From: a bacterium
GTDB taxonomy: Bacteria; Actinomycetota; Acidimicrobiia; Spongiisociales; ZC4RG35
Direction: 5' to 3'
Length of the DNA: 64,000 nucleotides
Assembly: GCA_028823995.1 (NCBI GenBank)
Contig: JAPPFD010000027.1
Span: forward strand, 1 to 64,000
Translations under genes and position numbers: made by a program
In this document: piece after piece, positions 1-64,000 of the stretch
Layout: the number at the start of each line of letters is the position of its first letter
Numbering within the stretch: the stretch's first letter is position 1
Notes under the pieces: model-generated
What the model was told of the DNA's origin: nothing
Seen by the model: the letters and a program-made list of their open reading frames with translations, nothing else
Databases searched by the model: none

Positions 1-68
1 TACAACCCCCAACACCCCCAAACCGATTTGCAAAAAAGATAGAAACACCCCCCCGTATTATTCCACGT

Positions 69-118
69 GGCGGGACGTCGCAGATGTCGCACATCCAAAA
101 ACGTCCCGCCTTTTCTTT
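69..118 (+). terminator. Rho-independent terminator-like hairpin
   Basis: GGCGGGACGT (69-78) pairs with ACGTCCCGCC (101-110), followed by TTTTCTTT; a nested GATGT/ACATC stem lies in the loop. Confidence 0.65.
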
Positions 119-139
119 CGTCTGGTATCGTTCTTCGGC

Positions 140-481
140 GTGCGACATTTGCGCATCGTCAGTGGGAAATCCGACGAGGCGACCTGTGACCGTTGTGGTT
201 CGGTCTACTCGATATCGGACATCGAGTCGTTCACTCCGTGGATAGCGCCCTCCGATCCTGCCGAGGCGGAGCGGGCTAACCGGGAGTATGGGGTTCCTGT
301 GCGCTCCAGGGGGGTTTGTGGTGACTGTTGTTGGCGGTATCGCGATGCCACGGTCAAATGGCATGCGCACACCAGCGGACGTCAGGCGCTGTGTGGCCAG
401 TACCAGCCTGGCGCAGTCACGGACAACCCGGAGAGGGTCACCTGTGCGCGGTGCGTCATGATGCGGGGCCGTTCCCGATGA
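140..481 (+). CDS. Hypothetical Cys-rich (zinc-ribbon-like) protein
   Basis: ORF with CDRC, CGDCC and CARC motifs; start (GTG) uncertain; stop overlaps the next ATG (ATGA). Confidence 0.55.
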   Translation: MRHLRIVSGKSDEATCDRCGSVYSISDIESFTPWIAPSDPAEAERANREYGVPVRSRGVCGDCCWRYRDATVKWHAHTSGRQALCGQYQPGAVTDNPERVTCARCVMMRGRSR

Positions 482-1035
482 TCTTGTTTCCCAAACACGC
501 TCCACAACCTGGGCCGGCCCCGGGGCGTATCGAGCGGATCGCTAACAACCGTGCCGATTATCTTCTGGAGGGCCCGGGTGGCCTCTCCCCCATCGCCACG
601 GCTTTCGCCATCCTTTTCCTTCCTAAGCCGCTTCCGGAGCCGATCGAGTTGTCATGGCAGCTCGGCCGTGGGACACAAACCATTACCAAGGCGAGGGCCC
701 TTCTCCGCCATGTGCCTCCCGCAGTGGATGAGGACGGCTGGTTTCGTATCCATCCGGAGATTCTCGACAAGCGTTACAGCCCCGCGGTGCAACTCACGTG
801 GATCCTTCTCCGCCGTTACATCGTGGACGGCAAAACCGGATTGTGGATGCGCAAATATCAGTACGGTGCTCGTTCTCTTTATCGCACGATCGAGCGGGAC
901 TGGACGCAGCCTATGTCTCGGCGGTCTTGGAGTGAGGGCATGCGAACCCTGCAAAAGGACCTGTGGATAACTCCCTTCGGGATGGAGCAGGTGGGTCTTG
1001 TAATTCCCTCACTGCCCGCTTACCTCCTCAAGTAG
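478..1035 (+). CDS. Hypothetical protein, possibly mobile-element/replication related
   Basis: ORF starting MILFPKHAPQ..., overlaps the upstream stop by ATGA; no family recognised. The track's longer 328 start is in another gene's region. Confidence 0.5.
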   Translation: MILFPKHAPQPGPAPGRIERIANNRADYLLEGPGGLSPIATAFAILFLPKPLPEPIELSWQLGRGTQTITKARALLRHVPPAVDEDGWFRIHPEILDKRYSPAVQLTWILLRRYIVDGKTGLWMRKYQYGARSLYRTIERDWTQPMSRRSWSEGMRTLQKDLWITPFGMEQVGLVIPSLPAYLLK

Positions 1036-1171
1036 ATTGCAATCTTTCCTTGTCCTGTTGGGAACCCCGCAGCCCTACGAATGGTGCGCGGTTTCCCGGA
1101 CAGCTTTCAAGACGATACCCTCGCCTTGGTGTTACATCTGGATCATTTCTGATCCGCCGAAATAACGGCCC

Positions 1172-1199
1172 GGGGGCCGCCAAACTGGAGGCGGCCCCC
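1172..1199. repeat. Perfect 10-bp inverted repeat (stem-loop)
   Basis: GGGGGCCGCC-AAACTGGA-GGCGGCCCCC. Confidence 0.7.
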
Positions 1200-1667
1200 A
1201 AGCCGCTGGTAAATGCCTCAGCTTGCTATTGAGGCAGTCCTGATTATAACGACCCCCGCAGGGCCTCCTCATGGCCTGAAATCGTGTTCCCGGTGTCGCG
1301 GTGTGGCGCACAACTCCTTGAGGGTCAGGAGCCAACCCCGGGTACCCGTGGCATCCCGAGTCGGCCAACCGGAATCCACCAGGCGTGTACGGTGTGCCGG
1401 TGGCGGCCCGGAGGTGAGCATTGATCTGGCTGCAAGCGGCGGCTGGTCGCGGCAGGAGCCTGGCTGCGGACGCCTGCTGGTTGGCGCAAAGAGGGGTCGT
1501 GGGAAGGATGTCGTCCTGTGACGGTTGGGAGGTAAGCCTCGGTTGGTGGGGTTGGTTTCGCCTCAGAATAAGGGGGTGGGGGGTGTTGGTTTCCGTCGGG
1601 AGGAGGCCTGCCGGTCATATAACTCCTCTGCAAGGAGAGGTTTGGTGTAACCTAGGCTGATGCTGTT

Positions 1668-1733
1668 GGTGACACCAGAAGGAACATCATGGGTGACACG
1701 CAAAAAAGCTGTCGGTGACACTATAAGTGACAG
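1668..1733. repeat. Clustered GGTGACAC / TGTCACC direct repeats, possible IS terminal region
   Basis: GGTGACAC at 1668, 1692 and 1714, plus AGTGACAG at 1726. Confidence 0.45.
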
Positions 1734-1771
1734 CGGTTTTGACGGCAGGCCTGTGACCTGGGGAAACAGGG

Positions 1772-1847
1772 TGGTGGGCGTTGACGGAATCGAACCGCCG
1801 ACCTCTTCCTTGTAAGGGAAGCGCTCTCCCATCTGAGCTAAACGCCC
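1772..1847 (-). tRNA. tRNA-Val(TAC), CCA encoded
   Basis: Minus strand GGGCGTTTAGCTCAGATGGGAGAGCGCTTCCCTTACAAGGAAGAGGTCGGCGGTTCGATTCCGTCAACGCCCACCA folds as a cloverleaf; anticodon loop CTTACAA. Confidence 0.95.
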
Positions 1848-1877
1848 GGCCGCCTACTCCATATTACGACCTGAGGC

Positions 1878-2237
1878 TTAGGCGGTCTTCCTCATCGGGG
1901 ACAGTTCCTCCACCAGCGCCCACAGGTCCTCCTTGGAGGCTTCCACGGGCAGGGAGGCCTCGTCGGCCCGGGGACGCCCCGGGGGCCTCTTGCGGTAGAA
2001 GGCCTGGCCATCCCAGAAGAGGATGCCTCCCCACACGCCGTACTCCATGTTGGTGGACAGGGCGTACTCGAGGCAGGCAGCCCGAGCTTCCACCGGACAG
2101 GTTCCACAGATCAACTGGGCAACCCGCACAGCTTCACTTTCGTTGGTGAAGAAACTGGAAGTGTCGCCGCTGCCGTAGCAGACGCCGCTGCGCTCCAGGA
2201 TCTCCCTCAAGACATCTATTCGTGTGTTCAGTTCCAT
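1878..2237 (-). CDS. whiB7: WhiB-family transcriptional regulator, WhiB7-like (C-terminal AT-hook)
   Basis: Cys pattern C...CxxCx5C, GVWGG turn, then KRPPGRPR AT-hook; SD GGAG before the ATG at 2237. Confidence 0.8.
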   Translation of the reverse strand: MELNTRIDVLREILERSGVCYGSGDTSSFFTNESEAVRVAQLICGTCPVEARAACLEYALSTNMEYGVWGGILFWDGQAFYRKRPPGRPRADEASLPVEASKEDLWALVEELSPMRKTA

Positions 2238-2247
2238 TTTGGTCTCC

Positions 2248-2276
2248 AAACAAAAGAGCCGCCTTTCTGGCGGCTC
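2248..2276 (-). terminator. Intrinsic terminator/attenuator in the whiB leader
   Basis: Minus strand GAGCCGCC-AGAAA-GGCGGCTC-TTTTGTTT ending just upstream of the whiB SD and ATG. Confidence 0.75.
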
Positions 2277-2313
2277 CGCTGACAATGGGGGTTTTGGTCG
2301 GTCAATTCATCGC

Positions 2314-2448
2314 CTAACGGTCCGCACCTTTTCTTGGGTGATGTGTCGCACCACGCTTCGCCTTCGCAGGCGCTACGTAGTGGCATTGTGGGATAGACCA
2401 AGCATCCACAGATGCGGGGCCCATCCCCTTTGCTGTGTAATGCCTCAA
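2314..2448 (-). CDS. Candidate upstream ORF (44 aa) in the whiB leader
   Basis: AAGGAG-6 nt-TTG start; LRHYTAKGMGPASVDAWSIPQCHYVAPAKAKRGATHHPRKGADR*; ends 38 nt before the terminator stem. Confidence 0.4.
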   Translation of the reverse strand: MRHYTAKGMGPASVDAWSIPQCHYVAPAKAKRGATHHPRKGADR

Positions 2449-2499
2449 AATCAGCTCCTTGTCTTCCGGCCTCGGTTTCTCATCCTCGGCCTGTCCGTA

Positions 2500-2505
2500 A
2501 TTATA
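2500..2505 (-). promoter_or_regulatory. Candidate -10 box (TATAAT) for the whiB transcript
   Basis: Perfect TATAAT on the minus strand, preceded by the AT-rich run CGAATTTGTTTTAATAGTG. Confidence 0.5.
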
Positions 2506-2559
2506 AGACACTATTAAAACAAATTCGTTTCGCGTTTTCTTCCGGTTTTCTCCCGAGGG

Positions 2560-4161
2560 TCAAACCAGGCTTTCGGCGATCGCCTCCAGGCCACCGGACC
2601 GGTCCGATCCCAACGTAACCCGCAGCACTCTGCGACCCGCTCCCCGCAGCGCCAGGTAGTCGCCCTCCGCCTGCGCCGCGATCAGCCTGGAGAAGCCGAA
2701 CCCGGTCTCGGGAACCTGCACCTCCGGGCCGGGATCGTCCACAATCTGCAGAAAGACCCCGCCCGGGGGACCTCCCTTGTGGACCTGTCCGGTGGAGTGA
2801 AGAAACCGGGGACCGTAACCGAAGGTGGTGGCCACGCCGCTGATCCCGGTGATCAGCCGACGGACCTCGCCGATCTTCTCCTCGATGTCGGCTCCCGGGG
2901 GAAGATAGGCGTGGATACCCAGGTAGTCACCCGGTCCCAACTCCTCCACCATCCTGCGGATCGATGCCCTCGCCCCGGTTGACTGCGCCGGCGCCAGGTC
3001 GGTCCCGGCCGTAGCCGCGTCGCGGCCCATCGCCTCCGACGCCAGCCGCTTGGCCTCTTCAACATCGGGCTGATCGAAGGGATTCACTCCCAGCACTTCA
3101 CCCGCCGCGGCCACCGCCAACTCCGCCCGGATGATCTCAGCGCCCAGGTCCAGGCGGTCCGAAACCTCGATCCGCGCTCCGCTCACGCCGCAGGGCAGAC
3201 CGACCTGAGGCCCGCCGTCGGACTCCCACACCAGGAAGACGCGGTCGGAGCCGTAGAGACCTGCGGGCAGGATCGACTCCCCCGCCACCGGGACTATCCC
3301 CACCCCGTTCTTTCCGAGGCTCTCGGCCACCAGTTGTTCCATCCAAGCGGGAAACGCCGCCAGGCTGTCGGTGGTGTGCAGAGTCAGCTTGTCCATCCCG
3401 GCCGCCGCGGCCGCACCCACGGCCAAGCCCAGGCCCACCGCCGGGTTCTCGGCGGCGCCAAGCCTGCCGCGGTCCGCCGCTTCCCGGGCCCTCTCCAGCA
3501 GGGACGGGATGTCGACTCCGATGAGAGCGGCGGGAACCAGTCCGAAGGCGCTGAGGGCCGAGAACCGTCCTCCCACGTCGGCAGGGGCGTTGAACACCGC
3601 CCGGAACCCGCGCTCTCTCGCCAGGCGGTCCAGCGGAGTGCCCCGGTCGGTGATCGCCACGAACCGGGCGCCTTCCCCGGAGCACTGTTCCCAAAAGAAC
3701 CTGTAGAACGACAGGGTCTCCACCGTGGTGCCCGACTTCGACGAGACCAGGAACAGGGTGCTGGACGGATCGATCCGGGAGCGAAGTGACGTCACCGTCT
3801 CGGGGTGAGTGGAATCCAGCACGGTGAGACGGGGACGGCCCGGCCCGGAGCCGAACACCGCACCGAACACCTCGGGCGCCAGGCTGGAACCTCCCATGCC
3901 CAGCAGCACGACGTCCGCCACCTCCTCGGAAGCCGCCTCCTCGGCCAGACGGACCATGTCCGGTAGCCGATCACCCATGGCGTAGGGAAGATCCAGCCAT
4001 CCGAGCCAATCTCCCGCGGTGGCAGCCGCCGTTCCCCAAACGGACGGGTCCGAGGCCCACAGCCTGTCCACCAGGCCTCGCTCCTCCCACCGCCGGACGG
4101 CCCGATCCCAGCCATCCAGCCCGGAGAGGTCGTCAGTGTAAAGAGGGAGCCTCGCGGTCAT
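2560..4161 (-). CDS. pgi: Glucose-6-phosphate isomerase (SIS-domain; resembles the Pgi half of Tal-Pgi proteins)
   Basis: MTARLPLYTDDL..., VVLLGMGGSSLAPEVF, SSKSGTTVETLS, DVGGRFSALSAFGLVPAAL; start ATG 4161 overlaps the upstream stop. Confidence 0.85.
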   Translation of the reverse strand: MTARLPLYTDDLSGLDGWDRAVRRWEERGLVDRLWASDPSVWGTAAATAGDWLGWLDLPYAMGDRLPDMVRLAEEAASEEVADVVLLGMGGSSLAPEVFGAVFGSGPGRPRLTVLDSTHPETVTSLRSRIDPSSTLFLVSSKSGTTVETLSFYRFFWEQCSGEGARFVAITDRGTPLDRLARERGFRAVFNAPADVGGRFSALSAFGLVPAALIGVDIPSLLERAREAADRGRLGAAENPAVGLGLAVGAAAAAGMDKLTLHTTDSLAAFPAWMEQLVAESLGKNGVGIVPVAGESILPAGLYGSDRVFLVWESDGGPQVGLPCGVSGARIEVSDRLDLGAEIIRAELAVAAAGEVLGVNPFDQPDVEEAKRLASEAMGRDAATAGTDLAPAQSTGARASIRRMVEELGPGDYLGIHAYLPPGADIEEKIGEVRRLITGISGVATTFGYGPRFLHSTGQVHKGGPPGGVFLQIVDDPGPEVQVPETGFGFSRLIAAQAEGDYLALRGAGRRVLRVTLGSDRSGGLEAIAESLV

Positions 4162-5450
4162 CAACCTACCGGCGCGCCGACCGCAATCGAGGCGGCTCCC
4201 CCCTGAAGCTGGGTGGTCATCAGCACCGCGACCTCCTCCTGGGCTTCGACCAGGTAGCCGGCAATACCCTCCGTCGATGCTCTCAACTTGCCCAGTTCGA
4301 AAGAGCGAACCGATTCGGGCGGAACCGTAATGGTGAAGGAGTAGTTCCCCGCCGAGACCGACGCTCTCGCCTCCAGTCCCGAGGGATTCATAATCCAGGC
4401 CCTGGTGTCTCTCCCGGCGCCATCTCCGGCGGCGGGAAGGAACCAACTCTTGGCAGTCTCCCGGACCCCGGGACTTATGGCCAGAAGACCCTCTCCCTCG
4501 ATGCGCAACCCGGCGGCCAGCGGGACCGTGCCCACCACCCCGATCCCTGTCACCCCTCCGGGGAGGGCTGACAGGGGAATGGAGACCAGTTGGCCGGGCA
4601 GGAAGTCCTCCTCCAAGAAGGCGGGCAGCGGTCCGGATTCGGTCATCAGGTCCACCCGGTAGGTAAAAGGCGATCCGGAAGGCGAAGCGATGGTCAGGTA
4701 GGTTTCCGCCTGCCCGAGATCGGGAACCGGCAGCCACCAGTCGGTGTGGGGAGTCACCCCTTCGGTCATGGCGGTCTCACCTTTCCCGGTCTGCCGCAGC
4801 AGGAGAGCGATACGTCCGGGAGAGGACTCCGCCAGCACCGCCAGCGACCGGCGAAGCCGCAACGGCTCATCCAGGGTCATCTCCACCGTCTTGCCGGCCG
4901 GCACATAGATCTCCCGGAGGGACGAAGGGGTGTCCTCTCCCAGTTCGCTGGTGACGACGACCCGCACAACCGAGTCCAGCACGTAGGGGTTGTAGAGGAT
5001 CAGGTCCAGACGATCGTCGGAGAGGGTGGCGCCGCCCAGCGCCGCCAACCGGTCGGAGGACTCCCCGCACGTCCAGGCGGAGAGGGCCTCCGGAGCGGCG
5101 TTGGCGATCCCGGCTCCGGACGGTCCGGCGCCGGTTTCGGCCAGGAAGACGCTGCTTCCGACCGGCGCCGCGCCCGTCCACATCCCCCTGTCATCCAACT
5201 CAGCCCCGCCGAGGGGCGACCATGCGCCCTCGGCGACCGCCCAGAGAGGGACGGGCCCTGGCCGGGCGGCCTTCAGGGAGACCTCCGTTTCCGAGCGGAC
5301 GAAATCAGCCAGCGGGCAGACCAGGTGGTCGGATCCCGCTCGGGTCTCCTCGCTCGGCGCCTGGACCGCGCCCGGGGAGGACGCCGCCGAAATCGCCCAG
5401 GTCAGCACTCCCAACACCAGACCGACCATCCCGACCGCCACTCCTCTCAT
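4161..5450 (-). CDS. DUF5719-like secreted protein
   Basis: N-terminal hydrophobic signal MRGVAVGMVGLVLGVLTWAISAA; position between glycosyltransferase and pgi. Confidence 0.65.
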   Translation of the reverse strand: MRGVAVGMVGLVLGVLTWAISAASSPGAVQAPSEETRAGSDHLVCPLADFVRSETEVSLKAARPGPVPLWAVAEGAWSPLGGAELDDRGMWTGAAPVGSSVFLAETGAGPSGAGIANAAPEALSAWTCGESSDRLAALGGATLSDDRLDLILYNPYVLDSVVRVVVTSELGEDTPSSLREIYVPAGKTVEMTLDEPLRLRRSLAVLAESSPGRIALLLRQTGKGETAMTEGVTPHTDWWLPVPDLGQAETYLTIASPSGSPFTYRVDLMTESGPLPAFLEEDFLPGQLVSIPLSALPGGVTGIGVVGTVPLAAGLRIEGEGLLAISPGVRETAKSWFLPAAGDGAGRDTRAWIMNPSGLEARASVSAGNYSFTITVPPESVRSFELGKLRASTEGIAGYLVEAQEEVAVLMTTQLQGGAASIAVGAPVG

Positions 5451-8212
5451 CGGGACGCCCCCCTCCCCCACCAGACCAGGCCCGCCAGCGCGATCAGAAG
5501 GCCCCCACCCCACCAACCCAACCTCCGCTCCACCGGATCCGGAGTGAAGCTCCCCGCCCCCTCGGAGCCGGAGATGGTGTTCCACCACGAGTGCTGCGCC
5601 CAATTTGGACCCCAGCCGGGATGGGCGTTGTCCCCGATGCGGATCCTCCCCTGAAACTCGAGGCCCTCCACGCGGTCGGGAGCCACTGAGTCCCAGGCGC
5701 CCACATACGGCCCGTCGGACCGGGGGAGAGCCACCAGGTTCTCATACACCACCGCCTCCGCCGACTCAGAGAGGATCCGCACGTCGACCTGACCCGAGAG
5801 GTACCGGGAGAAGCCCGTGTCCTGGGAAGCCACCACCCACCTCACTCCGAAGGGAGCCAGGAGTTCCCCGGGCCGCAGCGGACGCGACTCCGACAGAAGC
5901 CTGACCACCTCCTCCAAAGCCTGGTCGCCCACGCCCGGAGGGGCGAGCCAGGCCTGTTCCAGGGTGGGAGGTCCGGCCTTCATCAGCCGATAGGCGAACC
6001 CCTCTCCCTCTCTCTCCATCCCCGGCAGGGATCCTTCCGCTCCGATCAGGAGGAGGCGACTCCCGTCCCCCGGGTCGGCCAGACTGGAGGCGAACTCGAG
6101 ACGGTCGCTCCACAGGTCCTCCGCCATTCCCGCCCGTCCACCCTCCAAGGTGGGGAGAGAAGAGCCCAACACCACCACCCCCGCAACGAGCGCCAGCAAA
6201 CCTCCCACGCGAACCCGTTCCTTCCCCTCCCTCACCCCCGCCCCCACCGAGGCCGCCACGATCGTCCCGGCGCCCGCCGCGGCGAGGAGCGCACCGGCCA
6301 GGGCCAGTTCCCATTCCGGGAGGTGCCCCACCCACAGACCCGCCCCGCTCAATGCCAGGCCCACCCCTGTCGCCCCCCGCGGGCGGGCCCCGCCGAACAC
6401 CACGGCCAGCAGGCCGGCGACGGCCACCCCGCCCCAGTAGACCCAATCCGCCTCCCAGGCCAGCGACGGACCGTGCGACCAGATGTCCAGGTCGTATGCC
6501 CACAGATAGGTCCCCACCGCCGACACACCCACCGCCGCCCCCAACAGTGCCCGGGGGATCGACCACCATGACCAGCCGACGCCCGCCGCGCAGCCCAAGA
6601 GGACAATCGCCAACGGCGCCGCCGCCGCCACCGGTGCGGAGGCCGCCAGCAGCGCGCAGGCGAGGGAGACGGCGGCCAGGTCCCCGATCCGCGCCCGCCA
6701 CCCGTCGGGCCAGGGCCGCGCCGCAGCCGACACCGACCACGGGAGGGCCCCCAGGGCGACCACCAAAGGCCAGTAGCCATGTGCAAGCACCGAGGCGGTG
6801 GCGGACCCCAGCAGGTAGACGGCCGCCCCCGCATGAGAGCCTGCGGACGCCACTCCCATGCTGCGAAACAGCCGGGCCGATCCCAGCAGGCCGGCCAGGA
6901 GGGCGATACCGGTCACCAGGACCTGGGAGCCCGACCACCCCAGGGTCAGCCAGTCGGCGAACGCCGCCAGAGTGGCCGCGGGATGGGGAGGGAGGGAGGT
7001 TCCCAATCCGGCGTCGCTCCATCCCCCCGCGTAGGCCGAGAGCACCCCCGCCGGGTCGTCCCCGGGAGGAAAGCTGAACCCGACCGAGGGCAACCCGACC
7101 AGCCACAGGTTCCGGGACGCGGCCGCCACATAGAGAAACGAGAGCAGGGCCGCCAGGGGCGCCCCCCTTCGAAGACGGGACGTCAGGACCACCGCCCACG
7201 ACTTCTCCTCGGGGCCGAAGTCCCCGATTCTCCGCCCGATCTCCGATCCCACCTCCCGAAGAGTCACCGAGCCTGACATCTGATACCGGAAAATGTCCTC
7301 ATCCCCGACCGCTCGGAACTTCTGCGCCTTGATCCGGCCCGAGACCGCTGACGGGAACCTCCAGATGTTCCAACCCACGGCGGTCAGGAAGCCGGCCAGG
7401 CGCCCCGGTCTTCCCAGGACCAGGCTGAACAGCCCCTCACCGAGATTCAGCAACACATCCAGCGGAATGGCCCAGGCCAGGGTCATCAGACGGTACGCCT
7501 TGAACATGGCCCGCATCCGTCCCGCCCGCTCCCTCCAGCCCGCGAAGCGGGGAAACATCCGGGAGGGGTACCGGACCCGTGAAGAGGGGGCCACCACCAC
7601 CCGTCCTCCGGCGAGCCGCACGCGCTGGCAAAGGTCCAGGCCGGCGGAGACAGGCGGCAGCGACTCGTCGAACCCGCCCAGCACGGCCAGGAGCCGGCGA
7701 CGCATCAGAAGGGAGACCGACGACAGGTTGGAGACCTCCCGGACCACGTCGTATTGGGCGAAGTCGAGTTCGGAATCGTCCAGGCCCGTGAAAGTCACTC
7801 CGAACAGATCGGTGGCGCTTCCCACCGACAGGAGTTGCTCCGAGTCCTCGGAGGAGAGAATCTTCGACCCCACCAGCGCCACCTGATGGTGCACCGCCAC
7901 CTGCACCAGGGCGGTCAGAGCCCCCGGCTCCGGCTGCGCCCGGCCCGCCAGGATCCAGATGTACTCGATGTCGGCGGGCAGCGCCCTCGCCACCGCGTCC
8001 AGGGTGTCGCGGTGGAGGGCCCCCAGTCGTTCCGCCTCCCGTTTGGCGCCTGGGTCTTTGCCCACCACTATTAGCCGGGTGATCCAGTCCTTTTCCGCCC
8101 CCCTGTCAACCGGTGGCTCAAGGGGGTCGCCCTCGGCCATGAGCACAACCGCAATGCTGGGAGTCCGGGTTGGGCGTACGATGGAATCCGAAGAGGAGGC
8201 TGTGCCCGTCAT
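5447..8212 (-). CDS. Large glycosyltransferase family 2 membrane protein
   Basis: N-terminal GT2-like domain (SIAVVLMAEGDPL..., SLLMRRRLLAVLGGFDESLPPVSAGLDLCQRVRLAGGRVVVAPSSRVRYP) then many hydrophobic helices. Confidence 0.8.
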   Translation of the reverse strand: MTGTASSSDSIVRPTRTPSIAVVLMAEGDPLEPPVDRGAEKDWITRLIVVGKDPGAKREAERLGALHRDTLDAVARALPADIEYIWILAGRAQPEPGALTALVQVAVHHQVALVGSKILSSEDSEQLLSVGSATDLFGVTFTGLDDSELDFAQYDVVREVSNLSSVSLLMRRRLLAVLGGFDESLPPVSAGLDLCQRVRLAGGRVVVAPSSRVRYPSRMFPRFAGWRERAGRMRAMFKAYRLMTLAWAIPLDVLLNLGEGLFSLVLGRPGRLAGFLTAVGWNIWRFPSAVSGRIKAQKFRAVGDEDIFRYQMSGSVTLREVGSEIGRRIGDFGPEEKSWAVVLTSRLRRGAPLAALLSFLYVAAASRNLWLVGLPSVGFSFPPGDDPAGVLSAYAGGWSDAGLGTSLPPHPAATLAAFADWLTLGWSGSQVLVTGIALLAGLLGSARLFRSMGVASAGSHAGAAVYLLGSATASVLAHGYWPLVVALGALPWSVSAAARPWPDGWRARIGDLAAVSLACALLAASAPVAAAAPLAIVLLGCAAGVGWSWWSIPRALLGAAVGVSAVGTYLWAYDLDIWSHGPSLAWEADWVYWGGVAVAGLLAVVFGGARPRGATGVGLALSGAGLWVGHLPEWELALAGALLAAAGAGTIVAASVGAGVREGKERVRVGGLLALVAGVVVLGSSLPTLEGGRAGMAEDLWSDRLEFASSLADPGDGSRLLLIGAEGSLPGMEREGEGFAYRLMKAGPPTLEQAWLAPPGVGDQALEEVVRLLSESRPLRPGELLAPFGVRWVVASQDTGFSRYLSGQVDVRILSESAEAVVYENLVALPRSDGPYVGAWDSVAPDRVEGLEFQGRIRIGDNAHPGWGPNWAQHSWWNTISGSEGAGSFTPDPVERRLGWWGGGLLIALAGLVWWGRGASR

Positions 8213-8245
8213 CAACAAACGCAATCCTAGGAATGCAGACCGCCT

Positions 8246-9184
8246 ATGAGAACGCTTGACGAAAAGCCCGGAGTGCTGCTCCTTTCCGGAGGGGTGGGAG
8301 GAGCGCGACTGGCGCGGGGGTTTTCCCGGCTGGAGGAATGGGAGACGACGGTGGTGGTAAACACCGGGGACGACGACTGGGTGTACGGGGTGTACGTCGC
8401 CCCCGACCTGGACACGGTGGTCTACACCCTCGCCGAGGCGGAAGGGCCCCAGGGCTGGGGGCTGGTCGACGAGACCTGGCAGGTGATGGAGTCTCTCTCC
8501 GGGTTCCCGATCGACACCACATTCCGATTGGGCGACCGAGATCTGGCGACCAACCTCTTCCGGACCATGCGAATCGGGGAGGGAAGGCCGTTGAGCCTGA
8601 TCACCGAGGAGATCGCCGGCGCCTTCGGACTCGGGATGAGGCTCCTCCCCGCCACCGATCAGCCCCTCCGCACCAAGCTGCGGACCGTCGGGGGGGAATG
8701 GCTGGACTTCCAGGACTACTTCGTCCGCAGACAACACCGGGACCGGATTACCCGGATCCGCTTCGACGGGGCGGAGGCCGCCCGGCCCGCTCCCGGGGTG
8801 ATCGAGGCTATCGGCGCAGCCCAAGCGGTGATCATCGCCCCCTCCAACCCTCCCCTCTCGATCTGGCCGATCCTGGCCGTGCCCGGCATCCGCTCCGCCC
8901 TGGAGGCCGCCGACACGGTGATCGCGGTCAGCCCGTTGTTCGGAGGAAAGGCCCTGAAGGGTCCGGCCGCCGATGTGATGGACAGCCTGGGCCTGCCGCC
9001 GGGAAACCGGGGCGTGGTCGAGGCCTACCGAGGTCTGCTCTCGGGCCTGGTGGTGGACATCGGGGACGCAGGCGACGTGGGATTCCTCTCCGACATGGGC
9101 CTCGGGGCCTGGGCGACCGACACTCGAATAGCCGATCCGGCCGCCTCCGCGCGGCTGGCCGCCGAGATCATGGCTGCGCTGTGA
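8246..9184 (+). CDS. fbiA: 2-phospho-L-lactate transferase / FbiA (coenzyme F420)
   Basis: VLLLSGGVGGARLARGF N-terminus and characteristic CofD sequence. Confidence 0.92.
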   Translation: MRTLDEKPGVLLLSGGVGGARLARGFSRLEEWETTVVVNTGDDDWVYGVYVAPDLDTVVYTLAEAEGPQGWGLVDETWQVMESLSGFPIDTTFRLGDRDLATNLFRTMRIGEGRPLSLITEEIAGAFGLGMRLLPATDQPLRTKLRTVGGEWLDFQDYFVRRQHRDRITRIRFDGAEAARPAPGVIEAIGAAQAVIIAPSNPPLSIWPILAVPGIRSALEAADTVIAVSPLFGGKALKGPAADVMDSLGLPPGNRGVVEAYRGLLSGLVVDIGDAGDVGFLSDMGLGAWATDTRIADPAASARLAAEIMAAL

Positions 9185-9885
9185 CGATCAGCATCCACCC
9201 GGTAAGGGGGCTTCCCGAGATATCCGAGGGAGACGACCTCGCCCTCCTGATCGGGGACCTCTTGACCGAATCCGGCCTCGGCCTACAGTCGGGGGATGTG
9301 GTGGTGGTGACCCACAAGGTGGTCTCCAAGGCCGAGGGCAGGATGGTGGAGTTGGAGGACGACGGTCCCCACAGCCATCGCCACCTGGTGGAGTCGGAGT
9401 CGGCAGCCGTCCTCCGCCGCCGGGGGGACCTGGTCATAACCGAGACCCGGCACGGCTTCATCTGCGCAAACGCCGGTGTGGACCGCTCGAACGTGGGTCC
9501 CGGCCGGGCCGTGCTGCTCCCCGTGGACCCGGACCGTTCCGCCCGGAGGATCCGCTCCCGGCTGATCCAGCGGTTCGGTGTGGAGGTGGCGGTGGTGATC
9601 ACCGACACCTTCGGCCGCCCTTTTAGACGCGGCCTGACCGATGTGGCGATCGGGGTGGCGGGATTCAAGCCCATCCGCGACCTGAGAGGCACCCCGGACG
9701 ATCATGACCGGGTGCTCGAGGTGACCGAGGTCGCAGTGGCCGACGAGATCGCCGCCGCGGCCGATCTGGCCAAGGGAAAGGTAGGCGGCATCCCGGTGGC
9801 GATCGTGCGAGGCCTGTCGCTCCCGGCCGAGGAAGGCTCGGCCACCGAACTGATACGGCCCGCCCCCGAGGATTTGTTCCGGTAG
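9181..9885 (+). CDS. fbiB: Coenzyme F420-0:L-glutamate ligase (CofE/FbiB ligase domain)
   Basis: GTG start overlapping the fbiA stop; GDVVVVTHKVVSKAEGR, ITDTFGRPFRRGLTDVAIGVAG. Confidence 0.9.
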   Translation: MTISIHPVRGLPEISEGDDLALLIGDLLTESGLGLQSGDVVVVTHKVVSKAEGRMVELEDDGPHSHRHLVESESAAVLRRRGDLVITETRHGFICANAGVDRSNVGPGRAVLLPVDPDRSARRIRSRLIQRFGVEVAVVITDTFGRPFRRGLTDVAIGVAGFKPIRDLRGTPDDHDRVLEVTEVAVADEIAAAADLAKGKVGGIPVAIVRGLSLPAEEGSATELIRPAPEDLFR

Positions 9886-9900
9886 GAAGAATCCCCGGGT

Positions 9901-10824
9901 CTAGCGGCCGGTCACCCACTCCCAGGTGAGGCGAATGCCGTCCTCCAGCCCGGTCCGGGCCTGCCAGCCGAGCCGATCCCTCGCGGGACGAGGATCGACC
10001 ACCGACCGCCTGAGGTCTCCCGGCCGCGCCGGACGCCGGACGGGGCGGCCCCGCCATCCCGTCGTCGCGCTCATCGTGCCCAGAAGAGACACCAGGGAGG
10101 TCTCCACTCCCATTCCCAACTCCAGCGTGTGCCCGTCGGCCCGGTCGGCGGCCAGCGCCATCGCCGCCACGGCGTCGTCCACGTAGAGGAAGTCCCTGCT
10201 CTGGTTGCCGTCGCCGTCCAGGAACAACGGCTCTCCCCGCGCCATCGCTGCCAGCCAGGTGGCCACCACCGCCGACTCGCCGTCCCCGTGCTGGCGGGGT
10301 CCGTAGACGTTGGCGGGACGCAGGGTGGTGAGGCGCATCGCCGCCGAGGACGCCTGGCGGGCCAGGAACGTCTCGGCGGCCCTCTTGCTCCGCCCGTAGG
10401 CGTCGTCCGAGGCCCCGTGGACAGCCAGGGACGAGACGTTCACCATCTTCTCCGCCCCACACCGACTCGCAGCCTCCCACACCCGGGCGGTCCCCTCCGC
10501 GTTCACCGCCAGGCATCGCTCGGGGTCCCGGCCGCAGAGCGTCACCGACGACATCGCCGCCAGATGGAACACCACCTGGGGTCGTGCCTCGGCCATGGCG
10601 GCGGCCAGTTCCGGGGCGGTTATGTCCACGTCCAGCGCCTCGACTCCCAGGGAGCGACCCCACTCCAGGTTGGCCGGGGAACCGGTGGAGCAGTCGTCGA
10701 GTGACGCCACCCTCCAACCGGCGCGCACCAGGACCTCGCAGAGGCGGGAGCCGATGAAACCCGCCCCGCCCGTGACAACCGCCCGCCGGGTCACGGCCCG
10801 CTCCGTTCCGAACTTCTCAGACAC
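9901..10824 (-). CDS. NAD-dependent epimerase/dehydratase (UDP-glucose 4-epimerase-like)
   Basis: VTGGAGFIGSRLCE Rossmann motif, YGRSK catalytic motif, RPANVYGPRQ. Confidence 0.88.
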   Translation of the reverse strand: MSEKFGTERAVTRRAVVTGGAGFIGSRLCEVLVRAGWRVASLDDCSTGSPANLEWGRSLGVEALDVDITAPELAAAMAEARPQVVFHLAAMSSVTLCGRDPERCLAVNAEGTARVWEAASRCGAEKMVNVSSLAVHGASDDAYGRSKRAAETFLARQASSAAMRLTTLRPANVYGPRQHGDGESAVVATWLAAMARGEPLFLDGDGNQSRDFLYVDDAVAAMALAADRADGHTLELGMGVETSLVSLLGTMSATTGWRGRPVRRPARPGDLRRSVVDPRPARDRLGWQARTGLEDGIRLTWEWVTGR

Positions 10825-10835
10825 TCGATGATGTT

Positions 10836-11633
10836 GTGAAATTAGCCGACCCGGGGACGCTACCCTCTTGCGAAGGTAACACCAACCCAGGAGGGTCAGC
10901 TTTGGCGGTACTCCCCCACGAGGGAACCTACGCGGTGATGTACGGTACCTACTCCACCCCGGCAGGGAGCTCCTACCGGTCCGACTACATGGCCCGGCCC
11001 GACGCGGTGGGCCGGTTTCCCGTGGTGCTGATCACCAGCGGCCCCGGCGAAGTCTCCTCCCACGTCAAGAGCGTGTCCCGGTTCCTGGCCCGAAGGGGAA
11101 TGGTGGCCCTCGCCCTCAACCTCGAGCCCGCCTCGTCCAACGGCGCCCACCACGGGATGGGCGACACAGACCTTCTGGCCCAACTCGACGAGACCCGCCG
11201 CTTTCTGAGCGATGACGACCTCAACTGGGCGCTCAACGAGCCGCTGGGAGTGCTGGGCATCGAGGCGGGAGGGCGGTTGGCGCTCCTGGCCGGCGCCCTG
11301 CGAAGCTGGGTGGGCCCGGTGGCTGTGCTGTACGGGCCGTTGACCGGAGACGAGCAGAGGCGCTACCCGACCGCCGGGCAACTGGGGCGACTGGGAGGAG
11401 CGGTGCTGGGCATCTACGCCGCCGACGACGACCTGATCGATCCCGGTACGGTGGACAACGCCCAGGACCGGAACCCCGCCGGCGCCTGGCTGCTCTACGA
11501 GGGGGTCGGGCACGGGTTCGTCGACGAGAACCACCCCAACTACGACGAGAGCGCCGCCATGGACGCCTTGGAGCGCCTCGCCGGGTTCTTCACGTCCCAC
11601 CTTCCCGCACCCCAGACCTTGGACTTGGGCTAG
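10836..11633 (+). CDS. Dienelactone hydrolase-family alpha/beta hydrolase (nucleophile appears altered)
   Basis: VLGIEAGGRLALLAGAL and YEGVGHGFVDENHPNYDE; start codon uncertain (could be about 10938). Confidence 0.7.
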   Translation: MKLADPGTLPSCEGNTNPGGSALAVLPHEGTYAVMYGTYSTPAGSSYRSDYMARPDAVGRFPVVLITSGPGEVSSHVKSVSRFLARRGMVALALNLEPASSNGAHHGMGDTDLLAQLDETRRFLSDDDLNWALNEPLGVLGIEAGGRLALLAGALRSWVGPVAVLYGPLTGDEQRRYPTAGQLGRLGGAVLGIYAADDDLIDPGTVDNAQDRNPAGAWLLYEGVGHGFVDENHPNYDESAAMDALERLAGFFTSHLPAPQTLDLG

Positions 11634-12346
11634 ACCTCCCCGAGAGCGGCCCGGATGTGGGCCACCTCCTCCGAGCGCAGGCTCCTTCGTCCGTCGGCGT
11701 TCTCGACGACCAGTTCCCCCTCGGAATTGATGCCGACCGCCCTTCCCACGCCTTCCGGACCCCAGGTGACCCATTGGCCGAGCGTCACGCATCGGCGCCG
11801 GTAGTCGTCGAGCGAGAACGCCCCTCCCCCCGGATCGAGGGCGGCTTCCAGAAACCCTCCCGCCCAGGCGTGGGCAAACTCCTCCCGCCTGGATGAGGAA
11901 GGGGGATGCTCGTTCAGGCCGGTCATCCCCCGGGGAGACTCGGGCCACCACAGGTTGATCCCGCATCCGGCCACCGCCACCCCGCCGCTGCCCTCCACCA
12001 GCACGCCACCCACTTTCTCATCCCCCACCAGCAGGTCATTGGGCCACTTCAGGGAGACTTCTCCACCCAGGGCGTCGGCCGCCTGCAAGCCCGCCAGCAG
12101 CGACAGCAGCCCCCAGCGACTCACCGGCCACCGCGGCTCACAGGCAACCGAAACGGCAACGGCTCCAGGAGCGCTGATCCAGGTCCGATCCCTCCTTCCC
12201 CTACCATATTCCTGACGGTCCGATACCACGACCACGGGTCTTCCCCGATAAGCTCGGCGGGCGTCGTCCTGTGTGGAGCCCGTAGAAGAAAGTCGGATCA
12301 AAGAATACGGTGTAGCCAAAGAGCTATTCCCCAAGTCCAATATCAC
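11630..12346 (-). CDS. birA: Biotin--[acetyl-CoA-carboxylase] ligase
   Basis: SSTGSTQDDAR, GRGRRDRTW, LKWPNDLLV.. KVGGVLVE; start uncertain (GTG 12346 or TTG 12319). Confidence 0.88.
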   Translation of the reverse strand: MILDLGNSSLATPYSLIRLSSTGSTQDDARRAYRGRPVVVVSDRQEYGRGRRDRTWISAPGAVAVSVACEPRWPVSRWGLLSLLAGLQAADALGGEVSLKWPNDLLVGDEKVGGVLVEGSGGVAVAGCGINLWWPESPRGMTGLNEHPPSSSRREEFAHAWAGGFLEAALDPGGGAFSLDDYRRRCVTLGQWVTWGPEGVGRAVGINSEGELVVENADGRRSLRSEEVAHIRAALGEV

Positions 12347-12373
12347 AGAGCCTATCGAAGAGGTGTAGCCAGG

Positions 12374-13921
12374 GTGGGAACCGAAGAACGAATCGAACAC
12401 TTGCGCAAGATGCGAAGTCAGGCGGGGGCGCTCGACCGGAGAGCGGTCGACCGCCAGCACGAACGCGGCAAGCTCACCGCTCGCGAGCGGATCGCCCACT
12501 TACTGGATCAGGACACATTCAGTGAGGTCGACTCCTTCGTCCGGCACTCGGCGCGCGGCTTCGGGGTGGAGAACCGCCGTCCGCTCGGCGACGCGGTGGT
12601 GACCGGCTGGGGGAAGATCGATGGGAGGACCGTGTTCGTGTTCGCCGAGGACTTCACCACCTTCGGGGGAAGCCTGGGCCGGGCAGTGGCCGACAAGATC
12701 TGCAAGATAATGGACATGGCGATGCGAGCCGGAGCGCCCCTGATCGGGCTGAAGGACTCGGGAGGCGCCCGCATCCAGGAGGGGGTGGGGTCCCTGGACG
12801 GCTACGGGAGGATCTTCGAGCGCAACGTCCGCGCCTCCGGCGTGATCCCCCAGATCTCGGTGATCATGGGGCCGTGCGCGGGCGGCGCCGTCTACTCCCC
12901 CGCCCTGACCGACTTCGTGATACAGGTGACCGAGACCAGCCACCTCTTCATCACCGGCCCCGACGTGATCAAGGCGGTCACCGGGGAGGAGGTCACCTTC
13001 GAGGAACTGGGAGGAGCGATGGTGCATGCCTCCACCTCGGGCGTGGTGCACTTCGTCTTCTCCGAGGACGTGGCGGCCCTCGACGGCGTCCGGTACCTGC
13101 TCTCGTTCCTGCCCCAGAACAACCTGGAACTCCCCACCTACTTCACTCCCACCGACTCGCCCACCCGCACCGACGACCTGCTGGACCAGATCATTCCCGA
13201 CTCCTCCAACCAGCCCTATGACATGACCACCCTGATCGAGACGGTCCTCGACGACGGCGACTACTTCCAGGTGCATGAGCACTGGGCGCGCAACATACTG
13301 GTGGGCCTGGGCCGCCTGGACGGTCACACCGTGGGCGTGGTGGCGAACCAACCCTCCGTGCTGGCCGGCACTCTCGACATCGACGCCGCCGAGAAGGGCG
13401 CCCGCTTCGTCCGCTTCTGCGACGCCTTCAACATCCCCCTGGTCACCTTCGTGGACGTTCCCGGCTTCCTCCCCGGGGTGGACCAGGAGCACGGCGGGAT
13501 CATCCGCCATGGCGCCAAGCTGCTGTACGCCTATTGCGAGGCCACCGTTCCCAGGGTCTCGGTGATCACCCGCAAGGCCTATGGGGGCGCCTACCTGGTG
13601 ATGAACGCCCGCGGGATCCGGGCCGACACCGTCTTTGCCTGGCCTTCCGCCGAGATCGCGGTGATGGGCGCGTCGGGAGCCGTGAACGTGATCTTCCGGC
13701 GGGAGATCGCCGCCGCCGAGGACCCCGAGCAGCGCCGGGATGAGTTGGTTCTGGAGTACGAGGAAGAGTTCAACAACCCCTACAAGGCGGCCGAACTCGG
13801 CCTGGTGGACGCGGTGATCGAGCCGCGCGAGACCCGCGCCCATCTCATTTCCGCCCTGGAGATGCTCCGCACCAAGCGGGAGAGCCTGCCCAGCAAGAAG
13901 CACGGGAACATACCCCTGTGA
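12374..13921 (+). CDS. Acyl-CoA (propionyl/acetyl-CoA) carboxylase beta/carboxyltransferase subunit
   Basis: RIEHLRKMRSQA..., VFAEDFTTFGGSLG, GPCAGGAVYSPALTDF, ADTVFAWPSAEIAVMGASGAV; GTG start. Confidence 0.92.
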   Translation: MGTEERIEHLRKMRSQAGALDRRAVDRQHERGKLTARERIAHLLDQDTFSEVDSFVRHSARGFGVENRRPLGDAVVTGWGKIDGRTVFVFAEDFTTFGGSLGRAVADKICKIMDMAMRAGAPLIGLKDSGGARIQEGVGSLDGYGRIFERNVRASGVIPQISVIMGPCAGGAVYSPALTDFVIQVTETSHLFITGPDVIKAVTGEEVTFEELGGAMVHASTSGVVHFVFSEDVAALDGVRYLLSFLPQNNLELPTYFTPTDSPTRTDDLLDQIIPDSSNQPYDMTTLIETVLDDGDYFQVHEHWARNILVGLGRLDGHTVGVVANQPSVLAGTLDIDAAEKGARFVRFCDAFNIPLVTFVDVPGFLPGVDQEHGGIIRHGAKLLYAYCEATVPRVSVITRKAYGGAYLVMNARGIRADTVFAWPSAEIAVMGASGAVNVIFRREIAAAEDPEQRRDELVLEYEEEFNNPYKAAELGLVDAVIEPRETRAHLISALEMLRTKRESLPSKKHGNIPL

Positions 13922-15654
13922 AGTCGGTTCTGATCGCCAACCGCGGCGAGATTGCGGTCAGGATCATTCGCACGGCCCGCGAAGCGGGGTTGCGCACCGT
14001 CGCCGTCTACTCCGAGCCCGACCGGGATGCCTATCACGCCCACCTGGCCGACCAGTCCTGGAACATCGGACCCGCCCCGGCCGGAGAGTCCTACCTGAAC
14101 ATCGAAAGGATCCTGGGGGTGGCCGCCGAGACGGGAGCCGAGGCGGTCCATCCGGGCTACGGGTTCCTGTCCGAGAACGCCGCCTTCGCCCAGGCGGTCA
14201 CCGACGCGGGCCTGATCTGGGTGGGTCCTCCTCCTTCGGCCATCGCCGCCATGGGCGACAAGGTAGCGTCACGGCGGATCGCCACCGAGGCGGGAGTGCC
14301 GGTGGTGCCGGGAACCGAGTCTCCCCTGCAGGACCCCGACGAGATCAAGGCGGTGGCCGACCGGCTGGGATACCCGGTGTTGATCAAGGCGTCCCGGGCC
14401 GGCGGGGGGCGCGGCATGCGCACGGTGGACCATCCCTCCGAGATAGAGGAGGCGCTGGCCTCAGCCCGGCGAGAGGCCGACGCCTTCTTCGGCAGCCCCG
14501 AGGTGTACGTCGAGAAGAAGCTGACCGACGTCCACCACATAGAGGCGCAGATCCTGGTGGACAACCATCACAACTTCGTCTATCTGGGAGAACGGGACTG
14601 CTCGGTTCAACGGAGACACCAGAAGCTGGTGGAGGAGGCCCCGTCGGCGATCTTGAATCTCTCCCAGAGCCGGGAACTGGGCGAGGCCGCCCTGAGGATT
14701 GCCCGGGCGTGTGAGTATCGCAGCGCCGGAACCGTGGAGTTCCTGGTCGACTCGGAGGGTTCCTTCTACTTCCTGGAGATGAACACCCGGCTGCAGGTGG
14801 AGCACACCGTCACCGAGATGGTCACCGGCGTGGACCTGGTGCGGGAACAACTGCGAATCGCAGCCGGAAGCCCGACTTCGGCCATAGGCCTGCGGGCGGA
14901 CGGCCACGCCATCGAGATGCGGATCAATGCCGAGGACCCCTATCGCAACTACGTACCCACCCCGGGGAGGATCGTCAGCTACCGGGAGCCCGCCGGCCCG
15001 GGTGTGCGGGTGGACGGTTGGGTGAGGGCCGGCGTCACCATCCCTCGCTTCTACGACAACCTGCTGGCCAAGCTGGTGGTGTGGGCGCCCACCCGCACCC
15101 AGGCCATCAGCCGGGCGAAACGGGCCCTGGAAGAGTACGAGATCACGGGCGTTCCCACCACCATCCCGGTGCACAAAGCGGTGCTGGACCACCCCGACTT
15201 CATCTCCGCCCGCCATCACACCGCCTGGCTGGAGAGCGAGATCGATCTCTCTCGCACCGACCCGGAGGTCGCCGAGTCCCTTCCCGAGGAGGAAGGGACG
15301 GTCCGCCAGGACATGACGGTGGAGATAAGCGGGCGCCGGTTCGTGGTCTCCTACTGGGAGCCGGACGTCGGCCAGGAGGACCGGGCGGCCAAGGTGCGGC
15401 GCCGTCCTCCCAAACCCGCCAAGGGACCGGCCGCCGCCTCCGACGGGGCGGTCACCGCTCCCATGCAGGGCACCATCGTGAAGGTGAACGTCAAGGTCGG
15501 AGACCAGGTGGACGCCGACGACACCATCTGCGTGCTGGAGGCCATGAAGATGGAGAACGCGGTTGCGGCCGGCCGAGAGGGCAACGTGGTGGAACTCCGC
15601 ATCGAACCCGGGGACTCGGTGGCAACCGGAGCGGTGGTGGCGGTCATCCGCTAG
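13918..15654 (+). CDS. Acetyl/propionyl-CoA carboxylase alpha subunit (biotin carboxylase + BCCP)
   Basis: VLIANRGEIAVRIIRTAREAG, HPGYGFLSENA, biotinyl motif LEAMKMEN. Confidence 0.95.
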   Translation: MKSVLIANRGEIAVRIIRTAREAGLRTVAVYSEPDRDAYHAHLADQSWNIGPAPAGESYLNIERILGVAAETGAEAVHPGYGFLSENAAFAQAVTDAGLIWVGPPPSAIAAMGDKVASRRIATEAGVPVVPGTESPLQDPDEIKAVADRLGYPVLIKASRAGGGRGMRTVDHPSEIEEALASARREADAFFGSPEVYVEKKLTDVHHIEAQILVDNHHNFVYLGERDCSVQRRHQKLVEEAPSAILNLSQSRELGEAALRIARACEYRSAGTVEFLVDSEGSFYFLEMNTRLQVEHTVTEMVTGVDLVREQLRIAAGSPTSAIGLRADGHAIEMRINAEDPYRNYVPTPGRIVSYREPAGPGVRVDGWVRAGVTIPRFYDNLLAKLVVWAPTRTQAISRAKRALEEYEITGVPTTIPVHKAVLDHPDFISARHHTAWLESEIDLSRTDPEVAESLPEEEGTVRQDMTVEISGRRFVVSYWEPDVGQEDRAAKVRRRPPKPAKGPAAASDGAVTAPMQGTIVKVNVKVGDQVDADDTICVLEAMKMENAVAAGREGNVVELRIEPGDSVATGAVVAVIR

Positions 15655-15810
15655 CGGCGGCGAGAGGAGGACTCTCCGCTTTACAAGATTCCGGCTGCCC
15701 GACCTTCTAGAATCTGCATCGCGAAGGGAAATCCGGCCGCTCCCGTAGACCTAGCCGTCGGTCAAGGACTTCTAGAGAACATTCCGTCTGAAGAAGGAAA
15801 GGGCACATTG

Positions 15811-17130
15811 ATGCATAGGACCAAGCGTTTTATCAGGCTGGTCGCCATTATTTCTGTGATGGTCCTGGTAGCGACCTCCTGTGGGGATGACGAGGGCGAG
15901 GAGGCTGCGGTCACGACCACCCAGGCGCCCACGACCACCCAGGCTCCCGTCGAGGAAGCGCCGAGCGACGGTGTGGAAGGCCAGTTGGTAATTGGTACGT
16001 TGTTGCCGGTCACCGGTGACTTGGCTTTCTTGGGTCCGCCGGAAGTCGCCGGCGCCCGGTTGGCGGTTGAGGACATCAACGCTGCCGGTGGTGTGTTGGG
16101 CACCAACGTGGTGTTGCACGAGGGCGATTCGGGCGACACCAACCAGGACATCGCCAATCCGGAGGTTGACAGGCTGCTGGCGTTGGATGTGGATGCCATC
16201 ATCGGTGCGGCCAGTTCGGCTGTCTCCAAGCTGGTGATCGACAAGATCACCGGCAACAACGTGATCCACTTCTCCCCGGCCAACACCTCTCCGGACTTCA
16301 CAACCTATGACGACAACGGCCTCTACTTTCGTACCGCTCCATCCGACCTGCTGCAGGGCAAGGTCCTGGCAGACCTGGTGGCCTCGGAGGGCAACGAGAT
16401 CGCCGGCGTGATCTTCCGGCAGGAGTCCTATGGACAGGGCCTGGCCGACTCCTTCCGCGAGAACTTCGAGAGCCTGGGCGGAGCGGTTGACCCGTTCATC
16501 GCCTACGCTCCCGGCACCGACAACTTCGACGCGGAGGTGGATCAGTTGGCGGGAGCCAGCCCTGACGCGATCGTGGTGATCGGCTTCCAGGAGTCGGCCA
16601 CCATCCTGGTCACGATGCACGAGCGGGGCATAGGCGCCACTTCCGCCACCAACGTTTACGGTGTTGACGGGAACATAGGCGGTATCGGCTCGGAGCTCTC
16701 CGATCCTTCGATCATCAGCGGCATGCGCGGCACCGAGCCTTCCGTGGACCTGACGGCTATCACGGACTTCACCGACCGGTTGGACAACGCCTACGAGGGT
16801 GGCCTCGACGGTGTATTCGCCTATGGCGCGGAGACCTATGACGCGATCGTGATCGTGGCGTTGGCTGCGCTGGTGGCCAACTCCGACAACCCGGTGGACA
16901 TCGGGGCGCAGATCAATGACGTGACCCGTGGGGGAACCAAGTGCACCAGCTTCGCCGAGTGCAAGGACATTATCGAGGGTGGTGGTGATCCCGACTACGA
17001 CGGCGTGGGCGGACCATACGAGTTCGTCGATGCGGGCGAGCCGGCTGCGGCCAGCTTCCGCATCGCCACCTACAGCGGCGGCGACCGCCCCGACTCGACA
17101 CTCGACGAATACGTCTTCGCCGGCGGGTAG
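15811..17130 (+). CDS. Branched-chain amino acid ABC transporter substrate-binding lipoprotein
   Basis: Lipobox VATSC; LVIGTLLPVTGDLAFLG...AVEDINAAGG. Confidence 0.9.
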   Translation: MHRTKRFIRLVAIISVMVLVATSCGDDEGEEAAVTTTQAPTTTQAPVEEAPSDGVEGQLVIGTLLPVTGDLAFLGPPEVAGARLAVEDINAAGGVLGTNVVLHEGDSGDTNQDIANPEVDRLLALDVDAIIGAASSAVSKLVIDKITGNNVIHFSPANTSPDFTTYDDNGLYFRTAPSDLLQGKVLADLVASEGNEIAGVIFRQESYGQGLADSFRENFESLGGAVDPFIAYAPGTDNFDAEVDQLAGASPDAIVVIGFQESATILVTMHERGIGATSATNVYGVDGNIGGIGSELSDPSIISGMRGTEPSVDLTAITDFTDRLDNAYEGGLDGVFAYGAETYDAIVIVALAALVANSDNPVDIGAQINDVTRGGTKCTSFAECKDIIEGGGDPDYDGVGGPYEFVDAGEPAAASFRIATYSGGDRPDSTLDEYVFAGG

Positions 17131-17157
17131 GGCGAATAAGCAAACGACTACCGAGTT

Positions 17158-17190
17158 GGGGGGCCGGCGCCGCCGGCTCCCCTTCTCTTG
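17158..17190 (+). terminator. Intrinsic terminator between convergent genes
   Basis: GGGGGGCCGGC-GCC-GCCGGCTCCCC followed by TTCTCTTG. Confidence 0.7.
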
Positions 17191-17937
17191 TCAGTCTCCG
17201 CGGGCCAGGGTCCCCAGATAGAGTTCGATCACCTTCGGGTCTCCCAGCAGGCTCTGTCCGGTTCCGGTGTAGGCGTTGCGACCGTGGTCCAGCACGTACC
17301 CCCGATGACAGATCTGAAGACAGCGCCGAGCGTTCTGCTCGACCATGATCACCGCCACCCCGGAGCGGTTGATGTCCCTGGCCCGGGAGAAGACCTGGTC
17401 CTGCAGCATCGGGGAGAGGCCTGCCGACGGCTCGTCCAGCAGCAGCACTTCGGGGTCCATCATCAGGGCCCTTCCCATGGCCAGCATCTGGCGCTCACCG
17501 CCCGAGAGGAGCCCGGCTCGCTGGCCGAGACGCTCCCCCAATCTCGGGAACAACTCGACCACCCTCTTCATGCGCTCGGGGGCCTTGTCCGGCTCCAGGT
17601 ACACCCCCATCTCCAGGTTCTCCATCACCGTCAGCGCAGAGAAGACATTGTCCAGTTGAGGCACATAGCCCACCCCCCTGGCCACCAACTCATGGGCTCT
17701 CAGCCCGGTGATGGACTCCCCCTTGTAGATCACGTCTCCCGAGCGCACCTCCAGCAACCCGAACAGGGCCTTCAACAGAGTTGACTTGCCCGCTCCGTTC
17801 GGGCCGATTATCCCGATCATCTCACCCGGATACAGCACAAGGTCGACCTCTCGGAGGATGTCAACCCCGGGTAGGTAACCAGCCACCAGTTGACGCAACT
17901 CCACGAGCGGCCGCTCAGATGCCGGAGACCGGCTCAT
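17191..17937 (-). CDS. livF: Branched-chain amino acid ABC transporter ATP-binding protein (LivF-type)
   Basis: GPNGAGKSTLL Walker A, LSGGERQMLAMGRALM, LLDEPSAGLSP. Confidence 0.93.
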   Translation of the reverse strand: MSRSPASERPLVELRQLVAGYLPGVDILREVDLVLYPGEMIGIIGPNGAGKSTLLKALFGLLEVRSGDVIYKGESITGLRAHELVARGVGYVPQLDNVFSALTVMENLEMGVYLEPDKAPERMKRVVELFPRLGERLGQRAGLLSGGERQMLAMGRALMMDPEVLLLDEPSAGLSPMLQDQVFSRARDINRSGVAVIMVEQNARRCLQICHRGYVLDHGRNAYTGTGQSLLGDPKVIELYLGTLARGD

Positions 17938-18860
17938 GGGGCTTCCTCCTCGGGGTTCTCGATCCCTTGCCCGGAACCGAGATAGGCGTCGATCACGGCC
18001 CGGTTTTTTCCGATGTCCTCCGCCAGGCCCTCGGCGATCACCCTTCCCTCCGCCATTACCACGACCCAGTCGGAGATGTCCCAGACCACGTCCATGTCAT
18101 GCTCCACGAAGATCACGGTCATGCCCTCGATGGGCAGCTCCCTGACATGCTCCAGCAGGGATTGGGTGAGGGCCGGGTTGACCCCGGCGACCGGCTCGTC
18201 CAGCATCACCACCGCCGGCCGGGACATCAGTGCCCGGGCCATCTCCAGGAGTTTTCGCTGGCCGCCCGAGAGGGTGCCGGCGTATTCCGACGCCATGTGA
18301 GCCAGGGAGAACCTCTCCAAGAGTTCCATGGCCCGCTTTTCGATGGCCCGCTCCTGGACCCGCCATAACGGAGGGACCAGCGAACGGGCGAATCCCTCCC
18401 CGACCTGGCCCTTGGCGCCCAACTTCATGTTCTCCAACACCGAGAGCTTGGTGAGCGCCTTGGTGAGTTGGAAGGTGCGCACCAATCCCTTCCGGGCCCG
18501 CACATGTGAGCGCATCCGTTCGATGTCCCGGCCGTCGAATAGCACCGACCCCGAATCGGGGCGGTCAAAGCCGGTTAGCAGGTTGAAGAGAGTCGTCTTG
18601 CCGGCTCCGTTGGGACCTATCAGGGCGGTTATGACTCCCCGCTGGATCTCCAGATGGTCCACATCCACCGCGGTGAGGCCGCCGAAGGTCCGGCGCAAGT
18701 TCTTGATCACCAGGGCGGGATCGGGCTTGGTCACCCCCGAAGTGTGCTCCGCCATCCACTTCCTGCGGGAATCGTCCAGCACCCATCCCAAGTCGGGCTC
18801 GAAGTCGTCGCGGCGCCGGATCCTATCCCACAGACGCGAGGCCAGATTGCTACCTGACAT
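17934..18860 (-). CDS. livG: Branched-chain amino acid ABC transporter ATP-binding protein (LivG-type)
   Basis: GPNGAGKTTLFNLLTGF, LSGGQRKLLEMARALM. Confidence 0.93.
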   Translation of the reverse strand: MSGSNLASRLWDRIRRRDDFEPDLGWVLDDSRRKWMAEHTSGVTKPDPALVIKNLRRTFGGLTAVDVDHLEIQRGVITALIGPNGAGKTTLFNLLTGFDRPDSGSVLFDGRDIERMRSHVRARKGLVRTFQLTKALTKLSVLENMKLGAKGQVGEGFARSLVPPLWRVQERAIEKRAMELLERFSLAHMASEYAGTLSGGQRKLLEMARALMSRPAVVMLDEPVAGVNPALTQSLLEHVRELPIEGMTVIFVEHDMDVVWDISDWVVVMAEGRVIAEGLAEDIGKNRAVIDAYLGSGQGIENPEEEAP

Positions 18861-19860
18861 CCAGGATCATCTCCTCTCGCGATCCGAAGATGCCCTGCGG
18901 CCGGAAGACCATCAGCAAGGCCAAGCCCACCCCCACCAGCATGAATCTGATCTGGCTGACCTGGCTGGTGTCCATCAGGGCGGTGGGAATCAACCCCTCG
19001 TTCACCATGGCGGTGAGGGTTCCCTGGAAGAAGGTGAGCATCGCCCAGAAGATCATGGCGCCCACCACCGGAGACCAGATCCGCCCCACGCCGCCCAGGA
19101 TCAGCACCGTCCAGAAGAAGAAGGTGTAGGCTGGCACGAAGGAGTCGGGCTGGATCGTGGCCTTCCCCAACGCCTGCACCATGCCGGCCAGCCCGCCGAT
19201 CACCCCGCCCAGGATGAGAGCCTGCAACTTGTACCAGTAGGCGTTCTTGCCGAGCGCCCGGGCGGCGTCCTCGTCCTCGCGGATGGCCTTGACCACCCGT
19301 CCCCAGGGACTGCGCATCAACTGCCAGATGACCACCAGCGCCACCGCGGTCACCGCCCAGCCCACCACGATGGCAAAGAACTGGTTGCCGGGGAACTGGA
19401 CGGGGCCGATCCCGTACTCGGCGCCCGGATCGAAGGGATTCAGTTCCCGGAAGGGCCCGATGAAGCCGTGAAGCCCCTCGGCCCCGCGGGTGATCTCCCC
19501 CAGGGTGGTGGAACGGGCCAGGAGGCGGACGATCTCCGCCGCGGCGATGGTGACAATCGCAAGGTAATCACCCCGGAGGCGCAGGGTGGGGACCCCGAGA
19601 ATGAGCGCGAACACGGTTGCGAAGCCCATTCCCACCAGCAATGCCAGGAAGGGATTCAGACTCCACAGGGTGACCGACAGTCCCATCCCGTAGGCGCCCA
19701 TGGCCACGAATCCGACCTGTCCGAAGTTGAGCAACCCCGCGTAGCCGAAGTGGACGTTGAGCCCCACCGCCGCCAGTGCGTACACCGCCGCCTCCAGGCC
19801 CAGCGATGTCTCCACCGTCTGGATCAGGATGAAACCCCAGTCGATCGCCGCCAGAGCCAT
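18850..19860 (-). CDS. livM: Branched-chain amino acid ABC transporter permease (LivM-type)
   Basis: GYAGLLNFGQVGFVAMGAYG, LRGDYLAIVTIAAAEIVR. Confidence 0.93.
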   Translation of the reverse strand: MALAAIDWGFILIQTVETSLGLEAAVYALAAVGLNVHFGYAGLLNFGQVGFVAMGAYGMGLSVTLWSLNPFLALLVGMGFATVFALILGVPTLRLRGDYLAIVTIAAAEIVRLLARSTTLGEITRGAEGLHGFIGPFRELNPFDPGAEYGIGPVQFPGNQFFAIVVGWAVTAVALVVIWQLMRSPWGRVVKAIREDEDAARALGKNAYWYKLQALILGGVIGGLAGMVQALGKATIQPDSFVPAYTFFFWTVLILGGVGRIWSPVVGAMIFWAMLTFFQGTLTAMVNEGLIPTALMDTSQVSQIRFMLVGVGLALLMVFRPQGIFGSREEMILDVR

Positions 19861-19862
19861 GG

Positions 19863-21266
19863 CTATCCGAACCTCTCCCTCCTGCCGAGAATGCCCTGGG
19901 GGCGCACCACCAGCACCAGAGCCAGCACCACTAGGGCGCCGATGTTCTTCAGTTCAACCGGGATGAACAGGGTGGAGAGCTGGATGCCTATGCCCACCAG
20001 CAGACATCCCAGGAGGGCGCCGTAGGCGGTGCCCAGTCCCCCCAGCACCACCCCGGCGAAGATCAGGAGCAACATCCGGAAGCCGATCAGCCAGCTCAAC
20101 TGCTCGGCCAGCCCGATAAACACCCCTCCCAGCCCGGCCAGCGCGCCCGCTCCTATCCACACGATTCGGATGACCCGCTGCACGTTGATGCCCGACGACT
20201 CGGCCAGGTCCCGGTTGTCCGCCACGGCCCGCATGGCCTTTCCGGTTTGAGTCCGCTGAAGGAAGAACCCCACCCCGATCAGGATCAGGACCGACAGGAT
20301 CACGGTGATCAGGTCCTTGGGGGTTATCTCGATGATCCAGATCTGCAGGGCGCTCTGAGCGGAGTAGTCCCTGAAGAACCTGAGGTTCCCCCCGAAGACG
20401 AAGAGGAACATGTATCGAGCCAGAATGGAGAGCCCGATGGTCACCACCATCTGCGCGATGAGGCTGACGCCCCGGGTCCGCAGGGGACGGAGGACCCATC
20501 GGTCCATGAGATAACCGGTGGCCCCGCCGACTATCACCGCCAGAATCGCCGCGAAGATGAGGTTGACCCCCTCTCCGAGCGGCGGCCACCACCCGGCCAT
20601 GAACCCGAAGACCCCCGCCAATCCGAAGTAGTTGAAGAAGTACGCGGAGAGCATTCCCCATGTGACCATCTCCCCGTGGGCGAAGTTGACCAGCCCGGTG
20701 GTGCCGAATACCAGGGAGAGGCCGATGGCGGCCATGCCCAGGAACAGACCCAGCTTCACCCCCTCGGTGGTGAGTTGCGCCACCCTCCGCACCGAGACCC
20801 CGCCGCTCTCCTCCATGGGCTCTGCATCCCCGCTGATCAGGGAGAAGATCGCCCTTCCGTCCCGGGACTCCAACACCTCCACCTCGACCGTGGTGCGGTC
20901 CGGCTCCCTCAACCGGATCCCGGCCGGAAGGGTGTTGACGTCGATCGTCACCAGGTACACGCCGGGTCCGGACACCGGCACCGAGAAGACCCCCTCGGAG
21001 TCGGTGGCGCCCTCTCCGACCTCGGAACCGTCGGTGGTGGTGACCGAGATGACCACTCCCTCCACCGGCACCCGCTCCCCGTCCTCGTTCTGGTGGCGCA
21101 GCCTGGTGCCGACCGTCTCCGAGGACTGGCCGATAGCCGGAGCGGCCATCAGGAGCATCACTCCCGCCATCAGGAGAATTCCGGTCGCGGACCGTAGTCG
21201 GGAACCTTTCCCTAACAAAGCGGTCTCACATTTAAACCTCAATGGCCCGTCACAAGCTGGAGACAA
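19863..21266 (-). CDS. livH: Branched-chain amino acid ABC transporter permease (LivH-type) with extra N-terminal exported domain
   Basis: GTTGLVNFAHGEMVTWGML and LivH C-terminus; N-terminal ~150 aa has signal-like helix and a beta-rich domain. Confidence 0.88.
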   Translation of the reverse strand: MSPACDGPLRFKCETALLGKGSRLRSATGILLMAGVMLLMAAPAIGQSSETVGTRLRHQNEDGERVPVEGVVISVTTTDGSEVGEGATDSEGVFSVPVSGPGVYLVTIDVNTLPAGIRLREPDRTTVEVEVLESRDGRAIFSLISGDAEPMEESGGVSVRRVAQLTTEGVKLGLFLGMAAIGLSLVFGTTGLVNFAHGEMVTWGMLSAYFFNYFGLAGVFGFMAGWWPPLGEGVNLIFAAILAVIVGGATGYLMDRWVLRPLRTRGVSLIAQMVVTIGLSILARYMFLFVFGGNLRFFRDYSAQSALQIWIIEITPKDLITVILSVLILIGVGFFLQRTQTGKAMRAVADNRDLAESSGINVQRVIRIVWIGAGALAGLGGVFIGLAEQLSWLIGFRMLLLIFAGVVLGGLGTAYGALLGCLLVGIGIQLSTLFIPVELKNIGALVVLALVLVVRPQGILGRRERFG

Positions 21267-21321
21267 ACAGTCGCTTGCCCTCCCCTACCTTAGAAGGCGG
21301 TCCTGCGCCTCCCGGGGATTC

Positions 21322-22320
21322 CTAGATCAGGTCCTGCTGGCGGATCCCGTAGGAAGGATGCCGCAACCTGCACAGCGCCAGCTTCTCCAGCTGGCGGATC
21401 CGCTCCCGGGTCAGTTGGAAGTGGCTGCCGATCTCATCCAGTCCCTTGGGGATCCCGTCCTCCAAGCCGTACCGCAGTTCCATGATCTTTCGCTCCCGCT
21501 CGGGAAGCTTCTTGATGGAGTTGCGCATGGCGATCGCCACGCTGGTGGCCTCGGCGATCGCCTCGGGATCATCGGCGTCGCCGTCCTCGATGAAATCGCC
21601 CCGCTGCGCTCCGTCCTCTCCCACCGGCTCCTCGAGGGATACGGTGTCGGACAGCACCAGGGCCTGCTCCACATGGTCTATGCGGATGCCCGTCTCCCGG
21701 GAAATCTCATCGGGATTGGGCAGACGCCCGAGCTTTCCCTTCAGGATTCCCTGTGCCAGCCGCACCTTGGCCAAGGTGTCGTGAAGGTGGGCGGGGATCC
21801 TGACGGTGCGGGACTTGTCGGCGATGGCGCGGGTGATGGCCTGCTTTATCCACCAGGTGGCGTAGGTGGAGAACTTGAATCCCTTGCGCCAGTCGAACTT
21901 CTCCACCGCCCGGATCAAACCCAGGTTTCCCTCCTGCACCAGGTCCAGGAAGTCAATGCCCCTCACCCCTTGGTAGCGACGGGCGTTGTGCACCACCAGC
22001 CGCAGGTTGGCCTGCACGAACTGGTTCTTCGCCGCCGCCCCCCGCCGCTTCTGCCTCTCCAGGCTCCTCTTGCCGGAAGAGGTCTCGTACTCGCCTTCTT
22101 CCAGCTTGGTCTCTGCCTGCCGACCCGCCTCCATCAGCTGCGCCAACTCCACCTCCTGTTGGGCGTCCAACAGGTCGGTCTCACTGATAGCCGACAGGTA
22201 CTGGGCAACCAGATCGGAGGTGAGCCGACCGCGCTCGTCCGTTATCTGGTCGGTGATGCGCACCCGCCGTTCCGTTCTACCGTCCGTGCCGGACTTCTTC
22301 AGGGTTGATCGTGATACCAA
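21322..22320 (-). CDS. RNA polymerase sigma-70 factor (SigB/HrdB-like)
   Basis: [40 protein letters not shown]; region 4 [10 protein letters not shown]. Confidence 0.93.
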
Positions 22321-22418
22321 AGCCGAGTTTCTCTCGCTTGTCCAGTGCGTGTTTCTAGAAGAAACAGGCGTCTTTCTTTAACTATGCCACCAAAACCCTA
22401 AATCGGTAACCCCCTATT

Positions 22419-23399
22419 TCATAATTTTCGCGGCTCGATGTTCAAGTTGATCATCAATTCCCACACCTGCCGCTCGATTTCGTCCCGCGCTCTTCTCATT
22501 TCCTCGAGGCCCTTCCCCTCCGGCGACCCCACCTGCCACCGCAGGAGACGCTTGCCGGCAATGACCGGAGGGTTCTCCTCGCCAAGGTCCACCACCACCT
22601 CCGCCGCTTCGATCATGGCGGCGCTCAACCGCACGGGGTGGGCCTCGGCGATGTCTATTCCCCGTTCGGCTAGGACCGCCACCGTCCTCGGGTCCACCCG
22701 CGGAGCCGGAGACGAACCCCCATTGAACACCCTCACCGGGCCGGCCGCCATGGCGCGCAGCAAGGCGGCGGCCATCTGGGAACAGTCGGAGTCGCTGGCG
22801 GCCATGAACAGCACGGCCGGAGCCTGATAGGACTCGGCGGGGTGCGACCTCTCCTGCTCTTCTGTCAAGAACTTTTCGAACCGGCGGCGAGCCCGGAGCA
22901 TCGCCACCCTCACCGACCCCTCGCGCTTGAATATCCTGCCCCCGATCTCCGCATGGGAGAGACCCTCCACCTCCCGCAACCAAAGTAGCTCACGGTCCCT
23001 CGGGCCGAGGCGCGCGAAGGCGAGCCGCACCCGTCGGAAGTCCTCCTGGTCCACGGCGTGCTCCTCGGGCAGCACCCGGGTGGTCTCCAGGTCGGGAGCC
23101 GGGAGGGGCCGGTGGCGTCGCCGCAGGTGGTCGTGGAACTTGGAGCGGGCGATTCTCCAGAACCAGGCCTCGAAGGCCTGGGGAGATCGCAGGCGCCCGA
23201 TGGAGCGGACCAGGGACTCGCAGACGTCGCTCGCCACGTCCTCGGCGTCGGCCAACGCCAGACCCTGGCCCCGGAAGAAGGAGACCAGCCGGGGCAGCCC
23301 CTTGGTCAGGATGGAGGCAAGGGCCGCCTGGTCGCCGTCGCGCGCGGCAGTCGCCTCGGACAGCGAGGGAGGCCATTGGGAGGAGTCCGCGGACGCCAT
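22419..23399 (-). CDS. ECF-type sigma factor fused to degenerate LMW-phosphatase/ArsC-like domain
   Basis: N-terminus has sigma regions 2/4 (DAEDVASDVCESL...AFEAWFWRIARSKFHDHLRRR; LSHAEIGGRIFKREGSVRVAMLRARRR); C-terminus AVLFMAASDSDCSQMAAALLR...ERGIDIAEAHPVRLS...VVVDLGEENPPVIAGKRLLRWQVGSPEGKGLEEMRRARDEIERQV aligns by eye to ArsC. Confidence 0.75.
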   Translation of the reverse strand: MASADSSQWPPSLSEATAARDGDQAALASILTKGLPRLVSFFRGQGLALADAEDVASDVCESLVRSIGRLRSPQAFEAWFWRIARSKFHDHLRRRHRPLPAPDLETTRVLPEEHAVDQEDFRRVRLAFARLGPRDRELLWLREVEGLSHAEIGGRIFKREGSVRVAMLRARRRFEKFLTEEQERSHPAESYQAPAVLFMAASDSDCSQMAAALLRAMAAGPVRVFNGGSSPAPRVDPRTVAVLAERGIDIAEAHPVRLSAAMIEAAEVVVDLGEENPPVIAGKRLLRWQVGSPEGKGLEEMRRARDEIERQVWELMINLNIEPRKL

Positions 23400-23503
23400 T
23401 TCAGCCCACGGTATAGCTTTGAGGCTTCAGGATCGGGTAATTTGGAAGAGGGGACGTCTGTTCAGGTACCGATGCCGTTCCCGCCTGTCAGCCGGGATCC
23501 GTG

Positions 23504-24376
23504 TCATTCTTCCTCTTCATCACCGCTGTTGGGGACAAGAATCGTCGGTTCGTCCTGAGAATGATATTCGAGGATCGGCGCCACGGCCTTCTCCACTTCC
23601 TCAACCGCTTCGTTGATCGCCTCCGGATCCGAATCGGTGACATCCAGCACACCCAGCAACTCCTCCACCTCGATCTTCAGCATCTGGCCCAACTCTTCGA
23701 TGACCGCGGGATCGGCGGTCACATTCAGGGGAGTACCGGCCTCGGCCACCTGTTCCCCCGGGTGGGACTCAGGCGTCTCGTACACCGGGCCGCCCGAAGA
23801 CTCCTCCTGCCCCGATGGCTGGGGACCGTATGCGTAAATGTCCTCTTCAGGTGAGGCGTCTCCCGAAACCGAGCCGGAAGGGGTGGGAGTCTGCGCTCCT
23901 TCAGGAGGTGGCTCGGGTGGAGCCAAGGCCTCGATGATGTCTTCGGACGGAACCACATCGGCGCTCGCAATGGACTCAGCTATGTAAGAGAGGGCCGTGA
24001 CCACCATCTCGGCGGCCTCCAGTTCCCGCTGCTGGTCGATCAGGTCGAGGGCCTCCATCAGCCCCTCCCTGGTGAGGGTCGGAACGTTCACCCCATCGCC
24101 GCCTGCAGTACCGGACGCCACCGTGGCGGACTCCGAGTCCAACGGAGCCACGGAATCCGAACCGCCGGTCAGCACCGCCACTCCCGCCACAACCAGGGAC
24201 ACCGCCAGCGCCACACTCGACGCCAGCACTCCTATCCGCTGACGGCTTCGGGAGCGTTCCCCTGCCCGGGCTATCGCCCGTGAGGCCAATTGCTCGGCAC
24301 GGGCGGGACCCATCTCGTCCCGATAAGATTTGGCTATAGCTCTGAGAACTACTCCGGAAAAGTCCGGTCTGTCCAT
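23504..24376 (-). CDS. Hypothetical single-TM protein, candidate sigma-associated membrane regulator
   Basis: Short basic N-terminus, TM helix IGVLASSVALAVSLVVAGVAVL, long acidic/Pro-rich tail; GGAAGGAAC SD before ATG; lies upstream of the sigma fusion gene. Confidence 0.65.
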   Translation of the reverse strand: MDRPDFSGVVLRAIAKSYRDEMGPARAEQLASRAIARAGERSRSRQRIGVLASSVALAVSLVVAGVAVLTGGSDSVAPLDSESATVASGTAGGDGVNVPTLTREGLMEALDLIDQQRELEAAEMVVTALSYIAESIASADVVPSEDIIEALAPPEPPPEGAQTPTPSGSVSGDASPEEDIYAYGPQPSGQEESSGGPVYETPESHPGEQVAEAGTPLNVTADPAVIEELGQMLKIEVEELLGVLDVTDSDPEAINEAVEEVEKAVAPILEYHSQDEPTILVPNSGDEEEE

Positions 24377-24493
24377 GTTCCTTCCATGTTCCTTCCAACC
24401 CGCTCTATGTTGCAAGACGCTCCGCGCCCCGGTGCGTTACGGAATCGGAGGTGATGGGAGCCGCGTTTCTCCCGTCAGGTAACCTATCAACCC

Positions 24494-25468
24494 GTGAGAG
24501 CAGTTGTCTGCAAAGATTGGAGTGGACCGGCCGGATTGGTGGCCACCGATGTCCCCGAGCCGACACCCGGATCCGGGCAGGTCAAAATCGCTCTGGGAGC
24601 ATCAGGAGTCAACTTCGCCGACATCCTGGTGGTGTCGGGCCTGTATCAGATAAAACCGGACCTCCCTTTCATCCCCGGTTTCGAGGGAGCGGGAACAGTC
24701 ACCGAGGTGGGCCCCGGCGTGGACTCGGCGAGCGTGGGAGACCGGGTGGTGCTGTTTGCCGGGATAGGGTGTTTTGCCGAGAAGGTGGTGGCCGACGTCT
24801 CAGTCACCGCGCCGGCGCCCGACAATCTGACCGATGCCGAGGCGGCGTCCTTCATGACCGCCTACGGGACTTCCTACCATGCCCTGGTCGACCGCGCCGC
24901 GGTCTCCGAGGGAGAGACGGTGGTGGTGCTGGGAGCGGCCGGAGGAGTCGGGATCGCGGCCGTCGAGATCGCCAAGCTCCTCGGGTGCCGGGTGGCGGCG
25001 GCGGTGTCTTCGGAGAAGAAAGCGGAGTTCGTCCTCGAGCGCGGGGCGGACGTCGCCATCCGCTACGACCGCGAAGACCTCCGGGCGGCCATCCGAGACT
25101 TCACCGACGGCCAGGGCGCCGATGTGGTCTACGACCCGGTCGGCGGTTCGGCCACCGAAACCTGCTTCCGCTCGTTGCGCTGGAACGGGCGCCTGCTGGT
25201 GGTGGGCTTCGCGGCCGGGAAGATCCCCAGCCTCCCGCTCAACCTGGCCCTCCTGAAGTCGGCCTCGGCGGTGGGAGTGTTCTGGGGAGACTTCGTGGTA
25301 CGTTATCCCGTGGAAAACCGAGCCAATCTCGTCCGGCTCAAGGAGTGGTGCGAGCAGGGCCTGATCCGTCCCCACGTGGACCGGGTCTTCTCCTTCGAGC
25401 AGGCTCCGGCGGCCATGGATTACGTAGCGAAACGCAAGGTGATGGGAAGGGTCTGCCTGGTTCCCTGA
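24494..25468 (+). CDS. NADPH:quinone oxidoreductase / zinc-type alcohol dehydrogenase-like (MDR family)
   Basis: VNFADILVVSGLYQIKPDLPFIPGFEGAGTVTEVG, VLGAAGGVGIAAVEIAKLLG; GTG start. Confidence 0.9.
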   Translation: MRAVVCKDWSGPAGLVATDVPEPTPGSGQVKIALGASGVNFADILVVSGLYQIKPDLPFIPGFEGAGTVTEVGPGVDSASVGDRVVLFAGIGCFAEKVVADVSVTAPAPDNLTDAEAASFMTAYGTSYHALVDRAAVSEGETVVVLGAAGGVGIAAVEIAKLLGCRVAAAVSSEKKAEFVLERGADVAIRYDREDLRAAIRDFTDGQGADVVYDPVGGSATETCFRSLRWNGRLLVVGFAAGKIPSLPLNLALLKSASAVGVFWGDFVVRYPVENRANLVRLKEWCEQGLIRPHVDRVFSFEQAPAAMDYVAKRKVMGRVCLVP

Positions 25469-25908
25469 CCAGTTGTCCGCCAACTGTCCCCGGCCGGGAG
25501 ATCTGAAGTGCTAAGTCGGTGTGGGGGAGGTCGACCACACGTTTGCACTAGCCAGTGCCCACACGAGAATTACCGTGGGCAGCCACCAACGATTAGGGAC
25601 GGAGGCCTGCTGGTTTGGGGTCGGTTCGATGTTCTCTGCCGAATCGCTTGTTGCTTGCTCGTCGGGCTCCTCAGGGGTGAGGTTCGCGGCGAACAGGTTG
25701 TGAACGGTTGCCCGTTTTGGAGTCGGTGTTTGCTCAGGTCAGACCCGAAACGAACGCATTGCGAACGTGTTTCGGCTGGGCGTTGTTGTGTGGCGGTGGC
25801 ATGAAACACCATACATCCCGTCCTCATCCCTCCCTCCAGGGGGTGGGCAGCCTTGCCCACGCTGAGGGTGGGTCTGTTGGCCCTTGTCTGCTGGGTTGGC
25901 GGCCTCGT

Positions 25909-26421
25909 CTAGAGGGCTGCTTGGACAGACGACCGTATCTCTGACCACTTCACGCAGGTTGTAAGACGGTCCAGGGTTGATACCCCCAGGCCTTTCTGGT
26001 CACCGAGTTCGTCGTCGAGTTTCCGTGTCGGGATTACCCAGAAGGCCCAGCAGTCCCGATCCTGGACGTTTTCGTTGGTCGCCGGTACGGCTTTGTGGAG
26101 GCAGAACACATATACGTCAGCAGGGCGACGGGGTGGGTGGAGACGTTCCCATGTGTCCATCCCTGGGGTCCACAGCCATTTGCGGGGGGCGATGTCGAAC
26201 CTCGGGGTTGACCTGCCGCTGGGATTCCAAGACTGGCTGAAACCGGAGGCCTTGACTTCGATATTCGCATCCCCATACCGTAGATCGAACCCATCCCACT
26301 CAACCCTGGCATCGCCGTCTTTGATGACGCCTAGGGCCTCTCCAACCATCCACTCGGCGAACAGTCCCCTATTGCGGTTTCCGGTAAGGTTGCCCACCGC
26401 CCAATAGTGGAACTCACTCAT
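25909..26421 (-). CDS. Hypothetical PD-(D/E)XK-like nuclease-fold protein
   Basis: GLFAEWMVGEALG...VEWDGFDLRYGDANIEVKASGFSQSW (E...D...EVK pattern); start overlaps DUF4268 gene stop. Confidence 0.55.
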   Translation of the reverse strand: MSEFHYWAVGNLTGNRNRGLFAEWMVGEALGVIKDGDARVEWDGFDLRYGDANIEVKASGFSQSWNPSGRSTPRFDIAPRKWLWTPGMDTWERLHPPRRPADVYVFCLHKAVPATNENVQDRDCWAFWVIPTRKLDDELGDQKGLGVSTLDRLTTCVKWSEIRSSVQAAL

Positions 26422-27365
26422 CGTGGCTCCTCTGCGTCATCGGTGGGAGTGCCAATTTCGGCCATCACTTGGTCCAGATACGGTTGCACCACTCCTCTCA
26501 AGTTGAGGAGATTCTCGGTGATCCACTGTCCAACCGTGTCGGGGATGGACATCGGGTCGTCGATTGCTTCTTCCGCCTGAACCCAAACCCAGTATTGGCC
26601 CTCTTCCTCGTGCCACTCTGTTTCGCCGTTCAGCTCCTTGTCGATCTCTGCTCGGTGTTGGGTGAAGGCGTCAAAGATGTCCTGTTTGTCGGTCCCGTAG
26701 AGTCCCAGGGAAGCGGTCGCCCGTCCCTCGGAAAACCCCGATGAGTAGTAGATGCCTCGATATCCGGTCTGGAACGACCGGTATCGACCCCGGAAACCGC
26801 CCCGGCCCACTGGTTCCAACCCCCGGCGGCGAAGGTACTCGACCACAGGGCGATAGAACTCGGCATAGTATGTACTGACCGTCTTTCTGCGAGGGGCGGA
26901 GGTTGTTCCCGCCTGTGGCGGTTCGACCACCAGGTTGAAGTCGACTACTTTGCGGCCGTCGACCAGGTAGGCCCTGACCTCCACCGCGTACACCGCGATG
27001 TTGTCGCTTTCGTTCAGCCACGACAGGATGCTCCGGTGGTAATCGCTGAAGTCCCGCGCCACCCACACCAGAATGTTGGCCTCCGCGTTGGCGGCATATC
27101 CCAGCAAACGGAGGCAGTGGGAATCGTCAGATGACCCCAACTGGTTCTCGATCACCACCCTGGCGTGGGTAGTGGCCTGCCTTGCGAGAATGTCGACCTT
27201 CCCGGCGCCGGGCAGATGCACTTCCTCTCCTTCCCTTTCCAGCACCAGGTTCAATTCTGCCCCTAATAGGGACAGATTCTCGGCCAGCCATGGAGTGAAG
27301 TCGTAAGCCTCATGAGGCCAAAGGTCCCGTAAGCCGACCGGCTCCAGCGCATGGATTTCCGTCAT
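26418..27365 (-). CDS. DUF4268 domain-containing protein with N-terminal nuclease-like domain
   Basis: DLWPHEAYDFTPWLAENL, VDILARQATTHARVVIENQLGSSDDSHCLRLLGYA, C-terminal DUF4268-like region. Confidence 0.75.
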   Translation of the reverse strand: MTEIHALEPVGLRDLWPHEAYDFTPWLAENLSLLGAELNLVLEREGEEVHLPGAGKVDILARQATTHARVVIENQLGSSDDSHCLRLLGYAANAEANILVWVARDFSDYHRSILSWLNESDNIAVYAVEVRAYLVDGRKVVDFNLVVEPPQAGTTSAPRRKTVSTYYAEFYRPVVEYLRRRGLEPVGRGGFRGRYRSFQTGYRGIYYSSGFSEGRATASLGLYGTDKQDIFDAFTQHRAEIDKELNGETEWHEEEGQYWVWVQAEEAIDDPMSIPDTVGQWITENLLNLRGVVQPYLDQVMAEIGTPTDDAEEPR

Positions 27366-27535
27366 GGTTTCCGCATTCTATGAGATAGACCACAGCACCG
27401 GCGACAGCAGCCGCCGGCAGGCGCGCCCCCGTCGTGTCATTCTCCGGGCAGGAGCGGGAAAGTCAACATCACACCGCCTGTCAGTTCGTCCCGGTGAACG
27501 GCTCCCGATCTTATGAAGAGCGACACATGGAGATC

Positions 27536-27943
27536 TCAGCGTTGGGTTATCTCGATTTCACTGTCTGAGTTGAACACAGCGATCTCGCCGTACTTGTTGT
27601 CCACACAACTCAATGCCCGTGCTACTCCTTCAGAGACGGTGTAGGTGTCTAGGTTCTCTTTGTGGTATCCACCGCCGCCATAAACCTTGTCCCCGTCGTG
27701 CACAGGTGTTCCGTCGGGTAGGTTGATCGCCGACTCGGCAGGATTCCAGGAAGTCCCGTGTGGCCACACAACCGGATAGCGACTTTCAATTTGGGGATCG
27801 TGCAGATAGATACAGTCCCCCTCGATAATCACGATCCCGAACACCTCAGCATCTAAGCCGTCACCGGTGACGTTACCTTCGATTACAGGGCCGTCAACAC
27901 TCCCGCTGCAAGCCGAAAGCAGCAACACACCAGCAAAGCACAC
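27536..27943 (-). CDS. Hypothetical lipoprotein
   Basis: Lipobox LLLSAC near N-terminus; start uncertain. Confidence 0.55.
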   Translation of the reverse strand: MCFAGVLLLSACSGSVDGPVIEGNVTGDGLDAEVFGIVIIEGDCIYLHDPQIESRYPVVWPHGTSWNPAESAINLPDGTPVHDGDKVYGGGGYHKENLDTYTVSEGVARALSCVDNKYGEIAVFNSDSEIEITQR

Positions 27944-27991
27944 TAACAGGAAATCTCTTAGAGATGGGTCCCGCCCGGCGATCCGGCTGTC

Positions 27992-28327
27992 CTATTCTTC
28001 GAACTCGAGAGGGTCGCCTTCGGCGAGTTTCAGCGCCTCCTGTGCGGCCTCGGCGCGGTCGCCGGCGGTGATCCGGGCCCGGTCGGTGAGGAGGGTCACG
28101 CGGTTCTCCACGACCTGCATGAACCCCCCGTGGACGGCGATGGTGGTCCGTTGATCGCCGTCGTGGTCGATGAGCACCGGGCCGGCCGACAGGGCGGCCA
28201 TCAGCGGCTCGTGCCCGGCCAGGATCCCGATCTCGCCCTCGGTGGTGCGGGCCACCACGAACTCGGCGTCGCCCGACCAGAGGGTCCCTTCCGGAGAGAC
28301 CACGTCGACATTGAAGGGCCGGGCCAC
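27992..28327 (-). CDS. atpC: ATP synthase epsilon subunit
   Basis: FNVDVVSPEGTLWSGDAEFVVARTTEGEIGILAGHEPLMAAL; GTG start just after atpD. Confidence 0.93.
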   Translation of the reverse strand: MARPFNVDVVSPEGTLWSGDAEFVVARTTEGEIGILAGHEPLMAALSAGPVLIDHDGDQRTTIAVHGGFMQVVENRVTLLTDRARITAGDRAEAAQEALKLAEGDPLEFEE

Positions 28328-28329
28328 GG

Positions 28330-32178
<3,849 letters not shown>

Positions 32179-32196
32179 TGACTACTCCTTAGGTAT

Positions 32197-32726
32197 TCAA
32201 ACTTCAGCCAGCAATGCGCGTACCTGGCTCATCCGGGACCGGACCGTCCCGTCCACCACCAGGTCTCCCACCCGGGCCACGAGTCCCCCCAGCACGTCGG
32301 GGTCGATCACCACCCGCACCTCGACCGGATGCCCCACCACGCCCGAGAGCACTCCCTCCAGGCGCCCGACGGTCTCGGCGCCCAGGGGAACGGCCGAGCG
32401 CACTTCGGCGATCTGCCGGCCCCGGGACAGGGCCGCCTTCTCCGCCAGACGGTCGGCGATCTCCACCAGGTCGGCCAGCCTCCCCATGCGGATCAGAAGG
32501 GCCACGGCCTCCCCGGTCACCGGCGAGGCCCGATCGACCAGGAGTTCGGAGACCAGCGTGTCCAGGCGGTCTCGGGGAACCCGGGGATCGGAGAGCGCGT
32601 CGGTCAACTCCGGGGAGCCTTCCACCGCCCGGGCCAGGGCGTAGAGATCGCCCTCCACCCGCTCAAGCTGTCCCTCGGCGACAGCCAACCCGAACAGGGC
32701 GTCCGCGTATCCCTCCGTGACTTCGC

Positions 32727-32730
<4 letters not shown>
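32197..32730 (-). CDS. atpH: ATP synthase delta subunit
   Basis: YADALFGLAVAEGQLERVEGDL; operon position. Confidence 0.92.
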
Positions 32731-34304
<1,574 letters not shown>

Positions 34305-34308
<4 letters not shown>

Positions 34309-34676
34309 CCGGTGGCCACCTGCCTGCGCGCCTCGGAAGTCAGGGCCAAAAGCCATGCCGTGCCCACTCCCAGGAAGATCCCGTACAGGTGGGCGTCCCA
34401 GATGCTCACCGCCGCCCAGACCAGGAGGGTGATGATCGCCAGGCGCACCACGAATCCCCCGAAGGCGACCGCCCCCAGGGTGAGATAGGAGCGGCGGGCC
34501 GCCCTCGACAGGGCCCAGCCGGTGAGCGCAAAGGAGCCGGCGGCGACCAGGGATCCCATCGCCGCCCAGAGGCCGGCCAGGGGAGTCCACAGCGCCCAGG
34601 AAACCACCCCGGTCAGGGGCGCCAACCAAACAGCCCGCCGCGCCAAGCGGCGGCCTATCAAGGCTTCTACGTCCAA
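34305..34676 (-). CDS. AtpI-like membrane protein
   Basis: Four predicted TM helices, operon position upstream of atpB. Confidence 0.65.
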
Positions 34677-34711
34677 ACCCGCTCCTCCGGTATCGATGAA
34701 CTACCCAAAGG

Positions 34712-35992
34712 TTATCCCGTCCCGCCGTATCCTCGAAAATCGGCGGGGTAGGGAGTGAAGGAGGCGGCCAACTCCGCCACCCTGCCGGCGACGTCGGCCC
34801 GAACGGACTCGTCGTCGCGTCCTCTGAGCGCTTCCACGATCAGCGATCCCACCTGCCGGGCCTCGGGCTCGGTCATGCCCTGGGAGGTCATGGCGGGGGT
34901 CCCGATCCGGAGTCCCGACGCCCGCCACGGAGGCCGGGGATCGAAGGGGATGGTGTTGAAATTGAGGGTGATTCCCAGCTCGTCCAGCAGCCGGGCGCCG
35001 GCCCGTCCGGTGAGGTCTTCGGACACCGAGCGCAGATCGATCAGGAACAGGTGGTTGTCGGTGCCGCCCGAGACCACCCGGGCACCGCCCTCCTGCACCG
35101 CAGCGGCCATCGCCGAGGCATTGGCCACCACCTGGGCTGCATACGCTTGAAACTCGGCCGTCGACGCCTCCAGGAAGCAGACCGCCTTGGCAGCCACCTG
35201 GTTGATGAGCGGTCCGCCCTGGGTGTTGGGGAACACCGCCTTGTTGATGGCGGGGGCGTATTCCTCCCTGGCCAGCGCCAAGCCGCCGCGGGGCCCTCGC
35301 AGGGCCTTGTGGGTGGTGCCGGTGACGATGTCGGCGAAGGGGACCGGGTTGGGGAAGGCCTTCCCGGCCACCAATCCGATGAAGTGCGCGGCGTCCACCA
35401 TGAAAACGGCCTCCACCTCGTCGGCGATCTCCCGGAATGCCTCGTAGTCGAGACGTCGGGAATAGGCCGAATAGCCCGCCAGCAGGATCTTGGGACGGTG
35501 CTCGCGCGCCAGCGCCCTCACCTGGTCCATGTCGACCAGTTCGGTGCCGGGGTCTACGCCGTAGGCCGCGAAGTCGTAGTACAGGCCCGAGAAGTTGACC
35601 GGCGACCCGTGGGTGAGGTGTCCCCCCTGGTCGAGCCGCATACCCAGCACGGTGTCGCCCGGGCTCAGCAGCGAGAAGTAGACACTCATGTTGGCCTGGG
35701 CCCCCGAATGGGGCTGAACGTTGGCGCTGGCCGCCCCGAACAGCGACTTGGCCCGCTCTATGGCCAGGGTCTCGATCTCGTCGACCACCGCGCAGCCTTC
35801 GTAGTAGCGGCGGCCCGGATAGCCCTCTGCGTACTTGTTGGTGAAGATGGAGCCTGATGCGGCCATCACCGCCGGCGACGCGAAGTTCTCCGAGGCGATC
35901 AGGTGAATGTGGCTGTTCTGTCTCTCCACGTCACGGCGGATCAAACCGGCGGTGGCGGGATCCACCTCGGAAAGGGGACGCATATCAATCAT
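34712..35992 (-). CDS. glyA: Serine hydroxymethyltransferase
   Basis: HLIASENFASPAVMAASGSIFTNKYAEGYPGRRYYEGC, TTHKALRGPRGG. Confidence 0.96.
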   Translation of the reverse strand: MIDMRPLSEVDPATAGLIRRDVERQNSHIHLIASENFASPAVMAASGSIFTNKYAEGYPGRRYYEGCAVVDEIETLAIERAKSLFGAASANVQPHSGAQANMSVYFSLLSPGDTVLGMRLDQGGHLTHGSPVNFSGLYYDFAAYGVDPGTELVDMDQVRALAREHRPKILLAGYSAYSRRLDYEAFREIADEVEAVFMVDAAHFIGLVAGKAFPNPVPFADIVTGTTHKALRGPRGGLALAREEYAPAINKAVFPNTQGGPLINQVAAKAVCFLEASTAEFQAYAAQVVANASAMAAAVQEGGARVVSGGTDNHLFLIDLRSVSEDLTGRAGARLLDELGITLNFNTIPFDPRPPWRASGLRIGTPAMTSQGMTEPEARQVGSLIVEALRGRDDESVRADVAGRVAELAASFTPYPADFRGYGGTG

Positions 35993-36070
35993 GTGGGGTC
36001 CTTTGCGGGTGAGGGTGGCCACCCCGTTCGGGCGCGGTCACCCGGAAAAGTCTACTCCCCCGGCGTCCTT

Positions 36071-36499
36071 TCAACTCCCGCCCGGGGCCTCTTCCCCGCC
36101 CCGGAGAAAGTCGCCGGAAAACCCGTAGGGCAGGAGTTCCGAGAGGTCATGGACCCTATAGGGGCCGTCGGCGATTGCAACCAGCACCGTCTCCACTCCG
36201 AACTCGTTCATCACCTGCCGGCACCGCCCGCACGGGTAGGCGTTGGCGATGGAGTCGGCGTCGACGCAGGCCACGGCCACCGTGCGTACCCGCCTGGCGC
36301 CCGCCGCGGCCGCGGTGTTGACCGCGGTCGCCTCAGCGCAGTTGGAGACCGGGTAGGCGGCGTTCTCCACGTTGGCGCCCGAGAAGACCGACCCGTCGCC
36401 GGTCACTAGGGCCGCTCCCACCCGGAACCCCGAGTAGGGCGAGTAGGAGTTACGGGCCGCCCGGCGCGCCCTGTCCACCAGGGAGTCATGGTCGGTCAT
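36071..36499 (-). CDS. cdd: Cytidine deaminase
   Basis: YSPYSGFRVGAALVT, GANVENAAYPVSNCAEATA, PCGRCRQVMNEF. Confidence 0.95.
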   Translation of the reverse strand: MTDHDSLVDRARRAARNSYSPYSGFRVGAALVTGDGSVFSGANVENAAYPVSNCAEATAVNTAAAAGARRVRTVAVACVDADSIANAYPCGRCRQVMNEFGVETVLVAIADGPYRVHDLSELLPYGFSGDFLRGGEEAPGGS

Positions 36500-37458
36500 C
36501 GGGGTTCGTCCTCCAGCAGCGCCCGCACGAAAACCTGAGCGTCGAACGCCGCCAGGTCCGACAACCCCTCTCCGGTCCCGACCAGCTTGACCGGCATCCC
36601 CAGTCGCCGCTCCACGGCCACCGCCACCCCGCCCCGGGCGGTCCCGTCCAACTTGGTGAGCACCACTCCGGTCACCCCCACCCGCTCGCAGAACTCCCGG
36701 GCCTGGACGACCCCGTTCTGTCCGGTGGAGGCGTCAAGCACCAGGAGCACCTCATCCACCCTTCCGGCCACCTTGGTGAGCACCCGTTTCATCTTCTCCA
36801 GTTGGCTCATCAGGTGCGTCTTGGAGTGCAACCGGCCGGCGGTGTCGATGATCACCACCTGATGGCCCCTGCTCTTCGCCGCCGTCCAGGCATCCCGGGC
36901 GACGGCGGCCGGATCGGCGCCGTCCTCGCCCCCCACGATCTCCACCCCCATCCGCTCCGCCCAGGTCGCCAACTGGCGTTGGGCGGCCGGACGATGGGTA
37001 TCCGCCGCGCCCAGCAGACAGTCCCTGCCCTGCGATGTCAGCCAGTGGGCCAGCTTTGCTGAGGTCGTGGTCTTGCCCGCTCCGTTCACCCCCACCACCA
37101 TCACCACCCGGGGAGACCCGTTGCCGGACCATGCCAGGTTCCGGTCCGGGTCCCCCAACAACGCGACCATCTCCTCGGCCAGCAGCGCCCGGGCCCCCGC
37201 CCGGTCGGCGGGCTGTCGGCTCCGGACCGCGGAGACCAGTTCCGCCGAGATCTCCACGCCCAGATCGGACGCCACCAGGGCCTCCTCCCACCCGGCCCAG
37301 AAGGCGGCGTCGAGCCGTTCGCCGACTCCGGCGGACCTCAGGGCAGCCATCAGGGCATGCCGGGTCTTCGCCAGAGCGGAGACGGTCGGATCCGCGACAG
37401 CTCTCTGTTCGGGGAGGGAAGAGCGACGCCTTCTCCACCAGCGCATCAGCCATGCCAC
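36496..37458 (-). CDS. ftsY: Signal recognition particle receptor
   Basis: GVNGAGKTTTSAKLAHWL, DTHRPAAQRQLATWAERMGV, DTAGRLHSKTHLMSQLEKM, TKLDGTARGG. Confidence 0.95.
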   Translation of the reverse strand: MAWLMRWWRRRRSSLPEQRAVADPTVSALAKTRHALMAALRSAGVGERLDAAFWAGWEEALVASDLGVEISAELVSAVRSRQPADRAGARALLAEEMVALLGDPDRNLAWSGNGSPRVVMVVGVNGAGKTTTSAKLAHWLTSQGRDCLLGAADTHRPAAQRQLATWAERMGVEIVGGEDGADPAAVARDAWTAAKSRGHQVVIIDTAGRLHSKTHLMSQLEKMKRVLTKVAGRVDEVLLVLDASTGQNGVVQAREFCERVGVTGVVLTKLDGTARGGVAVAVERRLGMPVKLVGTGEGLSDLAAFDAQVFVRALLEDEPR

Positions 37459-37713
37459 TCTCGGCCATTTTAATGCTCATCACTTCCCCGACACCCGCGG
37501 AAGGCCGCCCATTCCCCCACCCCGACCCTTCCCAACCCCGGATGTCGTTCGTTCGCAACCCACCCCAGAATGAGCCCTTGGACAGGATGAACCTGTATCG
37601 GACGCTGTTATTCTCCCAGGTCAGTAAGGCGCTTCGCCACATCAACACCCCCGCACCCCACCAAACACATCGGTGAAACCGGCCAAAGAAGGTTTCCGGA
37701 CCAGAGGAGAAAC

Positions 37714-38568
37714 GTGACGAGCAGCACCATCGTGCAGCACTTCGAAAGCATGCCTCTGTCGCGCTTGAAGCTGTCGTCGCACGTCGTAGTCGGAAGCGGC
37801 AGGAGAGTTCGCAACGTGGTGGCCGCCATGGCCGCCCAGCGCACGGGGTGCGCGGTGATCACCGACGGAGGCAGGCTCGCCGGTATCTTTACCGAGCGGG
37901 ACGTCACCAACCATGTGGTACGGTCCCCCGATGTGTGGGACGCTCCGGTGGATCACTTCATGACGGCGGACCCGATGGTGATCGACCACGGCGCCTCGGC
38001 CATCGACGCGTTGCGCCTTATGAACGCCCGTCGGTTCCGCAACCTCCCGGTTACCAGCGAAGACGGCGACCTCCTCGGCTTCGTCAACCACTACGACCTC
38101 ATCCGGATGGCGGCGGGGTTCCTGGAGTCCCAGAGGGACCTCGGCCCCGACCTGTCACCGGAGCACAATCTGCACTTTGTAGACCTCACCGGCCTGTCCG
38201 CCCACGAACCGCTGCTGGTCACTCCCGAGGACTCCCTGTCCGTTGCCATCGAGGCAATGGTGTCAGCCCAAACCGGGCTGGTGTCGGTCGTCAACCACCG
38301 GGGTGCGGTGATCGGCGAGTTGACCGAGCACGACATATTCTGGAAGGTCGCCTGTCGGGTGGAGGATCTGGCCGACCGGCCGGTACGGGACTGGATGACC
38401 GAGGAGATCGCCGCCGCAGCCCCCGATACGCCGATCAGCGAGGCCCTCAGCATCATGGCGAAGCTGGGTCATCGCTACCTGGTGCTCATCAACGAGACGC
38501 GGCGCGCCCTCGGTGTGGTGACCTTCAGGGAGATCGCCGACTACATCGAGGTTGTTTGCGGCGCCTGA
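37714..38568 (+). CDS. CBS-domain (multi-CBS) protein
   Basis: Repeated CBS motifs (GIFTERDVTNHVV, GFVNHYDLIRMAAG, GELTEHDIFWKVA, GVVTFREIADYI); GTG start. Confidence 0.85.
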   Translation: MTSSTIVQHFESMPLSRLKLSSHVVVGSGRRVRNVVAAMAAQRTGCAVITDGGRLAGIFTERDVTNHVVRSPDVWDAPVDHFMTADPMVIDHGASAIDALRLMNARRFRNLPVTSEDGDLLGFVNHYDLIRMAAGFLESQRDLGPDLSPEHNLHFVDLTGLSAHEPLLVTPEDSLSVAIEAMVSAQTGLVSVVNHRGAVIGELTEHDIFWKVACRVEDLADRPVRDWMTEEIAAAAPDTPISEALSIMAKLGHRYLVLINETRRALGVVTFREIADYIEVVCGA

Positions 38569-38925
38569 CCGGGGGGCCGTGTCCACTCCTGCTTTTGTGT
38601 ACTCCTCACCGGAGCCCCCGGCCCGGCCCAGGATCACATTCGGTACTTTCGGATCACCTGTTCCCGGACCTCCATTCCTGGGGTTCCCCCCGCATCGTGG
38701 AGATTCGGTCAAGTTGTCGGGAGGGCTTTTTGGTAGTTGACGAGGCTGGTCAGGTCCTTAGGAGCAGCGTCGCTGGATCATCGAAAGCATGAATCGAGTG
38801 ACCGATCGACAGCAGCCCCGGGGCCTGCTCGGGGAATGCGTCAAGAGCGCTCAAAGGGGTCGGCTACCCGCCTCACTGTCCACCGAGCGAACTCAGATAC
38901 AGCTCTCTCGGCAAGCCTCGATAAG

Positions 38926-41900
38926 TCAGGCTGACTTGGCGGGAGTGTGCAAACCCGGCAAACCGATACTGCCCCGGTCCATGCGCATCGAGACCACCCG
39001 GGTGGCCCCTCCGGGGGGCATGGTCACCCCGTAGAGCAAGTCGGCGGACTCGGTGGTCTGGGGCTGATGGGTTATGACCAGGATCTGTGCTTCCGAACTG
39101 AGTTCCCGGACCATCCCCAGCACCCGGTGCAGGTTGGCCGAGTCGAGGGTGGCGTCCACTTCATCCAGCAGGTAGAAGGGAGATGGGCGGGTCTTCATCA
39201 TCGCAAACAGGAAGGCCATGGCCCCCAGGGCCCGCTCCCCTCCCGACAGAAGGCTGAGCCTCGACACCCGTTTTCCCGAAGGCTGGGCCCGGATCTCCAC
39301 CCCCGAACCGAGCGGATCGGCGGAGTCCACCAGGCGAAGCCGGCCCCGCCCGCCCGGGAAGACCTGCCCGAAAGACCGTTCGAAGGCGGTGGCCGTCTCC
39401 CGGAAGGTGGCCAGGTAGCGATCGGTCGCCTCCCTCTCCAACTCCGAGATGACCCTGCCCAGGCGTTCTCCGGATTCGACGATGTCGTCGCGCTGGGATG
39501 ACAACTCCGAGACCTCCGACTCCAGTTCCGACAGGTCCAAGGCGGCGTAGTGGTTTATGGGCCCCGCCCGCTCCAGTTCGGCCACCAGGGACCGCAGTGT
39601 CCCCTCGGGGTCATCGGTCTCGGGGACCGGCGCGGTGACCGCCTCCGTCGGATCGGCGCCCACCATCCGGAGGCTCTCGGTCACCGACAGGCGGCGGGAC
39701 TCCAGCCGGGAGACCTCGGCAATCAGCCACTCCAACTCCACGGTGGCGCGGCGCTCGGTTGCATCGGCCTGCCCGATGGCTTCCCGGATCCGCCCCGCTT
39801 CCTCCGCCAACTCCCGGGACCTCTCCTTTGACGCCCGGTCGACCGAGACCAGCGCCTCCCGCCGGGCGGACATCAACCCGAGCGCCGAGGCAGCCAACTC
39901 CGCCACCTCCTCGGAGTAGTCGGGGGAGGACTCCTCGGGCAGGTAGGAGACCTTCGTCAACTCCATCACGACCTTCTCGTACCGGGCCTGTCCCAGCCGT
40001 CTCTCTTCCCTGAGGCGGCTGAGTTCGGTGATTCGGGACCGGTACTCCTCCCCGGCCGCCACCCGATCCTCAGAGGCCCGCTCCAGTCGCTCGGCCAGTC
40101 TCCGCGCCTCCCCCGCGGCGTCCACTTGTCGGCCGCGCAGCCGGGTGATCCGCTCCTCCAACTCGGCCATGCGGGTCCGCCGAGCCGCCTCTGCATCCCT
40201 GAGGGAGTCCCGCCGTTCTTTCAGGCGGCGCTCCTCCCCCTGCAGTTCCGTCCACTGCGACACGAGCCGATCCACCCTCTGCTGGGACTCCAGCAACGCC
40301 CCGCGACGTTCGCTCCACCGGGCGGTGGCCTCTTCATGGGCTTCCTCCTCCAAACGCGCCTCGGCGCCCAGTCGCCGCGCCTTCTCCTGGAGGTCCTCAC
40401 AGGATCCGGTAGCCACCTCCGCTTCAGCCGAGGCCGCCGCCAGGTCAGGCAGGCGGACCCCGCCGCAGAGGCGGATTCCCCGGGCGGTTATCAGGTCTCC
40501 CCGGCGGGTAACCGCTCGAAGGTGAGGATGGCTCCCCACCACTTCCCACCCGGTTCGCCAGTCTTCCACCAGGACCACATCGCCCAACAGTCGCATAGTC
40601 AAAACGGATGGGCCGTCCTCTCCCAGTAGGTCCAGGAGCGGCACAAACCTGCTCCCTGACGAGGCTGCCGAACGGGCAGGGCTCTCCAGCAGCCCGGGAA
40701 AGCGCAGGCTGACCATCGAGACGGACCCGCCGGCGCCCTCTGCCTCACCCAACCTGTCCACCGCGTTCCCGAGCCCCACGGGTCCCTCGAAGACCGCCGC
40801 CTCCGCCCATCTCTCCAGCGCCGCCTCCACCGCCGCGGCCAACTCACGGGGCACGGAGAGAAGTTGGGAGACCCATCCCGTCCATCCGCTCAAAGCCTCC
40901 ACCTGGCTTCTCCGGGCCGGGTCCCCGGCCTTCAGGGCCTCCCGGGCAGCCTCCAGCCTGCCCGCCGCCTCGGCCATGGCCGCGCGGGCCTCCGCCGACC
41001 GCTCCTCCGCCTCCCGCAACCGCAACCGCGTCTCCCGGGCCCGCCGGGCGGTAATCTCCATCTCTTCCCCATCGGCGCGGTACACAGCCTCCGCCTCGGC
41101 CAGCGCCTGCTCCGCCTCCTCCATCCCCGAATCCAGGCCCTGCGCGGTGGCCTCCAACTCGGAGAGTCGGGACTCCACCCCTTCCAGTTCACCCCGGTCC
41201 CTCTCCCCGGCGGCCTCCAATGCAGCCAGCTCATTCTCCAGTCCCCCCAGTTCCGCCTCCGCCCCCGCACCCCTCAGTACCGCCAGCCTCCGCTCCTCCC
41301 CGGCCAGCCGGGCCTCGGCGGAACGGGCCCTGTCGACGGCCTGCTCGCAGGACGCTATCCGGTCGTCAACCCTCTCCATTCCCTGCTCCAAGGAGAGACG
41401 CTCCTCGGCCAGCGATCGGCCCAGCGCCTCCACCTGGCGGCGGCGGCGGCGGGCTTCGGTCTGCAGGGCCGCCACTTCCGACAGGCGACGCATCCGCTCG
41501 GTGGCCATCTCCCAGTCCCGCAGCGCCCCGTCCGCCGGATCGGAGCGGAGGTCCTCGAGTGACGCTTCGATCTCCGACAACGCCAGCAGGCCCCGCTCAC
41601 GGTCCGCCGCCGCCTCCGAACGCTTCTCGTCCCACGCCCTGCGGCCTGACACGGCGGTAGCCAGTTGCTCGTCGAGTTCCCGGAGCCGCTTTCCCTCCAG
41701 ATAGGTGCGCAACCCTCTGATCTCGCCCGACAGGTGCTGATACCGCCCCAGCGCCTCGGCCTGGCGACGCAAGGGGCGCATCCTGCGCTGCTTCTCAGCG
41801 ATCAGATCCCCAATGCGATCCAGGTCCGTGCCGGTGGACTCCAGACGCCGGACCGCCTTGTCCCGGCGCCACAGGTGCTTGCCCACTCCCGCCGCCTCCT

Positions 41901-42384
41901 CCAGGACTTTGCGGTGTTCGGACGGAGAGGCATTCAGCACCCGCTCGATCTGTCCCTGGCCCACCAATGCGTACTGGCTTTTCCAGATACCCGCCTCGGC
42001 CAGCAGTTCGGTGATGTCCACCAGCCGGCACGAGACGCGGTTGATCTCGAACTCGGACTCGCCCGAGCGGTAATGACGGCGGGTGACCGACACCTCCGGA
42101 CGGTCGATCGGCAGGAGACCCGAGGTGTTGTCGAACACCAGCGTGACCTCGGCCCGGGACGACGCCGGCAGGGTGGCCGTCCCGCCGAAGAGCAGGTCGT
42201 CGGAGCGGTCGGCGCGAAGCGTCCGGGTCGACTGGCGCCCCGTGGCCCAGGCCACCGCATCCACGATGTTGGACTTTCCCGAGCCGTTCGGGCCGACGAT
42301 CACCGTCACACCCGGGCCGAACTCGAGGGTGGTCCGCTTGGCGAAGGACTTGAACCCGGCAAGAGATATGGACTTAAGGAACAT
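38926..42384 (-). CDS. smc: Chromosome segregation protein SMC
   Basis: FKSFAKRTTLEFGPGVTVIVGPNGSGKSNIVDA; LSLLSGGERALGAMAFLFAMMKTRPSPFYLLDEVDATLD. Confidence 0.97.
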   Translation of the reverse strand: MFLKSISLAGFKSFAKRTTLEFGPGVTVIVGPNGSGKSNIVDAVAWATGRQSTRTLRADRSDDLLFGGTATLPASSRAEVTLVFDNTSGLLPIDRPEVSVTRRHYRSGESEFEINRVSCRLVDITELLAEAGIWKSQYALVGQGQIERVLNASPSEHRKVLEEAAGVGKHLWRRDKAVRRLESTGTDLDRIGDLIAEKQRRMRPLRRQAEALGRYQHLSGEIRGLRTYLEGKRLRELDEQLATAVSGRRAWDEKRSEAAADRERGLLALSEIEASLEDLRSDPADGALRDWEMATERMRRLSEVAALQTEARRRRRQVEALGRSLAEERLSLEQGMERVDDRIASCEQAVDRARSAEARLAGEERRLAVLRGAGAEAELGGLENELAALEAAGERDRGELEGVESRLSELEATAQGLDSGMEEAEQALAEAEAVYRADGEEMEITARRARETRLRLREAEERSAEARAAMAEAAGRLEAAREALKAGDPARRSQVEALSGWTGWVSQLLSVPRELAAAVEAALERWAEAAVFEGPVGLGNAVDRLGEAEGAGGSVSMVSLRFPGLLESPARSAASSGSRFVPLLDLLGEDGPSVLTMRLLGDVVLVEDWRTGWEVVGSHPHLRAVTRRGDLITARGIRLCGGVRLPDLAAASAEAEVATGSCEDLQEKARRLGAEARLEEEAHEEATARWSERRGALLESQQRVDRLVSQWTELQGEERRLKERRDSLRDAEAARRTRMAELEERITRLRGRQVDAAGEARRLAERLERASEDRVAAGEEYRSRITELSRLREERRLGQARYEKVVMELTKVSYLPEESSPDYSEEVAELAASALGLMSARREALVSVDRASKERSRELAEEAGRIREAIGQADATERRATVELEWLIAEVSRLESRRLSVTESLRMVGADPTEAVTAPVPETDDPEGTLRSLVAELERAGPINHYAALDLSELESEVSELSSQRDDIVESGERLGRVISELEREATDRYLATFRETATAFERSFGQVFPGGRGRLRLVDSADPLGSGVEIRAQPSGKRVSRLSLLSGGERALGAMAFLFAMMKTRPSPFYLLDEVDATLDSANLHRVLGMVRELSSEAQILVITHQPQTTESADLLYGVTMPPGGATRVVSMRMDRGSIGLPGLHTPAKSA

Positions 42385-42446
42385 CCAAAACCCCAAATTA
42401 ATGGATTCGGGCCCCTTTTCGGTGGTTTGTTTCCTTTAGCGGCCCT

Positions 42447-43283
42447 TCAGGGGACTGCCTGGCACTCCGGGCAGAAGAACGAGGACCGGGCGTTGATCAC
42501 CATCCTCCGGATCGGGGACTCGCAGGAACGACAGGGCAGGCCTTCCCGGCCGTACACCCGCAGATACTCGAGGAACCCCCCGGCCCGGCCATCCGGCAGC
42601 AGGTAGGCCAGGTCATCCAGGCTGGTGCCTCCCCGGCTGATCCCCGCCGCCAGGACCGGGCGCACCTCCGAGCGGATCCGGTCCACCTCCTCCTCCGACA
42701 GCCCTGCCGACCGGCGGGAGGGGTGGACCCCCGCCCGGTGAAGCACTTCATCGGAGTAGATGTTCCCCAGACCCGCCACGAAGCGCTGGTCCAGTAGCAG
42801 GCTCTTGATGGGAATGGTCCGCGACCTCATCGCGTCGAACAGCCAGCCGGCGGAGGGGAGGTCATCCCAGGCGTCGGCGCCCAGGCGAGCCAGGGTGGAA
42901 CCCTCCAACTCCTCGGGGGTGTACACCGCCACGAACCCGAAGGTCCTCGGATCGATCATGCGCAATGACGGGCCCCGTTCCATCTCCGCCCAGAAGCGGG
43001 TGTGGACTTCCTTCGGATCACCGGGTTCGCACAGTCGGATCCGCCCCGACATCCCCAGATGCATCACCCAGGTGAGACCGGCATCCATCCCGATCAGCAG
43101 GAACTTTCCGTGCCGACCCACCCGACGGACGCGCCGTCCCACCAGTCGGTCCTCCACGTCGGTGCAACGGGCGTGACGGCGGGCGGCGCGGGGATGACAG
43201 ATCCGGGCGGAAGCCACCCTGCGGCCCTCGAGTTCGGGCCGGATGGCCCTGCGCACCGTCTCCACTTCCGGCAGTTCGGGCAT
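42447..43283 (-). CDS. mutM: Formamidopyrimidine-DNA glycosylase
   Basis: MPELPEVETVRRAI, GLGNIYSDEVLHRAGVHP, C-terminal zinc finger. Confidence 0.96.
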   Translation of the reverse strand: MPELPEVETVRRAIRPELEGRRVASARICHPRAARRHARCTDVEDRLVGRRVRRVGRHGKFLLIGMDAGLTWVMHLGMSGRIRLCEPGDPKEVHTRFWAEMERGPSLRMIDPRTFGFVAVYTPEELEGSTLARLGADAWDDLPSAGWLFDAMRSRTIPIKSLLLDQRFVAGLGNIYSDEVLHRAGVHPSRRSAGLSEEEVDRIRSEVRPVLAAGISRGGTSLDDLAYLLPDGRAGGFLEYLRVYGREGLPCRSCESPIRRMVINARSSFFCPECQAVP

Positions 43284-43295
43284 TCTTCGCTCAGA

Positions 43296-44078
43296 TCAGG
43301 AGCGCTTTCGGCGCCCTCTCCGCCACCGCCACCACGGAGCGGCCTCCCGTGGCTCATCTCCGGTCGTCGCCTCCGCGATCGCGGGCGTCGGTTGGGGGCG
43401 GGCAGGGGCCGCATCGGAGTACAGGGCCTCGACGGCGCGCCTCGCCGCCTGTTGCTCGGCCTGGCGCTTGGAGGACCCCTCGCCGACTCCGCACGTCTCT
43501 CCCTCCACCCACACCTCGGCCTTGAACCGGGGAGCATGAGCGGGACCCTCCCCCCAGATCCGGTATTCGGGCGCCTTTCCATCTGCGGCCAACAACTCCT
43601 GGAGTTGGGTCTTGGCGTCCAGGGCGTCGGGCGTGGCCGCCTGGGCATCGATCATCGACCGCCAGTGGGTCATCACCAACCCCTCGGCCGGTTTCCATCC
43701 GCCGTCCTGGTACACCGCTCCGATCACGGCCTCCATGGCGTCGGCCAGGATGCTCACCTTGCGACGACCGCCCGACTGGTCCTGGCCTTTGCCCAGCCGG
43801 AGAGCCTCCCCCAACTCGAGGACCTCCGCGACCTGTGCCAGCGACTCCTTTCTCACCACCGCCGCCCGCACCCGAGTCATCTGACCCTCCTTGAGAAAGG
43901 GGTATTCCCCGAAGATGTGCCGGGTGACCACCATCTGCAGGACGGTGTCGCCCAGAAACTCCAGCCGCTCGTTGTCGGGGGTGTTCATCTCGTTGGCGTA
44001 GGAACTGTGAGTGAGGGCGTTTAGCAACAGCTCAGGCGATGAGAACCTATAACCCAGACGCCTTTGCAGATGGTTCAA
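43296..44078 (-). CDS. rnc: Ribonuclease III
   Basis: ALTHSSYANE...NERLEFLGDTVLQMVV; dsRBD region. Confidence 0.96.
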   Translation of the reverse strand: MNHLQRRLGYRFSSPELLLNALTHSSYANEMNTPDNERLEFLGDTVLQMVVTRHIFGEYPFLKEGQMTRVRAAVVRKESLAQVAEVLELGEALRLGKGQDQSGGRRKVSILADAMEAVIGAVYQDGGWKPAEGLVMTHWRSMIDAQAATPDALDAKTQLQELLAADGKAPEYRIWGEGPAHAPRFKAEVWVEGETCGVGEGSSKRQAEQQAARRAVEALYSDAAPARPQPTPAIAEATTGDEPREAAPWWRWRRGRRKRS

Positions 44079-45049
44079 CGGCAGAGGAATCTCTCCCCGA
44101 TCCGCTCAGGAAGCCGGTACCTCGAACCCTCGTTGGCCATCTGCAGCGCCTTGGTGATGGCCGCGCTGCGGGCGTGCCCGTGCGCTATGACCGCGATCCC
44201 CTTGGCGCCAACCAGGTGAGCGCCGGCGTGACGGTCGTCCATCAGCTTCCGCCCCTGGGCCGAGAACCGTGGTCGCACCTTCTCCTCGGCCTCGGGCTCG
44301 CTCTCCGCCAGCATCGAGAAGAATGCCTTGGCGGACATCACCACCGAGGCCTCCACCGTCTTCAAGAAGACATTCCCGGTGAAACCGTCGGTAACGATCA
44401 CATCCACCTTCCCCGTGGCGAAGTCGCTCCCCTCGACATTCCCCACGAAATTCACGGGGGACTCCCGCAGGAGGGCAAGCCCCTCTCTCTCCATCTCCCT
44501 GCCCTTGGAGTCCTCAGAGCCGTTGTTGAGCAGTCCCACCCGGGGATTCTCGACGCCGGCGGTGGTCTCGGCCACCACCGATCCCATCACCGCGAACTCC
44601 ACCAACTGGCTGGGCCGCACCACCAGGTTGGCGCCCGCGTCGCACAGCACCGTCGGATTCCACGGAATGGTCAGGAGGCTGGCGATCGCCGGCCTCGACA
44701 CCCCCGGCAACCGGCCGATACCCACCGCGGCCACCGCCAGGGAAGCTCCGGTGGATCCTGCCGAGACGAACCCGTCGGCCTCTCCCGAGGAGACCAGGTT
44801 CCCGCACACCACCACCGACGAGTCCGGCACCTCCCGGATGGCCTTAATGGGGAAGTCCCCCATTCCCACCACCGCAGGAGCGTGCACGATGGGCAACTCC
44901 GCCTCGTGGCCTTCCAACTCCTTTTGCAGGGCGGGGCGATCCCCCACCAATAGCACGTCGATGCCCTGGGCGGCCGCCGCTACCGCTCCAGCCACCGTCT
45001 CCCGGGGAGCGAAGTCACCCCCGCCTGCATCCAGGGCGATGGTGGGCAC
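44075..45049 (-). CDS. plsX: Phosphate acyltransferase PlsX
   Basis: IALDAGGGDFAPRETV, VSAGSTGASLA, VDVIVTDGFTGNVFLKTVE. Confidence 0.95.
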   Translation of the reverse strand: MPTIALDAGGGDFAPRETVAGAVAAAAQGIDVLLVGDRPALQKELEGHEAELPIVHAPAVVGMGDFPIKAIREVPDSSVVVCGNLVSSGEADGFVSAGSTGASLAVAAVGIGRLPGVSRPAIASLLTIPWNPTVLCDAGANLVVRPSQLVEFAVMGSVVAETTAGVENPRVGLLNNGSEDSKGREMEREGLALLRESPVNFVGNVEGSDFATGKVDVIVTDGFTGNVFLKTVEASVVMSAKAFFSMLAESEPEAEEKVRPRFSAQGRKLMDDRHAGAHLVGAKGIAVIAHGHARSAAITKALQMANEGSRYRLPERIGERFLCR

Positions 45050-45225
45050 TACTCGACTTCGACTATTTCACGTCCTCGATAGCTACCGCACTCCCGGCAC
45101 GCCCGATGAGGCAGCCGGGGAGCTTGACACTGCGGGCAGCGGGAGAGAGTGGGCGGGCGGACCTTCCAGGCCGCCTTTCTCTGCCTGGTGCGCATCTTGG
45201 AACTTTTTTTCTTGGGAACAGCCAT
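45049..45225 (-). CDS. rpmF: 50S ribosomal protein L32 (zinc-binding form)
   Basis: MAVPKKKSSKMRTRQRKAAWK...CPQCQAPRLPHRACRECG. Confidence 0.97.
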   Translation of the reverse strand: MAVPKKKSSKMRTRQRKAAWKVRPPTLSRCPQCQAPRLPHRACRECGSYRGREIVEVE

Positions 45226-45247
45226 GGGGCGACTCTCCTGGACTCTC

Positions 45248-45733
45248 CTATAGGAAGTTGGCCAGGACCGAAAACGGGGACGTCCGGTCCTCGACAACAC
45301 ATTTACATGCTTCCGTGTTCAAATGGACGCCGCATCCGGAGCAAATCCCGCGACAGTCATTCTCGCACAGAGGTGCAGTCGGCAAAGAGAGTACCACCTC
45401 GTCGACGACAATCCCATCCAGGCGGAGCCATCCGTCCTCGGTTATGCGGTACCCGTCGGAGTCCGGAAGGCGTCTCACCGTCCGGTCCACGGGAACGACC
45501 CGCTCCTCCTCCCATTCCTCCAGGCACCGGTAGCAACTCACCTGGGCATCCACCGCCACCGTTCCGCTCACCCTGATCCCGTCGTCACTCCCCTCCAAGA
45601 CCAGGTCGGCCCGGGCGCCTCCGGCTCTGACCACGGGCATCTCCACCGCCAGGGGCACGTCCCACTGGCGCCGGTCGGTCCGTCCCGGGGCCCCGAGAAG
45701 GTGCGACACCTGAACCTGCACCGCGGATCCCAT
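45248..45733 (-). CDS. DUF177 (YceD) family protein
   Basis: VSCYRCLEEW, LCENDCRGICSGCGVHLN; adjacent to rpmF. Confidence 0.88.
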   Translation of the reverse strand: MGSAVQVQVSHLLGAPGRTDRRQWDVPLAVEMPVVRAGGARADLVLEGSDDGIRVSGTVAVDAQVSCYRCLEEWEEERVVPVDRTVRRLPDSDGYRITEDGWLRLDGIVVDEVVLSLPTAPLCENDCRGICSGCGVHLNTEACKCVVEDRTSPFSVLANFL

Positions 45734-46266
45734 CAGATGGGCGGGGCCGGATCCGCGGGCCGGGAACGGTGGAGGACGGTTCGGGTGGCGCTCACCCTCG
45801 CCGCCAGGTCCCCGATGAGGGTCTCGAGGGATTCCAGGACCGCGTCGGCCATGTCCTCGGCTTCCAACCGGGTCCTCCGCGCTTCGCCCTCTGCCCTGCG
45901 GACCAGCGAATTGGCCTCGGCGACCGCCTCCTCGAGGATGTGGCTCTGGCTGACCAGGCGCTTGGACTCCGAACGCGCCCGGTTGATGATCTCCTCGCCC
46001 TGTTCGTTGGCGCGGCGCATGAAAGTCTCCCTCTCACGGACCATCCAGCGGGCGGCCCGCAACTCTTCGGGAAGGCCTCTCAGCAGGGTCTCGAGGCGGG
46101 ACAGCATCTTCTCCCGGTCGACCAGGGCGTTCTGGGAGAGCGGGAGGGAACGGGCCTGACGGACCTCGTCGATCATTTCCTCCACCAGTCCGAGCAGGTG
46201 ACCCACCGAGGAGCGAACCGGAACGACCTCCGACGGTTGGCTGAAAGGGGTCTGCTCATCGGTCAT
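45733..46266 (-). CDS. Coiled-coil (DivIVA-like/ATP synthase b-like) hypothetical protein
   Basis: Charged coiled coil EEMIDEVRQAR...RRANEQGEEIINRARSESKRL; overlaps coaD. Confidence 0.65.
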   Translation of the reverse strand: MTDEQTPFSQPSEVVPVRSSVGHLLGLVEEMIDEVRQARSLPLSQNALVDREKMLSRLETLLRGLPEELRAARWMVRERETFMRRANEQGEEIINRARSESKRLVSQSHILEEAVAEANSLVRRAEGEARRTRLEAEDMADAVLESLETLIGDLAARVSATRTVLHRSRPADPAPPI

Positions 46267-46736
46267 GAAAAACGCTCCTTCATAGCTTTGGCGACATCGT
46301 CGGGGACCAGTCCCTGCACCGACCCTCCCAGTGCGGCCACCTCCCGGATCAGCGAGGACGAGAGGAAGCTCCACTCCGGACGGGTGGGCATGAACATGGT
46401 CTCGATTCCCCCCACCGTCTGGTTCATCTGGGCCATCTGCAACTCGGTGTCGAAGTCACTCACCGCCCTCAGGCCCTTGATCAGCACCGCCGCTCCCTCC
46501 TGGCGGGCGAAGTCCACCAGAAGGCCCTGGTAGTGGCGTACCACCACCTGCGGAAGGTCACAAAGGGCGTTCTGCAGGAAACCTACCCGTTCCTCCAAGG
46601 TGAAGAAAGACCGCTTGGAAGGGTTGGCCACCACCCCAACCACCACCCGGTCGAACAACCGGGCGCACCGGCGTATCACATCCACGTGCCCGCTGGTGGG
46701 CGGATCGAAACTCCCCGGACAGAGAGCTACCGTCAA
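46263..46736 (-). CDS. coaD: Phosphopantetheine adenylyltransferase
   Basis: ALCPGSFDPPTSGHVDVIRR, SSSLIREVAALGG. Confidence 0.96.
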   Translation of the reverse strand: MTVALCPGSFDPPTSGHVDVIRRCARLFDRVVVGVVANPSKRSFFTLEERVGFLQNALCDLPQVVVRHYQGLLVDFARQEGAAVLIKGLRAVSDFDTELQMAQMNQTVGGIETMFMPTRPEWSFLSSSLIREVAALGGSVQGLVPDDVAKAMKERFS

Positions 46737-46739
46737 CCT

Positions 46740-47285
46740 CTACTCCTTGAGATATCTAATTATTTCGGTGTCGCCGTGTCGGCGCCGGTCCTCGACGTCG
46801 AGCCCTGCGGCCGCCGGAACGTCGTCGTTCGCCCTTCGGGTGACGACTGCTACCGCTCCACGGCTCATCAGGCCCGACACCTTCTCAAGCACCCCGGCCA
46901 CATCCTTCGATGATATATCCCAGGGCGGGTCGGCGAAGACTATATTGAACCGCCGCCCCTCCCCGGGGTGGGCCAGGTAGCTCTCCACGCTGGAGGCGAC
47001 CACCTCGGCGGCTTCCCCGGCCCCGACGGCGTCCAGGTTGGCGCGTAGCGCGGCCACCGCCGGCCGCCACCTCTCCACGAACACCGCCGATCTGCCGCCC
47101 CTGCTCAGCGCCTCGATCCCGAAACTCCCCGAACCCGCGTAGAGGTCCAGGACGTCGGCTCCCCTGGCCCGCTCCCCCAGCGCCGAGAAGATCGACTCCC
47201 GCACCCGTCCGGTGGGAGGCCGGGTGCCCCGACCCCGGGGGGCGCTGAGCCGACGCCCCCGGTACCGCCCGCCGATCACCCTCAT
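46740..47285 (-). CDS. rsmD: 16S rRNA (guanine966-N2)-methyltransferase RsmD
   Basis: [61 protein letters not shown]. Confidence 0.95.
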   Translation of the reverse strand: MRVIGGRYRGRRLSAPRGRGTRPPTGRVRESIFSALGERARGADVLDLYAGSGSFGIEALSRGGRSAVFVERWRPAVAALRANLDAVGAGEAAEVVASSVESYLAHPGEGRRFNIVFADPPWDISSKDVAGVLEKVSGLMSRGAVAVVTRRANDDVPAAAGLDVEDRRRHGDTEIIRYLKE

Positions 47286-49588
47286 CATGAGTCGAACAGC
47301 CATTGCACGTCGTCACCCAGGACCTCTGCGATCTCCTCGGCCAGCAGGGGCTGCCGTCGCAGGTACGGATCGCTGCGGACCAGGTCGTCGGCGGCCTTCT
47401 TGGCGCGCCTCATGGCCGAGAGGTCACGGAGTATGTCGGCCAGCTTGAGGTCCCCCATTCCCGACTGGCGGGCGCCGAACACCGCCCCCTGACCCCTGAT
47501 CTCGAGGTCCTCTCTGGCCAGTTCCAGGCCCTCGTTGGTGCGGGCCATCGCCTTCATGCGCCGGGCCGAGTCGGGTGTGGTGGAGTCGGCCACCAGGAGA
47601 CAGCGGCCGGGATGCCGGCCCCGCCCCACCCGGCCCCGCAACTGGTGGAGTTGGGAGAGACCGAACCGCTGGGCGTCGGTTATGACCATCACCGTGGCGT
47701 TGGGGATGTCGATCCCCACCTCTATGACGGTGGTGCTCACCAGCACGTCGGTCTCCCCGGAGCGGAACCTCGCCATGACCGCTTCCTTGTCGGCGCTCGA
47801 GAGCTGTCCGTGCATCAGATCGATCGTCAGGTCGGGGAGGACCGATGTGATCTCCCGGTACTGGGAGGTGACCGACTGCACCTCCAGCTTTTCGCTGTCC
47901 TCGATCAGCGGGCAGATCACGAACGCCTGGCGTCCCTTGGCCACCTCCGTCCGGATGGCCCGGTAGGCGGTGGACATCCCGTCGGCGGTCTTCTCGATCA
48001 CCCTGGTCTTCACGGGGGAACGTCCCGGTGGCATCTCGTCGATGGTCGAGAGGACCAGGTCTCCATAGAGGGTCATCGACAAGGTGCGGGGAATGGGGGT
48101 GGCGGTCATGATCAGGAGGTCCGGCTGGCGATCGGCTCCCTTGTGCTTGAGGGTGCTCCGCTGGGAGACCCCGAAGCGATGCTGTTCGTCCACCACCACC
48201 ACGCCCAGCCGCCGGAACCGTATCCCCTCCTGTATGAGAGAGTGGGTGCCGACCACTATCTGGGCTTCACCCGCCGCCACATCCTCCCTCACCCGGGAAC
48301 GGCCGGGGTTGTCCAGGTAGTTGGCGGCCGCCCGCGACGAGGTCAGGAGCGCCACCCGCACGGTGACGCCCCCGGCCGCCTGGAACAGTGATCCGATGTG
48401 ATGGCCCCCCACCTGGGGACGCGCCACGGGCGGCGAGAGCCCCGCCTGGCTGAGCATCTCCCGGAGCACCAGGTAGAGCTGCTCGGAAAGCACCTCGGTA
48501 GGCGCCATGATCGCCCCCTGGTTTCCCGATCCCACCGCGGCCAGAAGGGCGGCGAGCGCCACCACCGTCTTGCCGGACCCCACCTCCCCCTGGAGCAGCC
48601 GGTGCATGGGACGGCTGCTCTCCAAGTCCTCCCCTATCTCTCCCAGCACCCTCTTCTGCGCGCCGGTCAGGTCATAGGGAAGGCCGTCCAGGAAGTCGGT
48701 GACCAGTTGACACTCCAGCTGCTGGGAGATCCCCTCCTGTTCTTCCACCAGCCGGTGGCGGGTGAGGGCCAGAGCCACCTGGATGCGGAACAGTTCGTCG
48801 AACACCAGCCTCCTCCGGGCCTCCCGGGCGTGATCCATGCTCGTGGGAAAGTGGATGTTCGCAAAAGCCTGATCCCGATCCATGAATTCCCCCGCCTTCA
48901 GTACCGATTCGGGAACGGGATCGAGAATCGGCCTGGCTCTCCGCAGGGCGTTGCCCACCGCCGAGCGGATGCGAACCGGGGTCATCTCCCCCACCGCCGA
49001 GTGGACCGGCACCACTCTGCCCTCGAAGCTCTCCTCGTCGGACGAGATCAGCTCCACGTCGGGATTGGTCATCTGGGGACGGCCTCGAAAGGTGGTCACC
49101 TTCCCCGAGAAGGCGGCCACCGTCCCCGGGAGGAGTTGGCGGCCTCTGAACGGTTGGTTGAAGAAGGTGATCTCCATCCGCTGTATCCCGCCCAGGCCCT
49201 GATCCGTCCCCGATCCGCCGAGGTGGGAGTCCTGGACCGTCACCTTCAGCATCTCCCTCGGTCCCCTGCGGCCCGAGACGCGGGGCCGGTAGGTCCTCAC
49301 CACCTCGGCTATGAGGGTGGCCTCCCCGTCGATGGGAAGTTCGGGGATCGGAACCACCAGGGAGCGGTCCAGATAGCGGTGGGGGAAGTGCTGGAGCAGG
49401 TCGGCCACCGAGCGGACTCCGCTCTTGGCCAGCATCCCGGCCAGCCGGGGTCCGATGTTTCGGACCCGCTCCACACTCACGTCCTGGAGGTAGGCCAGAC
49501 TCCGGCCCGGCCCGGAGGTCAGGGAGTCCTGCCGGGATGACCCTCGCTCCGCCGCGGGAGAACCCGTCTCTACCGTCTGGTTCGCCAT
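47285..49588 (-). CDS. recG: ATP-dependent DNA helicase RecG
   Basis: [48 protein letters not shown]. Confidence 0.96.
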
Positions 49589-49629
49589 CTCATCTGTGGT
49601 TTGCTATTCTTGTGGGTCGGAGGAAATCC

Positions 49630-49818
49630 ATGGCGTACCAATGCGAGGTCTGCGGGCGCAAACCGTCCTTCGGCAAGACCGTGACCTTCTCTCATAAGCG
49701 AAATAACCGTCGGTGGCGTCCCAACATACAGCGGATCAGGGTGCGCCGGGGGTCAAACACGCGCCGGGCCCGGGTCTGCACTTCTTGTATCAAGGCAGGA
49801 AAGGTGGAAAAGGTCTGA
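49630..49818 (+). CDS. rpmB: 50S ribosomal protein L28 (zinc-binding form)
   Basis: [34 protein letters not shown]...[10 protein letters not shown]. Confidence 0.97.
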
Positions 49819-49819
49819 G

Positions 49820-50032
49820 GTGCAGGGAGTCGTCAAGACCTACGATCCCGAGACGGGGGTCGGAGTGATCGTTTGCGACGACGACCGAAGCACAGTTCTC
49901 CTGCGACCGGGTTCCCTGGAAGGCTCCATCTTCCGCTTTCTCCGCCAGGGGCAGCGGATCGTATTCGAAACCGATCAGGAGGGAGACCGCTCCTTCGCCC
50001 ACAGCATTCGAATGGGCCAGGACGGATACTGA
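49820..50032 (+). CDS. Divergent cold-shock-domain-like protein
   Basis: MQGVVKTYDPETGVGVIVCDD...LRQGQRIVFETDQEGDRSFAHSIR resembles a CSD with altered RNP motifs. Confidence 0.6.
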   Translation: MQGVVKTYDPETGVGVIVCDDDRSTVLLRPGSLEGSIFRFLRQGQRIVFETDQEGDRSFAHSIRMGQDGY

Positions 50033-50048
50033 TCTCCAAGGAGGAAAC

Positions 50049-50282
50049 GTGGCTGTCGCATACATTTTGATCCAGACCGAAGTCGGAAAGGCCGAGCAGG
50101 TGTCCCGCAACGTGAGGGCAATCGCCGGGGTGCGGGAGGCGGAGAACGTCACCGGTCCCTACGACGTGGTCGTCAAGGTGGAAGCCGACGGCGTGGACCA
50201 ACTGGGGCGGCTGGTGGTCTCCGAAATCCAGATGATCCAGGGCATCACCCGCACGCTCACCTGCCCGGTCGTCCGCCTCTGA
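50049..50282 (+). CDS. Stand-alone Lrp/AsnC ligand-binding (RAM) domain protein
   Basis: AVAYILIQTEVGKAEQVSRNVRAIAGVREAENVTGPYDVVVKVEA. Confidence 0.88.
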   Translation: MAVAYILIQTEVGKAEQVSRNVRAIAGVREAENVTGPYDVVVKVEADGVDQLGRLVVSEIQMIQGITRTLTCPVVRL

Positions 50283-50354
50283 ACCAAACCCCCTCCCCCA
50301 CAACCCATCCTCTTCTCCCATGGCTGACAGAGGTTCCATGAAGGGAGAACCGCC

Positions 50355-50990
50355 ATGACCCACCCGAATCTCACCGTGGTCCGACACCCCCTGGTGGTTC
50401 ACTACCTCACCGTGATCCGCGACCGGCGCACCGGTCCCAGCGAGTACCGGGAGATGACCCGGAGGCTTTCCTGGCTGCTGGTGGCGGAGGCGACCGCCGA
50501 CCTGCCCCTGCTGCCCACCGAGATCGAGACCCCCATGGAGGGCGGGTTCGTCGGCGGCCGGCTCGCCAAGCCCACCGTGCTGGTGCCGGTCCTCCGGGCC
50601 GGGCTGGGGATGGTGGAGGGAGCCCTGGACCTCCTGGGCGAGTCCAGCATCGGCTACATCGGGTTGCAGCGGGACGAGGAGACCGCCCGGCCGGTCGGCT
50701 ACTACAACAAGCTCCCGCCCGTGTCCGGCGCCCGGGTGCTGGTGCTCGAGCCCATGCTGGCCACCGGCGGCTCCCTGGCGGCGGCCGTCGACCTGGTCAA
50801 GGCGGAGGGAGCCGGCGACATCGCCTGCGTGTGCGTGGTCACCTCTCCCGAGGGTGTCGAGGCCATGGCGGAACGCCATCCCGACACCAGAGTCTTCACC
50901 GCCGGCCACGACCGGGAGTTGGATCCCCGCAAGTACATCCTCCCCGGCCTGGGCGACATGGGAGATCGGCTGTTCGGCACCCCCCACTGA
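50355..50990 (+). CDS. upp: Uracil phosphoribosyltransferase
   Basis: VVRHPLVVHYLTVIRDRRTGPSEYR, VLEPMLATGGSLAAAVDLV. Confidence 0.95.
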   Translation: MTHPNLTVVRHPLVVHYLTVIRDRRTGPSEYREMTRRLSWLLVAEATADLPLLPTEIETPMEGGFVGGRLAKPTVLVPVLRAGLGMVEGALDLLGESSIGYIGLQRDEETARPVGYYNKLPPVSGARVLVLEPMLATGGSLAAAVDLVKAEGAGDIACVCVVTSPEGVEAMAERHPDTRVFTAGHDRELDPRKYILPGLGDMGDRLFGTPH

Positions 50991-50997
50991 GGGGCCT

Positions 50998-51291
50998 GTG
51001 CAGAGGGTCCCGGACTTCGAGGAGGCGGTCCTGGAGGTGCTCGACGGCCTTCCGGAGGGAGAGGTGATCAGCTACGGGGAACTCGCCGCCGCCGCCGGGT
51101 ACCGAGGCGCCGCCCGGGCGGTGGGAAACCTGCTGAGAGCCACCGCCGAACCGGCGCCGTGGTGGCGGGTGATAAGGGCCGACGGCCGGCTGGTGGCGCC
51201 CGACGCGGGTAGGCAGGCCGAGAAGCTGAGGGCCGAGGGCGTGACCGTGGAGGACGGACGCGTGGTCTCCGGAGTGAGGGGCGGTTCGTGA
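50998..51291 (+). CDS. Alkyltransferase-like (ATL/MGMT-like, no active-site Cys) protein
   Basis: GEVISYGELAAAAGYRGAARAVGNLLRA...PAPWWRVIRADGRLV; PWWR replaces PCHR. Confidence 0.82.
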   Translation: MQRVPDFEEAVLEVLDGLPEGEVISYGELAAAAGYRGAARAVGNLLRATAEPAPWWRVIRADGRLVAPDAGRQAEKLRAEGVTVEDGRVVSGVRGGS

Positions 51292-52478
51292 GTCCCCATC
51301 CTCTGGAGCGTGCGGTGGTGATGGTGCTCGACTCCTGCGGCGCGGGCGAGGCCCCCGACGCCCACCGGTACGGAGACTCCGGCGCGGACACCCTGGGCAA
51401 CGTGGCCCGGGCGGTTGGCGGACTGACGCTTCCCAATCTCGGCGCGGCAGGACTCGGGAACCTCCATCCCGGCCTCGAAGGCGTTCCGGCCGCGACCCAC
51501 CCCTCAATGGCCTTCGGGCGTATGGCCCCGGCGTCGGCGGGAAAGGACTCCACCACCGGGCACTGGGAGATCGCCGGGCTTTGGGTCACCCGCCCATTCG
51601 GCCTGTTCCCGGACGGGTTCCCTCCCGAGTTGACCGACCCCATAGAGGCCGAGTTCGGAAGGAAGTTCCTGGGCAACATGGCCGCGTCGGGCACCACCAT
51701 CATCGCGGAGTTGGGCGAGAGGCACCTGGCCACCGGCCGGCCCATCCTCTACACCTCCGGCGACTCGGTGTTCCAGATCGCCTGCCACGCCGACGTGCTG
51801 AGCGTGGCCGAACTGTACCGGCTGTGCGAGATCGCCCGACGCCACTGCGATGCGTACCGGATCGGAAGGGTGATTGCCCGGCCCTTCGTGGGAGAACCGG
51901 GTAACTTCCGTCGCACCTACGACCGAAAGGACTTCTCGATGCTCCCCCCTTCCTCCACCCTGCTGGACCAGGTGTCGGAGGCCGGGATGACCGTATGGGG
52001 CATCGGTAAGACCGAGGACCTCTTCTGCGCACAGGGACTCACCCGGTCCCAGCACACCGAAGGCGACGCCGACGGGCTCGGGAAGACCGTGGAGGCTCTC
52101 TCCGCCATGAAGTCCGAGGGAAGGCCCGGGCTGATCTTCACCAATCTTGTGGACCTGGACATGCGGTACGGCCACCGCCAGGACCCCCACGGCTACGCGG
52201 CCGCCCTGGAGGGAATCGATTCCTGGATCCCCGCCCTGGCAGAGACCCTGGGAGGAAATGACCTGCTGTTCATCACGGCCGACCACGGCACCGATCCCAC
52301 CGGCGACTCCACCGATCACACCCGTGAGATGGTTCCCCTGCTGGTAGCGGGCCGCAACGCCGCCGGGGTCGACCTGGGGATCCGGGGACGCTACTCGGAT
52401 GTGGCCGTGACCATCGCCGAGGGCTTCGGACTGCCTCCGACCGGAGAGGGAACCTCTTTTTGGAAGGAGGTAGCGTGA
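51288..52478 (+). CDS. deoB: Phosphopentomutase
   Basis: VVMVLDSCGAGEAPDAHRYGDSGADTLGN; DHGTDPTGDSTDHTREMVPLLV. Confidence 0.95.
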   Translation: MSPHPLERAVVMVLDSCGAGEAPDAHRYGDSGADTLGNVARAVGGLTLPNLGAAGLGNLHPGLEGVPAATHPSMAFGRMAPASAGKDSTTGHWEIAGLWVTRPFGLFPDGFPPELTDPIEAEFGRKFLGNMAASGTTIIAELGERHLATGRPILYTSGDSVFQIACHADVLSVAELYRLCEIARRHCDAYRIGRVIARPFVGEPGNFRRTYDRKDFSMLPPSSTLLDQVSEAGMTVWGIGKTEDLFCAQGLTRSQHTEGDADGLGKTVEALSAMKSEGRPGLIFTNLVDLDMRYGHRQDPHGYAAALEGIDSWIPALAETLGGNDLLFITADHGTDPTGDSTDHTREMVPLLVAGRNAAGVDLGIRGRYSDVAVTIAEGFGLPPTGEGTSFWKEVA

Positions 52479-53800
52479 AGTTCACGGCCGTCGAACTGAT
52501 CGAACGCAAGAGGGACGGGGGGACGCTGTCCCCCGACCAGATTAGGTGGCTTATCTCCGCTTTCACCTCCGGCGAGGTGACCGACTACCAGATGGCGGCC
52601 ATGGCCATGGCCGTGTACCTGCGAGGTCTCGACGCGGGAGAACTCTCGACGTGGACCGACGCCATGCTGCACTCCGGCGAGACCCTGGACCTGTCGGGCT
52701 TGCAGGGCCCCAAGGTGGACAAGCACTCCACCGGAGGGGTGGGAGACAAGGTGACCATCCCGCTCCTGCCCATGGTCAGGGCCTGCGGAGTTCTCGCTCC
52801 TACCCTGACCGGACGCGGTCTGGGTCACACCGGCGGGACCCGGGACAAGCTGGAGTCCATCCCGGGGCTGAGCACTTCCCTGAGCTCCGACCGTTTCATG
52901 GAGGTGCTCCGGACCCACGGCATGGTCTACGGAGGACAGTCGGAGAACCTGGCCCCGGCCGACGCCAAACTCTATGCGCTGCGTGACGCCACCGGCACGG
53001 TCCCCTCCCTTCCACTGATCGCCTCCTCGATCATGTCCAAGAAACTGGCCGAAGACCTCGATGGCCTGGTACTGGACGTCAAGACCGGCGCCGGGGCGTT
53101 CATGCCTAACCCGGCCCAGGCCCGGGAACTGGCCGCCACCATGGTCGGCCTGGGAGCGGCGCACGGGGTGGCGACCACCGCCTTTCTGACCAGCATGGAG
53201 TCACCCCTGGGGAGAGAGGTGGGCAACGCCTGCGAGATCGCCGAGTCGATCCAGACCCTTCGCGGCGAGGGGCCCGAGGACCTGTGGGAGGTGACCCTGG
53301 CCCTGGGGTCGGAGATGTTGCTCCTGGCGGGAGGGGCCTCCGATGAAGCAGCCGCCCGCCGGATGCTGACCCGAGCGGTGCGATCCGGGGAGGCCCTGGA
53401 GATGTTCCGCAAGGTGGTGCAGGCCCAGGGAGGGGACCCGGCGGTGGTGGATGACCCTTCCCTCCTGCCGGCGGCCGCCCGCCGCGCCGAGGTGCGGGCG
53501 CAGGAGTCGGGCTGGGTCTCGGCATGTCAGGCCCTGACTGTGGGCATCGCCGCCACCCGCCTGGGGGCGGGACGGGAACGCAAGGAGGACTCGATCGACC
53601 CGGGAGTGGGAATCAGGGTCCTGGCCAAGCCGGGTGATCGTGTGGAGAAGGGCCAGACCCTGGCCGAGGTGGCCTACGAGGAGGAGAACCGATGGGAGGC
53701 GGTGCGGGGCTTCTTGGCGGGAGCATGGTCGATCGACGAGCAACCGCCGGACACCGCGCCTTTAATAGGCGAGAGAATCCGAAGCAGCGAGATGGATTGA
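52475..53800 (+). CDS. deoA: Thymidine/pyrimidine-nucleoside phosphorylase
   Basis: DKHSTGGVGDKVTIPLLPMVRACG, LTGRGLGHTGGTRDKLESI; GTG start overlapping the deoB stop. Confidence 0.96.
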   Translation: MKFTAVELIERKRDGGTLSPDQIRWLISAFTSGEVTDYQMAAMAMAVYLRGLDAGELSTWTDAMLHSGETLDLSGLQGPKVDKHSTGGVGDKVTIPLLPMVRACGVLAPTLTGRGLGHTGGTRDKLESIPGLSTSLSSDRFMEVLRTHGMVYGGQSENLAPADAKLYALRDATGTVPSLPLIASSIMSKKLAEDLDGLVLDVKTGAGAFMPNPAQARELAATMVGLGAAHGVATTAFLTSMESPLGREVGNACEIAESIQTLRGEGPEDLWEVTLALGSEMLLLAGGASDEAAARRMLTRAVRSGEALEMFRKVVQAQGGDPAVVDDPSLLPAAARRAEVRAQESGWVSACQALTVGIAATRLGAGRERKEDSIDPGVGIRVLAKPGDRVEKGQTLAEVAYEEENRWEAVRGFLAGAWSIDEQPPDTAPLIGERIRSSEMD

Positions 53801-53802
53801 GA

Positions 53803-54633
53803 ATGTCGAAGAACGACCTGTACGAGAGGCTGGAGGCCGCCGCAGAGGCCATAGCCGAAGCCACGGGCCATCCCCGCCACGACGTGGTGGTGGTCCTCGG
53901 GTCCGCTTCCGGAGACTTCCCCGAACACCTGGAGGAGGCCGTGGCGGTTCCCTACCCCAGGATCCCCGGCTTTCCGGTCCCGGCCGTCAGAGGCCACGCG
54001 GGCACCCTCTACTCGGCCTCGTTCGGACCCAACCGGGTGATACTTCTCTCCGGGAGGGTCCACGCCTACGAGGGCTACAGCCCCGACGTGCTGACCTTTG
54101 CGGTCCGGGCGTCGCTCGTGGCCGGATGCCACACCCTGGTGGTGACCAACGCCGCCGGAGGGTGCGGCGACGGTATGACCGCCGGATCGATAGTGGCGAT
54201 CTCCGACCACATCAACCTGGCCGGCATCAATCCACTGGTGGGTCCCAACGACCCGCGGCTGGGGACCCGGTTTCCCGACATGTCCGACACCTACACCCCC
54301 CGACTGCGACGGTTGGTCGCAGAAGTCGCCGCCGAACAGGGCATCGACATCTCGGAGGGGGTGTACGCCTGGTTCCTGGGCCCGACTTTCGAGACGCCCG
54401 CCGAGGTGGAGATGGCCCGCCGCCTGGGCGCCGACCTGGTGGGCATGTCCACAGTGCCGGAGGTCATCTGCGCCCGCCACCTGGAGCGGCAGGTGATCGG
54501 CCTCTCCGTGGTGACCAACCTGGCCGCCGGGATCGCCGACCACCGACTCACCCACGAGGACGTAGCGGCCACCGCGGAGCTGGTGAAAGAGGACTTCAGC
54601 CGACTGCTCACCGCCCTCCTCCCCCGGATTTAG
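53803..54633 (+). CDS. punA: Purine nucleoside phosphorylase
   Basis: VVVVLGSASGDF, LVVTNAAGG, GPTFETPAEVEMARRLGADLVGMSTVPEVI. Confidence 0.95.
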   Translation: MSKNDLYERLEAAAEAIAEATGHPRHDVVVVLGSASGDFPEHLEEAVAVPYPRIPGFPVPAVRGHAGTLYSASFGPNRVILLSGRVHAYEGYSPDVLTFAVRASLVAGCHTLVVTNAAGGCGDGMTAGSIVAISDHINLAGINPLVGPNDPRLGTRFPDMSDTYTPRLRRLVAEVAAEQGIDISEGVYAWFLGPTFETPAEVEMARRLGADLVGMSTVPEVICARHLERQVIGLSVVTNLAAGIADHRLTHEDVAATAELVKEDFSRLLTALLPRI

Positions 54634-54666
54634 GATGCTCCGGGGCTAGTAACCTTGAGGGCGCCC

Positions 54667-55425
54667 ATGCGGATACTGGTGTGCGTCAAGCAGATTCCCG
54701 ACCCGGCCAACCCCTCCCGATTTGATCCGGATACCCATCTGCTGGTCCGCACCGAGGACCAGATCCTCGACGACACCGACCGCTACGGCGTGGAGATGGG
54801 CCTCAGGTTGGCCGAGGCCAACGAGGGAACGGTCACCCTGGTCTCGATGGGTCCGGTGGGCCGCGCCCAGGGCATCCGCCAGGCACTGGCGATGGGCGCC
54901 GACCGGGCAGTGATGATCGAGGACGAGACCCTGGCGGGCGCCGACGCCCTGACCACCGCCCGGGTTCTGGCGGCGGCGACCGAACGCACCGGGTTCGACC
55001 TGGTCATTTGTGGCCCCGAGTCCACCGACGGGTACTCGGGAGTGGTGCCCCAGATGATGGCCGAGCTGCTGGGAGTGGCGGCCCTCACCTACGCCACCGG
55101 AGTGGAGGTCTCCGGCGACCGGGTCACCATCAACCGCCAGACCAGCGCCGGCTACGACGTGGTCACAGCAGACCTTCCCGCCCTGGTCTCGGTGACCGCC
55201 GGGGTGGTGGAGCCCCGCTATCCCACTTTCAGAGGGATAATGCAGGCCAAGCAGAAGCCCACCGAGACCCTGGAAGTCGCCGACCTGGGAGTGGAAGTCT
55301 CGGTCGGCCAGGAGGTGGTTTCGGTGGTCCCCGCGCCGGAACGGGCCGCCGGAGTGGTGGCGGAGGATGAGGGCGAGGGGCATCTTCTCATCCTGGAGAA
55401 GCTCCAGGAAGCGAAGGTCGTCTAG
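54667..55425 (+). CDS. etfB: Electron transfer flavoprotein beta subunit
   Basis: [40 protein letters not shown]. Confidence 0.95.
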
Positions 55426-55427
55426 CC

Positions 55428-56381
55428 ATGGCCGAGATCTGGGTCTTCTGCGAAGAGACGGACGGAGCGCCATCCACCCTGGGACTGGAACTTCTGGCCA
55501 AGGCGCGGAGTCTCGGAGAGCCCACCGTTCTCTACGCAGGCGCCGGATCGGCCCAGGCCTGGGAGACCCTGGGAGATCACGGAGCGGCGACGGTGCTCCA
55601 CTTCGACCACGGGGACTCACTGGCGGCTGCGCCGGTGGCGGCGGCCATCGCCGCCCGGGCCGGAGAGCAGGCCCCCGGAATGATCCTCTTCGGACAGGCC
55701 TACACCGACAGGGATGTGGCCGGCCGACTGGCGGTCCGGCTGGGACTGCCGGTCCTGTCCAACGCGGTGGATGTGAACCTCGAGCCCGATGGGACCGCAA
55801 CCACCCGCCACGAGATCTCGGGAGGCGCCGAGATCGCGGTGGCCGCCTTTCGGGCGCCCAGCCCCCACCTGGCGATCGTCCGCCCCAAGTCTTTCCCGGC
55901 CGAGCCGGTCGGCGGGCCGCCCCCCGAGGTGGTCCCGATCGAGCTTCCCGACGTGGGAGGAGCGGGTGCTCTGGTGACCGAGCGACACGCCCGGGAGCGG
56001 CAGGGACCCGACCTGGAGGAGGCGGCCGTGATCGTCTCGGGAGGACGAGGGCTGGGAGCAGCCGAGCACTACTCGCTGATCGAATCCCTTGCCGCCCCGC
56101 TGGGTGCGGCCACCGGCGCCACCCGGGCCATCGTGGACGCCGGATGGGTGCCTTACGCCAAGCAGGTGGGACAGACCGGCAAGACCGTCAAGCCCGATGT
56201 TTACATCGCCTGCGGAATCTCAGGCGCCATGCAGCACCTGGTGGGCATGAAGGACGCCAAGACCATCATCGCCATCAACAAGGACCCCGACGCTCCCATC
56301 TTCACCATCGCCGACCTGGGAATCGTGGGGGACGTCCACAAGGTGATGCCCAAGCTGATCGAGGAGTTGGGCGGCGGCTAG
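55428..56381 (+). CDS. etfA: Electron transfer flavoprotein alpha subunit
   Basis: C-terminal FAD motif [47 protein letters not shown]. Confidence 0.96.
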
Positions 56382-56560
56382 TCCCGGAGCGGACCTGCGG
56401 CCGGGTTCGGCTCCCTGCCCGTCGTTCCCCACTTAGATCCCCAACGCCGAAAAGGCGCGAGGAACCGGCTCGCCGGGCGCCGGAGCTTTATCATCAACTG
56501 GTTATAGAGCTATGACCCCGGCGGACCGGGTGGCCCACATCTGGAAGGAAGGATCTGAAT

Positions 56561-57751
56561 TTGGACGCTGGCAATATCGCTTGGATGGTCACCGCTTCCG
56601 CCCTCGTGCTGTTCATGGTGCCTGGGCTTGCCCTCTTCTACGGCGGCATGGTGAACTCCAAGAACGTAGTGAACATGCTGATGATGAACGTGGTCACCAT
56701 CCCCATCGCCACCATCATCTGGGTGGTGGTCGGGTACTCGCTGGCCTTCGGCGTCACGGCCGGCGATCTGGGCATCATCGGCAACCTGGACAAGGTGGGC
56801 CTGGCCGAACTCGGTGACGAGGAGACGCTTTTCTCGGTCTTCCAGATGATGTTCGCCATCATCACTCCCGCTCTGATAGCCGGCGCCGTGGCAGGGAGGA
56901 TGAAATTCTCCTCGTGGGTGATCTTCGCGGCGCTCTGGTCCCTCCTGATCTATCCCGTGGTGGCCCACTGGGGATTCGCCGGCGACGGCTTGCTGTATTC
57001 CTTCGGAGCGCGCGACTTCGCCGGGGGTCTGGTCATCCACGTCAACTCCGGAGTGGCCGCCCTGGCGCTGATCAGGGTGCTGGGACCCCGGCAGGACTTT
57101 GGAACCGAACACCCCCCGCACTCCCTTCCCCTCACCCTGATCGGTACCGGGATCCTGTGGTTCGGATGGTTCGGGTTCAATGCCGGGTCGGCCCTGGCCG
57201 CCGACGGAGCGGCCATCACCGCCCTGCTCAACACCCAGGTGGGCGCTTCCCTCGGGGCCTTCGGGTGGATGGTCTCCGACTGGACCCGCCATCGCAGGCC
57301 CACCCTGCTGGGCCTGGTCTCCGGAGCGGTGGCGGGACTGGTGGCTATCACTCCGGCCGCCGGGTTCGTCAGCCCCTCGGCGGCGATCGTCATCGGCGCG
57401 GCCGGCGGGTACATCTGCTCGCTGGTGGTGGGGCTCAAGGAGAGGTTCGGTTACGACGACTCCCTGGACGTGGTGGGGATCCACATGGTGGGTGGGGTGA
57501 TCGGCTCGGTGCTCACCGGGGTGTTCTCCTCGACGGCGTACGGCGAATTCGACGGCCTCATCTACGGAGGCGCCGGCTTCTTCGGCAAGCAGTTGGTGGG
57601 GGTGGTGGCCGTGATCGCCTTCAGCTTTGTCGCCACCTGGATCCTGGCCAAGGTCCTGGACAGGACCATCGGCCTGCGCGCCGCCCGCGAGGATGAGATC
57701 ATCGGCCTGGACATCGCCCAGCACGGCGAGGACGCCTACTGGATCCGCTAG
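56561..57751 (+). CDS. amt: Ammonium transporter
   Basis: MVPGLALFYGGMVNSKNVVNMLMM, DFAGGLVIHVNSGVAALA; start likely TTG 56561. Confidence 0.95.
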   Translation: MDAGNIAWMVTASALVLFMVPGLALFYGGMVNSKNVVNMLMMNVVTIPIATIIWVVVGYSLAFGVTAGDLGIIGNLDKVGLAELGDEETLFSVFQMMFAIITPALIAGAVAGRMKFSSWVIFAALWSLLIYPVVAHWGFAGDGLLYSFGARDFAGGLVIHVNSGVAALALIRVLGPRQDFGTEHPPHSLPLTLIGTGILWFGWFGFNAGSALAADGAAITALLNTQVGASLGAFGWMVSDWTRHRRPTLLGLVSGAVAGLVAITPAAGFVSPSAAIVIGAAGGYICSLVVGLKERFGYDDSLDVVGIHMVGGVIGSVLTGVFSSTAYGEFDGLIYGGAGFFGKQLVGVVAVIAFSFVATWILAKVLDRTIGLRAAREDEIIGLDIAQHGEDAYWIR

Positions 57752-57867
57752 GAATTGCGGAATAGCCACTACCCCCATTGCCGTTAAGGAAACGGCGGGG
57801 GACTTCCATTAGAGTTGACCGCCGGTCCGGGGACGAACCCGGACAGAGAGCCACAAGGAGGAACTCG

Positions 57868-58359
57868 ATGACCGTTATCGACGATCTGCTCGCAAACAAC
57901 GCCGGCTATGCGGAGAGCTTCGACAAGGGCGAACTGCCCCTGCCCCCCGGGCTGGGCCTGGCCGTGGTTGCGTGCATGGACGCACGCCTGGACACACACA
58001 GCCTGCTGGGGATCGCCGAAGGCGATGCTCACGTCATCCGGAACGCCGGTGGCGTGGTCACCGACGACGCCATCCGCTCTTTGACCATCTCCCAACGCCT
58101 GCTGGGCACGACGGCGATCATGCTCATTCACCACACCGACTGCGGGATGCTGACCTTCCGCGACGACGACGTGAAGGACGCCATCACGGCCGACACCGGC
58201 CTGCGGCCGGCCTTCGCGCTGGAGGCTTTCGGTGACCTTGACGATGACGTGAGACAGTCGATGGCGCGGATCCAGGCAAGCCCGTTCGTTCCCAACAAGG
58301 GCGACGTTCGCGGCTTCGTGTACGACTGCGCCACCGGGAGGCTGAACGAGGTCACCTGA
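57868..58359 (+). CDS. Beta-class carbonic anhydrase
   Basis: VACMDARLDTHSLLGI, HVIRNAGGVVTDDAIRSL, IHHTDCGM; AGGAGG SD. Confidence 0.94.
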   Translation: MTVIDDLLANNAGYAESFDKGELPLPPGLGLAVVACMDARLDTHSLLGIAEGDAHVIRNAGGVVTDDAIRSLTISQRLLGTTAIMLIHHTDCGMLTFRDDDVKDAITADTGLRPAFALEAFGDLDDDVRQSMARIQASPFVPNKGDVRGFVYDCATGRLNEVT

Positions 58360-58468
58360 CCCTGCCTCCCCGCAGGAGGTAGATCCATTCCCGCAGGCGG
58401 CGGGACTTCGGTTCCTTCACGGAGGGAGGGGTGGGGGCTCTCGGGGCGTCCCGATGCTATGTTGACGC

Positions 58469-59035
58469 GTGATGGCCCTGTTCGTGACGGCCCGGGAACG
58501 TCGCCTGTGGCTCTGGGCCTTGGCGGCGGCGGTAGCTATCTACTCGACCCTTGGCCTGACGGGGACCCTGGCCCGGCGGACCAGCGAGGGCGATCCACTC
58601 GACGTCTTCCTGTTCTTCTTCGTGATGGGCCTCCTGGCGTTGACCGTGCTGGCCTACGGCCTTCAGATCCGGCCGCGAGGCGTCGAGATCGGGGTCCTGC
58701 TGGGGATTGCCGTGGTCTATTTCATGCTGTTCGCCCGGATGACGCTGGCCGAGCGAACTCATCTCATCGAATACAGCGTGCTGGCCACCTTCATACGCGA
58801 GGCGCTCTGGGAACGGAGGAACGGGGGTCGACGCATGCCCTCACCCGGCCTCCTCGCCATCCTGACGACCACCCTGGTGGGAACCGTCGACGAATACCTC
58901 CAGGTGTTCATTCCCAGCCGGGTGTTCGACCCCATCGACATACTGTTCAACTTCCTGGCGGCCGTGATGACCGTCGCGGCCCTGGCGACCTTGTCCTGGA
59001 TCCGAAGACGCACCCTGTCCCGCCCCGCCGGGTGA
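58469..59035 (+). CDS. VanZ-like membrane protein
   Basis: ERTHLIEYSVLA...LVGTVDEYLQVFIPSRVFDPIDILFNFLAAVM. Confidence 0.8.
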   Translation: MMALFVTARERRLWLWALAAAVAIYSTLGLTGTLARRTSEGDPLDVFLFFFVMGLLALTVLAYGLQIRPRGVEIGVLLGIAVVYFMLFARMTLAERTHLIEYSVLATFIREALWERRNGGRRMPSPGLLAILTTTLVGTVDEYLQVFIPSRVFDPIDILFNFLAAVMTVAALATLSWIRRRTLSRPAG

Positions 59036-59102
59036 GGACCGGACCTCACCCGGAACACCCCTTTCGGGCACAGTTGGCAGGGATGGTCCGCCTATCCTTC
59101 AC

Positions 59103-59387
59103 ATGAAGGAATCTGACATGGGAGGTGGTATGACGAAAGCCAGCCAACGATCGGCCCTCCGGGAGGCGGGATTCACCAAGCCCCAGACAAATGCTCTGGC
59201 CATGGCTTTGGAGCCGCTGGCGACCAAGGAAGACCTGCTGGCATTAAAGGAAGACGTGAAAGGCGACCTGGCAGTGCTCCGCGGTGACGTGACAGAGATC
59301 CGCATTGACATTCGGTGGATGAAATGGGTGGGAGGGGCCATCGGCCTGACAGTCCTCGCCGAACTGGTCAGCGGCCTTTTCTCTTAG
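59103..59387 (+). CDS. Hypothetical coiled-coil protein with C-terminal TM anchor
   Basis: KEDLLALKEDVKGDLAVLRGDVTEIRIDIRWMKWVGGAIGLTVLAELVSGLFS; start uncertain. Confidence 0.6.
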   Translation: MKESDMGGGMTKASQRSALREAGFTKPQTNALAMALEPLATKEDLLALKEDVKGDLAVLRGDVTEIRIDIRWMKWVGGAIGLTVLAELVSGLFS

Positions 59388-59398
59388 TCCATCGGGCC

Positions 59399-59443
59399 CG
59401 GACATCGCCCGGCAAGGCGAGGACGCCTGCCGGATCCGCTGAG
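59399..59443 (+). pseudogene. Relic of amt 3' end
   Basis: GGACATCGCCCGGCAAGGCGAGGACGCCTGCCGGATCCGCTGA matches the amt terminus (57709-57751) with 4 mismatches in 41 nt; encodes DIARQGEDACRIR* vs DIAQHGEDAYWIR*. Confidence 0.75.
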
Positions 59444-59452
59444 AGCCGGAAC

Positions 59453-60613
59453 CTAATCCAGGAACTCGTCGAGCCCGATGGTGAACCGATGGTGGCGGAT
59501 CTTGGAGAGCGCCTTGCGCTCCATCTGTCGGATGCGCTCCTTGGTCACCCGGAACTGGCGGGAGAGTTCCCCCAGCGTCCACACCCGCCCGTCCTCCAGC
59601 CCGAACCTGAGCCTCAGGATCTCCTGTTCCCGGTCTCTCAGGTTCTTCAGCACATGGGCCAGGTACCTCTGCAGGAAAGCCAGGGTGGCGGCGTCCAACG
59701 GGTCCTTGGCGTTGAGGTCCTCCACCAGATCGCCCACCGTGGTGCCGTCGTCTTCGGATCCCACCGGGTCCTGCAGGGAGATGGGACGCTGTGACAGCCT
59801 CACCATCCGCTCCACCACCTCCGGCCCGACCTCCAAGCGGGCGGCCAACTCGGCGGTGGTGGGCGGCCGTCCATGTTTCTGAGTGAGTTCCCGGCGGGCG
59901 TCGTTGAGCGGCGGTATCAGAGCGGCCAGGTAGGCGGGGACCCTGATCAGCCGGGACTGCTCTGAGAACATCTTGATCATGGGTTGTCTGATCCACCAGA
60001 CCGCGTAGGTGGAGAACCGAAAGCCCTTGCGGTGGTCGAAACGCTGGGCGGCTTTCATGAGCCCGAGGTTCCCCTCCTGGATCAGATCCAGCAGGAGCGC
60101 TCCGTTCATGGAACCGAAGGTCTTGCGGGCGATGGACACCACCAGCCGCAGGTTGGACTCGACCATGCTGTTGTACGCCCTCTCCCCCTGCTCAACCCGC
60201 TTCTTGAGATCGCGTCGCTCCCCGGCCGACAGCCCCTTTTCTGCCAGTTTCTCCCCCGCCCGGACGCCGCTCTCGATCTGCACGGCCAACTCCACCTCCT
60301 GTTCGGGGGTGAGCAGCGCGTAGCGCCCGATCTCCCTCAGGTACTGGGTAACCGGGTCGCCCGGGGCCTCGGCCGGAGAGGACCCCGGCCGGTCTCGCCT
60401 TCCCCCCACATCCTCCACCTCCTCCACGACCCGGATGCCCTCCTGCGAAAGCCGGTTCATCAGGTTGATCCATCTTCCCTCCTCTTCCTGCGACTCCTCG
60501 TCGAACTCGTCGAGATCGGCCATCAGTTCGGAAACGGTCAGGAACCCCCGCTGGCGGCCACGGCGAAGGATGGTCCCCATCCAGGCCTCGAAGCCCCCTC
60601 CCTTCGGGCTCAT
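59453..60613 (-). CDS. rpoD: Primary RNA polymerase sigma factor
   Basis: Region 1.1-like N-terminus, DLIQEGNLGLMKAAQRFDHRKGFRFSTYAVWWIRQ, region 4; coupled to dnaG. Confidence 0.94.
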   Translation of the reverse strand: MSPKGGGFEAWMGTILRRGRQRGFLTVSELMADLDEFDEESQEEEGRWINLMNRLSQEGIRVVEEVEDVGGRRDRPGSSPAEAPGDPVTQYLREIGRYALLTPEQEVELAVQIESGVRAGEKLAEKGLSAGERRDLKKRVEQGERAYNSMVESNLRLVVSIARKTFGSMNGALLLDLIQEGNLGLMKAAQRFDHRKGFRFSTYAVWWIRQPMIKMFSEQSRLIRVPAYLAALIPPLNDARRELTQKHGRPPTTAELAARLEVGPEVVERMVRLSQRPISLQDPVGSEDDGTTVGDLVEDLNAKDPLDAATLAFLQRYLAHVLKNLRDREQEILRLRFGLEDGRVWTLGELSRQFRVTKERIRQMERKALSKIRHHRFTIGLDEFLD

Positions 60614-62472
60614 CGCAGGTCTCCGGTCAACTCCTGGCGCCGGCGCTCCAGTTCCACCACCTGTGCGAGGAGCCGGGGGCGTTGGGGATCGTCGGCGGCC
60701 AGCGACCGCATCCGCGCTCCGATGGCGTCCATCTCCCGGCGCAGCGCCGCTCCCCGGCACCGGATGACCAGCGGCCTCGGGTCGCCGGGCTCCGAACCTT
60801 CGGCTGAGATCGCCAGCAACTCCCGGTCCACCTCACCGGGAGAGCGCTCCTGCTCCGATGGATCGGAAGGGCCCTCCTCCCTCCATGCGATCGGCGTGGG
60901 CTGGCCGATCGGAGTGACCCGCCAGTCGGCTTCCACCTGCTGGAATGCCTGACGGTAGAGGTCCTGGCCGAACAGGGTGCTGTCCACCTCCAGTTCCCGG
61001 AGCGCCGGGTGGTTGGCCAGCACCGCCTTGAGAAGCTCACGCTCCACGGCCGATCCCCTGTGAGCATGCCGGTCCCTGACCCGGGGCGCCGAAGCCGCGG
61101 AAGTGTCCGGCCGCCTCGTCCCCGTTCTGCCCGTTCTCCCGGCTCTGCCCGTTCTCCCCGCTCCCCTTGCTCCGCGGCGCACCACGGCCTGGATCTCGGA
61201 GAGGCCTGCACCGGTCATTCGCGACAGGGTCCGTTCGTACTCGGCCCTGGTGGCCTGGTCGGCCACCGCGGCCAGGAGCGGACCCAACTCGTTCACCGCC
61301 CGGGCGCGGGACTCCGGGTCGGTGAGATCCACTCCCGCCAGCCGCCTCTCCATGCGGTACTGGAGAGCCGGACGGGAGTCGTCCACGGCCTGGCGGACCT
61401 CCTCCAAGCGGGACTCCTGCAACAGGTCGGCCGGGTCCTTCCCGTCGGGCAACTCGGCCACCCGCAGGTCAAGACGGCGCCCGCTCCGGCGGCTCACCCG
61501 CTCGCCTCTCAGCACCGCGTCGGAGCCCGCCCGGTCGGCGTCGAAGGCCAGGACGATCCGCTGTCCCAGGCGGCTCAGCACCTCGAGGTGGTCCTCTCCC
61601 AGGGCGGTCCCGCAGGTGGCGACCGCCGACTCCATCCCGGCCTGGTGCATGGCGATCACGTCGGTGTACCCCTCCACCACCACCGCCCGATCGGACCGGC
61701 TGATCTCCCTGCGGGCCAGGTGGAGGCCGTAGAGAAGCCTCGATTTGCGATAGAGGGGCGTCTCCGGCGAGTTGAGGTACTTCGGCCCGTCGCCGCTCAT
61801 CAGCCGGGCGCCGAATCCCACCGGATCCCCCCGCAGGTCGTGGATGGGAAACATGATGCGTCCCCAGAAGCGGTCCCGGACCCCGTCGTCGCCGGGACCC
61901 CTGTCCCATCCGCGCCGCACCGCCAATCCGGCCCGCTCCATCACCGAGTTGGACACCCCCGCCGATCGCAGTTCGGTCCCCAGAGACGGCTCTTCGGCGG
62001 GCGAGAAGCCCAGGCCGAACTTCTCGATGAGCGCCCGGTCATAGCCCCGGGACCGCAGGTAGGCGCGGGCGGGGCCCGCATCGGCGGCGGAAAGAAGCCT
62101 TCGGGTGTAGAAGTCGACCGCCCGGCGCATCACGTCCACCAGGCGCTCGCGCTCGGCGGCCCTCTTCCCGTCTCCCGGCCGGTGGGTTAAGACGATGCCG
62201 GCCTGTCTGGCCAGGGCCTGAAGGGCGTCGGGAAAGGAGAGGCCCTGGGTCTCCTGCACCAGGGTGAACACGTCCCCGCCCTTGTGGCAGCCGAAGCAGT
62301 AGAACAGTCCCCTCGCCGGGTCGATGGAGAGAGAGGGCGTCTTCTCCTGGTGAAACGGGCAGAGTGCGGTAAAGCTCCGGCCCGACCGCTTCACCTTGGT
62401 GATGGCCGCGAACTGCTCCACCAGGTTGACCGCCGCTCGGACCCGCTCCCGGTCGTCATCCCCCCTAACCAT
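60610..62472 (-). CDS. dnaG: DNA primase
   Basis: CPFHQEKTPSLSIDPARGLFYCFGCHKGGDVF zinc finger; VVVEGYTDVIAMHQAG, AFDADRAGSDA TOPRIM. Confidence 0.96.
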   Translation of the reverse strand: MVRGDDDRERVRAAVNLVEQFAAITKVKRSGRSFTALCPFHQEKTPSLSIDPARGLFYCFGCHKGGDVFTLVQETQGLSFPDALQALARQAGIVLTHRPGDGKRAAERERLVDVMRRAVDFYTRRLLSAADAGPARAYLRSRGYDRALIEKFGLGFSPAEEPSLGTELRSAGVSNSVMERAGLAVRRGWDRGPGDDGVRDRFWGRIMFPIHDLRGDPVGFGARLMSGDGPKYLNSPETPLYRKSRLLYGLHLARREISRSDRAVVVEGYTDVIAMHQAGMESAVATCGTALGEDHLEVLSRLGQRIVLAFDADRAGSDAVLRGERVSRRSGRRLDLRVAELPDGKDPADLLQESRLEEVRQAVDDSRPALQYRMERRLAGVDLTDPESRARAVNELGPLLAAVADQATRAEYERTLSRMTGAGLSEIQAVVRRGARGAGRTGRAGRTGRTGTRRPDTSAASAPRVRDRHAHRGSAVERELLKAVLANHPALRELEVDSTLFGQDLYRQAFQQVEADWRVTPIGQPTPIAWREEGPSDPSEQERSPGEVDRELLAISAEGSEPGDPRPLVIRCRGAALRREMDAIGARMRSLAADDPQRPRLLAQVVELERRRQELTGDLR

Positions 62473-62478
62473 GGGCTG

Positions 62479-63345
62479 TCATCCTAGCCCGGCCGGCGCC
62501 GCGGTGAAGGCCAGTTCCAGTCCGATCTCGTCCCCCACATTGGCCACGAAGGGGACCGAAGGAATGTTCAGACCGAAGTCCGAGCGCAGCACCGTGGTCG
62601 AGGCCAGCCCCACCAACCGCTCGTCGGCGTCCCACCGGGCGACGACCGTGAAGGTGACCGCCCGGGTGATGTCTCGCACCGTCAGGTCGCCCGCCACCGA
62701 GAAGCTGTATTCGCCTCCTGCCTCCGCCGCGCCCGACAGACCGGTGATCCCGGTGGGGCTGAAGGTGATGAACTCGTACTGCTCGGCGGCCAGGATCGGG
62801 CCCCGGATGGCCCGGTCCCGGTTGCCGGAGTCGGTGGCAAAGGTCCGGGCGTTGATGAGGATCTCCCCCATCTGCGAGCGCGACAGGTCGGAGACGTCCA
62901 CCCTCACCCTCCCCACCACCTCGGTGGTAACCCCCACCACCGTGAACGGCTCGCCCCGGAGGTCCTCATAGATCGAAAAGCGCGCCTCGGTGCCCTCCGA
63001 CAACTCCAGTTCCACCACATCCGCCGACTCGATGGGCTCCTCGATTGCCTCCTCTTCGGGGGCCTCCTCGGCGTCCTCGGCCCCGGACGGCTCGGGGGCG
63101 GGTTGAGTGGGAGGAGCCTCGGCCTCGCCATCGCCGCCCTCCCCGTCGTCTGCAGGCGCCGCCGTGGTGGCGGGAGCCTCCTCGGTCGTCTCGGTCGTCT
63201 CGGTTGCGGCCGCTGGCTCGGCTGTGATAGGGGGAGCGGTCACCGGGGTGGGGTCGCCCACGTTCCCGGCCACGTAGAACCAGATCACCCCCGCCAACGC
63301 GGCGGCGACCACCGCCAGCGCGCCGACCAGGGCTTTGCGGCTCAC
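62479..63345 (-). CDS. YceI-family protein with N-terminal TM anchor and acidic/Thr-rich linker
   Basis: RDRAIRGPILAAEQYEFITFSPTGI; GDLTVRDITRAVTFTV; LRSDFGLNIPSVPFVANVGDEIGLELAF. Confidence 0.88.
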   Translation of the reverse strand: MSRKALVGALAVVAAALAGVIWFYVAGNVGDPTPVTAPPITAEPAAATETTETTEEAPATTAAPADDGEGGDGEAEAPPTQPAPEPSGAEDAEEAPEEEAIEEPIESADVVELELSEGTEARFSIYEDLRGEPFTVVGVTTEVVGRVRVDVSDLSRSQMGEILINARTFATDSGNRDRAIRGPILAAEQYEFITFSPTGITGLSGAAEAGGEYSFSVAGDLTVRDITRAVTFTVVARWDADERLVGLASTTVLRSDFGLNIPSVPFVANVGDEIGLELAFTAAPAGLG

Positions 63346-64000
63346 AGTCCCAGGTGCTCCACCAGGTAGGGGTACAACCGGTCGGCGCTCACCCGGTCCT
63401 GGTGCATGGTGTCGCGGTGGCGGACCGTCACCGACTGGTCATCCAGCGAGTCGAAGTCATAGGTGACGCACAGCGGCGTGCCGATCTCGTCCTGCCGGCG
63501 GTAACGGCGCCCTATCGACTGGGTTATGTCGAACTCCACCGACATCCTCCTGCTCAGGTCGTCGGCGATCCGCGAGGCCGGCTCCACCAACGCCGGCTTC
63601 CGGGAGAGAGGAAGAACCGCCGCCTTGTAGGGCGCCAGGCGCGCATCGAGCCCCAGCACCACCCGTTCGGAGCCCCGGACCTGTTCGGTCCGGTAGGCGT
63701 CTATCAGGAAGGCAAAGGTGGTGCGGGTGGCGCCCGCGGCCGGCTCTATCACGTAGGGGACCACCCGGGTGCCGGTGGCAGGGTCGAAATAGCTCAGGTC
63801 CTCCCCGGAGTGCTCGGTGTGCTGTCTGAGGTCGAAGTCGGTCCGGTTGGCGATCCCCTCCAACTCGTCCCACCCCCACGAGAACCGGTACTCCACGTCG
63901 ACCGTCTCCACCGAGTAGTGCGACAACTCGTCGTCGCCGTGGGGACGGATCCGCAGGTTGTCGGGGTTCATCCCCAGGTCCAGGTACCAGCGCCGCCGGG
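63342..64000 (-). CDS. glyS: Glycyl-tRNA synthetase (C-terminal part, truncated by window end)
   Basis: HYSVETVDVEYRFSWGWDELEGIANRTDFDLRQHTEHSGEDLSYFD; YVIEPAAGATRTTFAFL; open at 64000. Confidence 0.92.
   Translation of the reverse strand, partial: RRRWYLDLGMNPDNLRIRPHGDDELSHYSVETVDVEYRFSWGWDELEGIANRTDFDLRQHTEHSGEDLSYFDPATGTRVVPYVIEPAAGATRTTFAFLIDAYRTEQVRGSERVVLGLDARLAPYKAAVLPLSRKPALVEPASRIADDLSRRMSVEFDITQSIGRRYRRQDEIGTPLCVTYDFDSLDDQSVTVRHRDTMHQDRVSADRLYPYLVEHLGL

What the first reader, a model, noticed from the sequence alone, without database searches (positions are those of the whole stretch)
22419..23399. ECF sigma factor fused to a pseudo-phosphatase (ArsC/LMW-PTP-like) domain
The N-terminal ~180 aa has sigma regions 2 and 4. 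The C-terminal ~130 aa follows the ArsC/LMW-PTP layout (VLFxx...SQMAAALLR, GIDI, VVVxLG, GKR..W, RDEIERxV). The catalytic P-loop CX5R position reads MAASDSDCSQ, so the expected nucleophile Cys is Ala and the Arg is Cys, and the usual catalytic DP motif reads SP (WQVGSPEG). A phosphatase fold without catalysis attached to a sigma factor suggests a ligand- or partner-sensing module controlling promoter recognition. I know of no described system of this kind, but could not search.
Basis: partly seen in the sequence, partly recalled or inferred. Interest (0 to 1): 0.75.

Follow-up and report, generated by a model that had tools for sequence, protein, structure and literature searches.

The report
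Sigma factor fused to dead phosphatase
In one small genus of actinobacteria, a gene-switching protein (an ECF sigma factor) has gained a tail made from an arsenate-reductase/phosphatase whose active site has been lost, and the tail has been kept by selection, probably to control the switch.

Summary
ORF 22419-23399 (minus strand, 326 aa) is one uninterrupted protein. It has ECF sigma regions 2 and 4 and a C-terminal LMW-PTP/ArsC domain, supported by Pfam above cut-off, by sequence relatives and by an AlphaFold/Foldseek match to mycothiol-type ArsC. The same fusion is intact in all six genomes held of its genus (75-96% identity) and was not seen in the other genomes sampled (389 of the class, about 400 of the phylum). 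In all six, the nucleophilic Cys, the DP aspartate and the CGDxCP redox motif are gone. The P-loop Arg survives only in the most divergent species. The domain is under purifying selection and arose on one long branch inside the actinobacterial ArsC family, while the same genomes keep a separate intact ArsC. The sigma belongs to an older lineage without the tail. That lineage already has an upstream membrane-protein gene (DUF5667-like) and a GTAACG-N15-CGWC promoter-like motif, and both persist here. The tail was therefore added to an apparently autoregulated sigma/membrane-protein pair and did not replace it. The most likely role is a pseudoenzyme control or docking domain (inferred, not shown). 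[quoted passage not shown]

The parts
22419..23399 (-). ECF sigma factor - pseudo-ArsC/LMW-PTP fusion gene, 326 aa
23109..23294 (-). sigma region 2 (residues 36-97)
   Evidence: Pfam PF04542
22881..23036 (-). sigma region 4 (residues 122-173)
   Evidence: Pfam PF08281
22422..22820 (-). ArsC/LMW-PTP-like domain without catalytic residues (residues 194-326)
   Evidence: Pfam PF01451; PDB sequence relatives 3t38, 3rh0; model and Foldseek
22782..22802 (-). degenerate P-loop A-A-S-D-S-D-C (residues 200-206), replacing C-V-H-N-A-G-R
   Evidence: alignment of 6 fusions with stand-alone ArsC
22575..22589 (-). D-L-G-E-E (residues 271-275), where ArsC relatives have the T-M-G-C-G-D-x-C-P motif; invariant in six fusions
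22521..22526 (-). S-P (residues 292-293) in place of the catalytic D-P
23504..24376 (-). single-TM protein gene upstream of the sigma gene (candidate membrane anti-sigma or partner); conserved in synteny in all six species, remotely similar to the DUF5667-like TM proteins beside tail-less orthologues
24416..24440 (-). promoter-like motif GTAACG-N15-CGTC upstream of the TM protein-sigma operon
   Evidence: 6/6 fusion loci; the GTAAC part in all 12 sigma-only loci checked

Best explanation
An ECF sigma factor that was already paired with an upstream membrane protein, and probably transcribed its own operon, acquired a copy of an actinobacterial mycothiol-type ArsC/LMW-PTP domain by gene fusion in the ancestor of this genus. 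The domain then lost its nucleophile (before the Arg), its redox Cys motif, its DP aspartate and, in most species, its P-loop Arg. It was kept as a folded non-catalytic module on the cytosolic end of the sigma factor. Most likely it acts in cis as a control/docking domain: by binding sigma-2/sigma-4, a partner protein or itself, it sets whether the sigma can engage RNA polymerase. The membrane protein supplies a second, envelope-side input. Shown: the fusion, its six-species conservation, loss of catalytic residues, selection, synteny and the shared promoter-like motif. Inferred: autoregulation, anti-sigma role of the membrane protein, regulatory action of the tail.
For: Domains. Fold: AF2 mean pLDDT 73.8, strand/helix order of LMW-PTP; Foldseek best match 3rh0, target-normalised TM 0.84, with sigma hits AlgU, SigW and sigmaE on the other half. 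All catalytic motifs lost in 6/6 except Arg kept in 1/6. Purifying selection on the tail: pairwise dN/dS 0.12-0.27 (NG86), against 0.05-0.12 for the sigma part, with dS up to above 1; C-terminus conserved almost to the last residue. One clade, 100/100, stem 1.08 against a median end branch of 0.21, and distinct from the genus's own intact ArsC. Tail-less orthologues (about 180-200 aa) keep the TM gene upstream; TM profiles match, hhalign E 2.4e-5, prob. 75%. TGTAAC in 11/12 sigma-only upstream regions and CGTAAC in the twelfth, shuffled mean 0.21; same spacing in the fusions. Precedent: ECF C-terminal extensions act by conformational change or protein interaction (PMC8999054).
Against: No functional data exist. 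Domain packing is not resolved (pTM 0.42), so contact between tail and sigma is unproven. The tail evolves about twice as fast as the sigma part. The TM protein has no recognised anti-sigma domain and its own model is uninformative (pLDDT 36.6). A relaxed motif search shows no excess over the control pattern, so no regulon beyond the operon is visible.
Confidence: 0.55

Rival explanations
1. The tail is a passive fold: a fused domain that only has to fold and stay soluble, so selection preserves the scaffold without any signalling role.
For: P-loop variable (2 of 7 residues invariant); dN/dS higher than in the sigma part.
Against: Retained almost to the last residue in six species with synonymous divergence up to above 1; new residues such as D203, D205, N226, E274 and E275 are invariant; stop codons would remove a useless tail cheaply.
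Confidence: 0.2
2. The tail is a ligand or metal sensor using the remodelled, acidic P-loop (D-x-D), comparable in logic to metal-sensing CorE or OrbS.
For: D203 and D205 invariant in all six fusions, where relatives have N and G; the fold normally binds small oxyanions; sigma factors with metal-sensing extensions exist (PMC8999054, PMC9023288).
Against: Other P-loop positions vary and the Cys206 of five species is Arg in the sixth; no Cys/His cluster as in CorE.
Confidence: 0.17
3. The tail still has an enzymatic activity of a different chemistry.
For: Fold and pocket scaffold retained.
Against: Nucleophile, general acid and redox Cys motif all lost in six of six; long stem branch as expected after loss of function.
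Confidence: 0.03
4. Annotation or assembly artefact: two genes joined by a frameshift or chimera.
For: The related assemblies are metagenome-derived.
Against: Same fusion, same junction and same gene order in six separately assembled genomes.
Confidence: 0.01

Closest known systems
Arsenate reductases of Corynebacterium glutamicum (Cg_ArsC1', 3t38; Cg_ArsC2, mycothiol/mycoredoxin-dependent, 3rh0)
   Same: Closest solved relatives of the tail by sequence (E 4e-17 and 7e-15) and among the best by fold
   Different: Catalytic Cys, DP Asp and CGDxCP motif absent here; fused to a sigma factor
ECF41/ECF56-type sigma factors with a C-terminal SnoaL-like domain (e.g. SigJ)
   Same: ECF core plus a C-terminal globular domain (120-150 residues in ECF56 and others)
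   Different: Unrelated fold; an upstream membrane partner gene is kept here
ECF238 (CorE) and OrbS, metal-sensing sigma factors
   Same: Sensory function placed on the sigma factor itself
   Different: No Cys-rich extension; no metal evidence
ArsR-LMWP fusions (a transcription regulator HTH joined to an LMWPc domain), present in the same genus (L052)
   Same: Transcription regulator joined to an LMWPc domain
   Different: In L052 the P-loop CVHNSARS is intact and the regulator is ArsR-like, not a sigma factor
Tail-less ECF orthologues of the same order with an upstream DUF5667-like TM protein (L036, L008 and others)
   Same: About 45-51% identity over the sigma part, same upstream gene type, same promoter-like motif
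   Different: No C-terminal domain

Membership tests
ECF sigma factor (group 4 sigma-70) | Regions 2 and 4 only | tested here: met
   Pfam/NCBIfam; Foldseek to AlgU, SigW, sigmaE
ECF sigma factor (group 4 sigma-70) | Directs RNA polymerase to a specific promoter | not testable with these tools
   Only a conserved promoter-like motif upstream of its operon
LMW-PTP / ArsC, catalytically active | LMW-PTP fold | tested here: met
   Pfam LMWPc above cut-off; model and Foldseek
LMW-PTP / ArsC, catalytically active | CX5R P-loop nucleophile and Arg | tested here: not met
   Cys absent in 6/6; Arg absent in 5/6
LMW-PTP / ArsC, catalytically active | Catalytic Asp of the DP motif | tested here: not met
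   SP in 6/6
ECF sigma with C-terminal regulatory extension | Conserved globular domain C-terminal of region 4 | tested here: met
   Residues 194-326, six species
ECF sigma with C-terminal regulatory extension | No anti-sigma factor (the extension takes over, PMC8999054) | tested here: inconclusive
   A TM protein gene is conserved upstream but has no recognised anti-sigma domain
ECF41/56 (SnoaL) or ECF42 (TPR) groups | SnoaL or TPR domain in the extension | tested here: not met
   Only LMWPc found there
ECF with membrane anti-sigma | Partner binds and inhibits the sigma | not testable with these tools
   Cytoplasmic N-terminus of the TM protein is better conserved (59%) than its outer part (38%) in the most divergent species

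The most novel reading that the evidence does not exclude
A dual-input sigma factor: a membrane partner supplies envelope signals, and a covalently attached pseudo-arsenate-reductase reads a cytosolic partner or ligand. This would be the first sigma factor known to be controlled by a pseudo-LMW-PTP domain.
Probability: 0.3. Interest if true: 0.7.

Novelty: new variant of a known kind. Interest (0 to 1): 0.52.

Why it matters
Pseudoenzymes turned into regulators are known mainly from eukaryotes (general knowledge), while fused ECF extensions are a growing class with few domain types worked out. This case gives an ordered series (tail-less orthologue, fusion with the Arg still present, fusion with Cys and Arg lost) in one small lineage. 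That makes it possible to test step by step how a metabolic enzyme becomes part of a transcription switch. The review of non-canonical ECF factors names no phosphatase- or ArsC-type extension (zero hits for 'phosphatase' and 'arsen'), and my paper searches found none.

Tried and rejected
Assembly or frameshift artefact: rejected. Catalytically active enzyme: rejected. Tail derived by recent duplication of the genus's own ArsC: not supported, the two fall in separate clades, but deep branches are weak. Large regulon: strict motif GTAAC-N16-CGTCTT gives the own operon in 6/6 genomes plus three other sites; the looser pattern shows no excess over its reversed control. Regulon carried over from tail-less relatives: their motif precedes a short HD-domain gene in several genomes, but no relative of that gene or of the TadE-like gene was found in the six genomes of this genus. 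Structure of the TM protein: model too poor to use. Viral contigs: only one weak ArsC relative. The ECF re-classification paper of 2021 was not held, so ECF group assignment was not attempted.

Full report
Observation. The ORF at 22419-23399 on the minus strand is a single 326-aa protein. Pfam finds sigma region 2 (36-97), sigma region 4 (122-173) and LMWPc (196-315), each above its curated cut-off. By sequence, the tail's nearest solved relatives are the corynebacterial arsenate reductases 3t38 and 3rh0. An AlphaFold model from an eight-sequence alignment has mean pLDDT 73.8. The tail shows the order of strands and helices of the LMW-PTP fold, and inter-domain packing is uncertain (pTM 0.42). 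Foldseek matches the tail to 3rh0 and pI258 ArsC (target-normalised TM 0.84-0.90) and the other half to AlgU, SigW and sigmaE.

Not chance, not an artefact. The same fusion is intact in all six genomes held of the genus, at 75-96% identity. It lies between the same neighbours: the TM protein gene upstream, an RpoD-like sigma gene and Liv transporter genes downstream, and a quinone-oxidoreductase-like gene divergent beyond the TM gene in four of the five related loci. Among 389 other genomes of the class and a sample of about 400 of the phylum, only separate sigma-like or separate ArsC-like matches appeared. These searches score a limited number of candidates per genome and do not reach other phyla, so fusions of independent origin elsewhere are not excluded.

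Active site. Stand-alone relatives have C-V-H-N-A-G-R followed by S-Q-M-A-A, a T-M-G-C-G-D-x-C-P motif and a D-P before the last helix. The window has A-A-S-D-S-D-C, D-L-G-E-E-N-P-P and S-P. All six fusions lack the Cys, the CGDxCP motif and the DP Asp. Five lack the P-loop Arg, while the most divergent (L035) reads E-A-G-D-A-D-R and keeps it. The Cys was therefore probably lost before the Arg. Within the P-loop only D203 and D205 are invariant. The following helix, the N-G-G-S turn, V-V-V-D-L-G-E-E and the last helix with its I-E-P-R-K tail are much better kept.

Selection and origin. Pairwise dN/dS of the tail is 0.12-0.27 (NG86), against 0.05-0.12 for the sigma part. The tail is under purifying selection, though less tight. 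In a tree of 53 ArsC-like domains the fused domains form one clade (100/100) on a stem of 1.08 changes per site, against a median end branch of 0.21. They lie inside the CGDxCP-type ArsC family and apart from the intact ArsC that the same six genomes carry. The deep branches around that clade are poorly supported, so the exact donor is unknown.

The older system. Orthologues of the sigma part without the tail (about 180-200 aa, about 45-51% identity) occur across the order. In the loci examined most have a single-TM protein gene directly upstream, and one of these shows a sub-threshold DUF5667 match. The window's TM protein (MDRP start at 24376) is remotely related to these: hhalign E 2.4e-5, probability 75%, over the cytoplasmic segment, the TM segment and the region just beyond. 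A motif GTAACG-N15-CGTC lies shortly before the TM gene in six of six fusion loci. GTAAC was present in all 12 tail-less loci checked, as TGTAAC in 11, where shuffles give a mean of 0.21 and a maximum of 2; the second half is CGAC, CGTC or a variant at about the same spacing. Several of these loci come from the same genera, so they are not 12 independent cases. The motif resembles known ECF promoters such as that of Bacillus SigX (from memory). The simplest reading is an autoregulated operon that predates the tail.

Mechanism. Most likely the tail is a cis-acting control or docking domain, as proposed for other ECF extensions (PMC8999054). It was added to, and does not replace, the membrane partner. 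This combination differs from the review's description of ECF factors with extensions, which lack an anti-sigma factor. Whether the TM protein is an anti-sigma factor is not shown; Pfam finds no anti-sigma domain in it.

Regulon. A strict motif search finds the own operon in all six genomes and three further sites, and the loose pattern has no excess. In tail-less relatives the motif precedes a short HD-domain gene in several genomes and a TadE-like gene in two genomes of one genus. No relative of those genes was found in the fusion genus, with the second HD query matching 16 of 16 other genomes of the order. The sigma's targets in this genus are thus probably few or different.

Verdict. The functional claim is plausible and untested. 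It is a new variant of ECF sigma factors with a C-terminal extension, apparently confined to one genus.

Noticed in passing
L052 566-2047 (G003): One 494-aa open frame holds an ArsR-type HTH, an intact LMWPc domain, a Phosphatase-like_N domain and a second intact LMWPc domain: apparently an ArsR-LMWP gene in frame with an ArsC gene.
   Followed up: partly
L116, L117, L119, L120, L125, L128, L131, L136, L141, L142, L144, L146, L147: In tail-less relatives a TGTAAC-N-CGAC-like motif lies shortly before a short HD-domain gene, suggesting a shared regulon member of this ECF lineage.
   Followed up: partly
L060, L062, L059 downstream of the sigma gene; L129, L133: TadE/TadG-like genes follow the tail-less sigma gene or the promoter-like motif in several genomes, a hint of a link to Tad pili.
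   Followed up: partly
window 21322-22320 (-): The RpoD-like sigma factor gene next door is 91-99% identical across the genus, more conserved than the fusion gene.
   Followed up: no
window 25909-27365 (-): Two genes (one with DUF4268) beyond the quinone-oxidoreductase-like gene; traces of both were found in only one of the five related loci, so they look like accessory genes.
   Followed up: no
window 24374-24400 (-): An 11-base tandem duplication around the ribosome-binding site and start (GGAAGGAACATGGAAGGAACATGG) of the TM protein gene, seen in the window only and not in the five relatives.
   Followed up: no
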